From Patescibacteria group bacterium (GTDB lineage: Bacteria > Patescibacteriota > WWE3 > UBA101185 > UBA10185): 40,220 nucleotides of DNA. The translations under genes were made by a program, and so were the position numbers. Positions within the stretch are counted from its first letter, which is position 1. Every line of letters begins with the position of its first letter. The stretch covers positions 128,776 to 168,995 of the forward strand of contig JAFGOI010000004.1 of NCBI GenBank assembly GCA_016926555.1, read 5' to 3'. Under the pieces are notes generated by a model. The model made no database searches, was not told where the DNA came from, and worked only from the letters and a program-made list of their open reading frames with translations. Below, one piece after another: positions 1 to 40,220 of this stretch.

Positions 1-684
1 TTATTCTGTTGATGAGAAATCGTGCTTCCCAAGAAATTTCCTGCCTAGGTTTTTTGTTTTGATGGATACCAGAAAATGATGAGATGGCCATTTTAGAAAA
101 CCATATGGTATATTTTCGCTTATCCATCTTAGATCAATATAGTTCCACACACCTTCTATGATAATTCTTGCCCCATATTTTTCTAAGTAATTTTTCATGC
201 TCTTAAGAGTTTGGGGATTTTCAATTGGCTGGTCTTTAAAGCCAAAAAGTTTCATTAGGGGTTTTCTTATTAATTCTAAGCCATAGGGTAGAGCAGCATG
301 TACAATGATTATTTGGATTTCCGAAACTCTTACCATCTCGGATATAGCTTTTTCGATATCTTCTATGTGCTCGAGCACTCCATTACTGAGCGAGATTTCA
401 AATTCATCATCTTTAAATGGAAGCTTCTGGATGTCTGCTTTAACCAAGTTTTTAATACCTCTTTTTCTGGCTCTTTCCAATGCTACTTCGGAAAAATCCA
501 CACCTACTGTATCAGGTGAAAAAGTTTCTATTGAGCCGTAACCGCATCCAAGATCCACACTTTTTTTGCCCTTAAGCAAGGATCCAATTACTTTGTAATA
601 TTCTATTTCTTCCATGAATACGTCTTTGTTTTCTTGATCAAACCAGTCCTTGTACTCTTTTTCGCTCTGTGAGGTTGATTTCAT
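1..684 (-). CDS. Class I SAM-dependent methyltransferase
   Basis: A 227-aa Rossmann-fold methyltransferase (Methyltransf_11/25 type). The SAM-binding glycine motif VDLGCGYG lies at about residues 43-50. An acidic strand-2 end (VGVDFS) follows, and a post-I region with SNGVLEHIED near residue 100 is typical of small-molecule or lipid/sugar methyltransferases. There is no membrane segment, so it is probably cytoplasmic. The stop codon is the first three bases of the window, so the gene is complete. It is divergent from the glycan operon, and its location suggests it methylates a sugar or lipid of that pathway, but the substrate cannot be read from sequence. A TAGACT element sits 7 nt upstream of the ATG and there is no Shine-Dalgarno, so the transcript may be leaderless. 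Confidence 0.85.
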   Translation of the reverse strand: MKSTSQSEKEYKDWFDQENKDVFMEEIEYYKVIGSLLKGKKSVDLGCGYGSIETFSPDTVGVDFSEVALERARKRGIKNLVKADIQKLPFKDDEFEISLSNGVLEHIEDIEKAISEMVRVSEIQIIIVHAALPYGLELIRKPLMKLFGFKDQPIENPQTLKSMKNYLEKYGARIIIEGVWNYIDLRWISENIPYGFLKWPSHHFLVSIKTKNLGRKFLGKHDFSSTE

Positions 685-726
685 AATGGACAGTCTATCA
701 GTACTTAGTTGTTTTTGGCAATTATG

Positions 727-732
727 TATAAT
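727..732 (+). promoter_or_regulatory. Putative -10 element for the glycan operon
   Basis: A consensus TATAAT, preceded by TG as in extended -10 promoters, lies in the gap between the divergent methyltransferase and the first glycosyltransferase. No convincing -35 hexamer is seen. Transcription would begin near 739. This excludes the track's upstream TTG start at 709 and supports the ATG at 781. Confidence 0.5.
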
Positions 733-780
733 ACTATAAGCGGATTTACTGATGAAATACTGCTCCCATGTAAACAGATT

Positions 781-1998
781 ATGGTAGATAGGAAGATTAA
801 AATCGGGTTGTTTATGGCTCCTCCCCTGACTAATGGTGCAGGGGCAGGGGAGTATTTTATGAATCTCGCCCGCGATTTTGCTGAGAAGGGGGCTGATGTA
901 GAGGTTGTTACACTTGACAGAAGTTTCTTTAAACTGTTGGCGCGTTTGTTAAGGATATTTTACAGGCTAGATTTTTTGGGAAAGTCTATTAAAAATAGAA
1001 AGGATTTAGAGACAGAGAAGTCTGTTTTAATGGCATTAGGTGGGGCCAAGTGGAAAATGGTTTCGGTAGGGGAGTTAAAGAGCGCGCTGAGTAAGTACGA
1101 TGTTATATACACAAAGAACGAAGTACTGGAACTTATTTTTGTTAAATTAATAGGTTACAGAAATCTTCCGCCTGTTATTGTAGGGGTTCATACGCCGTTG
1201 TGTTACCCCGTTGTAAAAACCGTACAAGAGAAACTTCACAACTTCATATACACAGGATTTATTTATAAATTTCTACTGTTTGGGTGCGCGTTTGTTCATC
1301 TTTCAAATGCTTTTACGAAACAACTGGTTGATAGAAAATTCGGAGTGCCCACGAAATTTATATATTACCCCTTTTCAGTAGAAGAGATTTCAGGTAAAGC
1401 GAAGGAAACTAAAAGCGGCTTCAGATTTTCCGAGGGCAAGGTTAAGATTATTTTTCTTGCACGTATGACTGAGCAGAAAGGGATCGATATTTTAGTAAAT
1501 GTAATTGATCGTCTTAGCAAGGATAAAAATCTAACAGAAAAAATTGAGATTAACATTTTTGGAAAGGGAGCATTGGAGCATCTAGCTGCCGATTTAGATG
1601 CGCGATACAAATTTGTGAATTACTGTGGGTATGTAGAACATTCACAAATACCGAATATATTAAGTAAGCATGATCTATTCATAACAACCGCGCAGTGGGA
1701 GACTTTACCATTTAATGTGTTGGAAGCTCAGTCTATGGGCCTTCCCGCAGTTGCATTTGATATACCGGGGCCAAACGATATCATTATTCATGGTAAAACC
1801 GGGTACCTAGCACAATCAGAGGATGAGTTTTTGGATTACTTAAAAGTACTAGTCATGAATTTTACTAAGTTCGACAAAGAAGAAATTGTAAACGGCGTAG
1901 TTAAAAGATTTAGTTCGGATAAAATATATGCGGAATTATATGACATGTTCATAGGCTGCATAAATTTGAAAAGATCAGATAAATATTTCAAAAGATAG
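781..1998 (+). CDS. GT4-family glycosyltransferase
   Basis: A cytoplasmic GT-B glycosyltransferase of about 405 aa. The N-terminal strand KIGLFMAPP is followed by a Gly-rich acceptor loop (NGAGAGEYF). The C-terminal half has the Glycos_transf_1 signature, with VKIIFLARMTEQKGID starting the donor domain and the EX7E motif in WETLPFNVLEAQSMGLP. These enzymes move a sugar from a nucleotide donor to a lipid-linked acceptor with retention. I start it at the ATG at 781 rather than the track's TTG at 709. The extra 24 residues precede the conserved first strand, and a TATAAT lies inside them. It is the first gene of the plus-strand glycan cluster, 7 nt ahead of the next gene. Donor and acceptor are unknown. 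Confidence 0.88.
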   Translation: MVDRKIKIGLFMAPPLTNGAGAGEYFMNLARDFAEKGADVEVVTLDRSFFKLLARLLRIFYRLDFLGKSIKNRKDLETEKSVLMALGGAKWKMVSVGELKSALSKYDVIYTKNEVLELIFVKLIGYRNLPPVIVGVHTPLCYPVVKTVQEKLHNFIYTGFIYKFLLFGCAFVHLSNAFTKQLVDRKFGVPTKFIYYPFSVEEISGKAKETKSGFRFSEGKVKIIFLARMTEQKGIDILVNVIDRLSKDKNLTEKIEINIFGKGALEHLAADLDARYKFVNYCGYVEHSQIPNILSKHDLFITTAQWETLPFNVLEAQSMGLPAVAFDIPGPNDIIIHGKTGYLAQSEDEFLDYLKVLVMNFTKFDKEEIVNGVVKRFSSDKIYAELYDMFIGCINLKRSDKYFKR

Positions 1999-2005
1999 GT
2001 AAGTT

Positions 2006-5000
2006 ATGCGGAAACTAATTAAAGACCATTGGATATTAATAGTAATCTTCCTACTGACATTATATGCACTCTGCCCCTATTTTGAGAGTGATCTGATTAT
2101 AGGGATGGGCGAGTCGGCATTCTCTATAAATCCGGCTATTATGCAGTTGCAATATTCTTGGAATGATAGATATGGTTTTTCTAATACCTATCAGCCACAC
2201 TTAATCCTATTCGGTTTTGTATGGGGTTTATTAAGCGTTTTTTCAGAGGTTATTCATCCGTCTGTCATATTAGTATTTTTGTCTTTTGTCATTTCAGGTG
2301 CATCGTTATATTTACTCCTAATTGATGTGTTTGGAAGTAAAAATAAAAGTATTTTTCTGCCAGCATGTCTTTTGTATACATTTAATATTTTTAGAATCTG
2401 TGTGGGTTACTCAAATCCTGTAGTAGCGAATGTTTTTATGAGTATGCCACTATTTTTATTGGTTTATAGAAGAATGTTGTTATATAAGAAGTGGATTTAT
2501 GTTGTGATGTTGAGTTTGTTATCAGTTTTGTTTTCATCAATTAACGGGAATTTGGCTTTGGGGTTAGTTAACTATTTTTTACTGCTGCTCTATTTAATTT
2601 TTTACCTTCTGTATAGGAAAAACGTGGATGTTAAAAAGCTGGTGGTTCTCCATTTTGGATGTCTGTTACTAGGAGTAGCTTTAAATTTTTACTGGGTCGC
2701 TCCTGTGTATGAATTTTATACCCAAGTATACAGTGTCTCTGAGGGAAACTTTTGGAATGTAATAGGTGCGGGCAAAATATACGACAACTTTCGGTTTATG
2801 GGGTTTTGGGCTTTTCTTAGTGGATATGGCGGGAAGAAATATTTTCCCTTTTCACAAAATTACTATAAACTGCCACTTCTGTTGTCTTCCTACATCGTCG
2901 TTGTTGTGACCTTTTATCACTTTTTGGTTCGAAAGTTTTCTAAGAAGAATAGAAAGTACGTTAGAGCTTTTATTGTATTTTTTGCAGCGATAGCGTTTGT
3001 TATGGTTGTCGGTGCTAAGGGACCCTTAAGTTTTGTTTACACATTTTTGTACGAACATGTCCCGCTTGTAAAAGCATATAGAGAACCATACACAAAGTTT
3101 ATGCCCATGTTTATTCTCGCCAGTTGCTTAAGTTTGGTGTTGTCCGTAGAGTATATTGTTAGTCTACTTGAGGGCAAGTTTCTGAAAAAAGTGTTTCCAT
3201 CAATGATTAGTTTGTTGGTTTTGTTGAATGCGTACCCGGTTTTTACGCGACAAATAATCCATAAAAAAAGGTGGGTACAAGGCCCCGCAGGGCATGTTGT
3301 AGTTATTCCAGATTACTGGAAATCGGCCAAAAGATACATAGAAAAAATACCGTATGATGAAAAAATAACAATATCGCCGTATAATCCCTACGTTTTAAAG
3401 AGTAACTGGGAATATGGGGTTAACGCATCCGGAAGCGTAGCAGACTATATAGTGGATAGTTCTTTTATAAAAAGCTGGATTTCACCCAAGTCACCTGTTG
3501 CCTATTTAGTAGAGGATGTATATGAGGCATATATACCGCATGGATTTAGTTTGGGAAAATATTTGGGGTTACTTAATTCCAGGCAAGTATTTCAGCTGAA
3601 TGATACAGAGTGGAGGTACAATTCCAAAATTGATTCTCCTTCTGAGAGTAAAAAATTGCTGAAAGATCATGGCTTTTCAGAGGAAAGGAGTTTTGGATAT
3701 TATGATGAGGCTTATCTTGAGAAGTTGCAAAATGAAGAGGAGGAAGATATATCCCTAAAAAATGCATTGTATGTAGAGCTATACAAAGAGCCTGTTTTAA
3801 TCCTGTTCAAATCCAAAGAAGATTCCTACATACCCCATTTTTATGTACCAAAGCGAACTGTATGTTCGGTTGATGGTGACAACACTCTTTTAAATTTAGT
3901 TGCACTGGAAAACGATCAGGAAATCAGGACGCAGTACATTATGAAGCCTTTTTTCGAGGGAATAGCGGTTCCCAGTGAAATTACCGATACATTATTGGCT
4001 GAATCGCAAGCGGAATATTACTTTGGGGAGAAGATTGATCATAATGAATTTGAGTTAGATACACTTAAGTGGCCGATAAACTGGGATTGGCCGGATCCAG
4101 AGAACAATCCGGAGCAAAAATTCATGTATGCTTTGGTAAAGCTAAAGGAGAGGCTGCTAATTCTTATCGAGACCGATCCCGTATTAAAAATTGATAAATC
4201 GTCCTGGTTAGCCGCGAAAAGGGTTTCGGAGATGAGCAAATATGAGATTTCAACGGAGACCAAGAGCAGGTTGTTCAAAGACTATAAAAAGTTGATTACT
4301 GATGCTATTAAATTAACTAAGGATATAGATAAGCAATTGGAGTCAGGACGAATTGGAGAGGAGGAATATTGGAAAATTCTCGAAAGAATGTATGTTTATC
4401 TTGCGCGGTCGGTTTTAGAACTGGATACAGCTGGGGTGAAGGAAGCGGATATGCAGGAGGTATATAGGATTGCTTCGGATTATGTTACATGGATAAAAAG
4501 CAAAATTGAAAACAACGCTAATCTTCTAGATTATGCTTTTAATGTGGATTCCGGCGGGAAATATGAACTCTTTGGAAATCTTGACGGTGACAGTTGGAAG
4601 TATATCGATTCTGTAGAATTGGCAAGGAATGAACCGATTGATATGTCTAAATATATTGCGGAGGGCTTTGGGCTCATTGAGAGCAAGGCTGATTTTGGTG
4701 AAGACACAATTGCGAGATTAGTGAAAGTGGATAACTGGGTGCCGGGGAGTAAATACAGACTGTCGTTTGATTATGTTGCAAAGAATAGCGCTGTTGAGGT
4801 GAAAGTATTGGAAGATCATTACGACTATAGTGGTTTATCCCTTGGTGAATCAGTCGACTGGAACAGTATTCTCATGAGCCGAGAGGAAAATGTTGAGAGA
4901 AAACTGGTATACAAGGAAGAAGTATTGGGTCTACAAATGTGTATAGAGAGGTCTAAAAGTTCGTATAAGTTATCTAATAAGTGTCGCTCTAGATATGATC

Positions 5001-5716
5001 TTACGGTTGAAGCAAATACAGGATCCATAAATGGCTATTTTGTTATAGAAATACCTATAGAAGCCTCCGTAAGGTCACATACTGAAGTAGAGAATATTCG
5101 TGTTTACAAGGAGAGCAAACCTCAGTTTGTGCTAAAGAAAGTAGGAAGCGAAGTCAAAGATGTGAATATTCCTCAAATATCATTCACCAAAATCAACCCC
5201 ACTCAATATTTTTTGAGAGTAAAAGGAGCTTCAGAAAAATACAATTTGGTATTCTCTGAAAATTACGATCCAAAGTGGCAGGTGTTCCTATTAGACGATT
5301 TTATGAGTGAATCTAGCGGATCTATTTTGAGTAGATTTTTAAAGTTGTTGGTATCGAAAATTAAAAAGGAGGAATTATGTTTTGATGATTATTTTAAAAA
5401 TGAGATCGCAAGTTATTTTGATGGAGATATAGTTGAATACGCCCGTAATAATGAGTTTCTGGGGTCTTATTCCTTTACAAATGTAGGAAGAAAAGCTATT
5501 TCCCTTGATAAGCATTATCTTGCTAATGGGTATGCGAATGCGTGGGAAATTAAGCCAGAGGATACAAATTTTTTGGAGGATTATAATCTGATAATTGAAT
5601 ACAAACCGCAGAGCAGATATGTGTTGGCGATATTTATTTCGGTTATATTAACATGTTCCAGTGTTGTATATTTAATTGGTTATATGATTTTTAAGGTGTA
5701 TAAAAACCGTAGATGA
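2006..5716 (+). CDS. Large GT-C-like membrane protein (AftD/DUF3367- or YfhO-like)
   Basis: A 1236-aa protein. Roughly the first 410 residues hold about a dozen hydrophobic segments. A long hydrophilic region (about 430-1200) follows, and a last membrane helix near 1205-1230 ends in KVYKNRR. The motif KAYREPYTKF near residue 355 recurs as KVFREPYAKF in the paralogue at 6035. It resembles the re-entrant region of AftD-type arabinofuranosyltransferases and YfhO-like GT-C proteins. Members of these families use polyprenyl-phosphate sugars on the outer membrane face, with a large extracytoplasmic domain that may bind glycan. The early acidic site (DLIIGMGES) fits a GT-C first loop. The family assignment comes from topology and motif only. 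Its stop overlaps the next start. Confidence 0.7.
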   Translation: MRKLIKDHWILIVIFLLTLYALCPYFESDLIIGMGESAFSINPAIMQLQYSWNDRYGFSNTYQPHLILFGFVWGLLSVFSEVIHPSVILVFLSFVISGASLYLLLIDVFGSKNKSIFLPACLLYTFNIFRICVGYSNPVVANVFMSMPLFLLVYRRMLLYKKWIYVVMLSLLSVLFSSINGNLALGLVNYFLLLLYLIFYLLYRKNVDVKKLVVLHFGCLLLGVALNFYWVAPVYEFYTQVYSVSEGNFWNVIGAGKIYDNFRFMGFWAFLSGYGGKKYFPFSQNYYKLPLLLSSYIVVVVTFYHFLVRKFSKKNRKYVRAFIVFFAAIAFVMVVGAKGPLSFVYTFLYEHVPLVKAYREPYTKFMPMFILASCLSLVLSVEYIVSLLEGKFLKKVFPSMISLLVLLNAYPVFTRQIIHKKRWVQGPAGHVVVIPDYWKSAKRYIEKIPYDEKITISPYNPYVLKSNWEYGVNASGSVADYIVDSSFIKSWISPKSPVAYLVEDVYEAYIPHGFSLGKYLGLLNSRQVFQLNDTEWRYNSKIDSPSESKKLLKDHGFSEERSFGYYDEAYLEKLQNEEEEDISLKNALYVELYKEPVLILFKSKEDSYIPHFYVPKRTVCSVDGDNTLLNLVALENDQEIRTQYIMKPFFEGIAVPSEITDTLLAESQAEYYFGEKIDHNEFELDTLKWPINWDWPDPENNPEQKFMYALVKLKERLLILIETDPVLKIDKSSWLAAKRVSEMSKYEISTETKSRLFKDYKKLITDAIKLTKDIDKQLESGRIGEEEYWKILERMYVYLARSVLELDTAGVKEADMQEVYRIASDYVTWIKSKIENNANLLDYAFNVDSGGKYELFGNLDGDSWKYIDSVELARNEPIDMSKYIAEGFGLIESKADFGEDTIARLVKVDNWVPGSKYRLSFDYVAKNSAVEVKVLEDHYDYSGLSLGESVDWNSILMSREENVERKLVYKEEVLGLQMCIERSKSSYKLSNKCRSRYDLTVEANTGSINGYFVIEIPIEASVRSHTEVENIRVYKESKPQFVLKKVGSEVKDVNIPQISFTKINPTQYFLRVKGASEKYNLVFSENYDPKWQVFLLDDFMSESSGSILSRFLKLLVSKIKKEELCFDDYFKNEIASYFDGDIVEYARNNEFLGSYSFTNVGRKAISLDKHYLANGYANAWEIKPEDTNFLEDYNLIIEYKPQSRYVLAIFISVILTCSSVVYLIGYMIFKVYKNRR

Positions 5717-6042
5717 TTATGTTCAGGTTGTGTGGTTTTCTGTCTAAGTATAAAAAAATATTGAGCATTATGTTGCTCCTTGCTTTTTTAGTTGATCTCA
5801 TATTTTTACCTAAAGTTGATGAAATAATGAGTCTGGTTCTCTTTATATTGTTTGTGTTTAATTTGCGATTTTATGATATTAAGAAATATATTCTTTCTAG
5901 ATTATTTGTAGTTAGTATGATTATGATACCAGTATTTCGTGCAGTTAAACTCGAGGTAGTTACGGAGAAGTTGGCTGTGTGGTCCTTTATGTTTTTTATA
6001 ATCTATAGCTGTATGTATTTAGTCGAGGCCAGACGTGTTTAA
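5713..6042 (+). CDS. Small polytopic membrane protein, unknown function
   Basis: A 109-aa protein, almost entirely hydrophobic, with about four predicted membrane helices and short basic loops (LSKYKK, RFYDIKKY). It is translationally coupled on both sides. Its ATG overlaps the stop of the 1236-aa gene (ATGA), and its 3' end overlaps the GTG start of the 819-aa gene by 8 nt. I do not recognise the family. Its position between two paralogous GT-C proteins suggests an accessory membrane subunit, or a carrier-lipid or GtrA-like helper, but no motif proves this. Confidence 0.65.
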   Translation: MIMFRLCGFLSKYKKILSIMLLLAFLVDLIFLPKVDEIMSLVLFILFVFNLRFYDIKKYILSRLFVVSMIMIPVFRAVKLEVVTEKLAVWSFMFFIIYSCMYLVEARRV

Positions 6043-8494
6043 TAAAGATGTATTAAAAAAGATTGATAAGGAAACCGTAGTATCAGTATTAATTATGATA
6101 GCTTTTTCCTTAGTGCCGCTTATCTGGTTTAGGGGAAACTATCTTATCGGGTTTGGGGATGTCCATAAAAGTATAGATTTTGTGACTTTTCTAAAAACCT
6201 TAAAAAATCCCTGGGATGGGTACAGGAATACTGGTTTCTACAATTTTAATATGGCGGTGCTTTTTCCATCTTCTATTATTATGTTTCCTTTGTATTGGCT
6301 GGGATTTAGCTCTCTTAATATCGAAAAAATCTGGATGGTTGTGTCAACATTCTTTCCTATGTTTTTTATGTTTTTGTTTTTATCAGAGTATTGGGAAAAT
6401 AAAACGTCAAAATATGTAAGTGCTGCTGTTTCGATTTTTTATGTTTATAACCCATTGACGATGTTGTCCCCTATTAATTTGGCCACGTCTAAGTATCCTG
6501 TATTTTTAACTTTGCCATTAGCATGTTATTTGGTTTTCCGGATATTTAACTCCACACTGTGGGTGCGGAAGATAAGACTAGGTATTCTATTGGCTGTTTC
6601 ATCTATATTAATATCCGGATCTATTTCGAATCCGGCTGAGCTGGCACCGTTTGTTGTAATAGTGACGACTTTTCTAGTCTACAATTTATTGGTTACGAAG
6701 GAAAAAATAAAGCACGCAGTTTTGATTTCAGGCGTTTTGGTCTTAACAACGGCTGTATGTATGTGGGTTTTGTCCAGCACATTTTATAACCAATTCATGA
6801 GGAGAGATGTATTTACGGGTCAGTTGGAAACATTTTCAGCCGGAGGGACATACATTTTTGATGCGCTAAGGTTGTTTGGGTTTTGGGCGCTAAACCACTC
6901 TTTTGGTCCTGTACCCTACTATTCGTATGCAGCACACTTTTATTCTCTTTCCGGTATTTTAAGTACGTATCTAATACCAGTTTTGGTTTTTATACCGTTG
7001 TTTCTGTTACACCACAAGAGAAAGGATAAGCTGAAACTACTTGTTTCGATGGGATTGGTATTTATCGGGTTGTTTTTAGTTAAAGGTTCAAACAGTCCTT
7101 TTGGTGCTTGGTATAAGATGATGTTTGACAGGTTTAGTGTTTTTAAAGTTTTCAGAGAACCATACGCTAAGTTTAGTTTGATAAGCTTGTTTTCTTACGC
7201 GGTCGCAATAACATATACTCTTTTTTTCCTAAATGAGAAACTCAAAGGGAAAATAAAACACTCAGTAGAAATTTTATCTATTGCTTTCCTTGTTTTAACG
7301 GTGTCAATAGCTTATCCATTGTTTAATGGTGACCTGCTCAGCGACTTTACATTTGGCAGGATAAAACAAAGCAGAGTAATTGTACCCGATTATTGGAAAG
7401 AATTGCGGAAGTATACAGAAGAAGTAGAAATTGAAGATAGAATATTAACCATGCCCCATACTTGGTACTACGCGAAGAGCTTTATCTGGCCGAGCGGCTA
7501 TGTGGGAAGGCCTTATGAGATATTTGTGGATGGGAATACTATTTCTAGAAGAGAGACTAATCCTTTAACACACGGAGATGAGTTGATAAATACTATGTAC
7601 AACGCAGTGAATCACTACAATGAATCTCATGAGGAAAAATATTTTAATATATTTGTTAACCTTGCCCAGATTCTAGATGTGTCTCATATTCTTCAGATGA
7701 ATGATTTTGACAGGCTCAACTATGAGGACGAGACTTTTATGTTTCACCTTTGGGGCCGAGATGAAATGGACAGATTTTATTCGGAGCTCAGTTCCCATTA
7801 CGAGAAAATAAAGTCTTTTGGGTTTCTCACACCAGAATATCTTATGAGTATACCTCACATTTTAGGCGGGCCTAATATTTATCGAGTGGAAGGGACTGCT
7901 ACAACTGAAGATTATATGAGTGAGTATTCTAACCAGGAGACATTACAGTTATACAAAATCAAAGATGAAAAAAGTTTGGGTAAAATATACTCACCAAATT
8001 ACATAGTAAAAACAGGAAATAGGGATAACCTAATCGCTTTGTTGGCATCGAAAGATTTTACAGGTTTAAAGCCGCTGTATTTAGAAGAAACAATTGAAGA
8101 TGCTTTTGAAGATCAAAACATTGAGATCGATTACCAGAAAATTAGTGATAGCAGGTATAAGCTGGATATTAGGAACATGCCCAAAAATCCGTTTTTTGTT
8201 ATATTTAATGAGAGCTTTGATGCGGGTTGGAAAATAGGTGAAAAATGCGGATTTTTTGGGTGCAGCAAAACTCACTCTTCCACTCATTTTATTTCAAACC
8301 ACTATGGTAATGGCTGGGTTCTATATCCAAAGGAAACCCAAACTGAGTTGTATATTGTCCACGATTCTGAGTATAGATTTAAAATTGGTGTAATAATTTC
8401 ATTCTTGGCGTTATTTAGTTGCTTATTGTTATATATAAAGGCGGATAAGGTTGCGCTCTCGCTGCCTAAAGGTGTAAAAAATAAAAAGAAATGA
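6035..8494 (+). CDS. Large GT-C-like membrane protein, paralogue of the 2006-5716 gene
   Basis: An 819-aa protein with the same plan as the 1236-aa neighbour. It has an N-terminal helix, then an acidic first loop (YLIGFGDVHKS), about 11-12 helices, the shared KVFREPYAKF motif near residue 372, the shared VIPDYW-like segment (VIVPDYWKELRKYTEE), an extracytoplasmic domain of about 350 residues and a C-terminal helix near 785-805. The shorter exterior domain explains most of the size difference. It starts with GTG inside the preceding gene. Likely role: glycosyltransfer from a polyprenyl-phosphate sugar on the outer face (AftD/YfhO-like). This is inferred from fold and context. Confidence 0.7.
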   Translation: MFNKDVLKKIDKETVVSVLIMIAFSLVPLIWFRGNYLIGFGDVHKSIDFVTFLKTLKNPWDGYRNTGFYNFNMAVLFPSSIIMFPLYWLGFSSLNIEKIWMVVSTFFPMFFMFLFLSEYWENKTSKYVSAAVSIFYVYNPLTMLSPINLATSKYPVFLTLPLACYLVFRIFNSTLWVRKIRLGILLAVSSILISGSISNPAELAPFVVIVTTFLVYNLLVTKEKIKHAVLISGVLVLTTAVCMWVLSSTFYNQFMRRDVFTGQLETFSAGGTYIFDALRLFGFWALNHSFGPVPYYSYAAHFYSLSGILSTYLIPVLVFIPLFLLHHKRKDKLKLLVSMGLVFIGLFLVKGSNSPFGAWYKMMFDRFSVFKVFREPYAKFSLISLFSYAVAITYTLFFLNEKLKGKIKHSVEILSIAFLVLTVSIAYPLFNGDLLSDFTFGRIKQSRVIVPDYWKELRKYTEEVEIEDRILTMPHTWYYAKSFIWPSGYVGRPYEIFVDGNTISRRETNPLTHGDELINTMYNAVNHYNESHEEKYFNIFVNLAQILDVSHILQMNDFDRLNYEDETFMFHLWGRDEMDRFYSELSSHYEKIKSFGFLTPEYLMSIPHILGGPNIYRVEGTATTEDYMSEYSNQETLQLYKIKDEKSLGKIYSPNYIVKTGNRDNLIALLASKDFTGLKPLYLEETIEDAFEDQNIEIDYQKISDSRYKLDIRNMPKNPFFVIFNESFDAGWKIGEKCGFFGCSKTHSSTHFISNHYGNGWVLYPKETQTELYIVHDSEYRFKIGVIISFLALFSCLLLYIKADKVALSLPKGVKNKKK

Positions 8495-8712
8495 TTAAAA
8501 CTTTGAAAGTGTCATCAATAATTTTTGCGTGTTTAGGTTTTTTCTTTTTGCTCGTTAGTGTTTTGTCAGGCTTGAATTATCCGGACTATTGGCAGGCTAT
8601 TCAAGATAGTACAGCGAGTATTGATAATATTTCGAAGAGTGTTTATGTATTCTTTTTGTTATCTTTCTCTTCTTATATTCTCGGTGACTATTTCGAGAAT
8701 TTCTCGGAGTAA
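8491..8712 (+). CDS. N-terminal part of a GT-C-like membrane protein, ending at an in-frame TAA
   Basis: A 73-aa ORF with two hydrophobic segments (about residues 6-27 and 49-66). Its ATG overlaps the TGA of the 819-aa gene, as usual for this operon. The TAA at 8710-8712 is followed, in exactly the same frame, by ATT ACA ATA and then the 536-aa ORF, which begins with a GT-C first-loop motif (GGLDDQ) but lacks the helix that normally precedes it. The simplest reading is one gene of about 612 sense codons broken by a single nonsense codon. The alternative is an independent two-helix protein. Confidence 0.55.
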   Translation: MIKTLKVSSIIFACLGFFFLLVSVLSGLNYPDYWQAIQDSTASIDNISKSVYVFFLLSFSSYILGDYFENFSE

Positions 8713-8721
8713 ATTACAATA

Positions 8722-10332
8722 GTGTATATGAAAATTTTTGGCGGATTAGATGATCAGATTATTTTGCTCATATGGTCAAAATTGTCACATAAACCATTCG
8801 TTTTAAGTGAGAGTCATTTACTTAAGTGTCAGGGATATGGTGCGATTTTTCAGGGTCTCATGCATCCCTTTGACACAACACGGCCTCTCCACGAACTTAT
8901 GGTTTCTTTTCTGTTGTCACTTGGGAATGTCCGCACCTTCAACGTTATACTCTTTGTGGTATTACTACTGAATTTTGTATTAAGTTTTAGTTACTTTAAA
9001 AAATATAAGTTTGGTCTCATTTATTCGCTGATTTTTTCCCTTTCCTCCTATATGTGGGTCCATCTGGTTCATTTATCTTTGTTGTCTATATGGTTAATAC
9101 CTTTGTTTATGAGTTTATATGAACGGCTTTGGGGGAAGTTTGAAGTTAGAAAAATTTTGATAATGGGTCTTTATATATCTTTGGCAGTTCTATTTTCAAA
9201 TTATTTAGGATTTTTTGTTCTTGTTTTGTTTGTTGTGCTTACATTATCTAGAATTTTGGCAGAGAGGATCTTCTTGAAAGAATTCAAGATATCCCACGTA
9301 GAAAATCTAGCTGGGACATTGCTTATATCTTTTGTCGCAGTAGTGTTGATTTTGTCACCGTATTTGCAGTCTACCTACCTGAGTTCCAAAGAGAGGAGTG
9401 TTCAGTTTGGGTTGGACCGGAAGATGACCCGTACATATGAGGACTTTTTCTACTTTAGTTCCAGACCGTGGTATTTCTTTCTTCCGTCGGTAAAAAATCC
9501 GGTATTTGGAATGTATTCCCAGCGCATTTATGATCGCATAGAAGAAACTAATTACTTTCTTGCGGATGATTACCAGTGGAGCGAGCATTCGGCTAATTAC
9601 TTTGGTTTGGCGTTGTTAATTTTCTCAGTTTATGTTTTTATTCTCGTTTTTTTAAAAGGTAATAATAATGCCAAGACCGATTTGGCGTCACTTTTAATTA
9701 CTTTAGCAGTCTTAGTATCTGTTATGATGCCCCCGTATTTTACAGTTTCTGGAGTAAAAATATTTACGCCGGGATTTTTAGTGTACAGGTTATTCCCAAT
9801 GTTTCGGTCTACAGTGAGATTGAGTATTATTGTTCTTTTCTGTTTATTAGTGTCTTTGGCTAAAGGAGTAGAGTATATTTGTGCGAACGGTCTGTTAAAT
9901 TTAAAATTGTTGCGTACCGTTTTGATTTTTGTAGCTGTATTTACCTTAGTTGAGACATATGTTCCGGTCGATGTATTGGAATTGAACGAACCGTCACAAG
10001 TATATAAATATATTAACGATAATACTGATTTGACCGCGGTTATTGCGGTGTATCCCTATCAAGAAACCCGGGAGGCGTTGTATTGGATTGATATACACAG
10101 ACGGTGCTTAATAAATATAAGAGGACTTAGAACTTCCAGTTTTAATTCAGAAACCTTTACGCATAATATTTCTAGTGAAGAGGGACGTTTGGATTTAGTG
10201 GCAGCTGGTGTAGACTATTTAGTTGTGATGAAATATCCTGAGAGTCAGAAGTTGGCGGCCGATTTGGACGCTGACCCCAATTTTTCTCTTGTGATTGAAC
10301 TGGAGGACTCGTATCTATACGAAATTAAATAA
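8722..10332 (+). CDS. GT-C-like polytopic membrane protein (body of an interrupted gene?)
   Basis: A 536-aa protein with about 10 membrane helices and a short exterior C-terminal domain (about 410-536). The start region VYMKIFGGLDDQ resembles the acidic loop after helix 1 in GT-C and YfhO-like proteins, where one or two Asp bind metal and the phospho-sugar. This suggests the true N-terminus lies in the preceding 73-aa ORF, which is in the same frame. If it is translated alone, GTG 8722 or ATG 8728 would be used, but no Shine-Dalgarno is seen. Later segments resemble the YfhO-like proteins (SNYLGFFVLVLF, MFRSTVRLS). Its role is presumably lipid-linked sugar transfer in the glycan operon. Confidence 0.7.
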   Translation: MYMKIFGGLDDQIILLIWSKLSHKPFVLSESHLLKCQGYGAIFQGLMHPFDTTRPLHELMVSFLLSLGNVRTFNVILFVVLLLNFVLSFSYFKKYKFGLIYSLIFSLSSYMWVHLVHLSLLSIWLIPLFMSLYERLWGKFEVRKILIMGLYISLAVLFSNYLGFFVLVLFVVLTLSRILAERIFLKEFKISHVENLAGTLLISFVAVVLILSPYLQSTYLSSKERSVQFGLDRKMTRTYEDFFYFSSRPWYFFLPSVKNPVFGMYSQRIYDRIEETNYFLADDYQWSEHSANYFGLALLIFSVYVFILVFLKGNNNAKTDLASLLITLAVLVSVMMPPYFTVSGVKIFTPGFLVYRLFPMFRSTVRLSIIVLFCLLVSLAKGVEYICANGLLNLKLLRTVLIFVAVFTLVETYVPVDVLELNEPSQVYKYINDNTDLTAVIAVYPYQETREALYWIDIHRRCLINIRGLRTSSFNSETFTHNISSEEGRLDLVAAGVDYLVVMKYPESQKLAADLDADPNFSLVIELEDSYLYEIK

Positions 10333-10334
10333 AT

Positions 10335-10775
10335 ATGGATCTTTTTTATGATGAAATAGGGCATTTACTAGTATATTTTATTGCGGTGCTGGTAATTTAT
10401 GTATTAGGAAGGGACTACTTTTCCAGAAAAAATGTGTTTGTAGGTCTTGCTACGGCCTTTTTTATAGATGTCGACCATCTGTTTGATTATTTCCTATATT
10501 ACGGATTAAGGTTTAATGTATTTGATTTTTTTAGCGGGAGTTATTTTCGCGCAGCAAATAGGGTAGTTGTTCCTTTCCATAGTTGGGAAATAGCAGGATT
10601 AATAGGGTTTATTTGGATGCTGGCAAAAGATAAGAAGAAATATAGCTGGGTGCTATTTTTGGCTGTTGGTTATTTGGTGCATCTTAGCTTTGATGTCTTT
10701 TCTAACGGTTTCCACTGGTATACATATTTCTTATTTCTTAGGATAAGTGAGGGATTTCCGCTAGACTTGTTTTAA
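10335..10775 (+). CDS. YdjM-like membrane-bound metal-dependent hydrolase family protein
   Basis: A 146-aa membrane protein with four or five hydrophobic segments and well-placed polar motifs. These are an N-terminal DEIGH, IDVDHLFDYF near residues 44-53, FHSWE near 84-88 and GYLVHLSFDVFSNG near 116-129. The arrangement of Asp and His (DxDH, H, GxxxHxxxD) is that of the YdjM/PF04307 family, annotated as inner-membrane metal-dependent hydrolases, but the reaction is not established for that family. It starts 2 nt after the preceding stop and is the last gene before an internal promoter. Confidence 0.65.
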   Translation: MDLFYDEIGHLLVYFIAVLVIYVLGRDYFSRKNVFVGLATAFFIDVDHLFDYFLYYGLRFNVFDFFSGSYFRAANRVVVPFHSWEIAGLIGFIWMLAKDKKKYSWVLFLAVGYLVHLSFDVFSNGFHWYTYFLFLRISEGFPLDLF

Positions 10776-10801
10776 TATCCAATTTCAGACGAATACTCAG
10801 G

Positions 10802-10807
10802 TATAAT
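10802..10807 (+). promoter_or_regulatory. Putative -10 element (TATAAT)
   Basis: A perfect TATAAT lies in the 43-bp gap after the YdjM-like gene, 11 nt before the ATG at 10819. No clear -35 is seen. A transcript starting near 10814 would have a leader of only about 5 nt. The track's TTG start at 10807 overlaps this element and is unlikely. Confidence 0.5.
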
Positions 10808-10818
10808 TGCACTATCTT

Positions 10819-12237
10819 ATGAAAATGTTTTGGAAAATTACGTTGTTTTCTTTTCTTGTATATTTGCTTTCGTGGATATTTGTTTATTTAACAGGAATAA
10901 ATACTCACGCTCTTCAGTCTGAAGATACGATCCCTGCGGCTTTTCTCCCTATCTCAATAATTAAAAGAGGCACGGTATATCTCGATGAGTTTTATCCGAT
11001 GTTAATAAATAAATATCCGCATCCAGATGATAGGAGTTATGATAAGGGGCTTGTCCCGTTTTATCTTAGAAAAGTGGAAGACCCCGGGGAGTGCATATCG
11101 CAGGTATCTGCCGAAAGGGTTTGTACTAGCGAAATTCACTATGTCTCGGCCTTTCCTTTAATTACGCCCATATTAGCTATTCCCATATATTTATTTCCAG
11201 TTCTGTTTAAAATGTCAGTAACTTGGGAATTAGTGTATTTCTTAAGTCACATATCCGCTGCGTGGATAATGGCTTTCGCAGGTGGTCTTTTGTATGTATT
11301 ACTCGTAAATGAGTTTTCTCTTGGCGGGAAAAAATCTTTGCTTTTAACAGGTGTTTATCTTTTTGCCACTATAAACTATCCAATGATGTCTCAGAGTTTG
11401 TGGCAGCATGGTACCGTTCAACTGTTTTTTATACTCACGCTAATATCTCTATATAGAAAAAATTATTTTTGGGCTTCATTTTCTTTTTGTATGGCTATCC
11501 TCGCTAGACCTACAGCAATATTTATTAGTCCAATTATTGGGTGTATGTTTTTGTATCAGATTTTGAGTGAAAGTAAGTCTGCGAGATGCAGGTCTATTGT
11601 ATCAGTATTCCTAGGGGCAGTAATTCCCGCTGTGTTTTTCTTGTTTTATAACCAACTCTTCTATAGAGGTATATCAAATCAAGGTTATTATGACCACTTC
11701 ATGAAAAGCTGGTTGTCTAAATTTCCTGAGGGTTTTATAGGAACTTGGATTTCTCCAAGTAAAGGTATACTTGTGTATTCTCCTGTGTTTATATTCTCTT
11801 TTGTCTCAATGTACTTTTATTTTAAGAATTTGGAATTTAGGACAGACAATAGGTATGGATTTTACTCAGCAATTGTACTGCTGCATACACTTGTGCTCAG
11901 TAAATGGAAACATTGGTATGGGGGATATTCCTACGGTTATAGGATGTCCTCGGATGTACTTCCGTTTCTAGTTTTGTTATTAGTTCCATATGTCAGATCT
12001 GAGTACTTCGTTAAGCACAAAAGAGTATTTATGAGTTTAGTTATATTATCAGTATTCATCCAACTTGGGGGGATAGTGTTCTTTGATAGTATTTGGCATT
12101 CTGCCTATGATAAGGGATTTGAGGATACCTCATGGCTCTGGTCAATTAAGGATTCGGAATTTATGTTCAATATTAGGCGTATATTGGTAAAAATTGGTAT
12201 TATGCATAAAGCCTGTCCTAAATGTCTGCCTAGTTAA
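10819..12237 (+). CDS. Polytopic GT-C-like membrane glycosyltransferase
   Basis: An integral membrane protein of about 472 aa with 10-12 hydrophobic segments. The first exterior loop after helix 1 carries acidic residues (QSEDTIPA), and a second, longer loop contains four cysteines/charges (GECISQVSAERVCTSE). A later stretch, HWYGGYSYGYRMSSDVLPF, resembles the conserved YGPR/D-type segment of polytopic DUF2029/PMT-like transferases. It probably transfers sugar from a polyprenyl donor on the outer face. I choose ATG 10819 because the track's TTG sits inside the -10 hexamer. The C-terminus (MHKACPKCLPS) has a CxxC-like pair of unknown meaning. Confidence 0.68.
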   Translation: MKMFWKITLFSFLVYLLSWIFVYLTGINTHALQSEDTIPAAFLPISIIKRGTVYLDEFYPMLINKYPHPDDRSYDKGLVPFYLRKVEDPGECISQVSAERVCTSEIHYVSAFPLITPILAIPIYLFPVLFKMSVTWELVYFLSHISAAWIMAFAGGLLYVLLVNEFSLGGKKSLLLTGVYLFATINYPMMSQSLWQHGTVQLFFILTLISLYRKNYFWASFSFCMAILARPTAIFISPIIGCMFLYQILSESKSARCRSIVSVFLGAVIPAVFFLFYNQLFYRGISNQGYYDHFMKSWLSKFPEGFIGTWISPSKGILVYSPVFIFSFVSMYFYFKNLEFRTDNRYGFYSAIVLLHTLVLSKWKHWYGGYSYGYRMSSDVLPFLVLLLVPYVRSEYFVKHKRVFMSLVILSVFIQLGGIVFFDSIWHSAYDKGFEDTSWLWSIKDSEFMFNIRRILVKIGIMHKACPKCLPS

Positions 12238-12254
12238 AAAGTTATCATATACTC

Positions 12255-12260
12255 TATAAT
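12255..12260 (+). promoter_or_regulatory. Putative -10 element (TATAAT)
   Basis: A consensus TATAAT lies in the 54-bp gap upstream of the 12292 glycosyltransferase gene. The predicted start near 12267 would leave a leader of about 25 nt. The -35 region is not recognisable. It would give a second or third entry point into the long glycan cluster. Confidence 0.45.
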
Positions 12261-12291
12261 TAGATAGGGAGTATATCCTTGGTTATTAGTT

Positions 12292-13512
12292 ATGGAAAAG
12301 AAAAAGAAGAAGTCAAAAAGTTCCGAGAAGTTATTAAATATTATATGCTTATCAAATCAGCTTTGGGATTTCGAGAACTGGACAAATAAAAAACATGTTA
12401 TGTATAGATTGGCACAAAGCGGACATACTGTACTATTTTGTGATCCTCCTATAAACACCGGATTCGTTTTTTTCAAGTACGCCAAAAAAGGGTATTGGGG
12501 TGTATTAAGACTGCTAATAAGGTTAAAACGGGATACCTCATCAGCTTATATATACACTCCTCTTAATATAATTCCATTTGAAAGAATTACGTCTTTTTTC
12601 CATGCTTTTTATATCCAGTTTCTAAGTAAATTTTTGTTCAGGAAAGAACGGAACACAGTCTTATGGATATACGACGTCGAAATTCCCTATCTAGATACTT
12701 ATCTTAATGTTATAAAGAGAGATTATGTAGTATACGATTGCGTCGATAATTACGAGGCTTTTCCAAGGTACAATACGAAGGAAAAGAAGGAGAAGATTCG
12801 CGATGTTGAAAGAAAGCTGGCGGAGCGGGCGGATGTGGTATTTGCGACAGCGCCCGGGCTTGTGGATAAAATAAAGAGGTATAGCAAGAGTGTTCACTAT
12901 ACACCTAATGTCGGTGATTATGAGAGGTTTAAAGATTCGAGAAAGAATAAATATACGTTACCTGCTGATATAGCATCTATACCGAGTCCGCGAGTTGGTT
13001 TTGTGGGGGCGCTTGATAAATATAAGTTCGATTTTGATCTGATGGCCAAAGCCGCGCGCGACTATCCTGATTATTCATTCGTGTTAATAGGGCAAGTAGC
13101 GTTGAAGGACAAATCATTGAGTCTGAGCGAGCTCGGTCTAGATCTTCCTAACGTGTATTTCTTGGGCTCTAAACCTTATGAAGAAGTTTCTTCATATTAT
13201 GCGGGATTCGATGCCTATATTATTCCTTACGTATTAAATGATTATACTGTAAGCGGTTGTTTCCCCGTGAAATTTCACGACGCCCTTGCTGCGGGATTAC
13301 CCACGGTGGTGACAAATTTGCCCGCTTACGCGCCCTTTAGAGATGTTTGTTATATCGCAAGGAATTACTCCGAATTTTCGGCAATGGTTAAGACCGCTTT
13401 GGATGATGATACTATAAGTAAAGTAAAAGAGAGACAAAAAATAGCAAGTGAAAATAGTTGGGATCGAAAAGTAGCTAATATGTTGGACATTATTCTTAAG
13501 TTGGGCAACTAA
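12292..13512 (+). CDS. Glycosyltransferase, GT-B fold (TuaH-like)
   Basis: A 406-aa soluble protein with a Lys-rich N-terminus (MEKKKKKSK). The first strand and WxFxxWxNKKHVMYRLAQSGH region resembles the QRPxHLM-type N-terminus of TuaH-like family 1 transferases. The donor domain begins at PRVGFVGALDKYKFDFDL. The usual EX7E is altered: YTVSGCFPVKFHDALAAGLP has Asp where most members have Glu, as in many TuaH-like enzymes with a KLFEYLAAG variant. It is likely cytoplasmic and uses a nucleotide sugar. It is the first gene of a tight block of GT genes (2-nt gap, then overlaps). Confidence 0.8.
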   Translation: MEKKKKKSKSSEKLLNIICLSNQLWDFENWTNKKHVMYRLAQSGHTVLFCDPPINTGFVFFKYAKKGYWGVLRLLIRLKRDTSSAYIYTPLNIIPFERITSFFHAFYIQFLSKFLFRKERNTVLWIYDVEIPYLDTYLNVIKRDYVVYDCVDNYEAFPRYNTKEKKEKIRDVERKLAERADVVFATAPGLVDKIKRYSKSVHYTPNVGDYERFKDSRKNKYTLPADIASIPSPRVGFVGALDKYKFDFDLMAKAARDYPDYSFVLIGQVALKDKSLSLSELGLDLPNVYFLGSKPYEEVSSYYAGFDAYIIPYVLNDYTVSGCFPVKFHDALAAGLPTVVTNLPAYAPFRDVCYIARNYSEFSAMVKTALDDDTISKVKERQKIASENSWDRKVANMLDIILKLGN

Positions 13513-13513
13513 C

Positions 13514-14686
13514 ATGAAAATTGTTTATGTATTAAACTCAGGCAAACCCGGGGGAATGGAAAAACATGTCTTTGATTTGGCTGTGGGTATGAAATCAAGG
13601 GGGCACAATGTGTTTGTATGGTGTCCCTTTGGTCCTATTGTGGATTGGTTTACCAGGGAGGAGATACCTGTAATTCCCAGGGAAATTAAGTCGGATTTGG
13701 ACGTTTTTTATATTAAGGACTTAGTTACTTTTCTAAATATTGAAAAGTGCGATGTTATTCATGCCCATGAACTTAAAGCGGTAGTGAATTCATTAATTGC
13801 TGCATCTATAGTTGGAACTGAGGTGCGTGTATCACACACGCATACACCCATAACTGAATGGCGAGTAGGCTTTTTTAATAAGGTTGCCAACATCGCTGTG
13901 GACACATTTATGATAAATGTCTTTGGAACGACGGAGATAGCATTGACTGATTCCAGGAAGAGACTAAAAAGAGCGGAGGGGATTAGAGAGTATAAATTAC
14001 AGGTTATACCAAATGGCCTTGATACCACCGAATTTAAAGTAAGTTCTAAAGATAAGAAAACTTTTCGCAAAGATATACTTTCGAGATTTGGAATTGATAA
14101 TAAATCCCATGTGTTTGGAAATATTAGTAGAATGAGCAAGGAGAAAGGGCACACTATTTTATTAAGAGCTTTTGTAAATCTAGTCAAGAACCATCCAAAG
14201 AAGTGCGGTAATTGTTACTTACTTTTGGTTGGCGGAGGTGAACTTGAGGAGGAATTAAGAAGTGAAGTTGAACTCTCAGGTTGCTCGGACAGAATAGTGA
14301 TTACAGGCGTGGTTCCCCGGGAGGATCTGGTTAAGTATTATTCCGCTTTTGATACATTTGTTTTCCCAACTTTGGCAGAAGGGTTTGGGTATGTTCTAAC
14401 TGAGGCTATGTACATGGAGCTGCCGGTTATTTGCTCAGATCTGGAAGTGTTGCATGAAGTTGGAGGAGATTGTGTAATTTATTTCCCGGTTAAAAATGTG
14501 GAAGAATTGGAGAAATGCATGTACAAGCTATTTGCAGAGGACGATGTCGGAAGAAATATTGGTGAAAAAGCTAAAAAACGAGTAGAGTCCAGATTTTCAC
14601 TGGAAAAGTTTTTGGATGAATATGAAAATTTGTATAAAAAGCTTCTTAGTGGATATAAAGAGAATAGAATGAGAAATAAAAAATGA
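13514..14686 (+). CDS. GT4-family glycosyltransferase
   Basis: A 390-aa GT-B enzyme. The N-terminal MKIVYVLNSGKPGGMEKHVFDLA carries the classic Gly-Gly acceptor loop followed by E/H and a helix. HAHELKAVVNS lies in the N-domain. The C-domain opens with FGNISRMSKEKGH and holds the EX7E motif in LAEGFGYVLTEAMYMELPV. Retaining transfer from a UDP- or GDP-sugar to a lipid-linked acceptor is the family role. The donor is unknown. The stop overlaps the next gene's ATG (ATGA), indicating translational coupling. Confidence 0.88.
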   Translation: MKIVYVLNSGKPGGMEKHVFDLAVGMKSRGHNVFVWCPFGPIVDWFTREEIPVIPREIKSDLDVFYIKDLVTFLNIEKCDVIHAHELKAVVNSLIAASIVGTEVRVSHTHTPITEWRVGFFNKVANIAVDTFMINVFGTTEIALTDSRKRLKRAEGIREYKLQVIPNGLDTTEFKVSSKDKKTFRKDILSRFGIDNKSHVFGNISRMSKEKGHTILLRAFVNLVKNHPKKCGNCYLLLVGGGELEEELRSEVELSGCSDRIVITGVVPREDLVKYYSAFDTFVFPTLAEGFGYVLTEAMYMELPVICSDLEVLHEVGGDCVIYFPVKNVEELEKCMYKLFAEDDVGRNIGEKAKKRVESRFSLEKFLDEYENLYKKLLSGYKENRMRNKK

Positions 14687-15813
14687 GAGTATTAATGCTG
14701 GGGAGATTAAAATTATTAGAAGGAAGCGGTGGAGATAGAATTCAGATACTAAATACCGCCAAAGAACTTAGAAATTTAGGTATCGAAGTTGATGTAAAAG
14801 ATTCGTTCAAGTTTGATCCTACTGATTATGATCTGGTTCATATATTTCAATTGGATTGGACACCCGAATGTAACATTTATTCAAGAACTGTAAAAAAAGC
14901 TGGGAAACCAATTGTTTTTTCACCCATTCACCATAATATTTCTGAACTTAAGCGATTTGATGATGAGTATGCTTTTGATTTTAGGAGAATATCAAAAATA
15001 TTATTTAGAAACCAATATCATAGGGACACATTTAAAGATTTTTACAGGATGCTGTTTGATTGGTCTAGAGTCCGTCCCGTTATGAGAAGTATACTTAATG
15101 GTTTAAAATCGATGCATATCGAGACTCTTCGTAATGCAGATATAATTCTTGTGCAAACTGCCCTGGAGGCCGCGGATCTCAAAGATAACTTTGGAGTTGA
15201 TATTAAGTGGGAAATTGTGCCCAATGGTGTGGGTGAAAACTTTTTAAAGAATAATGGTTACAACAACCCCTTTGATTTTTCAGATTATCTTATATGCGTT
15301 GGGCGGATTGAACCCAGGAAGAACCAGCTCAAGATAATAAAAGCTGTTAAGAGGTTGAGGAATGAGGGGGGCGTCTCGCCAGACCTTGTTTTAATTGGGA
15401 AAAAGAACTGGTTGAAGCATCTGGAATATACTTCCTATTTTGATGTTGAGTTGAAGAGAAATAAATGGATCAAACATATAGAAAGTGTGCCCTATGAGAA
15501 AATACCATCATATTACCACTATTCTAAAGTTGGTGTATCTGCGAGCTGGTTTGAAACAACCGGGTTAACTAGCTTAGAAGCATTATATTGTGGCGCGAAT
15601 GCTGTGGCGTCTGGCAAGAGGGCTATGGAGTATTTAGGAAAGCTCGCATCATATTGTGACCCGGGAGATGATGAGTCGATTTACCAGGCTATTAAAAATG
15701 AATACCACTCTCCCCGTCCAGCTGTGGGTAATGAGATGAAAAATCTTTATACTTGGAAAAACGCAGCGGAAAAGACATTGAATGTTTATAGAAGGTTACT
15801 AAATCATGATTGA
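14683..15813 (+). CDS. GT4-family glycosyltransferase
   Basis: A 376-aa GT-B protein. The N-terminal MRVLMLGRLKLLEGSGGDRIQ has the glycine acceptor loop. YDLVHIFQLD marks the N-domain, LICVGRIEPRKNQLKII opens the donor domain, and the EX7E motif is FETTGLTSLEALYCGAN. It overlaps both neighbours (4 nt with the upstream stop, 8 nt with the downstream start), so it is part of one translationally coupled operon. The acceptor half is unusually rich in Asp/Tyr/His, and specificity cannot be predicted. Confidence 0.87.
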   Translation: MRVLMLGRLKLLEGSGGDRIQILNTAKELRNLGIEVDVKDSFKFDPTDYDLVHIFQLDWTPECNIYSRTVKKAGKPIVFSPIHHNISELKRFDDEYAFDFRRISKILFRNQYHRDTFKDFYRMLFDWSRVRPVMRSILNGLKSMHIETLRNADIILVQTALEAADLKDNFGVDIKWEIVPNGVGENFLKNNGYNNPFDFSDYLICVGRIEPRKNQLKIIKAVKRLRNEGGVSPDLVLIGKKNWLKHLEYTSYFDVELKRNKWIKHIESVPYEKIPSYYHYSKVGVSASWFETTGLTSLEALYCGANAVASGKRAMEYLGKLASYCDPGDDESIYQAIKNEYHSPRPAVGNEMKNLYTWKNAAEKTLNVYRRLLNHD

Positions 15814-18787
15814 ACTCGGAATTATATTATTAATATTTGTTCTTTCGTACGTTATTATACTAAAGGATTTCAGATTTTCCCTATATATTTTGTTAGTACT
15901 GTCTGCTTTGCTGCATAAAGAACTGTTTAGCTTTTACCGCTGGGATCTCATGCCTGTTAGAGCCTTTATGCTAGCTGTGTTTTGCGCGGGAATTACAAAA
16001 TGGTATTTCTGGTTAATGCAGGGTAGAGATCAAAGAAAGCTTAAAGACCTTTTTAGTAATCCCTTCCTTATATTGATGAGTTTATTATGGTTTTTTAGAG
16101 GACTCTCGATTCTCTTTACGAAAAATGTGCAGGCCAGCCTTTTACTTTTTGGTTTTTTCACAACAGTGTTATTTCTAATGTTTTTTATATACCACGCCTT
16201 TAAAAAGGATAGAAAAGGGGTACTTAAGTATGTAGATTTCTATATACTAATACTGTTCGTTCTAAGCCTATTTGGGTATTTTCAGTATTTATTGTATTCA
16301 AAAACAGGAGTCATAATAGGAGCGTTGTGGAATATTCCCGGAAATATACCTAGAGTAGGGGCTACCTTTTGGGACGTCAATCACTATGGTTCATTAATCG
16401 CGGGTATTTTACCCGTTTTGGGGGTTTTGGCATTAGGGAAAATTCCCATAAAGAAAAGAATTTATTATGCTATTGCGTTTGTTTCACTGTTAATAACTTT
16501 AGTTCTAACGAATTCCCGAACATCCTGGATGATAGCTTTCTTTTCATTCTTGTTTTTTATAACTTTGATTTTAGTGAGAAAATACGGCGCTAAAGGTATT
16601 TTATATATGGCCGCGGTATTTTTGTTTTTGTTAGCACCAGTTTTGAGAGAGTATTCGGATAAATCCAGCCCCTTTAGGGCTAGAATAAAGCAGTTTTTTC
16701 ACTACAGAATTGACTCATTTGATTCTCACTTAATGCTTCTCACGGGAGCTTATCAAATTTTCGAGAAGTATCCGCTACTGGGAGGTGGTTATGGAGGCTT
16801 CTTTGAACACTTTAGTAAAACCGGTATTGCGCCTATATATTTTGGAAGGGATCCCGCTGCGCTAAACACGAGAGTTCCTGCGCACACAATTTGGGGTGAG
16901 TTAATTGCTGAAACAGGTATTATAGGTTTGAGCATATTTCTGTTACTGATTTTGTTTATAGTTGGCACACTGTATTTTTCCTTTATGAAGCTGAATGAGT
17001 GGCGGGACTACGTTGTACCGGCTGCGATGCTGTCAGTAATTTTGGGGTGGCTTATCGCGGGGGTGTTTTATTCTTACAACACCGAATTCTTCTGGATTAT
17101 ATTCTGCCTATACTTTTGCTACGGGGTATCGATACTGGGAGAAAAATACCAGCTAAAAAACATTTTGAGCAGGGTTTTCCGTTCCAGAACCTTTTATAGG
17201 GCTACGTTAGTTGTTGTTGGCGCGGTAGTAATTTTTGTCGGATTAGGGAGAAATCATTTAGTACCTTGGGACGAAGCCATTTACGCGAAAGTCGCGAAAA
17301 ATATGGTAGTAAAAAACGAGTATTTAACTCAGTATTGGTGGTCAAATAGAGTATGGTATGAGAAACCGCCATTATACATGTGGATAGTTTCCCTAATCAT
17401 GCGGGTAATAGGAGTTAATAGTCTATCTGTAAGGCTGCCTAGTGCGATATTTGGGTTATTGACCGTATTTTTGGTTTATCAGTTTGGTAAGAAGCTGTTT
17501 AACAAAACGGTGGGTTATATTGCTGGGTTGGTGTTACTTACAACAATACATTTCGTTTACTATTCAAGAACGTCCATGTTGGATATTACAGCGACGTATT
17601 TTATTACACTGAGCGTGTATCTTTACTATTGTGCAAAGCAAGAAGAAAATCGGGCAAAGCTGTACTGGATTTTATCCGGGCTGTCCCTTGGCTTGGGTGT
17701 TATGACTAAGGGAGTAGTAGGATTAATTCCGATTGGTATAATTTCCCTTTACGAGATTTATTTGTTTGTTGTACATAAGCAAAAAGTAACCAAGAAGTTA
17801 CTACGTTACTATCTTTCTTTTTTGGGCAGTTCTATTGCTATTGCACTTCCCTGGCACTTATATATGTATCATAAATTCGGATCAAGCTTCTTGAATAATT
17901 ACATTGGGTATCATGTGATTCAAAGGGTAGTCTCGGATATAGAAAATAAAGGAAAGCCGTTTTACTGGTATTTCGTTGTGCTAAAAGTAAGTATGAGATT
18001 ATGGTTTCTTGCGTTTCTTGGTGCAATTCCGTACTCAATATATTGGACATACAAAAAAAACAAACAGCATGCATTACTTATTATATGGAGTGTATTTATA
18101 ATGGCGTTCTTTTCTATATCTAGATCTAAGCTTGTATGGTATATAATTCCGATTTATCCTGTTGTTGCTATACTAGTGGGAATATTTATTGAGAGAGTGC
18201 TTAACTTTGTAATGAGAAAATATAAGCCGTTGGATAATATTACGTTTAAATTGCTATTTTTATACTTTTTTACTGTGTTTATGCTTATGTATTTTTTCTA
18301 TAACAGGCATTTGGTTTATACATCAGATTTAACAGGTTCACAAGCCAAACTTTTAATGTTTAAAGATGAGAAATTTGGTGTCGATCAAAAATTATATGTT
18401 GATAGGATAGAACTTCCTCTAGTTCTTTTTTATACTGACGGGCCTTTTAGTATTATTGATTTTAATCCCTTCGCGGGAAGATATCCAGTTGTGCCCTATG
18501 ATGAGCAATTAGTGATTCTTGGTAAACGGGGTAGATTTTCGGAAAATTACCCGGTGATTAAAAAAACTCCTGATATAGCCGCGGAAGATGGAGACTGGAT
18601 TCTTTGGTCATATGAGTCTGATTATGAACTGGACCAAGAGAGGTTGGAATTTCTGGAGAATGAGATTAATAAGGGTATGGAAAGACCGCAAACATACGCG
18701 GAAATCCAGAGTATAAATAAACTCCAACAGAAAAAGCGGGACTTAGAGAAAGAAATAGACAGAAAATTAAGTTTAATTTCGCCATGA
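15806..18787 (+). CDS. Fusion: O-antigen ligase/polymerase (Wzy_C) domain plus ArnT/PMT-like GT-C domain
   Basis: A 993-aa double membrane enzyme. Residues about 1-450 have the O-antigen ligase/Wzy_C plan: many helices, LTNSRTSWM near 232, and a large loop with GGGYGGFF near 325 followed by PAHTIWGELIAETGIIG. Residues about 465-930 look like a separate PMT_2/ArnT glycosyltransferase: a fresh first helix, then VPWDEAIYAKVAKNM near 486 (Asp-Glu of GT-C), WYEKPPLYMW near 517, and about 10 more helices. A charged coiled-coil-like tail of about 50 residues closes it. No stop or frame change interrupts the join. The combined protein could add a sugar to, and polymerise or ligate, a lipid-linked glycan on the outer face. 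It is coupled to both neighbours by overlaps. Confidence 0.85.
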   Translation: MIELGIILLIFVLSYVIILKDFRFSLYILLVLSALLHKELFSFYRWDLMPVRAFMLAVFCAGITKWYFWLMQGRDQRKLKDLFSNPFLILMSLLWFFRGLSILFTKNVQASLLLFGFFTTVLFLMFFIYHAFKKDRKGVLKYVDFYILILFVLSLFGYFQYLLYSKTGVIIGALWNIPGNIPRVGATFWDVNHYGSLIAGILPVLGVLALGKIPIKKRIYYAIAFVSLLITLVLTNSRTSWMIAFFSFLFFITLILVRKYGAKGILYMAAVFLFLLAPVLREYSDKSSPFRARIKQFFHYRIDSFDSHLMLLTGAYQIFEKYPLLGGGYGGFFEHFSKTGIAPIYFGRDPAALNTRVPAHTIWGELIAETGIIGLSIFLLLILFIVGTLYFSFMKLNEWRDYVVPAAMLSVILGWLIAGVFYSYNTEFFWIIFCLYFCYGVSILGEKYQLKNILSRVFRSRTFYRATLVVVGAVVIFVGLGRNHLVPWDEAIYAKVAKNMVVKNEYLTQYWWSNRVWYEKPPLYMWIVSLIMRVIGVNSLSVRLPSAIFGLLTVFLVYQFGKKLFNKTVGYIAGLVLLTTIHFVYYSRTSMLDITATYFITLSVYLYYCAKQEENRAKLYWILSGLSLGLGVMTKGVVGLIPIGIISLYEIYLFVVHKQKVTKKLLRYYLSFLGSSIAIALPWHLYMYHKFGSSFLNNYIGYHVIQRVVSDIENKGKPFYWYFVVLKVSMRLWFLAFLGAIPYSIYWTYKKNKQHALLIIWSVFIMAFFSISRSKLVWYIIPIYPVVAILVGIFIERVLNFVMRKYKPLDNITFKLLFLYFFTVFMLMYFFYNRHLVYTSDLTGSQAKLLMFKDEKFGVDQKLYVDRIELPLVLFYTDGPFSIIDFNPFAGRYPVVPYDEQLVILGKRGRFSENYPVIKKTPDIAAEDGDWILWSYESDYELDQERLEFLENEINKGMERPQTYAEIQSINKLQQKKRDLEKEIDRKLSLISP

Positions 18788-19941
18788 AGCCAAAAAGAAG
18801 TGTTATAGGAGTTGATGCTCGTTTTTATGGAGAAGCTGGTCCGGGCCGTTATGCAAAAGCAATTGTCGAACATCTTGAGAGAGTAGATAAAAATAACATA
18901 TACAGGGTTTTTTTAAGAGATAAGGGATTTTCGGAATATAGGCCAAATAATCAAAATTTCCAAAAGATCCGAGCAAACTATAAATGGTATTCCTGGGAGG
19001 AACAGACGCTGTTTCTAGCCCTCTTATTAAAGGAGAAACTAGATCTGTTATATGTGCCCCATTTTAACATTCCTGTTTTATATCCCGGAAAAATTGTTAC
19101 AGCGATTCCGGATATCATAATGCATACATACAGTACGGAAAAGGGCACAACCCTTCCAAAAGCATATTTTAGATTTAAGAAAGTGATATATAGGTTAGTT
19201 GTTCACTGGGCTGTGTTGCGATCAAAGAAAGTAATTGTTCCTTCAAAGGCAGTAGTAAGTGATTTTATGAAAGTTTTTAGAAATATAACTGAGGATAAAT
19301 ACGTTCTAGCCTATGAAGGTGTAGATCCAGTGCTATTAGAGTCTAATCTGAAAGCTGATGCTGTATTAAGAAAATATAATATAGGGAAACCTTATCTTAT
19401 ATATATAAGTAGTATGTATGAACATAAGAATGTTCCCAGGCTGATTGAAGCGTATGAAATGCTTATGGAGGATAAATCATTTGAGGGACAGTTGGTGTTA
19501 GTTGGGAAAAAAGATAAGTTTTCGGAAGAAATTCAGAGAATAGTAACAAACAAAAAGCTAGATGGAAAAATAATTATGCCAGGTATGCAGAATTACGTTA
19601 GTGACGAGGAATTAGTCCTATTGAGAAAAGAAGCCTTAGGATATGTGTTTCCTTCTCTGAAGGAAGGATTTAGTCTAACTCCTCTGGAGGCTCAGGCAGT
19701 GGGTTTACCGTGTTTAATTTCCGATATTGATGTCCATAGAGAAATATATGCGGATAGTGTCCAGTATTTTGACCCTGGAGATGTTCCGGATATTAGAGAT
19801 AAAATGAGGGAATTTGTTAATAATAAATCCCTGCGTGAAGAATTGGTTATAAAGGGTAGAAAAACCGTAGAGAAGTATGATTGGGAAAATACTGCTTGGA
19901 TTACATACAGTACTTTTCAAAAATATTTATCTACCGAATAA
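18784..19941 (+). CDS. GT4-family glycosyltransferase
   Basis: A 385-aa GT-B enzyme. IGVDARFYGEAGPGRYAKAIVEHL is typical of mannosyl/rhamnosyl-type GT4 enzymes (DxRxxxxxGxGRY). YLIYISSMYEHKNVPRLIEAYE opens the donor domain, and EX7E is found in LKEGFSLTPLEAQAVGLP. ATG overlaps the upstream TGA. The 3' end overlaps the convergent GT gene by 11 nt with no terminator visible. It shares its architecture with the opposed gene at 19931-21070, so the two may have arisen by duplication and inversion. Confidence 0.88.
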   Translation: MKPKRSVIGVDARFYGEAGPGRYAKAIVEHLERVDKNNIYRVFLRDKGFSEYRPNNQNFQKIRANYKWYSWEEQTLFLALLLKEKLDLLYVPHFNIPVLYPGKIVTAIPDIIMHTYSTEKGTTLPKAYFRFKKVIYRLVVHWAVLRSKKVIVPSKAVVSDFMKVFRNITEDKYVLAYEGVDPVLLESNLKADAVLRKYNIGKPYLIYISSMYEHKNVPRLIEAYEMLMEDKSFEGQLVLVGKKDKFSEEIQRIVTNKKLDGKIIMPGMQNYVSDEELVLLRKEALGYVFPSLKEGFSLTPLEAQAVGLPCLISDIDVHREIYADSVQYFDPGDVPDIRDKMREFVNNKSLREELVIKGRKTVEKYDWENTAWITYSTFQKYLSTE

Positions 19942-21070
19942 CTAGATTTTTCATTATTTCCAATATTTTCTCCGCACTATTTTCCCATGTGAAGGATCGG
20001 GCGTACTGTTTTGCTTTATTCATAATATTTTTGTTTGGTTTATTTATAAATAAGTCAGTTAGACTTTTTTTGATACTTTCGGGCTCTTTTGGATTAATAA
20101 AGATAGGATAGTATGATCCAACTTCTCTATAAGCAGGTATATCAGAAACAATTGCTGGTATTTCGCATGCTAGTGCCTCAAGCAGAGGCAACCCGAATCC
20201 TTCTTCCAGAGAGGTGCTAATATAAGCTTCCGCCCCAGAGTATAGAATTGGCAGATCTTTATCTGGTACTCTGCCAAGGAATTGCACACTGTCCTCAATA
20301 CCGAATCTTTTGGGGGCTTCCAGTACTTCTTTGTAGTTCCAGCCATTTTTTCCTGCAATGAGTAGTTTTAAATCAGGAAATGCCGAATTTTCCTTAATAA
20401 ACATGCTAAATCCCTCAATCATGGCTATGTAGTTCTTTCTAGGTTGAATAGTAGAAACAGCGATAATGTAGGGGTCATTCCGGATTTTATACTTTCCGCG
20501 TATTTTGCCCACTTCGTTTGACCGGCGTTTATAAAATTCTTCTCCGACACCTTCGTATACAATAGTTATCTTGTTTTTATCTATGCCCCTCCAATTTTCT
20601 TTTAATATGGCCTCTTTAGTTGCGTTGGAGGGAACAATAACAGAATCGGCTTTTTGGCATACATATCTTTGAGGCCAGTAAATAAACTTCTTTTTAATTG
20701 GGTTTTCGTATTCTTTTGAATACTTATATTCAAGCCCATGTATCATACCGATGGTTTTCAATGAACTCTTTCTAAAAATCGGCAGCGTGTGTACTGATGA
20801 GAAAAATACATCTATTGGATATTTCACCAGTTCGAGTGCCAACCCGACCTGTGTCCAAGAAATATCACTTGAAACGATCTTGTAAGAAAAATGCGGATTA
20901 TCTCCCTTTATACTATTAAATAAATCCTTATCAGGTTTCTGGTTTACATAAACAACATACTCGTTATCATGGTCAATTTTAGCTAGAGCTGTAAATATAT
21001 TTATAGTGTATTTTTCCGGTCCTGCAGGATTGTTTATAGAAATCCTTTGTCCATTTAGTCCTATTTTCAT
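19931..21070 (-). CDS. GT4-family glycosyltransferase
   Basis: A 379-aa GT-B enzyme beginning MKIGLNGQRISINNPAGPEKYT, with the acceptor loop. YIIAVSTIQPRKNYIAMIEGF opens the donor domain, and the EX7E motif is LEEGFGLPLLEALACEIP. The track extends it 43 residues upstream to 21199, but that extension runs through the divergent gene and precedes the conserved first strand. The ATG at 21070 sits 7 nt after a TATAAT on this strand, predicting a leaderless mRNA. Its 3' end overlaps the plus-strand GT by 11 nt. It is one of few minus-strand genes in the cluster. Confidence 0.88.
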   Translation of the reverse strand: MKIGLNGQRISINNPAGPEKYTINIFTALAKIDHDNEYVVYVNQKPDKDLFNSIKGDNPHFSYKIVSSDISWTQVGLALELVKYPIDVFFSSVHTLPIFRKSSLKTIGMIHGLEYKYSKEYENPIKKKFIYWPQRYVCQKADSVIVPSNATKEAILKENWRGIDKNKITIVYEGVGEEFYKRRSNEVGKIRGKYKIRNDPYIIAVSTIQPRKNYIAMIEGFSMFIKENSAFPDLKLLIAGKNGWNYKEVLEAPKRFGIEDSVQFLGRVPDKDLPILYSGAEAYISTSLEEGFGLPLLEALACEIPAIVSDIPAYREVGSYYPIFINPKEPESIKKSLTDLFINKPNKNIMNKAKQYARSFTWENSAEKILEIMKNLVIR

Positions 21071-21077
21071 TAATCTA

Positions 21078-21087
21078 ATTATATAAT
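21078..21087. promoter_or_regulatory. Palindromic bidirectional -10 element between two GT genes
   Basis: ATTATATAAT is a perfect 10-bp palindrome that contains TATAAT on each strand (plus 21082-21087, minus 21083-21078). The divergent ATG codons lie at 21094 (plus, 6 nt after the hexamer) and 21070 (minus, 7 nt after it). The two start codons are therefore separated by only 23 bp and both mRNAs would be essentially leaderless. No -35 match is clear on either side. Confidence 0.65.
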
Positions 21088-21093
21088 GTGAAT

Positions 21094-22200
21094 ATGAAAC
21101 TGGCTTTAGTTTGTGATGACTTAATACAGTTTGGCGGACAAGAGCGTTTAGTTGAGGCATTGATTGATATGTTTCCGCAGGCGCCGTTATATACGACACT
21201 AGTTTCGAAAGAATGGGAAAAAAGACTAAAAGCCGAAAACACTGATTTCCGAACTTCCTTCATACAGCGTTTCCCGCTCAAGGAGAAGCTGAATCGCCTC
21301 TATGCATCTTTGCTGCTGCATATATTTTCGTTTGAGAGTTTTGATTTATCCGATTATGACGTTGTTCTTTCTGTTTCTTCCAGGTTTGCGCATAATGTTA
21401 TTACTCAACCAGGTACACGCCATATTTGTTATATGAACTCACCTGGGAGGATGTTTTGGGAGCCGGACTCGTACTTTGAAAATGAGTTTTCGCAATCAGA
21501 GTTCATGAACAAACTTGTGCAAATTATATTAACCCCTGTTCTTGCCCATATAAGAGTGAGTGATTTTGCCGCCGCACAAAGAGTTGATAAGTTTGTCGCA
21601 AACTCAAAGACATCGCAGGGCAGAATCAAGAAGTACTATTCTCGGGATTCGGAGGTGATATATCCGTTTATAGATGTGAATAAGTACCATGTACTTAAAG
21701 CAGAGAAGGGAAATTACTTTGTTGTCTTAGCGAGGTTGGTGCCGTGGAAACAGATTGATGTAGCTATAAAAGCTTGTAACCGGCTTAAGTATTACCTAAA
21801 GATTATCGGTGATGGACCGGATAAAAAGAGATTGATGCGTATGGCCGGTGAAACGGTTGAATTTACAGGGTATGTTTCAGAAAAAGAAAAAATAGAGCTG
21901 TTGTCTGGGTGCAAAGCCTTAATAAATACTCAGTACGAAGACTTTGGTATAGTGCCGCTTGAAGCAATGGCCTGTGGAAAGCCGGTGATTGCATATGGCA
22001 AAGGCGGTGTGTTAGAAACTGTGGTTGATGGGGAAACCGGCGCGTTTTTTCGCCAGCAGACTTCAAATAGTTTGATAGAAGTGTTAAAGGATTTTAATGC
22101 GGATTCCTATTCTTCCGAAGAGTGTGTTAAACAAGCATCCAAATTTGACATTAAGTTTTTTCAAGATAAAATCAGGAAGCTCATAAATACTATAGATTAA
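21094..22200 (+). CDS. GT4-family glycosyltransferase (WbaZ-like)
   Basis: An enzyme of about 368 aa. MKLALVCDDLIQFGGQERLVEAL followed by FPQAPLYTTLV matches the N-terminus common in WbaZ-type mannosyltransferases (GGAERV...FPxAPxY). SPGRMFWEPDSYF and YFVVLARLVPWKQIDVAI follow. The EX7E-like region is YEDFGIVPLEAMACGKPVIA, then the conserved GKGGVLETVVDGETG. It is likely a mannosyl or related transferase acting early on the lipid-linked glycan, just upstream of the initiating sugar-phosphate transferase. I prefer ATG 21094 over the track's GTG 21088 because the latter lies between the -10 and the likely transcription start. Confidence 0.87.
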   Translation: MKLALVCDDLIQFGGQERLVEALIDMFPQAPLYTTLVSKEWEKRLKAENTDFRTSFIQRFPLKEKLNRLYASLLLHIFSFESFDLSDYDVVLSVSSRFAHNVITQPGTRHICYMNSPGRMFWEPDSYFENEFSQSEFMNKLVQIILTPVLAHIRVSDFAAAQRVDKFVANSKTSQGRIKKYYSRDSEVIYPFIDVNKYHVLKAEKGNYFVVLARLVPWKQIDVAIKACNRLKYYLKIIGDGPDKKRLMRMAGETVEFTGYVSEKEKIELLSGCKALINTQYEDFGIVPLEAMACGKPVIAYGKGGVLETVVDGETGAFFRQQTSNSLIEVLKDFNADSYSSEECVKQASKFDIKFFQDKIRKLINTID

Positions 22201-22211
22201 AAAATGTAGTG

Positions 22212-22217
22212 TATACT
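22212..22217 (+). promoter_or_regulatory. Putative -10 element (TATACT)
   Basis: TATACT lies in the 32-bp gap between the WbaZ-like gene and the sugar transferase. A start near 22224 gives a leader of about 9 nt to the ATG at 22233. The track's GTG start at 22209 overlaps this element. No clear -35. Confidence 0.4.
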
Positions 22218-22232
22218 TATAGGCACAAATTT

Positions 22233-22874
22233 ATGGATACATATGATATCTTTAAGAGAATCATTGATATTGCAGGTTCCATTGTTGGTATTATTATTTT
22301 CAGCCCCATTATGCTAGTGGCTGCAATATGGATAAAGCTTGTTTCTTCGGACGGTCCAATACTTGCGGATATACCACATCGTGTGGGGAAAAATCAGAGG
22401 CCCTTTAGGTTTTATAAATTCCGTTCAATGATCCCGAATGCGCATGAGTATCTAGTTAACAATAAGGAACTATATAAGAAGTACGTTGATAACAATTATA
22501 AGCTCCGAGAAGAAGACGATCCCAGGATAATAAAAGGGGGGGCTTTTATGCGTAAGTACAGTATCGATGAACTCCCCCAGTTTTTTAATGTTTTTAAAGG
22601 CGATATGAGTATGGTTGGGCCAAGAGCGTATTACTTCTACGAGATTGAGGAACAGTCTAAAAGATATAAGCAAGCTCCCGGGTATATTAGAGAAGTGCTA
22701 ACTGCGAAGCCGGGAATAACCGGTACTTGGCAAGTGAGCGGGAGGTCCGAGGTTGCATTTCTTGAAAGAATAAAGATGGATGCCAAATATGCAAAAAAGC
22801 GTTCAATATTGTATGATTTGTTAGTAATTTTAAAAACACCCTATGTGGTGTTGACTGGAAAAGGAGCTTATTAA
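22233..22874 (+). CDS. Undecaprenyl-phosphate sugar-phosphate transferase (bacterial sugar transferase, PF02397)
   Basis: A monotopic phosphoglycosyltransferase of about 213 aa that would start glycan synthesis by moving a sugar-1-phosphate onto undecaprenyl phosphate. The N-terminal re-entrant helix is near residues 12-35 (DIAGSIVGIIIFSPIMLVA). PHRVGKNQRPFRFYKFRSM, YSIDELPQFFNVFKGDMSMVGPR (catalytic Asp-Glu) and KPGITGTWQVSGRSE are all present in order. The size is that of the minimal PglC-like core, without the extra WbaP helices. The start is at ATG 22233, removing eight track residues. DUF4012 follows 2 nt after the stop, a pairing I associate with CPR genomes. Confidence 0.93.
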   Translation: MDTYDIFKRIIDIAGSIVGIIIFSPIMLVAAIWIKLVSSDGPILADIPHRVGKNQRPFRFYKFRSMIPNAHEYLVNNKELYKKYVDNNYKLREEDDPRIIKGGAFMRKYSIDELPQFFNVFKGDMSMVGPRAYYFYEIEEQSKRYKQAPGYIREVLTAKPGITGTWQVSGRSEVAFLERIKMDAKYAKKRSILYDLLVILKTPYVVLTGKGAY

Positions 22875-22876
22875 AC

Positions 22877-24868
22877 ATGGACCATGCCCAGTTCTGGACG
22901 GTAAAGGATAAAAGGGAATCTATACTAGACAAAATCAATAAGTCTTCTGACCCATTAGGGGAAAATATTATGAACAATAACGATAAAAATAAAAAAATCA
23001 TTAAAGGATTAGGCATTACGGGGATTGTGTTGGTTGTAATCGCACTTATAGTTGCCGGTTTATCATATAAATTTGTAATAAAACCTGCCTATGCGTTAAT
23101 GGCGTCCGCGAACGTTTTGAAAAAGGATACAGCTGATATAGCCGACTCTCTCAAAAACAGAGATTTGGTTACGTTAGAAGAAACTCTGCAGAGAACTGAA
23201 AAAGACTTAACTGATATCAAAAATGAAAGGGAAGATAGTTTCGGCTGGGTGAAAGATATGAACATGTTTAGAGTGAATGAATTTTATGCTGACAGTGAAA
23301 GGTTTATCAACGCAGGATTCTACGCAGTAGATGCTATACGAGAAGTTTCGAATGTAGTAACTCCATTTGCCGATGCGGCAGGATTAAAAGTGTCGGCTGA
23401 TCAGGAAGTAGTGGAAACGGAAGGCTTGATGGAGGCGTTCCAGGGCTGGATTTCCATAATGCCTGAGGTAGCGAATCAGATGGATGGTGTGATTGAGAAA
23501 GTAGCTAAAGTAGGGGAGGAATTGGAGCCTATCGATGTGAGTAAATATCCCGAAGAATTCAAAGGTATTGCCGTGAGGGACAATGTAAAGTTTGTGAAAA
23601 ATACACTTTCAAAAGCGAACGACTATGCCCCGGATGTAAAACAGGCATTACTAATATTACCTAGAGTGCTTGGTGTGGGGGCCGAGCAAGAACTTAGATA
23701 TATGATTATTATGCAAAATGATAAAGAACTACGACCAACCGGGGGTTTTATGACCAATTACGCGACGTTTAAGATGTTTAATGCCGAATTAAAGTCGGAT
23801 TTCACGTCAAAGGATATGTACAGTGTGGATGATACGCTTGACTTGATCGATGCAGCCTATGATTTTCCAGATCCGCCGGAAGCGTACATGAAATATCTCA
23901 AAGTGGAGAGGTGGTATGCGCGTGATATGAACGCGTCCCCTGATTTTGTTCAGTCGATGGATCAATTCCTTGAGTATTACAACATAGCGGGTCAACTTGC
24001 CCCAGCGGTACATAAATCCGTTGACGGAATTTTCTCAATGGATACTTATGTTGTCGAAGAACTTCTCCGAGCTACAGGTCCTGTTACAGTTAACGGAATA
24101 ACTTATACAGAAGATAATGTTGTGCTAGAACTTGAGAAGATAGCTTCTCTGGAGTTGAGAGAACAGCTTCACAGGAAAAAAGTATTAGGAGATTTGATGG
24201 AATCTATGCTTATAAACGTATTTGAGTCTGATAAGAATCTTTGGCCGAAGTTAATTGATAAAGCTATAGATCTGGCTGTGAGGAAGCATATACAAGTGTA
24301 TTTATTTGATGAAGAAGCCCAGGCATTAGTTGAAAAATACGATTTCGGGGGCAGAATAGACAAAGAAGTCGAGGGTGATTACGCGGCAGTTATATCTACC
24401 AACCTGGGGGGAGATAAGACGAACTGGTTTGTTAAGAAAGATGTGACACATGTACTTGAGAAGGAAGGTAATTCATTGATGAGAACAGTGAAAATTAAGT
24501 ACTCCTATATTGAACCTAACGGGGATTATGGTCCCTTTATCAAGAGGTTTAGAGATTGGGTGAGAGTGTATGTTCCCGCAGGGTCGCAAGTTGTATCTGT
24601 TGAAGGTTCCGAGGATGAATCAGTAAACGCAATTGATGAATATTTGAATAAATTCTATATGACTGGGTTTCTGGAACTTGGTCCCGGAGAAGAAAAGGAA
24701 CTTGTATTTAAGTACAGACTGCCTTCCAGTGTGGTTAAAGGTGATGAATATGTTCTAAAACTGCAAAAGCAGTCCGGAATTGATAGAGAAATGCACACTG
24801 TAAAGGTAAATGATAAAACAGTAGAAGTTGATCTATACAGGGATACCGAAGTTAAAATAAAGCTGTGA
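22877..24868 (+). CDS. DUF4012 envelope protein with one N-terminal membrane helix
   Basis: A 663-aa protein. A charged N-terminus of about 45 residues leads to one membrane helix (about 46-68), and the rest lies outside. Residues about 75-200 are helical (coiled-coil-like, NRDLVTLEETLQRTEKDL), as in the DUF4012 N-part. The hallmark LRPTGGFMTNY follows MQNDKE near residue 283. The C-terminal part (about 480-663) is beta-rich with YSYIEPNGDYGPF and ends in a basic tail. DUF4012 proteins are common near glycan genes, but the biochemical role is unknown. The last codons overlap the GTG of recO. There is no stop-to-start gap on either side large enough for a separate promoter. Confidence 0.82.
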   Translation: MDHAQFWTVKDKRESILDKINKSSDPLGENIMNNNDKNKKIIKGLGITGIVLVVIALIVAGLSYKFVIKPAYALMASANVLKKDTADIADSLKNRDLVTLEETLQRTEKDLTDIKNEREDSFGWVKDMNMFRVNEFYADSERFINAGFYAVDAIREVSNVVTPFADAAGLKVSADQEVVETEGLMEAFQGWISIMPEVANQMDGVIEKVAKVGEELEPIDVSKYPEEFKGIAVRDNVKFVKNTLSKANDYAPDVKQALLILPRVLGVGAEQELRYMIIMQNDKELRPTGGFMTNYATFKMFNAELKSDFTSKDMYSVDDTLDLIDAAYDFPDPPEAYMKYLKVERWYARDMNASPDFVQSMDQFLEYYNIAGQLAPAVHKSVDGIFSMDTYVVEELLRATGPVTVNGITYTEDNVVLELEKIASLELREQLHRKKVLGDLMESMLINVFESDKNLWPKLIDKAIDLAVRKHIQVYLFDEEAQALVEKYDFGGRIDKEVEGDYAAVISTNLGGDKTNWFVKKDVTHVLEKEGNSLMRTVKIKYSYIEPNGDYGPFIKRFRDWVRVYVPAGSQVVSVEGSEDESVNAIDEYLNKFYMTGFLELGPGEEKELVFKYRLPSSVVKGDEYVLKLQKQSGIDREMHTVKVNDKTVEVDLYRDTEVKIKL

Positions 24869-25497
24869 GGAAATACAATACTCAAGCAGTTGTACTTAAG
24901 AGCATTAATTATAGAGATTCAGATAGAATATACACTCTTCTTACGAAAGATTATGGTAAATTATCTGCGATTGCGCGTGGTGTAAGAAAGATATCGTCTC
25001 GTCGAAGTGGGAACCTGGATTCCTTAAATTGTGTAAAAGTTAAAATATCTGAGAATGCTTCCGGTTACAGACATATAGATGAAGTAAGTACACTAAATTC
25101 ATATGGCAGTTTAAAATCAAATTATCACAGTCTTATAGCTGCCTATTATGTTGCAGAACTGGTTTATAAATCTCTAGAGGAAGATTCCTCCGCTCAGGAT
25201 GTGTACAACTTGGTTATTAAAACATTAAATTCACTAGAAAAGGACATGTATTTTCCCAAACTAATTGTGGCTAGATTTGAGTTGGCGCTGTTAAAACTTC
25301 TTGGGTATGATGTGAATTACTTATCAAGTCCGGTGTCAAAGGAAGATAAGGATACTTTATCTTTGTTGAGAAGTACTGCTTGGGGTGATTTAGATGATAA
25401 TTCGGTAAATAGAGTTGAGGTGCTAATAAAATCTTATGTCTACACTTTTTTGGCTGATCAGATGAAGAGTCTGGAAATTATGAGACTCTCTTCTTGA
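24865..25497 (+). CDS. recO: DNA repair protein RecO
   Basis: A 210-aa protein. The N-terminal OB fold is clear: YNTQAVVLKSINYRDSDRIYTLLTKDYGKLSAIARGVRK. The helical C-domain follows, with YYVAELVYKSLEEDSSAQDVYNL and FELALLKLLGYDVN. RecO loads RecA on SSB-coated DNA with RecR and anneals strands. It is shorter than the usual 230-250 aa, and the cysteine cluster of many RecO proteins after LGY is missing, so the zinc site is probably absent. It starts with GTG overlapping the DUF4012 stop (GTGA). The TTGACG promoter of glyS overlaps its stop codon. Confidence 0.9.
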   Translation: MRKYNTQAVVLKSINYRDSDRIYTLLTKDYGKLSAIARGVRKISSRRSGNLDSLNCVKVKISENASGYRHIDEVSTLNSYGSLKSNYHSLIAAYYVAELVYKSLEEDSSAQDVYNLVIKTLNSLEKDMYFPKLIVARFELALLKLLGYDVNYLSSPVSKEDKDTLSLLRSTAWGDLDDNSVNRVEVLIKSYVYTFLADQMKSLEIMRLSS

Positions 25498-25522
25498 CGC
25501 TTGATTTGCTTTGTGTTAGCTT
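25494..25522 (+). promoter_or_regulatory. Putative promoter of the glyS T-box transcript
   Basis: TTGACG (25494-25499) overlaps the recO stop, and TAGCTT (25517-25522) lies 17 bp downstream with a TGn extension. The predicted start is near 25529, just before the structured leader. The -10 is a weak match. Confidence 0.45.
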
Positions 25523-25528
25523 CAAAGT

Positions 25529-25663
25529 GTCAATTAAATAGAGCGTTGAAGGGAATTATGGCGCCCCGGAGCTCAAATAAATTAAGCTGTTCTCCCGAGG
25601 ATTTGGGAGGGAAGTAGGGTGGAACCGCCCGAAATGGGTCCCTGCATAAAAGCGGGGATTTTT
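25529..25663 (+). promoter_or_regulatory. Compact T-box riboswitch, glycine type, upstream of glyS
   Basis: The T-box core AGGGTGGAACCGCC is at about 25616-25629. An antiterminator forms from GTAGGG with CCCTGC and GCCC with GGGT, leaving the 7-nt bulge TGGAACC. Its TGGA matches the tRNA-Gly end (discriminator U plus CCA). Stem I is only 25541-25574: GAGC/GCTC, a kink-turn-like GTTGAA/CGGA, then GGG/CCC closing a loop that contains GGC (25560-25562), a glycine codon. A stem III hairpin CTCCC/GGGAG lies at 25592-25609. Uncharged tRNA-Gly would stabilise the antiterminator and switch on glyS. Specifier, bulge and downstream gene all agree on glycine. Confidence 0.88.
25639..25663 (+). terminator. 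Intrinsic terminator of the glyS T-box
   Basis: TCCCTGC, a 6-nt loop, then GCGGGGA and TTTTT: a 7-bp stem with one G-U pair and a T tract. The 5' arm TCCCTGC is the same segment used as the 3' side of the antiterminator, so the two structures exclude each other. Confidence 0.85.
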
Positions 25664-25700
25664 GTTTGTGTAAATATTTTGCCTAAAGGAGTTAGGTATT

Positions 25701-27050
25701 ATGTCAAAAGACGATTCCGTAAAAAAAATAGCGTCTTTGTGCAAAAGGCGCGGATTTGTATATCCTTCATCTGACATATATGGCGGGTGGGAAGCAACGT
25801 ATGATTTTGGTCCTTTAGGTGCGGAAATTCTCAGAAACTTGAGGAATCTTTGGTGGGAGTATTTCGTAACTAAACAACCGGATATTGTTGGATTAGATGG
25901 AGCGATAATATCTCATCCACGTGTTTGGGAGGCAAGTGGCCATGTGGAATCTTTCAATGATGTTATGATTGAGGATTTGGTGACGCATGTAAGATATAGG
26001 GCAGATCACATTGTTGAGGAAGCGTTGGGAATAAATGCTGACGGCTCAACTCCCGAGGAATTTGACGATCTAATTGAAAAGAATAATTTGAAAAGTCCTG
26101 ACGGAAATACTTTGTCAAAAGCAAAAAGGTTTAATAGTTTGGTTGATGTTTATGTAGGTACTCTAGAAAATGAGAAAGAAAAAGCCTATTTAAGAGGTGA
26201 AACCTGCCAGCCGATATTCTATAACTATAAACTTGTCAAAGATTCTATGAGAATGAAATTGCCCTTTGGAATCGCGCAGATAGGAAAGGCCTTCAGAAAT
26301 GAAATAAAAGTTGGTCCGTACTTTTTTAGAACGCGGGAATTCGAACAAATGGAGTTGGAAATGTTTTTACATCCATCTGATCATGAGAAATATTTTGAGA
26401 AGTTTAAAGAGATGAGTATGGAATGGCTTAGAAGTTTAGGAATTGACGAGAATAAACTGCGGTTCCGTGAACAGGAATTCAAAGAAAGAGCTCACTACAA
26501 TAAAGTTGCTACAGATATAGAGTATGAATTTTCTTTTGGATGGAAAGAATTTCAAGGTCTTCATTACAGAGGTGATTGGGATCTAAAAAGACATGGGGAA
26601 TTTTCGGGTGAAGATTTTACATATAAAGATGAAGAAAGAAATGAGGACTATATACCGCATATTGTTGAGTATTCTATTGGTCTAAATCGGCTGATGCTTG
26701 TTCTTCTTTTTGACGCTTACAGAGAAGAAGAAGAACGTGTATACCTGAAACTTGATAGGAAGACAGCGCCATATAGAGTTGCTGTGTTTCCCTTAATGAG
26801 AAATAAGCCAAAGTTGGTTGAGAAGGCTCAACAAATATACAGCAGTTTGTTGAAATTAGGTTTCTCGGTTGCTTGGGATGATAGAGGAAATGTTGGTAAG
26901 AGATATTATTCCCAGGATGAAATCGGGACTCCATATTGCGTGACGGTAGATTATCAAACTCTGGAAGATAATACGGTCACTATTAGAGATCGGGATAGTA
27001 TGGAACAGATCAGGGTGAAGGTATCGGATGTTGAGAATGAGATTCTATAA
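25701..27050 (+). CDS. glyS: Glycyl-tRNA synthetase, class II homodimer type
   Basis: A 449-aa enzyme that charges tRNA-Gly in the cytoplasm. It matches the single-chain (alpha2) GlyRS rather than the GlyQ/GlyS alpha-beta type. It begins VKKIASLCKRRGFVYPSSDIYGG, then YDFGPLGAEILRNLRNLWW, SHPRVWEASGHVESFND (glycine pocket) and motif 2 IGKAFRNEI with RTREFEQMELEMF. Motif 3 lies in VEYSIGLNRLMLVLLFDAY. The anticodon-binding domain begins at PYRVAVFPL. A strong Shine-Dalgarno (AAAGGAG) sits 9 nt before the ATG, in contrast to the leaderless-looking genes elsewhere. It is controlled by the T-box leader just upstream. Confidence 0.96.
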   Translation: MSKDDSVKKIASLCKRRGFVYPSSDIYGGWEATYDFGPLGAEILRNLRNLWWEYFVTKQPDIVGLDGAIISHPRVWEASGHVESFNDVMIEDLVTHVRYRADHIVEEALGINADGSTPEEFDDLIEKNNLKSPDGNTLSKAKRFNSLVDVYVGTLENEKEKAYLRGETCQPIFYNYKLVKDSMRMKLPFGIAQIGKAFRNEIKVGPYFFRTREFEQMELEMFLHPSDHEKYFEKFKEMSMEWLRSLGIDENKLRFREQEFKERAHYNKVATDIEYEFSFGWKEFQGLHYRGDWDLKRHGEFSGEDFTYKDEERNEDYIPHIVEYSIGLNRLMLVLLFDAYREEEERVYLKLDRKTAPYRVAVFPLMRNKPKLVEKAQQIYSSLLKLGFSVAWDDRGNVGKRYYSQDEIGTPYCVTVDYQTLEDNTVTIRDRDSMEQIRVKVSDVENEIL

Positions 27051-27071
27051 AATATAGCCAAGATTTGCTAA

Positions 27072-27130
27072 AGTCCAGGAAGTTCTTTCATGCGATTTTC
27101 CCGCATGAATATTACAGAACTTCCCGGACT
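27072..27130. repeat. Long imperfect inverted repeat (hairpin H1)
   Basis: Arms AGTCCAGGAAGTTCT and AGAACTTCCCGGACT (15 nt, one mismatch) enclose a second perfect stem, CATGCG/CGCATG. It lies just after glyS and, on the other strand, just after the small zinc-protein gene. It could act as a transcript end or stability element on either strand. No T tract follows directly. Confidence 0.8.
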
Positions 27131-27138
27131 CGGTTTTA

Positions 27139-27193
27139 GGGGCTTTTGCTATTTGGGGCGGAATTTTCCGCACCTACATAGCAAACACGCCCC
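27139..27193. repeat. Nested three-helix hairpin (H2)
   Basis: Three perfect helices stack with short internal loops: GGGGC/GCCCC, TTTGCTAT/ATAGCAAA and GCGGAA/TTCCGC closing a TT loop. That is 19 base pairs in 55 nt. On the minus strand it includes the last codons and the stop of the small Cys-rich gene. Confidence 0.85.
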
Positions 27194-27331
27194 TGAACCA
27201 TTGATGTGGTCTTGCCGGCCGTGCCCGCACCGGCAAGTTTCCTGGTCGAACCTTTTTCTTTTCTGTGTTTGGGCCCAAGCATAGGCCCAATGACCCGGCT
27301 CTACTTGAGCCGGACTTTTTTTTGTTGCCAT
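27149..27331 (-). CDS. Small Cys/His-rich putative zinc-binding protein
   Basis: A 60-aa protein. After a basic stretch (QKRKR) the C-terminal half reads CRCGHGRQDH, six residues, then CLLCRCGKF. This CxCGHxxxxH...CxxCxC pattern recurs in many small bacterial zinc-ribbon-like proteins, and Cys and His would hold one or two zinc ions. Function is unknown. Support for a real gene: AGGAGA lies 6 nt before the ATG, TATAAT occurs on this strand at 27380-27375, and the residue pattern is too regular for chance. The stretch is clearly richer in G+C than its neighbours and almost all of it folds into perfect hairpins, which is unusual for a coding region. Confidence 0.72.
   Translation of the reverse strand: MATKKSPAQVEPGHWAYAWAQTQKRKRFDQETCRCGHGRQDHINGSGACLLCRCGKFRPK
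27211..27237. repeat. Perfect 8-bp inverted repeat (H3)
   Basis: CTTGCCGG and CCGGCAAG enclose an 11-nt GC-rich loop, inside the small Cys-rich gene on the opposite strand. Third member of the hairpin series. Confidence 0.75.
27269..27290. repeat. Perfect 7-bp inverted repeat (H4)
   Basis: TTGGGCC and GGCCCAA enclose an 8-nt loop. It lies 4 nt before the terminator hairpin H5 and within the coding part of the small minus-strand gene. Confidence 0.75.
27295..27323 (+). terminator. Strong intrinsic terminator (H5), plus strand
   Basis: CCGGCTC, loop TACTT, GAGCCGG, then AC and eight T. It would end plus-strand transcripts coming from glyS, or a plus-strand RNA made of H1-H4. It overlaps codons 3-13 of the minus-strand small gene, whose AAAAAAAA/Lys codons supply the T tract. 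Confidence 0.75.
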
Positions 27332-27374
27332 TTTTCTCTCCTTTCCCTGTGTGCTCGTTTGCAGTTTGTGTCCG

Positions 27375-27380
27375 ATTATA
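27375..27380 (-). promoter_or_regulatory. Putative -10 element of the small Cys-rich gene
   Basis: Minus-strand TATAAT. A start near 27368 would give a leader of about 36 nt that contains the AGGAGA Shine-Dalgarno. No good -35 is seen. Confidence 0.45.
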
Positions 27381-27502
27381 AAGTAAATTTTTGTTTTCGT
27401 ATATCTATTAAGGCTTTACCTGAGTTCAAGTTTGTCTGCTCATTATGTTTCCATGACCAATAATATTTCTCTTCGCGGTCGCACCTTCGGGTTTTATTGG
27501 CG

Positions 27503-27531
27503 TTGACATTGGATACTTTCTGGTGTTTATT
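27503..27531 (+). promoter_or_regulatory. Putative mraZ promoter
   Basis: A perfect TTGACA (27503-27508) and TTTATT (27526-27531) are spaced by 17 bp. The region 27332-27502 upstream shows no gene I can support. It holds only an inverted pair CCAATAA/TTATTGG (27457-27500). Confidence 0.55.
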
Positions 27532-27560
27532 GGTAGTGCGATGGTGATAAATGGTGATCG
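27521..27560 (+). promoter_or_regulatory. MraZ-box-like direct repeats
   Basis: Four units at about 10-bp period: TGGTGTTTAT, TGGTAGTGCG, ATGGTGATAA, ATGGTGATCG. MraZ is known to bind tandem TGGG-like repeats with a 10-bp period upstream of its own gene. The repeats overlap and follow the -10 of mraZ, a position suited to autorepression. The TGGTG core differs from the enterobacterial TGGG core. Confidence 0.6.
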
Positions 27561-27581
27561 CCAATCTGCCCTTTAAAAAAT

Positions 27582-27995
27582 ATGAAAATGTTTCTTGGAC
27601 AATACAACCCGATAATTACTGACGGATCTCGGATAGTTTTACCGAAAAAACATAGGGAACAGATTCCCGGGGATCAGGTAATTTTATCTCGCGGTTTTGA
27701 GAGCTGTATTTTGGTATACGACAAAAGCGATTGGCAAGACAAAGCTCAGAAGCAGGTTGAAAACTTGAAGGAGTTCAAGACCAGTGATCTTGAGAGATAC
27801 TTGTATACGTCAGCGGTGGAAGTCTCGATTGATGTTCAAGGAAGACTTGTGATTCCCTCTGAGTTGAAAGACTATGCAGGTATAGAAAAGGCAACCTCAG
27901 TGATTGGAGTGGGAGATCACATAGAAATATGGAGCAAACAGACTTGGGAAGATCGCTTTGAAAAGATTACGGAGGAACTAATTGCCCAATTGTAG
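27582..27995 (+). CDS. mraZ: Transcriptional regulator MraZ
   Basis: A 137-aa protein with two AbrB-like SpoVT/MraZ repeats. The first is MFLGQYNPIITDGSRIVLPKKHREQ, the second VSIDVQGRLVIPSELKDYAG, each with the hallmark R-x-x-x-P/R-[LV]-x-[IL]-P element. MraZ forms ring-shaped oligomers, binds repeats before the division/cell-wall cluster and represses it. The second ATG (27588) would give the more usual MFLG start. No Shine-Dalgarno is seen. It lies 2 nt before rsmH, the classical order. Binding-site-like repeats lie upstream. Confidence 0.95.
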   Translation: MKMFLGQYNPIITDGSRIVLPKKHREQIPGDQVILSRGFESCILVYDKSDWQDKAQKQVENLKEFKTSDLERYLYTSAVEVSIDVQGRLVIPSELKDYAGIEKATSVIGVGDHIEIWSKQTWEDRFEKITEELIAQL

Positions 27996-27997
27996 AA

Positions 27998-28879
27998 ATG
28001 GAGTACCACAAGCCAGTATTATTAAGTGAAGTAATAGCACATTTAAAACCTGAAAGAGGAAAAAAGTTTATAGATGCAACGCTGGGTGACGGGGGGCACA
28101 CTGTCGAATTATTAAAATGTGGGGCTGAAGTTCTGGGAATAGACTATAACGAGCAAAGTTTAGAACGGGCTATTTCGAGAGTTGATGGGGAGGGATTAGG
28201 TGCACAATTTACGAGTGTTCTTGGAAATTTTAAGAACATTGACAAAATAGCGGAAGATAATAACTTCAAAAACGTGGATGGCGTTTTGTATGACCTAGGT
28301 TTTAGTTCATATCAAATGGATGAGTCAGGAATCGGGATGTCATTCCAAAAGGATGAACCTCTTGATATGCGTTTAGATAAGTCATTAGGTGTTACAGCGG
28401 CGGATTTAGTAAACGCCTTATCAGAAAAAGAATTGGCAAAGCTTATTTACGAATATTCTGATGAGAGGTTCGCGAAGAAGTTTGCTAAGGCTATAGTGAA
28501 AAGTCGTAATTTGGAGAAGATTCAAACAACTAAACAATTAGCGGAAGTTTTAGTTGGTGCATCTTCTTCAGCGTACGAACATGGAAGAATTCATCCGGCC
28601 ACCCGAACTTTCATGGCGCTTCGTATAGCTGTAAATGACGAACTTGAAAATCTGAGAATATCACTGCCTCGGGCTGCGCACACACTGTCGTCTGGTGGCT
28701 TTTTGATAGTAATAACCTTCCATTCATTGGAAGACAAACTGGCCAAGGAGTTTGGCCATAGTGCGCAGCCCATTATAAAAGAAGTAAATCAGAGACCCAT
28801 TACCCCTTCGGAAGAAGAGGTGACGGCAAACATACGTGCAAGAAGCGCTAAGATGCGTGTTTATGTTAAAGAAAACTAA
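27998..28879 (+). CDS. rsmH: 16S rRNA (cytosine(1402)-N(4))-methyltransferase RsmH
   Basis: A 293-aa SAM-dependent methyltransferase (MraW) that modifies C1402 in the ribosomal decoding centre. It begins EYHKPVLLSEVIAHL, followed by the motif FIDATLGDGGHTVELL, VLGIDYNEQ, then DGVLYDLGFSSYQMDESGIGMSF and the C-terminal HPATRTFMALRIAVNDELENL and ITFHSLEDKLAKEF. All family blocks are present. Length is near the family's roughly 310 aa. It overlaps the next gene by 17 nt. Confidence 0.97.
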   Translation: MEYHKPVLLSEVIAHLKPERGKKFIDATLGDGGHTVELLKCGAEVLGIDYNEQSLERAISRVDGEGLGAQFTSVLGNFKNIDKIAEDNNFKNVDGVLYDLGFSSYQMDESGIGMSFQKDEPLDMRLDKSLGVTAADLVNALSEKELAKLIYEYSDERFAKKFAKAIVKSRNLEKIQTTKQLAEVLVGASSSAYEHGRIHPATRTFMALRIAVNDELENLRISLPRAAHTLSSGGFLIVITFHSLEDKLAKEFGHSAQPIIKEVNQRPITPSEEEVTANIRARSAKMRVYVKEN

Positions 28880-29225
28880 ATGCTTAAAAGTAAATATAGA
28901 TAGCGGGAGGAGTTTTAAGGTTCTATTTATACTATCTTTCATACTATTTACAGGGTGTATTGTGGGTCGTTTGTACTGTTCTAGCAGTATGGCAGTGAAA
29001 AACCAGGAATTACAGCAGTATTATTCAAGAAAAGCTACTCTGGAAAAGACTCTGTCTCTATTAGAATTTGAGAGTTCAAGTATTTCGTCAATAAAAGCTT
29101 TAGAGGAAAGGGCCAAAAACATGGGTTTTGTGACGTTAGCAGAATCGGTATCACTTCTGGATACAAGTGGAGCGGATCAATTTGCTTCCCTAAATATGTC
29201 GTCTGACTTTAACTTAGGGAGGTAA
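28863..29225 (+). CDS. ftsL: FtsL-like division protein
   Basis: A protein of about 120 aa with one membrane helix (about residues 18-37, VLFILSFILFTGCIVGRLY). An outside coiled-coil segment follows, NQELQQYYSRKATLEKTLSLLEFESSSI, and then a short KALEERAKNMGFV element, as in FtsL/DivIC proteins. These stabilise the FtsQLB complex and activate FtsI/FtsW. Sequence identity is weak in this family. The call rests on topology and on its place between rsmH and ftsI. I start at ATG 28863, not the track's 28836, giving a 17-nt overlap with rsmH. Confidence 0.75.
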   Translation: MLKKTKCLKVNIDSGRSFKVLFILSFILFTGCIVGRLYCSSSMAVKNQELQQYYSRKATLEKTLSLLEFESSSISSIKALEERAKNMGFVTLAESVSLLDTSGADQFASLNMSSDFNLGR

Positions 29226-29229
29226 TTGA

Positions 29230-31002
29230 ATGCAAAGAGAAACACTTCCTACTTCTCGTATAAAAATAATATTGCTGGGATTTTATTTGATTTACCTCCT
29301 GGTTGTATTTCGTCTAATAAAATTGCAGTTAATTGATCATAAGAAGTACACTTCGGATGCAGAAAATCAGTACGGCAACCTTCAAATTATCAATCCAAAA
29401 AGAGGGAATATATACTCGTCAGAAGGTTTTGTACTGGCGGGAACCAGTACACATTATTTGTTGTATGCGGAGCCGAAAAAGGTTGTGAACCGGTATGATA
29501 CTGCGAGAAGAGTTGCGGAAGTTCTTTCTTCAGGTGGCGTAGAATATGAAAAATATGAGGATTATTACAGGGACAAAATTAATAATTCCCTTAATTTAGA
29601 TCTTTTATGGGTTGTATTGGAAAGAAATATTAGCCCTGTTAAAAAGGAAGAAATTGAAGGGCTTGAAATAAAAGGTCTGGGATTTGAAGAAGAACCTGCC
29701 CGTTACTATCCTGAGGGGTCACTAGCCGCGCATGTTTTAGGATATGTAGCTCAGAACGAGTCTGGTGAAAAAACTGGGTATTATGGGGTTGAAGGTATGT
29801 TGAACGAGGATCTGAAGGGGAAACCAGGTCGAGTAATTCAGGATGTAGATGCTATGGGTATTCCGATTCTTTCTGGTAAATATAAAAAGGTAGATCCAAT
29901 TCAGGGAAGGGATGTTTACTTGACTATTGACAGATCTATTCAGTATATCGTTGAAAAGAAGATAAAAGAAGGGGTTGAAAAGTATAATGCCTTGTCCGGG
30001 TCCGTTATAGTGATGAACCCGTTTACGGGGGATGTGTTGGCTATGGCAAACTTTCCAACTTATTCTCCGGGTAACTTCCTGGAGGAGGAGACGCATCTAC
30101 CTGATTCCGATAGGAAAAATATCGAGAGGGTCAACTTTTCTGTTTCACGTACTTTTGAGCCGGGATCCGTTATTAAACCGGTTACGATAGCGGCCGGTAT
30201 CGATTTGCACCTGATTAACCCAAACACAACGTTTTATGATAACGGACCTGTGCAGTATTCCGACTATACAATAGATAATTGGGATGGAAAACATCATGGC
30301 GCGCAAACAGTAATACAGTTGCTTCAAAAATCTAATAACATAGGTGCAGCGTGGGTTGGGCATCAAGTGGGGTCGAAAAATCTACATGATTATATGGATG
30401 CCTTTGGCTTGGGGAGGATTACTGAGATAGAACTGGAGGGTGAGAATACGGGGATACTACATGATTATAAGGATTGGACTGATATTGATTTGGCTACTAT
30501 ATCATTTGGTCAAGGTATATCGGCTACTTCTCTTCAGGTTTTAAATGCTTTTAATGTGATTGCGAATGGAGGTTATTTATTGCAGCCAAGAATAATTAAG
30601 GAGATCCATGAAGTTGATGACGTGATAGAAATTCCAACAAAAAATCTGGGCAGAGTTATTAATACTGAAACATCCGCAACTATGATAAAACTTTTGGAGG
30701 AGGCTGCGTCTGGTGGCGAAGCAAAGTACTTTATTCTCAAAAATTATAGGATTGCAGGGAAAACGGGTACAGCTCAGATACCGGATGAAAAGGGAGGATA
30801 CTACGAAGATAAAACTAATGCAACGTTTGTTGGTTTCGTGGCTAGATCCAAGAAGTTCAGTATGATAGTAAATCTTCAAGAACCAAAGGCATCTATATAC
30901 GCTTCGGAGACGGCCGTTCCACTTTGGATGGAGATTACTCAGGAACTTGTTAAATCGTTTGGGCTTCCTCCCGATCGTGCGGATCTTGAGAATCTGGAGT
31001 AA
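29230..31002 (+). CDS. ftsI: Peptidoglycan transpeptidase FtsI / class B penicillin-binding protein
   Basis: A 590-aa class B PBP that cross-links septal peptidoglycan outside the membrane. An N-terminal helix is at about residues 10-30, followed by a PBP dimer domain (NPKRGNIYSSEG, and GYYGVEGMLNEDLKGKPG). Transpeptidase motifs: SVIK in FEPGSVIKP near 313 (catalytic Ser), SNN near 368, and KTGT in AGKTGTAQIP near 511. No PASTA repeats. GGGAGG lies 7 nt before the ATG, a good Shine-Dalgarno. It is the last gene of the mraZ cluster here. mraY, murD/E/F and ftsW are not next to it. Confidence 0.95.
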   Translation: MQRETLPTSRIKIILLGFYLIYLLVVFRLIKLQLIDHKKYTSDAENQYGNLQIINPKRGNIYSSEGFVLAGTSTHYLLYAEPKKVVNRYDTARRVAEVLSSGGVEYEKYEDYYRDKINNSLNLDLLWVVLERNISPVKKEEIEGLEIKGLGFEEEPARYYPEGSLAAHVLGYVAQNESGEKTGYYGVEGMLNEDLKGKPGRVIQDVDAMGIPILSGKYKKVDPIQGRDVYLTIDRSIQYIVEKKIKEGVEKYNALSGSVIVMNPFTGDVLAMANFPTYSPGNFLEEETHLPDSDRKNIERVNFSVSRTFEPGSVIKPVTIAAGIDLHLINPNTTFYDNGPVQYSDYTIDNWDGKHHGAQTVIQLLQKSNNIGAAWVGHQVGSKNLHDYMDAFGLGRITEIELEGENTGILHDYKDWTDIDLATISFGQGISATSLQVLNAFNVIANGGYLLQPRIIKEIHEVDDVIEIPTKNLGRVINTETSATMIKLLEEAASGGEAKYFILKNYRIAGKTGTAQIPDEKGGYYEDKTNATFVGFVARSKKFSMIVNLQEPKASIYASETAVPLWMEITQELVKSFGLPPDRADLENLE

Positions 31003-31053
31003 GGTGGTAGAGTTATCTCGCGATAATCCCGGTTTTTCCTGTTTTAAGTAGAA

Positions 31054-31059
31054 TATACT
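31054..31059 (+). promoter_or_regulatory. Putative -10 element (TATACT) of the yraN-like gene
   Basis: TATACT lies in the gap after ftsI, 38 nt before the ATG at 31098. Upstream, TTATC/GATAA (31013-31026) forms a short hairpin but is not followed closely by a T tract, so it is at best a weak terminator. Confidence 0.35.
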
Positions 31060-31097
31060 TTGTGTTTCCGGTTGCTAAATAAGTTACGTTGTGTTTG

Positions 31098-31454
31098 ATG
31101 AATAATAAAAAGGTAGGATCGGTTGGAGAAAAAATCGCGGTTATTTATCTGCGGAAAAAAGGATATGAGGTGTTAAAAAGGAATTGGTACTGCCATTGGG
31201 GAGAAATAGATATTGTGTGTTTTCATCCTAAAAGAGGATATGTTTTTACTGAGGTTAAGTATGTACGAGACAGCAGATTTATCTTACCCGAGGATTTGTT
31301 CACGCATAAAAAGATTCAGCATCTACTAAGAACGATTGATTTTTTCCTGGAAGGGTATAAGAAAATAGATAAGTGGTGTCTGGATTTAATTTGTATACGA
31401 GGGGTCTATGGGGACATTAAAATAAGACATTATAGAGATGTGGGAATTACTTAA
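31098..31454 (+). CDS. YraN/UPF0102 family protein (Holliday-junction-resolvase-like fold)
   Basis: A protein of about 118 aa. GSVGEKIAVIYLRKKGYEVLKRNW, then GEIDIVCFHPKRGYVFTEVKYV, has the E/GEID/EVK set of the restriction-endonuclease-like UPF0102 family. These proteins are predicted nucleases, but their biological role is not known. Length is typical (about 120 aa). The start is ATG 31098. The track's TTG (31089) has no support. It converges on the LytR-CpsA-Psr gene and the two stop codons share the sequence TTAA (31451-31454), leaving no room for a terminator. Confidence 0.88.
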   Translation: MNNKKVGSVGEKIAVIYLRKKGYEVLKRNWYCHWGEIDIVCFHPKRGYVFTEVKYVRDSRFILPEDLFTHKKIQHLLRTIDFFLEGYKKIDKWCLDLICIRGVYGDIKIRHYRDVGIT

Positions 31455-32554
31455 TTCAGCATTTCCGATCCAACTCCGATCCCATTCTGTGGTTCTGTTG
31501 AAATACCTTCAGATTCAGTCAATTTTTCCTCACTTACGAATGTTCCGTTGAGTTTGGCCTCTATATCCAAGTGAAGCTTCTCAAAGCTGTCTTCCCTTGG
31601 AACAAATACCCATGCATGATACGGGCTGTCTGGATACATACCAGGATGGTATAGATAGTCTTCTCCGACTACAAAAGATTCAATTTCGTATTTGTCTCTG
31701 TCCTTATAAAAGTCCCAGAGATAATATACATCATCGATATTTAAAGAGGTTTCCATGTGTTGAACTACTGTATCGTAAAATTCAGAGATGTCCATAGGTG
31801 AAAATTGACTGCTTTCCTGGCTTACCCCATCGACTATACCTTCTAGTAATAAATGCTGTCTTTTTGCGCGCATCAAGTCACTTCCTTCTCCGTTTGTACC
31901 CTTTCTTGACCTTGCGAAGATTAAGGCTCTCTCGCCTGGCATCAACTCATATCCCTGTGTAAATGAGACAGTCATTATGTCTGTATCCTCGAAATTAGGG
32001 AAGCTGTAATCGCTAAAAGTTCTCTCAACTTCAACGGGTACTCCGCCGAAAGCGTCTACTAGCCATATGAACCCATCAAAGTCTGTTTTTATAAATCCGT
32101 CTATTTTTTGTCCAGTTATCTTTTCAAAGGCATCTTGTAATATTTCATAACCAAGTGCTGTATGCAGTGCGTTTATTTTATTTCCATTAATCCAGAGATC
32201 TCTTGGTACGGAAGTCAATAAAATTCTGTTTGTATTTATGTTTGCAGACACTAAGATTAGAGTGTCTGTATTAAATCCTAATTGACCGCTTGTTCTTCTA
32301 GTTATACTTGTGTCAGTCCCAATTAGGAGTATATTTATTACGTCTCCAAATAGTTCTCTTTGTTCACTGAATTTTCCAAATGCGTTGCGGGCCATCTTTC
32401 CGAATGGGTTTAAACTGCCATTTTCATCAGTGAGTATAGGTGTTAATAAAGTACTGCCTTCTTTAGGATATAAGACCCATTTTTTGATTGAAATGTATGC
32501 TATTGTGCAGGTAATCCCAAGCAAAAATGCCGATATTAAAAGTTTTTTATGCAT
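31451..32554 (-). CDS. LytR-CpsA-Psr (LCP) family glycopolymer transferase
   Basis: A 367-aa protein with an N-terminal membrane helix (about 6-24) and an outer LCP domain. INILLIGTDTS, then NTDTLILVSANINTNRILLTSVPRDLWI, FIKTDFDGFIWLVDAFGGVPVEV and PGERALIFARSRKGTNGEGSDLMRAKRQ. The Arg/Asp residues that hold the polyprenyl-pyrophosphate donor are present. LCP enzymes move finished glycopolymers from undecaprenyl pyrophosphate to peptidoglycan. The glycan cluster upstream in this window would be a natural source. The promoter TTGAAT-17 nt-TAGCAT ends 6 nt before the ATG, predicting a leaderless transcript. Confidence 0.92.
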   Translation of the reverse strand: MHKKLLISAFLLGITCTIAYISIKKWVLYPKEGSTLLTPILTDENGSLNPFGKMARNAFGKFSEQRELFGDVINILLIGTDTSITRRTSGQLGFNTDTLILVSANINTNRILLTSVPRDLWINGNKINALHTALGYEILQDAFEKITGQKIDGFIKTDFDGFIWLVDAFGGVPVEVERTFSDYSFPNFEDTDIMTVSFTQGYELMPGERALIFARSRKGTNGEGSDLMRAKRQHLLLEGIVDGVSQESSQFSPMDISEFYDTVVQHMETSLNIDDVYYLWDFYKDRDKYEIESFVVGEDYLYHPGMYPDSPYHAWVFVPREDSFEKLHLDIEAKLNGTFVSEEKLTESEGISTEPQNGIGVGSEMLN

Positions 32555-32577
32555 TTCTTTATGCTAACTTACCTTTG

Positions 32578-32593
32578 TAGCTTATTCAAGCTA
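32578..32593. promoter_or_regulatory. Perfect palindrome in the LCP / response-regulator divergent promoter region
   Basis: TAGCTT, spacer ATTC, AAGCTA: a 16-bp inverted repeat covering the minus-strand -35 (TTGAAT, 32589-32584). It sits between two divergent promoters and is placed like an operator. The DNA-binding protein is unknown. The neighbouring response regulator has no DNA-binding domain. Confidence 0.5.
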
Positions 32594-32603
32594 AACTTGT
32601 GTA

Positions 32604-32632
32604 TTGAATACTAATATGGTTTTGTGTAATAC
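32604..32632 (+). promoter_or_regulatory. Putative promoter of the response-regulator gene
   Basis: TTGAAT (32604-32609), 17 bp, TAATAC (32627-32632), then 6 nt to the ATG at 32639. The layout mirrors the divergent LCP promoter and predicts a leaderless mRNA. Confidence 0.5.
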
Positions 32633-32638
32633 TAAGGC

Positions 32639-33043
32639 ATGTCGAAAAAAATTCTATTTGTCGAAGATGACACTGGTTTTTATAGTATATTTTCCGCTGC
32701 GCTGGAAATGACTGGGTATGTTGTCATTCATGTTGCAGACGGTTCCCAAGCTTTACAAAGAGCAATTGATGAAGTTCCTGATCTAGTTCTTCTTGATATC
32801 ATTCTTCCGGGCATGAGTGGATTAGAAATATTAAAACTTTTGAAAGAAACAGAGGAAACTAAACATGTGAAGGTAATTATGCTTACGAATTTTGGAACAG
32901 ATGATAATGTTAAACGCGCTATGGAACTTGGTGCGGATGATTATTTAATGAAGTATAATGTGGTTCCCTCTGAGCTTCCTAACAAAGTTGCTTCGATATT
33001 AGGAGATGGGGGCGAAACCAGTATTAAAGTAACAAGCAGTTAA
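32639..33043 (+). CDS. Single-domain response regulator (CheY-like receiver)
   Basis: A 134-aa receiver domain without an output domain. Phosphorylation site D53 in LVLLDIILPGMSG, acidic pair D10/D11 in FVEDDTG, T83 in VIMLTN and K105 in DDYLMKYNV complete the active site. It is followed 4 nt later by the histidine kinase gene, so the two probably form one phosphotransfer pair. It may act through protein contacts. No helix-turn-helix is present. Confidence 0.93.
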   Translation: MSKKILFVEDDTGFYSIFSAALEMTGYVVIHVADGSQALQRAIDEVPDLVLLDIILPGMSGLEILKLLKETEETKHVKVIMLTNFGTDDNVKRAMELGADDYLMKYNVVPSELPNKVASILGDGGETSIKVTSS

Positions 33044-33047
33044 AAAT

Positions 33048-33881
33048 ATGTTTCTAAGTACAGTGCTGCCCATTTTATTAGTAGTTCTTGTTTTAGTGCT
33101 CATATATGATAATTTTCAAAAATCAAAGCAGCTAAGTCATATAGTTGACGAAATTGCGCGTGTTAAAAGGGAGGAGGAGGTAAATGAACGTGTTCAGAGG
33201 AGTAGGGATGAATATACTGCAATGATTGTGCACGAGCTACGTTCACCACTTTCGGTTATAAAAGGTGCATCGGATCTGGTTTTGAAGGAGGCCGGCAAGC
33301 TGTCGGCAGAGCAGATTGAGACGTTATTAAGCCAGATACGTTCATCTTCAGAGGGTTTGCTAAAGATAGTGAATGACATTCTTGATGTATCAAAGATGGA
33401 GGCAGGCAAATTCAGTGTTGATAAATCTCCGGAAGATTTAAATACGCTGCTCAAAGATGAATGTGCTTATTACTCTTCTCTGGCGGAAGTAAGAGGGCTT
33501 GAACTGGTTCGTGAGTTGGATGGATCCATTCCGAGAGTAAGTATAGATGCGGATAGACTAAAACAAGTGATGAACAACCTCATTTCAAACTCTATTAAAT
33601 ATACACCCCCAGGGGGCAAGATAACTGTTTCTTCCAGCTTTAAGGGCAACTTTATTGAGGTTTCTATTCGTGACACAGGTATTGGTGTCAGTGATACTGA
33701 TAAACCATTGCTGTTTCATAAATTTGCACAGCCAAATAATCACGAGAAAATGGAGGGAGAAAGTACAGGTCTTGGTCTAGTTATATCAAAAGGCATTATC
33801 GAGGCACATGGGGGGTCTATTTGGTATGAGGCTAATAATCCTAAGGGTGCAAAGTTTACGTTTAAACTACCTATTACTTAG
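33048..33881 (+). CDS. Sensor histidine kinase
   Basis: A 277-aa kinase. One membrane helix (about residues 2-20) is followed by a charged coiled-coil linker (about 24-55), a HisKA domain with H62 in MIVHELRSPLSVIKG, and a HATPase domain: N box NNLISNSIKYT, G1 DTGIGV, F box FHKFAQ, G2 GESTGLGLVISKGIIEAHGG. No periplasmic or PAS sensor domain is visible, so it may sense the membrane state or a partner. It probably phosphorylates D53 of the receiver protein just upstream. Confidence 0.92.
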   Translation: MFLSTVLPILLVVLVLVLIYDNFQKSKQLSHIVDEIARVKREEEVNERVQRSRDEYTAMIVHELRSPLSVIKGASDLVLKEAGKLSAEQIETLLSQIRSSSEGLLKIVNDILDVSKMEAGKFSVDKSPEDLNTLLKDECAYYSSLAEVRGLELVRELDGSIPRVSIDADRLKQVMNNLISNSIKYTPPGGKITVSSSFKGNFIEVSIRDTGIGVSDTDKPLLFHKFAQPNNHEKMEGESTGLGLVISKGIIEAHGGSIWYEANNPKGAKFTFKLPIT

Positions 33882-33935
33882 GTGTCAATGCATAGAATGA
33901 GCAACGGTTATTAGTATTATTGTTTATTGATATGT

Positions 33936-33943
33936 TATAAAAT
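33936..33943 (+). promoter_or_regulatory. Putative -10 element of ppsA
   Basis: TATAAAAT, preceded by TGT (extended -10 type), ends 6 nt before the ATG at 33950. It implies an essentially leaderless mRNA. The -35 is not evident. Confidence 0.5.
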
Positions 33944-33949
33944 ATCTTT

Positions 33950-36319
33950 ATGAATAAAAAAACTGCCCAAATCCTTTGGTTCAAGGACATACGTAAAAAT
34001 GATATTCCGACAGTAGGAGGTAAGGGAGCGAATTTGGGCGAAATGATCCACGCGAAGATTCCTGTTCCAAACGGCTTTGTAGTAACTGCGAATGCATATT
34101 ATGAGTTTTTAAGTGCCTCCTCCCTAAAGAGTAAAATAACACATGAGTTGTCAGGCTTGGACAGAGAAGATTCAAAGAAGCTTCAGGAAGCATCAAGAAA
34201 TATTAAGACGGCAGTGTTGGCAGCAAAATTATCAGGCAGTCTAGCTGAAGAGATTAAGAAGTATTATCACGAATTGTCCGGTGAAACGGATCGGTATGTC
34301 GCTGTTAGATCTTCTGCTACTGCGGAGGATCTTCCGGATGCCTCGTTTGCGGGTCAACAGGAAACCTACTTGAATGTTAAAGGTTGGAAAGATGTAGTCA
34401 AGAACGTCCAGAAATGTTGGGCGTCTTTATTTGAAGCTAGAGCGATTTTCTATCGGGAGGAACATGGATATTCACATTTTAAAGTTGGAATTGCTGTTCC
34501 GGTTCAGTTGATGGTTCAGTCCGAAGTTTCGGGGATTTTGTTTACCGTCAATCCTCTTACAAATAACAGGAACGAGGTATCTATAGAAGCTGGTTACGGA
34601 CTTGGGCAGACTATAGTCTCCGGTGAAGTGACGCCGGATCAATATATAGTTAATAAAAAGTCAGGAAAGATAACTTCACGATATGTGGCTAGTCAGACAT
34701 GGCAGCTGACCTTGGCTGGAAAAACTCCTATCTCTCGCAAGTATCAGCAGGAGCAGAAGCTGAAAAATAAATACATTATTGAGCTGGCTGATATAGGGAT
34801 GCGGGTAGAAAAACATTACGGCCATCCCCAGGATATTGAATGGGCAATGGAGGATAATAAACTGTTTATTGTCCAATCCAGGCCTGTTACAACGTTAGAT
34901 AAAGAGATAGATTCCCATCTTGAAGTAGATCCCAAGAAAGCGGCTAAATTTATTTTGGAAGGATTGGGGGCTTCTCCCGGAGTGTCTGTCGGTAATGTAC
35001 GAATAATAAAGAGTCCCAAGTATATCAGCCTTGTTAAAGAGGGAGAAGTTTTGGTAGCTGAAATGACCAACCCTGACTATGTGCCGGCTATGAAGAGAGC
35101 TAGTGCGATAGTAACTGATTTGGGGGGAAGAACTAGCCACGCGGCTATCGTTAGCAGAGAATTAGGAATTCCCGCAGTTGTGGGTACAACAAACGCGACT
35201 AAAATTCTTGCGAATGAGGAAGAAATTACTGTAGATGGTGCGGCAGGAAGAATTTATGAGGGTGATATGACGGTTACTAAGGAAGATGAAGTGTCCAGTA
35301 TCGATTTATCTCAAATTAAGACTGCTACGAAGGTGTATTCGAATCTGGCTGAGCCGGAATTGGCGAGAGAAATGTCTCAAAGAAATGTCGACGGTGTTGG
35401 TTTATTGCGAGCGGAATTCATGATAGCCGGAATTGGCAAACATCCGAGGAAGTTTATTGAGGACAAAAAGAGGAAGGAATTTATTAATAAATTGGCAGAA
35501 GGTTTGGAGAGTTTTGCTGCGGCTTTTAATCCACGACCTGTTGTGTACAGGTTTACGGATTTTAGAACAAACGAGTTTGCCAATCTTGTGGGTGGTAAGA
35601 AGTACGAAAATGAAGAACCAAATCCCATGATTGGATTTAGAGGGGTTTCCAGATATTTAGAAGACGATGACGTTTTTGAAATGGAAATCGAAGCGATAAA
35701 GCTTGTTAGGAATAAAAAAGGCTACAAAAATCTCTGGGTTATGATGCCCTTTGTGAGAACTGTTGAACAAATGAGAGACGTTAAAAAGCTTATGGCGTCT
35801 TATGGGTTAAGAAGAAGCGGTACATTCCAGTTATGGATGATGGTGGAGATACCCTCTAATGTTATTTTACTGGATGAGTTTATTGATGAGGGAATTGATG
35901 GTGTTTCTATTGGAACGAATGATTTAACGATGTTAACCCTTGGAGTTGATAGAGATAATGAAAAGGTTGCGAATGTATATAGTGAAATGAATCCCGCTAT
36001 TCTCAAGTCGTTGGAAAAAATAGTAACAACCTGTAAAAGACGGCATATAACGTGTTCAATTTGCGGGCAGGCGCCTTCAGTGTACCCTGAACTTGTGGAA
36101 ATGTTGGTGGAGTGGGGTATAACCTCGGTTTCATTGAGTCCTGATGTGATAGATAAAACCCGGCTGATAATTTACGAATCCGAAAGGAAGGTTTTACATA
36201 GAGGTAATCCGAAGAAAAGTAAGGAAAGAGCCGTAGAGAAGAGCGAATCAAAGAAGAAAGCTAAGAAATCATCAAAAAGGAAATCTGAAAAACTTGAGAA
36301 GATTAGTACAATTGCATAA
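33950..36319 (+). CDS. ppsA: Phosphoenolpyruvate synthase (pyruvate, water dikinase)
   Basis: A 789-aa three-domain enzyme converting pyruvate and ATP to PEP, AMP and phosphate, cytoplasmic. The ATP-grasp domain starts VGGKGANLGEM and has RSSATAEDLPDASFAGQQETYLN. The swivelling phosphohistidine domain has GGRTSHAAIVSRELGIPAVVGT, with the catalytic His near residue 397. The TIM barrel ends with GVSIGTNDLTMLTLGVDRDNE and the catalytic Cys region CSICGQAPS near 702. The last 35-40 residues form a Lys/Ser-rich tail (KKAKKSSKRKSEK) that the family usually lacks. Enolase follows 5 nt later. In a fermenter the enzyme might also run toward pyruvate. That is an inference. Confidence 0.95.
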   Translation: MNKKTAQILWFKDIRKNDIPTVGGKGANLGEMIHAKIPVPNGFVVTANAYYEFLSASSLKSKITHELSGLDREDSKKLQEASRNIKTAVLAAKLSGSLAEEIKKYYHELSGETDRYVAVRSSATAEDLPDASFAGQQETYLNVKGWKDVVKNVQKCWASLFEARAIFYREEHGYSHFKVGIAVPVQLMVQSEVSGILFTVNPLTNNRNEVSIEAGYGLGQTIVSGEVTPDQYIVNKKSGKITSRYVASQTWQLTLAGKTPISRKYQQEQKLKNKYIIELADIGMRVEKHYGHPQDIEWAMEDNKLFIVQSRPVTTLDKEIDSHLEVDPKKAAKFILEGLGASPGVSVGNVRIIKSPKYISLVKEGEVLVAEMTNPDYVPAMKRASAIVTDLGGRTSHAAIVSRELGIPAVVGTTNATKILANEEEITVDGAAGRIYEGDMTVTKEDEVSSIDLSQIKTATKVYSNLAEPELAREMSQRNVDGVGLLRAEFMIAGIGKHPRKFIEDKKRKEFINKLAEGLESFAAAFNPRPVVYRFTDFRTNEFANLVGGKKYENEEPNPMIGFRGVSRYLEDDDVFEMEIEAIKLVRNKKGYKNLWVMMPFVRTVEQMRDVKKLMASYGLRRSGTFQLWMMVEIPSNVILLDEFIDEGIDGVSIGTNDLTMLTLGVDRDNEKVANVYSEMNPAILKSLEKIVTTCKRRHITCSICGQAPSVYPELVEMLVEWGITSVSLSPDVIDKTRLIIYESERKVLHRGNPKKSKERAVEKSESKKKAKKSSKRKSEKLEKISTIA

Positions 36320-36324
36320 ACAAT

Positions 36325-37548
36325 ATGGCAACAATTGAATCTATAAAAAGCCACAGAATTATAAATTCTAGAGGTGATTGGACTATTTATACAGAAGTTT
36401 TTCTGGATGATGGATCTGTTGGTATGCAGTCAGTACCGGCAGGAGCCTCTACCGGGGAAATGGAAGCTATATGCATTTCTGCTGGTCAAGCTGCGGTTAT
36501 GGTGAGTACTACGATAGCGGAACTGTTAAGCGGAGAAGATGCATACAACCAAGGTATGATAGACCAACTGATGATTGAGAAAGATGGATCCGCTACAAAG
36601 GCGAATTTGGGAGGTAATAGTATTTTGTCTGTTTCTTTAGCTGTGTGCAAGGCTGCTGCAAAATCGATGGGATTAGAGTTGTATCAGTATATTCGGCATC
36701 TATACAACGGAGAGGATATAACAAAAGAAGACATTATTTTTCCCGGCCCTCTGTTTAATATGCTAAATGGCGGAAAACATGCACATAACGGATTATCTTT
36801 TCAGGAGTTTATGGTTATACCAGCCCAGGGCTTGCCAATTAATAAAACTCTTGAAATGGGTGTTGACATAAATAGAAGCTTAAAAGCACTCCTTGAGAAA
36901 GAAGGCTATTCAAGTGCGGTTGGTGATGAAGGTGGATTTGCGCCCGGAAATTTCACCACCAGAAAAGCTTTAGATTATCTTAGAAAAGCTATATCGGAAC
37001 ATTATGTGGTGGGGAGGGAAGTGTTTTTAGGTATAGATGCAGCTGCGGGGTCTTTTTATAATGATGGAAAGTATTTAATACCTGAGGAAGAGTTAACGTT
37101 AACTTCTAATGAACTGATTGAGTACTATAAAAGTATTCTTGGCAATTACGAAATAATTTACCTTGAAGATGGAATGTATGAGAAGGATTATGAAGGATGG
37201 AAGGAGTTGTCCAAAAACTACTCAAACAGGATCATGATAGTGGCTGACGATTTGGTAGTTACAAACGCTAAGATTCTAGAAAAAGCTATAAAAGAGAATC
37301 TGGCAAATGCAGTAATAGTAAAACCTAATCAAATTGGTACATTGAGTGAAACACTGGATTTTGTTAGAACGGCGAAAAATAATGGAATGACAGTGATTGT
37401 TTCACATAGAAGTGGTGAAACTGCTGAAGATACATTTATAGCGGATCTTTCAATTGGGGTAGGGGCGGACTTTATCAAATCCGGTGCGCCTGTTAGAGGG
37501 GAAAGAGTTGCGAAGTATAACAGATTGCTTCAGATAATGTATGGATGA
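36325..37548 (+). CDS. eno: Enolase (divergent)
   Basis: A 407-aa enzyme interconverting 2-phosphoglycerate and PEP. Active-site pieces are kept: PAGASTGEMEA, VGDEGGFAP (general acid/base Glu near 205), metal ligands in GIDAAAGSF, YLEDGMYEKDYEGW and VADDLVVTNAKIL, the catalytic Lys in IVKPNQIGTLSET, and SHRSGETAEDTFIADL. It departs from consensus elsewhere: INSRGDWTIYTEV replaces DSRGNPTVEVEV, and GGNSILSVSLA replaces GANAILGVSLA. It is about 20 residues shorter than usual. It probably still works. It is co-oriented with ppsA and convergent with the phosphoglycerate-mutase-like operon, three consecutive metabolic steps. Confidence 0.93.
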   Translation: MATIESIKSHRIINSRGDWTIYTEVFLDDGSVGMQSVPAGASTGEMEAICISAGQAAVMVSTTIAELLSGEDAYNQGMIDQLMIEKDGSATKANLGGNSILSVSLAVCKAAAKSMGLELYQYIRHLYNGEDITKEDIIFPGPLFNMLNGGKHAHNGLSFQEFMVIPAQGLPINKTLEMGVDINRSLKALLEKEGYSSAVGDEGGFAPGNFTTRKALDYLRKAISEHYVVGREVFLGIDAAAGSFYNDGKYLIPEEELTLTSNELIEYYKSILGNYEIIYLEDGMYEKDYEGWKELSKNYSNRIMIVADDLVVTNAKILEKAIKENLANAVIVKPNQIGTLSETLDFVRTAKNNGMTVIVSHRSGETAEDTFIADLSIGVGADFIKSGAPVRGERVAKYNRLLQIMYG

Positions 37549-37562
37549 ACTTGGGCTAAGGA

Positions 37563-38174
37563 TTAACTCTTTAGCTTAAGAAGCTTTTTTAGTATTCCCA
37601 AGATAATTAGAGCTAGAAGAAGTATGCCTAGTACTAAAAGACCTGTTTTTACCCCGGAAGATAAATTGTATGTGTTAAGTCCTGCCATACCGAGCATATA
37701 GTCCAGTTCAGAGGGGGGTTCCCCGTTTAATATTTCTAGTGCGTCACCTGCGTGCTTGAGGAAAATATACTGGGTGTCGCGTTTTTCTATTATTCCGTAT
37801 ATCTTCACTTCCAAGTCCTTCTTGAGCAAAACCGGTCTGCTGCCGGTAACAAGAGGTGAGTCGGTATTATATTTTATTTTTACAGTGTCTCCTTGTGATA
37901 TATCTCTTGAGCTTTTTTCGATCCTGGATACCACTAATTCAAAGTACGAAAAGTTAGTTGGGCCTGAAGGAAGCGGATTTTTCACGGATTTCACTGTTCC
38001 ATAAAGTATCTCAGTTGAAGTTATTTGTAGTTTGCCTTTGAAGTCCAGTATTTCATCTTCATCGTCTACTTTTCTTGTTTCCATGCCGTATGCAAATTGT
38101 GAGAAAACCAGTGAGATTAGTAAAATAAATAAGGGGAGCTTATAGGAAGTTTTTTTTCTTTTACTTAATGACAT
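37563..38174 (-). CDS. Membrane-anchored exported protein, unknown function
   Basis: A 203-aa protein. A signal-peptide-like N-terminus has positive SKRKKTSYK, then a hydrophobic core and AYG before MET, about residues 12-30. An outer domain of about 135 residues is predicted mostly beta (ILYGTVKSVKNPLPSGPTNF, GDTVKIKYNTDSP, VKIYGIIEKRDTQYIFLKH), which looks OB-like. A C-terminal helix (about 176-197) precedes a Lys-rich tail. This resembles a sortase-like or LPXTG-free anchor layout but no motif is recognised. Its start overlaps the phosphatase gene by 14 nt, so the two are co-transcribed. Confidence 0.65.
   Translation of the reverse strand: MSLSKRKKTSYKLPLFILLISLVFSQFAYGMETRKVDDEDEILDFKGKLQITSTEILYGTVKSVKNPLPSGPTNFSYFELVVSRIEKSSRDISQGDTVKIKYNTDSPLVTGSRPVLLKKDLEVKIYGIIEKRDTQYIFLKHAGDALEILNGEPPSELDYMLGMAGLNTYNLSSGVKTGLLVLGILLLALIILGILKKLLKLKS
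37573..37590 (+). terminator. Weak intrinsic terminator after enolase
   Basis: AGCTT, loop AAG, AAGCT, then TTTTT: a 5-bp stem with a T tract, 25 nt past the enolase stop. It overlaps the 3' end of the convergent minus-strand gene, where it also encodes residues of the basic LKKLLKLKS tail. Confidence 0.4.
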
Positions 38175-38898
38175 ACGCCAAATAATCCTTTCCTAGAGGA
38201 GTTTCTAAATGTGCTGTTTCGTAATCACTTATGTTTTCAAAATATTTTCGAAATCCTCTTATAGAATTTCCGTGGCATGAAACAGCCACGTTAACTTTGT
38301 TTTTTTTCATTAATGGTAGTATTTCGTCACAAAAATCCGCTACTCTTTCACATACCATTTTTATACTCTCTCCATTGGGAGGAGCTATATCAAATGATCT
38401 TCTAACTTCCAATAATTTATCGGGATTTTCCATCTGCATTTCTAGTTTGCTTTGGCCTTGGTAATCTCCGTAGAACCGTTCTTTTATACGTTCATCTGGA
38501 AGTATTTCGAGATTTTTTGCTTGTTCATTTTTTGACATCGCCAGTTTTATTGTTTTAAGAGCTCTTTGTTGCGGAGATGAAATAAGCATTTGGATTTTTT
38601 TGTCTTTCAACTTTTCAGCAAGGATTAAAGCCCCTTTTTCCCCCCCTTCAGTTAACGGGGCCACTCTCCATCCGCTAAAAATAAAGTTTGCGTTGTCTAC
38701 GCTTTGACCATGTCTGAAAATATATAAAGTTGGTTGAGTATCTGACTCCTCTTTGGGCATTGGATCTACATGTTTATAACTAAGCAGTTCAATAGCTTCT
38801 TTTATTCTTTCTTTGGTGTAGTTCTTCCCTTCTTTTTTAAAGAGGTTATAGAAATGATCAATCTTTTGATCTAGAGTCATTTGAGTCACATCGGGCAT
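38161..38898 (-). CDS. Histidine phosphatase family, phosphoglycerate-mutase-like
   Basis: A 245-aa protein. The catalytic RHGQSVDNANFIFSGW matches the dPGM type (HGxSxxNxxNxFxGW). APLTEGGEKGA follows, then SSPQQRALKT, the acid/base ERFYGDYQGQSK and SCHGNSIRGFRKY with the second His. A helical extension of about 45 residues precedes the core. It would interconvert 3- and 2-phosphoglycerate, feeding the enolase across the intergenic junction. A broad phosphatase is the alternative. It is first in a two-gene minus-strand operon. Confidence 0.85.
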   Translation of the reverse strand: MPDVTQMTLDQKIDHFYNLFKKEGKNYTKERIKEAIELLSYKHVDPMPKEESDTQPTLYIFRHGQSVDNANFIFSGWRVAPLTEGGEKGALILAEKLKDKKIQMLISSPQQRALKTIKLAMSKNEQAKNLEILPDERIKERFYGDYQGQSKLEMQMENPDKLLEVRRSFDIAPPNGESIKMVCERVADFCDEILPLMKKNKVNVAVSCHGNSIRGFRKYFENISDYETAHLETPLGKDYLAYVIK

Positions 38899-38925
38899 AC
38901 TACATTAAGGATAGCATAAGAAAGT

Positions 38926-39573
38926 TTATTTGGTCCTGTTTTTACTTCTTTTAATATATCCGTATATAAGGGTTGCAGCGATTGAACCAACGAGTAGTAT
39001 TTGTATTACTGATTCGGTGCTTTCTAAACCTTCAGATACTGATTTGGATGCTGCAAGTCCTGTGTACCCCAGGTATAAAAATATGAGATTTCTTGCTATA
39101 CATCCGATAAAAGTTGCGAGCAGGTATGATTTAAGGTTTATTTTAAGTATTCCGCAAGCTATGGAAACTAAGGCTGTGGACATAACAGGAATTGCCCTTA
39201 ATATTGCGATTGTCGCCTCATCTTTCCATGTGCCGTCGAATCTTTTACCCAGTTTTTCTATATCTTTTTTAGTTACGCCAAAGAATCTGCCGAATTTATT
39301 AAGTATTAGATCTTCCGCTTTGTAAGAAATAAAATATACTATCCACGAGCCAAAGGTTTTTCCTATAGATCCTAATAGTGCTAAAAACAAAATGTAACTG
39401 AGAGGCGCGTTTTGAGCTTTGGTTATGGATCCTGTCATTGTCATTATGAGAGGAGACGGAATTGGTGCGATAATTTCTTCAGTAATTGTACCTACAATAG
39501 TAAATAGTTCGAGGGGCACTTTTGTAGCTAGGTTTTCTAAGTATGCAATTATCGATCCTATAACTCCGCTCAT
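38926..39573 (-). CDS. DedA/SNARE-associated (VTT domain) membrane protein
   Basis: A protein of about 215 aa with five or six hydrophobic segments. The DedA pattern is visible: TITEEIIAPIPSPLIMTMTG (acidic pair and proline loop), then GSIGKTFGSWIVYFISYKAED, and FDGTWKDEATIAILRAIPVMSTALVSIACGI (Arg-x-IP element). The C-terminus is basic (YIKRSKNRTK). DedA proteins move or flip lipids, including undecaprenyl phosphate in some species, which would suit the glycan and wall pathways here. I start at ATG 39573. The track's TTG at 39582 is less likely. It is downstream of lexA on the same strand. Confidence 0.82.
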   Translation of the reverse strand: MSGVIGSIIAYLENLATKVPLELFTIVGTITEEIIAPIPSPLIMTMTGSITKAQNAPLSYILFLALLGSIGKTFGSWIVYFISYKAEDLILNKFGRFFGVTKKDIEKLGKRFDGTWKDEATIAILRAIPVMSTALVSIACGILKINLKSYLLATFIGCIARNLIFLYLGYTGLAASKSVSEGLESTESVIQILLVGSIAATLIYGYIKRSKNRTK

Positions 39574-39643
39574 AATAGACAAATTTCAGTTTACGCTATG
39601 AATTGGTGCGTGTAAATTAAATTGGTGCTGCGTATACTGTTTT

Positions 39644-40220
39644 TTAGTTATATCTTCTGATGATTCCGGTTACTTTTCCCTGTATAGTCAAGTTATCCGC
39701 ATCCACGTAAATTGGATCCATCTCGGAATTAGCTGGTTGCAGTCTGATTTGGTCTCTTTCTCTGTAGAACTTTTTTAATGTTGCGAACTCGTTTTCAATC
39801 AAGGCGACCACTGTGTCTCCGTCTTCGGCCGTTTCCTGCTGTTGGATTACTACAAAGTCACCATCAAAAATACCATCCTCTATCATGGAATCTCCCCTGA
39901 CTTGTAAGACATAACATCTTTTACTGTTTGAAACCATATCCGATGCTACGGTTACTGTGTCCATCGGATTTTCTATAGCGTCTATCGGTTCTCCTGCGGC
40001 TATGAAGCCGATGAGAGGCAACGCAATGTTGTTTAAATCGGTATTATACCTTTCATCGACAATTTCAATACCTCTTACTGATCCGTTGTACCTTTTTATT
40101 ACATCTTTCTTCTCAAGTGCCTGAAGATGTTCATGTACAGTTGCAAGTGAAGACAGGCCCATTGCATCCGCAATTTCTTGCAGAGTAGGGGAATAGCCGT
40201 TCACTTGTATATATTGAGAA
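39644..40220 (-). CDS. lexA: SOS repressor LexA, 5' end cut by window edge
   Basis: The open frame continues to the window end (SQYIQVNGYSPTLQEIADAMG), so the GTG at 40204 proposed by the track is probably an internal Val and the true start lies beyond. The N-domain winged helix-turn-helix has LSSLATVHEHLQALEKK. The self-cleavage site is in IGFIAAGEPIDA (Ala-Gly), the catalytic Ser in RGDSMIEDGIFDGD and the Lys in FATLKKFY. LexA represses DNA-damage genes and cleaves itself with RecA. RecO, also in this window, feeds RecA loading. Confidence 0.95.
   Translation of the reverse strand, partial: SQYIQVNGYSPTLQEIADAMGLSSLATVHEHLQALEKKDVIKRYNGSVRGIEIVDERYNTDLNNIALPLIGFIAAGEPIDAIENPMDTVTVASDMVSNSKRCYVLQVRGDSMIEDGIFDGDFVVIQQQETAEDGDTVVALIENEFATLKKFYRERDQIRLQPANSEMDPIYVDADNLTIQGKVTGIIRRYN

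Follow-up and report, generated by a model that had tools for sequence, protein, structure and literature searches.

The window examined here is a 40,220-nt stretch of DNA (G000:C7:128776-168995) from an 872-kb genome assembly that is 92% complete. It carries a plus-strand gene for a dimeric glycine--tRNA ligase (glyS), whose product has its nearest named relative in WWE3 bacterium GW2011_GWB1_41_6 (73% identity); judged from this enzyme, the genome belongs to a WWE3-type CPR bacterium of the same family as that organism. Both the glyS assignment and the view that the DNA came from a likely CPR bacterium had been put forward in an earlier reading of the letters alone (the sequence-only reading), and both are borne out, the first by a match to NCBIfam NF003211 and the second by the GlyRS relative. 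The upstream gene is recO, whose end at 25497 limits the possible 5' extent of the glycine T-box leader that occupies positions 25541-25667, 34 nt upstream of glyS. The start codon of glyS is immediately preceded by a small inverted repeat, CCUAA-AGGAG-UUAGG (25680-25696), within which the ribosome site AAAGGAG lies, and the gene is followed by a division and cell-wall cluster including mraZ, rsmH and a penicillin-binding protein (27582-31002).

Anatomy of the glyS leader

The features of the locus, all on the plus strand, are as follows.

24865-25497, plus: recO, the gene upstream of the leader (TIGR00613, 116.5 bits)
25494-25522, plus: weak promoter candidate TTGACG-N17-TAGCTT (8 of 12 matches)
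25541-25574, plus: ultrashort Stem I, 34 nt (read from the sequence; covariation in CPR relatives)
25541-25544 with 25571-25574, plus: Stem I base helix GAGC/GCUC (sequence)
25545-25549 and 25569-25570, plus: Stem I K-turn GUU-GA/GA, with GUU bulge and tandem GA (sequence)
25551-25553 with 25565-25567, plus: Stem I hairpin GGG/CCC, 3 bp, above the K-turn (sequence)
25560-25562, plus: specifier GGC (glycine codon) in the apical loop (the loop context recurs with GGC in 13 of 14 CPR glyS genomes and with GGA in the other)
25575-25589, plus: purine-rich linker, 15 nt, where Stem II would be (sequence)
25590-25611, plus: Stem III UUCUCCC/GGGAGGG (MFE fold)
25616-25643, plus: antiterminator, with A1 AGGG/CCCU, a 7-nt bulge and A2 GCCC/GGGU (RF00230 alignment; all pairs kept in relatives)
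25620-25626, plus: T-box bulge UGGAACC (UGGA in all CPR glyS leaders)
25636-25661, plus: intrinsic terminator stem-loop (terminator scan; -13.0 kcal/mol; U-tract to 25667)
25701-27050, plus: glyS, dimeric glycine--tRNA ligase (NCBIfam NF003211, 577 bits; TIGR00389, 463 bits; both above cut-off)

Stem I of the window leader reads GAGC / GUU-GA / A / GGG / AAUUAUGGCGC / CCC / G-GA / GCUC and forms one hairpin, with the specifier GGC in its apical loop of about 11 nt, AAUUAUGGCGC. Canonical specifier loops carry a purine after the specifier, and here G25563 lies directly 3' of GGC. The K-turn and hairpin proposed in the sequence-only reading stand with one amendment, namely that the first C of the CCCC run is most likely in the loop, since the K-turn register then matches that of canonical T-boxes. 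The T-box helices start at 25541 rather than at 25529, the first position of the extent given there (25529-25663). The 15-nt linker is too short for Stem II or Stem IIA/B; it carries AAGCUG ahead of Stem III, a string that matches RRRxG only with one extra base. Stem III is directly followed by AA (25612-25613), as the T-box kind requires.

The antiterminator is AGGG-UGGAACC-GCCC-GAAAU-GGGU-CCCU, in which A2 ends in a conserved G-U pair and the bulge fits the T-box requirement for a 7-nt UGGNACC complementary to the tRNA 3' end. The terminator, GGGUCCCUGC-AUAAAA-GCGGGGAUUU, is built in part from the 3' strands of A1 and A2, the CCCU strand being common to both structures. In the absence of tRNA, forcing the antiterminator costs 8.1 kcal/mol relative to the terminator fold (-38.7 versus -46.8 kcal/mol); a default-off state without tRNA is usual in T-boxes. 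All the elements named in the sequence-only reading (an antiterminator, a competing terminator, a UGGA bulge and a GGC in an apical loop) are found in the window, and its interpretation as a terminator-coupled glycine T-box is supported. Neither the distal Stem I module (IDTM) nor Stem II is present in the window leader, with its 34-nt Stem I and 15-nt linker. That reading had dwelt on the short Stem I and did not mention the loss of Stem II; the joint absence of the two elements is the more surprising point.

A search with the Rfam T-box model RF00230, suggested in the sequence-only reading, matched the leader from one end of the model to the other (25537-25646; 36.3 bits; E 1.1e-6 in a local scan, 6.1e-7 for the genome). 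The gathering score of 93 bits is not reached, and the window has no match at that threshold; relative to the model, the end-to-end alignment lacks about 80 distal Stem I positions and 40 positions of the Stem II region. The fold of the leader is 2.4 sd better than shuffles. From the end-to-end alignment and the comparison of the fold with shuffles, the leader elements are more than chance. The promoter candidate is no better than shuffles (292 of 500) and is not reported by the promoter scan.

Ultracompact leaders in related genomes

T-boxes were found in 14 of the 27 genomes of the host family and in 24 of the 45 genomes of its class. Ultracompact leaders lie upstream of glyS in five genomes of the class (the host G000, G002, G012, G029 and G034); the leader of G012 has GGA, shifted by one base, in place of the GGC of the other four. 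Within the host family, 22 of 25 glyS genes lack such a leader. Upstream of many family glyS genes without a T-box (regions L026-L050), a TATACT-like box sits a few bases or less from the ATG, an arrangement that leaderless or near-leaderless mRNAs would be expected to show.

The three pairs of the Stem I hairpin differ between the window and three class relatives (GGG/CCC, GGU/ACC, CAC/GUG and GAG/CUC). When these four leaders were aligned without structure, all 3 hairpin pairs showed two-sided changes and 98% of cells were paired, against at most 60% in the slid-partner control; the covariation score was 0.359 versus a shuffled mean of 0.121 (none of 500 shuffles reached 0.359), and slid partners gave at most 0.103. 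A covariance model built from four class leaders (R1) and run on 380 CPR genomes gave matches in 71 of them at E <=0.01, E-values of such home-made models being rough; weak R1 matches, including those in G006 and G009, lie outside the inspected set. Ultracompact leaders directly before glyS were identified in other CPR lineages (G222, G302, G383, G322, G251, G386), as well as in genomes named Candidatus Magasanikbacteria (L079) and Candidatus Nealsonbacteria (L129). Another genome, G210, has two ultracompact glycine T-boxes in tandem (L194:1336-1616), upstream of a small ORF (109 aa) and glyS.

Altogether, in a phylum sample supplemented by 80 named loci, glyS-linked ultracompact leaders are present in at least 14 CPR genomes, with UGGA in 14 of 14 and GGC in 13 of 14. 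For G034, G386 and L129, which the script missed or mis-parsed, Stem I was identified by visual inspection, and G046 was left out because its leader lies about 0.9 kb before glyS. In an alignment of 13 leaders to R1, which leans to structure by construction, 10 of 13 pairs showed two-sided changes and 98.8% of cells were paired, while slid controls reached only 55%; Stem III pairs were left out of the pair counts. Leaders of this family span 83-115 nt. The RRRxG string is present in most relatives, and Stem II is absent from the window and from the inspected CPR glyS leaders alike. In 10 of 15 leaders, a sigma-70-type promoter (TTGACA/TATAAT) has its 3' end 3-15 nt ahead of Stem I, and in 9 of 15 it is a good one with at least 10 of 12 matches; the position of these promoters directly upstream of Stem I leaves no room for a hidden 5' domain.

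The comparison among relatives that the sequence-only reading had called for therefore comes out in its favour: related glyS leaders exist, GGC is kept, GAGC/GCUC and GGG/CCC covary, and all pairs of the antiterminator arms are retained. Its model of an ultrashort 34-nt Stem I with a base helix, a K-turn and a three-pair hairpin is accordingly upheld by both sequence and covariation. A minimal, terminator-coupled glycine form outside Firmicutes, as it had proposed, also holds, although not as a unique case, since ultracompact glyS leaders occur in these 14 or more CPR genomes, several of them with terminators, and similar leaders precede other synthetase genes. The parts of the window leader, their order and overlap, their covariation and their link to the gene are matters of direct observation.

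Two alternative explanations can be weighed at this point. The patchy presence across the family, together with the low Rfam score, the weak promoter and the purine-string deviation, would fit a decayed T-box that has kept its discriminator, with Stem I a non-functional remnant and attenuation constitutive. Leader-less glyS genes of the family invite that view; we rejected it because of the covariation across other CPR families, and compensatory changes in both Stem I helices, with a specifier that either persists or switches with the gene, recur in many CPR families, which makes decay very unlikely. A plain terminator or attenuator with no connection to tRNA would account for the terminator present in the window and leave unexplained the conserved AGGGUGGAACCGC core, the UGGA and the synthetase genes downstream, and we regard it as barely credible.

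Specifiers, tRNA and the mode of control

The specifier loop keeps a near-constant frame, U-[NNN]-R-N, across ultrashort CPR Stem I structures. The loop trinucleotide is GGC (once GGA) in glyS leaders, AAC before aspS (G289), GUC before valS (G145, where the leader is 83 nt), ACC before thrS (G072, G398, G399) and AGC before serS (G034); synthetase identities of representative loci were checked with NCBIfam. The bulge tracks the tRNA, being UGGA for Gly and Thr, UGGC for Asp/Asn and Ser, and UGGU for Val. In the host genome, tRNA-Gly(UCC) and tRNA-Gly(CCC), the only glycine tRNAs among the RF00005 matches, end in UCCA, complementary to UGGA. Neither RF00005 nor three patterns found the cognate of GGC, tRNA-Gly(GCC), in the 92%-complete assembly; the 31 tRNA matches of the host likewise include no Met, Phe or Asn gene, the assembly being incomplete or the genes interrupted. 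Elsewhere, a pattern match in G386 is tRNA-Gly(GCC), and one in G012, situated at the end of a contig, is a match that ARAGORN did not confirm as a gene.

A second T-box of the host genome (L002; G000:C7:32676-32829) precedes the gene for a non-discriminating aspartate--tRNA(Asn) ligase and has GAC in a short Stem I loop, with a terminator. Among CPR aspS leaders, AAC (Asn) is found in L150, L069 and L197, and GAC (Asp) in L002 and L151; either tRNA would be a sensible signal because the enzyme is non-discriminating.

Terminators that overlap the A1 3' strand and are followed by U's were found in the window, G222, G302, G383, G322, G251 (weak), G386 and L129, which brings glyS leaders with an overlapping terminator to at least eight CPR genomes; the valS leader of G145 has one too. 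In L079, a hairpin with U7 is visible by eye, and the script recovers no overlap. No clear terminator was found in G002, G012, G029 or G034, the four members nearest to the window, and no overlapping terminator was recovered for G210. Pairing of the 3' strand across the ribosome site is possible in G012 and in the second G210 leader. The lack of a clear terminator in the four nearest members makes translational control likely in at least some of them, and the family as a whole appears from its sequences to mix transcriptional and translational control, the window leader belonging to the transcriptional part.

If the window leader itself acted mainly on translation, its 3' helices would hide the ribosome site and the U-tailed hairpin would be incidental. 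The pairing of the 3' region with the ribosome site in G012 and the second G210 leader, the absence of a U-tract terminator from G002, G012 and G029, and the translational action of actinobacterial ultrashort forms (PMC7583486) are compatible with this. In the window, however, UUUUUGUUU follows the hairpin, which shares sequence with A1 and is separated by 24 nt from the ribosome site downstream (25685-25691), and the terminators of several distant relatives are stronger, with 5-7 consecutive U; we therefore hold a mainly translational role to be improbable.

Our preferred reading, which we consider very probable, is that the leader is a tRNA-Gly-sensing T-box riboswitch that attenuates glyS transcription. 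From the features above, we infer that it binds tRNA, senses its charge and allows read-through. While RNA polymerase moves off the promoter, the 34-nt Stem I would fold and present GGC to the anticodon of tRNA-Gly, and the K-turn would fold back toward the discriminator. The UCCA end of an uncharged tRNA would then pair with UGGA and stabilise A1/A2, thereby withholding the CCCU strand from the terminator, so that glyS would be transcribed. On a charged tRNA, glycine would prevent this docking, and the terminator would form. With neither a distal module nor Stem II, specifier-anticodon pairing, aided by strong G-C pairs, and the contact with the tRNA 3' end would have to carry the binding, perhaps helped by the purine-rich linker or by a K-turn protein. 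Several points speak against the riboswitch reading: an Rfam score far below gathering, the weak promoter of the window, the one-base deviation in the purine string, the failure to find tRNA-Gly(GCC), the absence of the leader from 22 of 25 glyS genes of the family, and the published requirement for a distal module or Stem II (PMC7583486).

Relation to described T-box classes and wider occurrence

Four classes of T-box have been described, in which tRNA binding is augmented by a distal double T-loop module, by a Stem II S-turn, or by both (PMC10482949). Transcriptional T-boxes generally need the distal module in order to capture tRNA in time, and Stem II is essential where that module is naturally absent (PMC7583486). 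The window leader resembles class II (Bacillus subtilis glyQS type) in its glycine specificity, single-stranded linker, lack of Stem II, K-turn, Stem III, UGGA bulge and transcription terminator (PMC10482949). Unlike class II, its Stem I ends just above the specifier, lacking both a C-loop and a distal double T-loop module, and GGC is in the apical loop rather than in an internal loop of a long Stem I. With class III (Nocardia / Mycobacterium ileS type), it shares an ultrashort Stem I, an apical specifier and the absence of a distal module (PMC10482949). Class III T-boxes, in contrast, are isoleucine-specific in the cited examples, need Stem II and are mostly translational, and their loop is 5-6 nt, where the window leader has about 11 nt and its relatives have 6-11 nt. 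Class I differs in its long Stem I, IDTM and Stem II. By its sequence, the window leader lacks a defining feature of each class and combines class II-like working with a class III-like Stem I.

With neither the distal module nor Stem II, it would be a variant outside the four published classes that appears to have lost both known add-on tRNA grips, which suggests that T-box switches can be smaller than those classes allow. We think it likely that these leaders constitute a fifth architectural class, common in CPR and serving several amino acids, in which the K-turn hairpin alone would read the anticodon and transcription would be controlled without accessory contacts. Natural leaders of 83-115 nt without either contact would define a minimal tRNA-charge sensor, open the rule on reinforced specifier-anticodon pairing to a direct test and supply a compact part for use in engineering.

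In Bacillota, the glycine T-boxes found upstream of dimeric glyS genes have a long Stem I, and six of them exceed the Rfam cut-off (163-180 nt). Matches of another model, R2, in this phylum were rejected as ultracompact leaders, since each takes in just the 3' half of a long Stem I. A possible exception is a short-Stem-I glycine leader before glyS in the Bacilli MAG Lapin-033 bin8 (L092:1372-1477), and the reduction of Stem I may thus extend beyond CPR.

Among 380 Patescibacteria genomes, 116 have RF00230 matches at E <=1e-5, and only 13 pass the gathering score; routine annotation would therefore miss most CPR T-boxes, and a level of gene regulation in these bacteria seems to have been overlooked. 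Within the open-access literature, we found no paper joining T-boxes or natural riboswitch surveys with CPR/Patescibacteria. TBDB handled sequences with a truncated Stem I with its class II model (PMC7778990), so that single cases may already be catalogued. In several CPR loci, a T-box and then a terminator precede a tRNA gene, namely tRNA-His in L019:1490-1872 and L013:1480-1842 (CAC specifier; G007 and G013) and tRNA-Trp in L153:770-1113 (UGG specifier; G042), an arrangement that looks like control of a tRNA gene by its own uncharged product.
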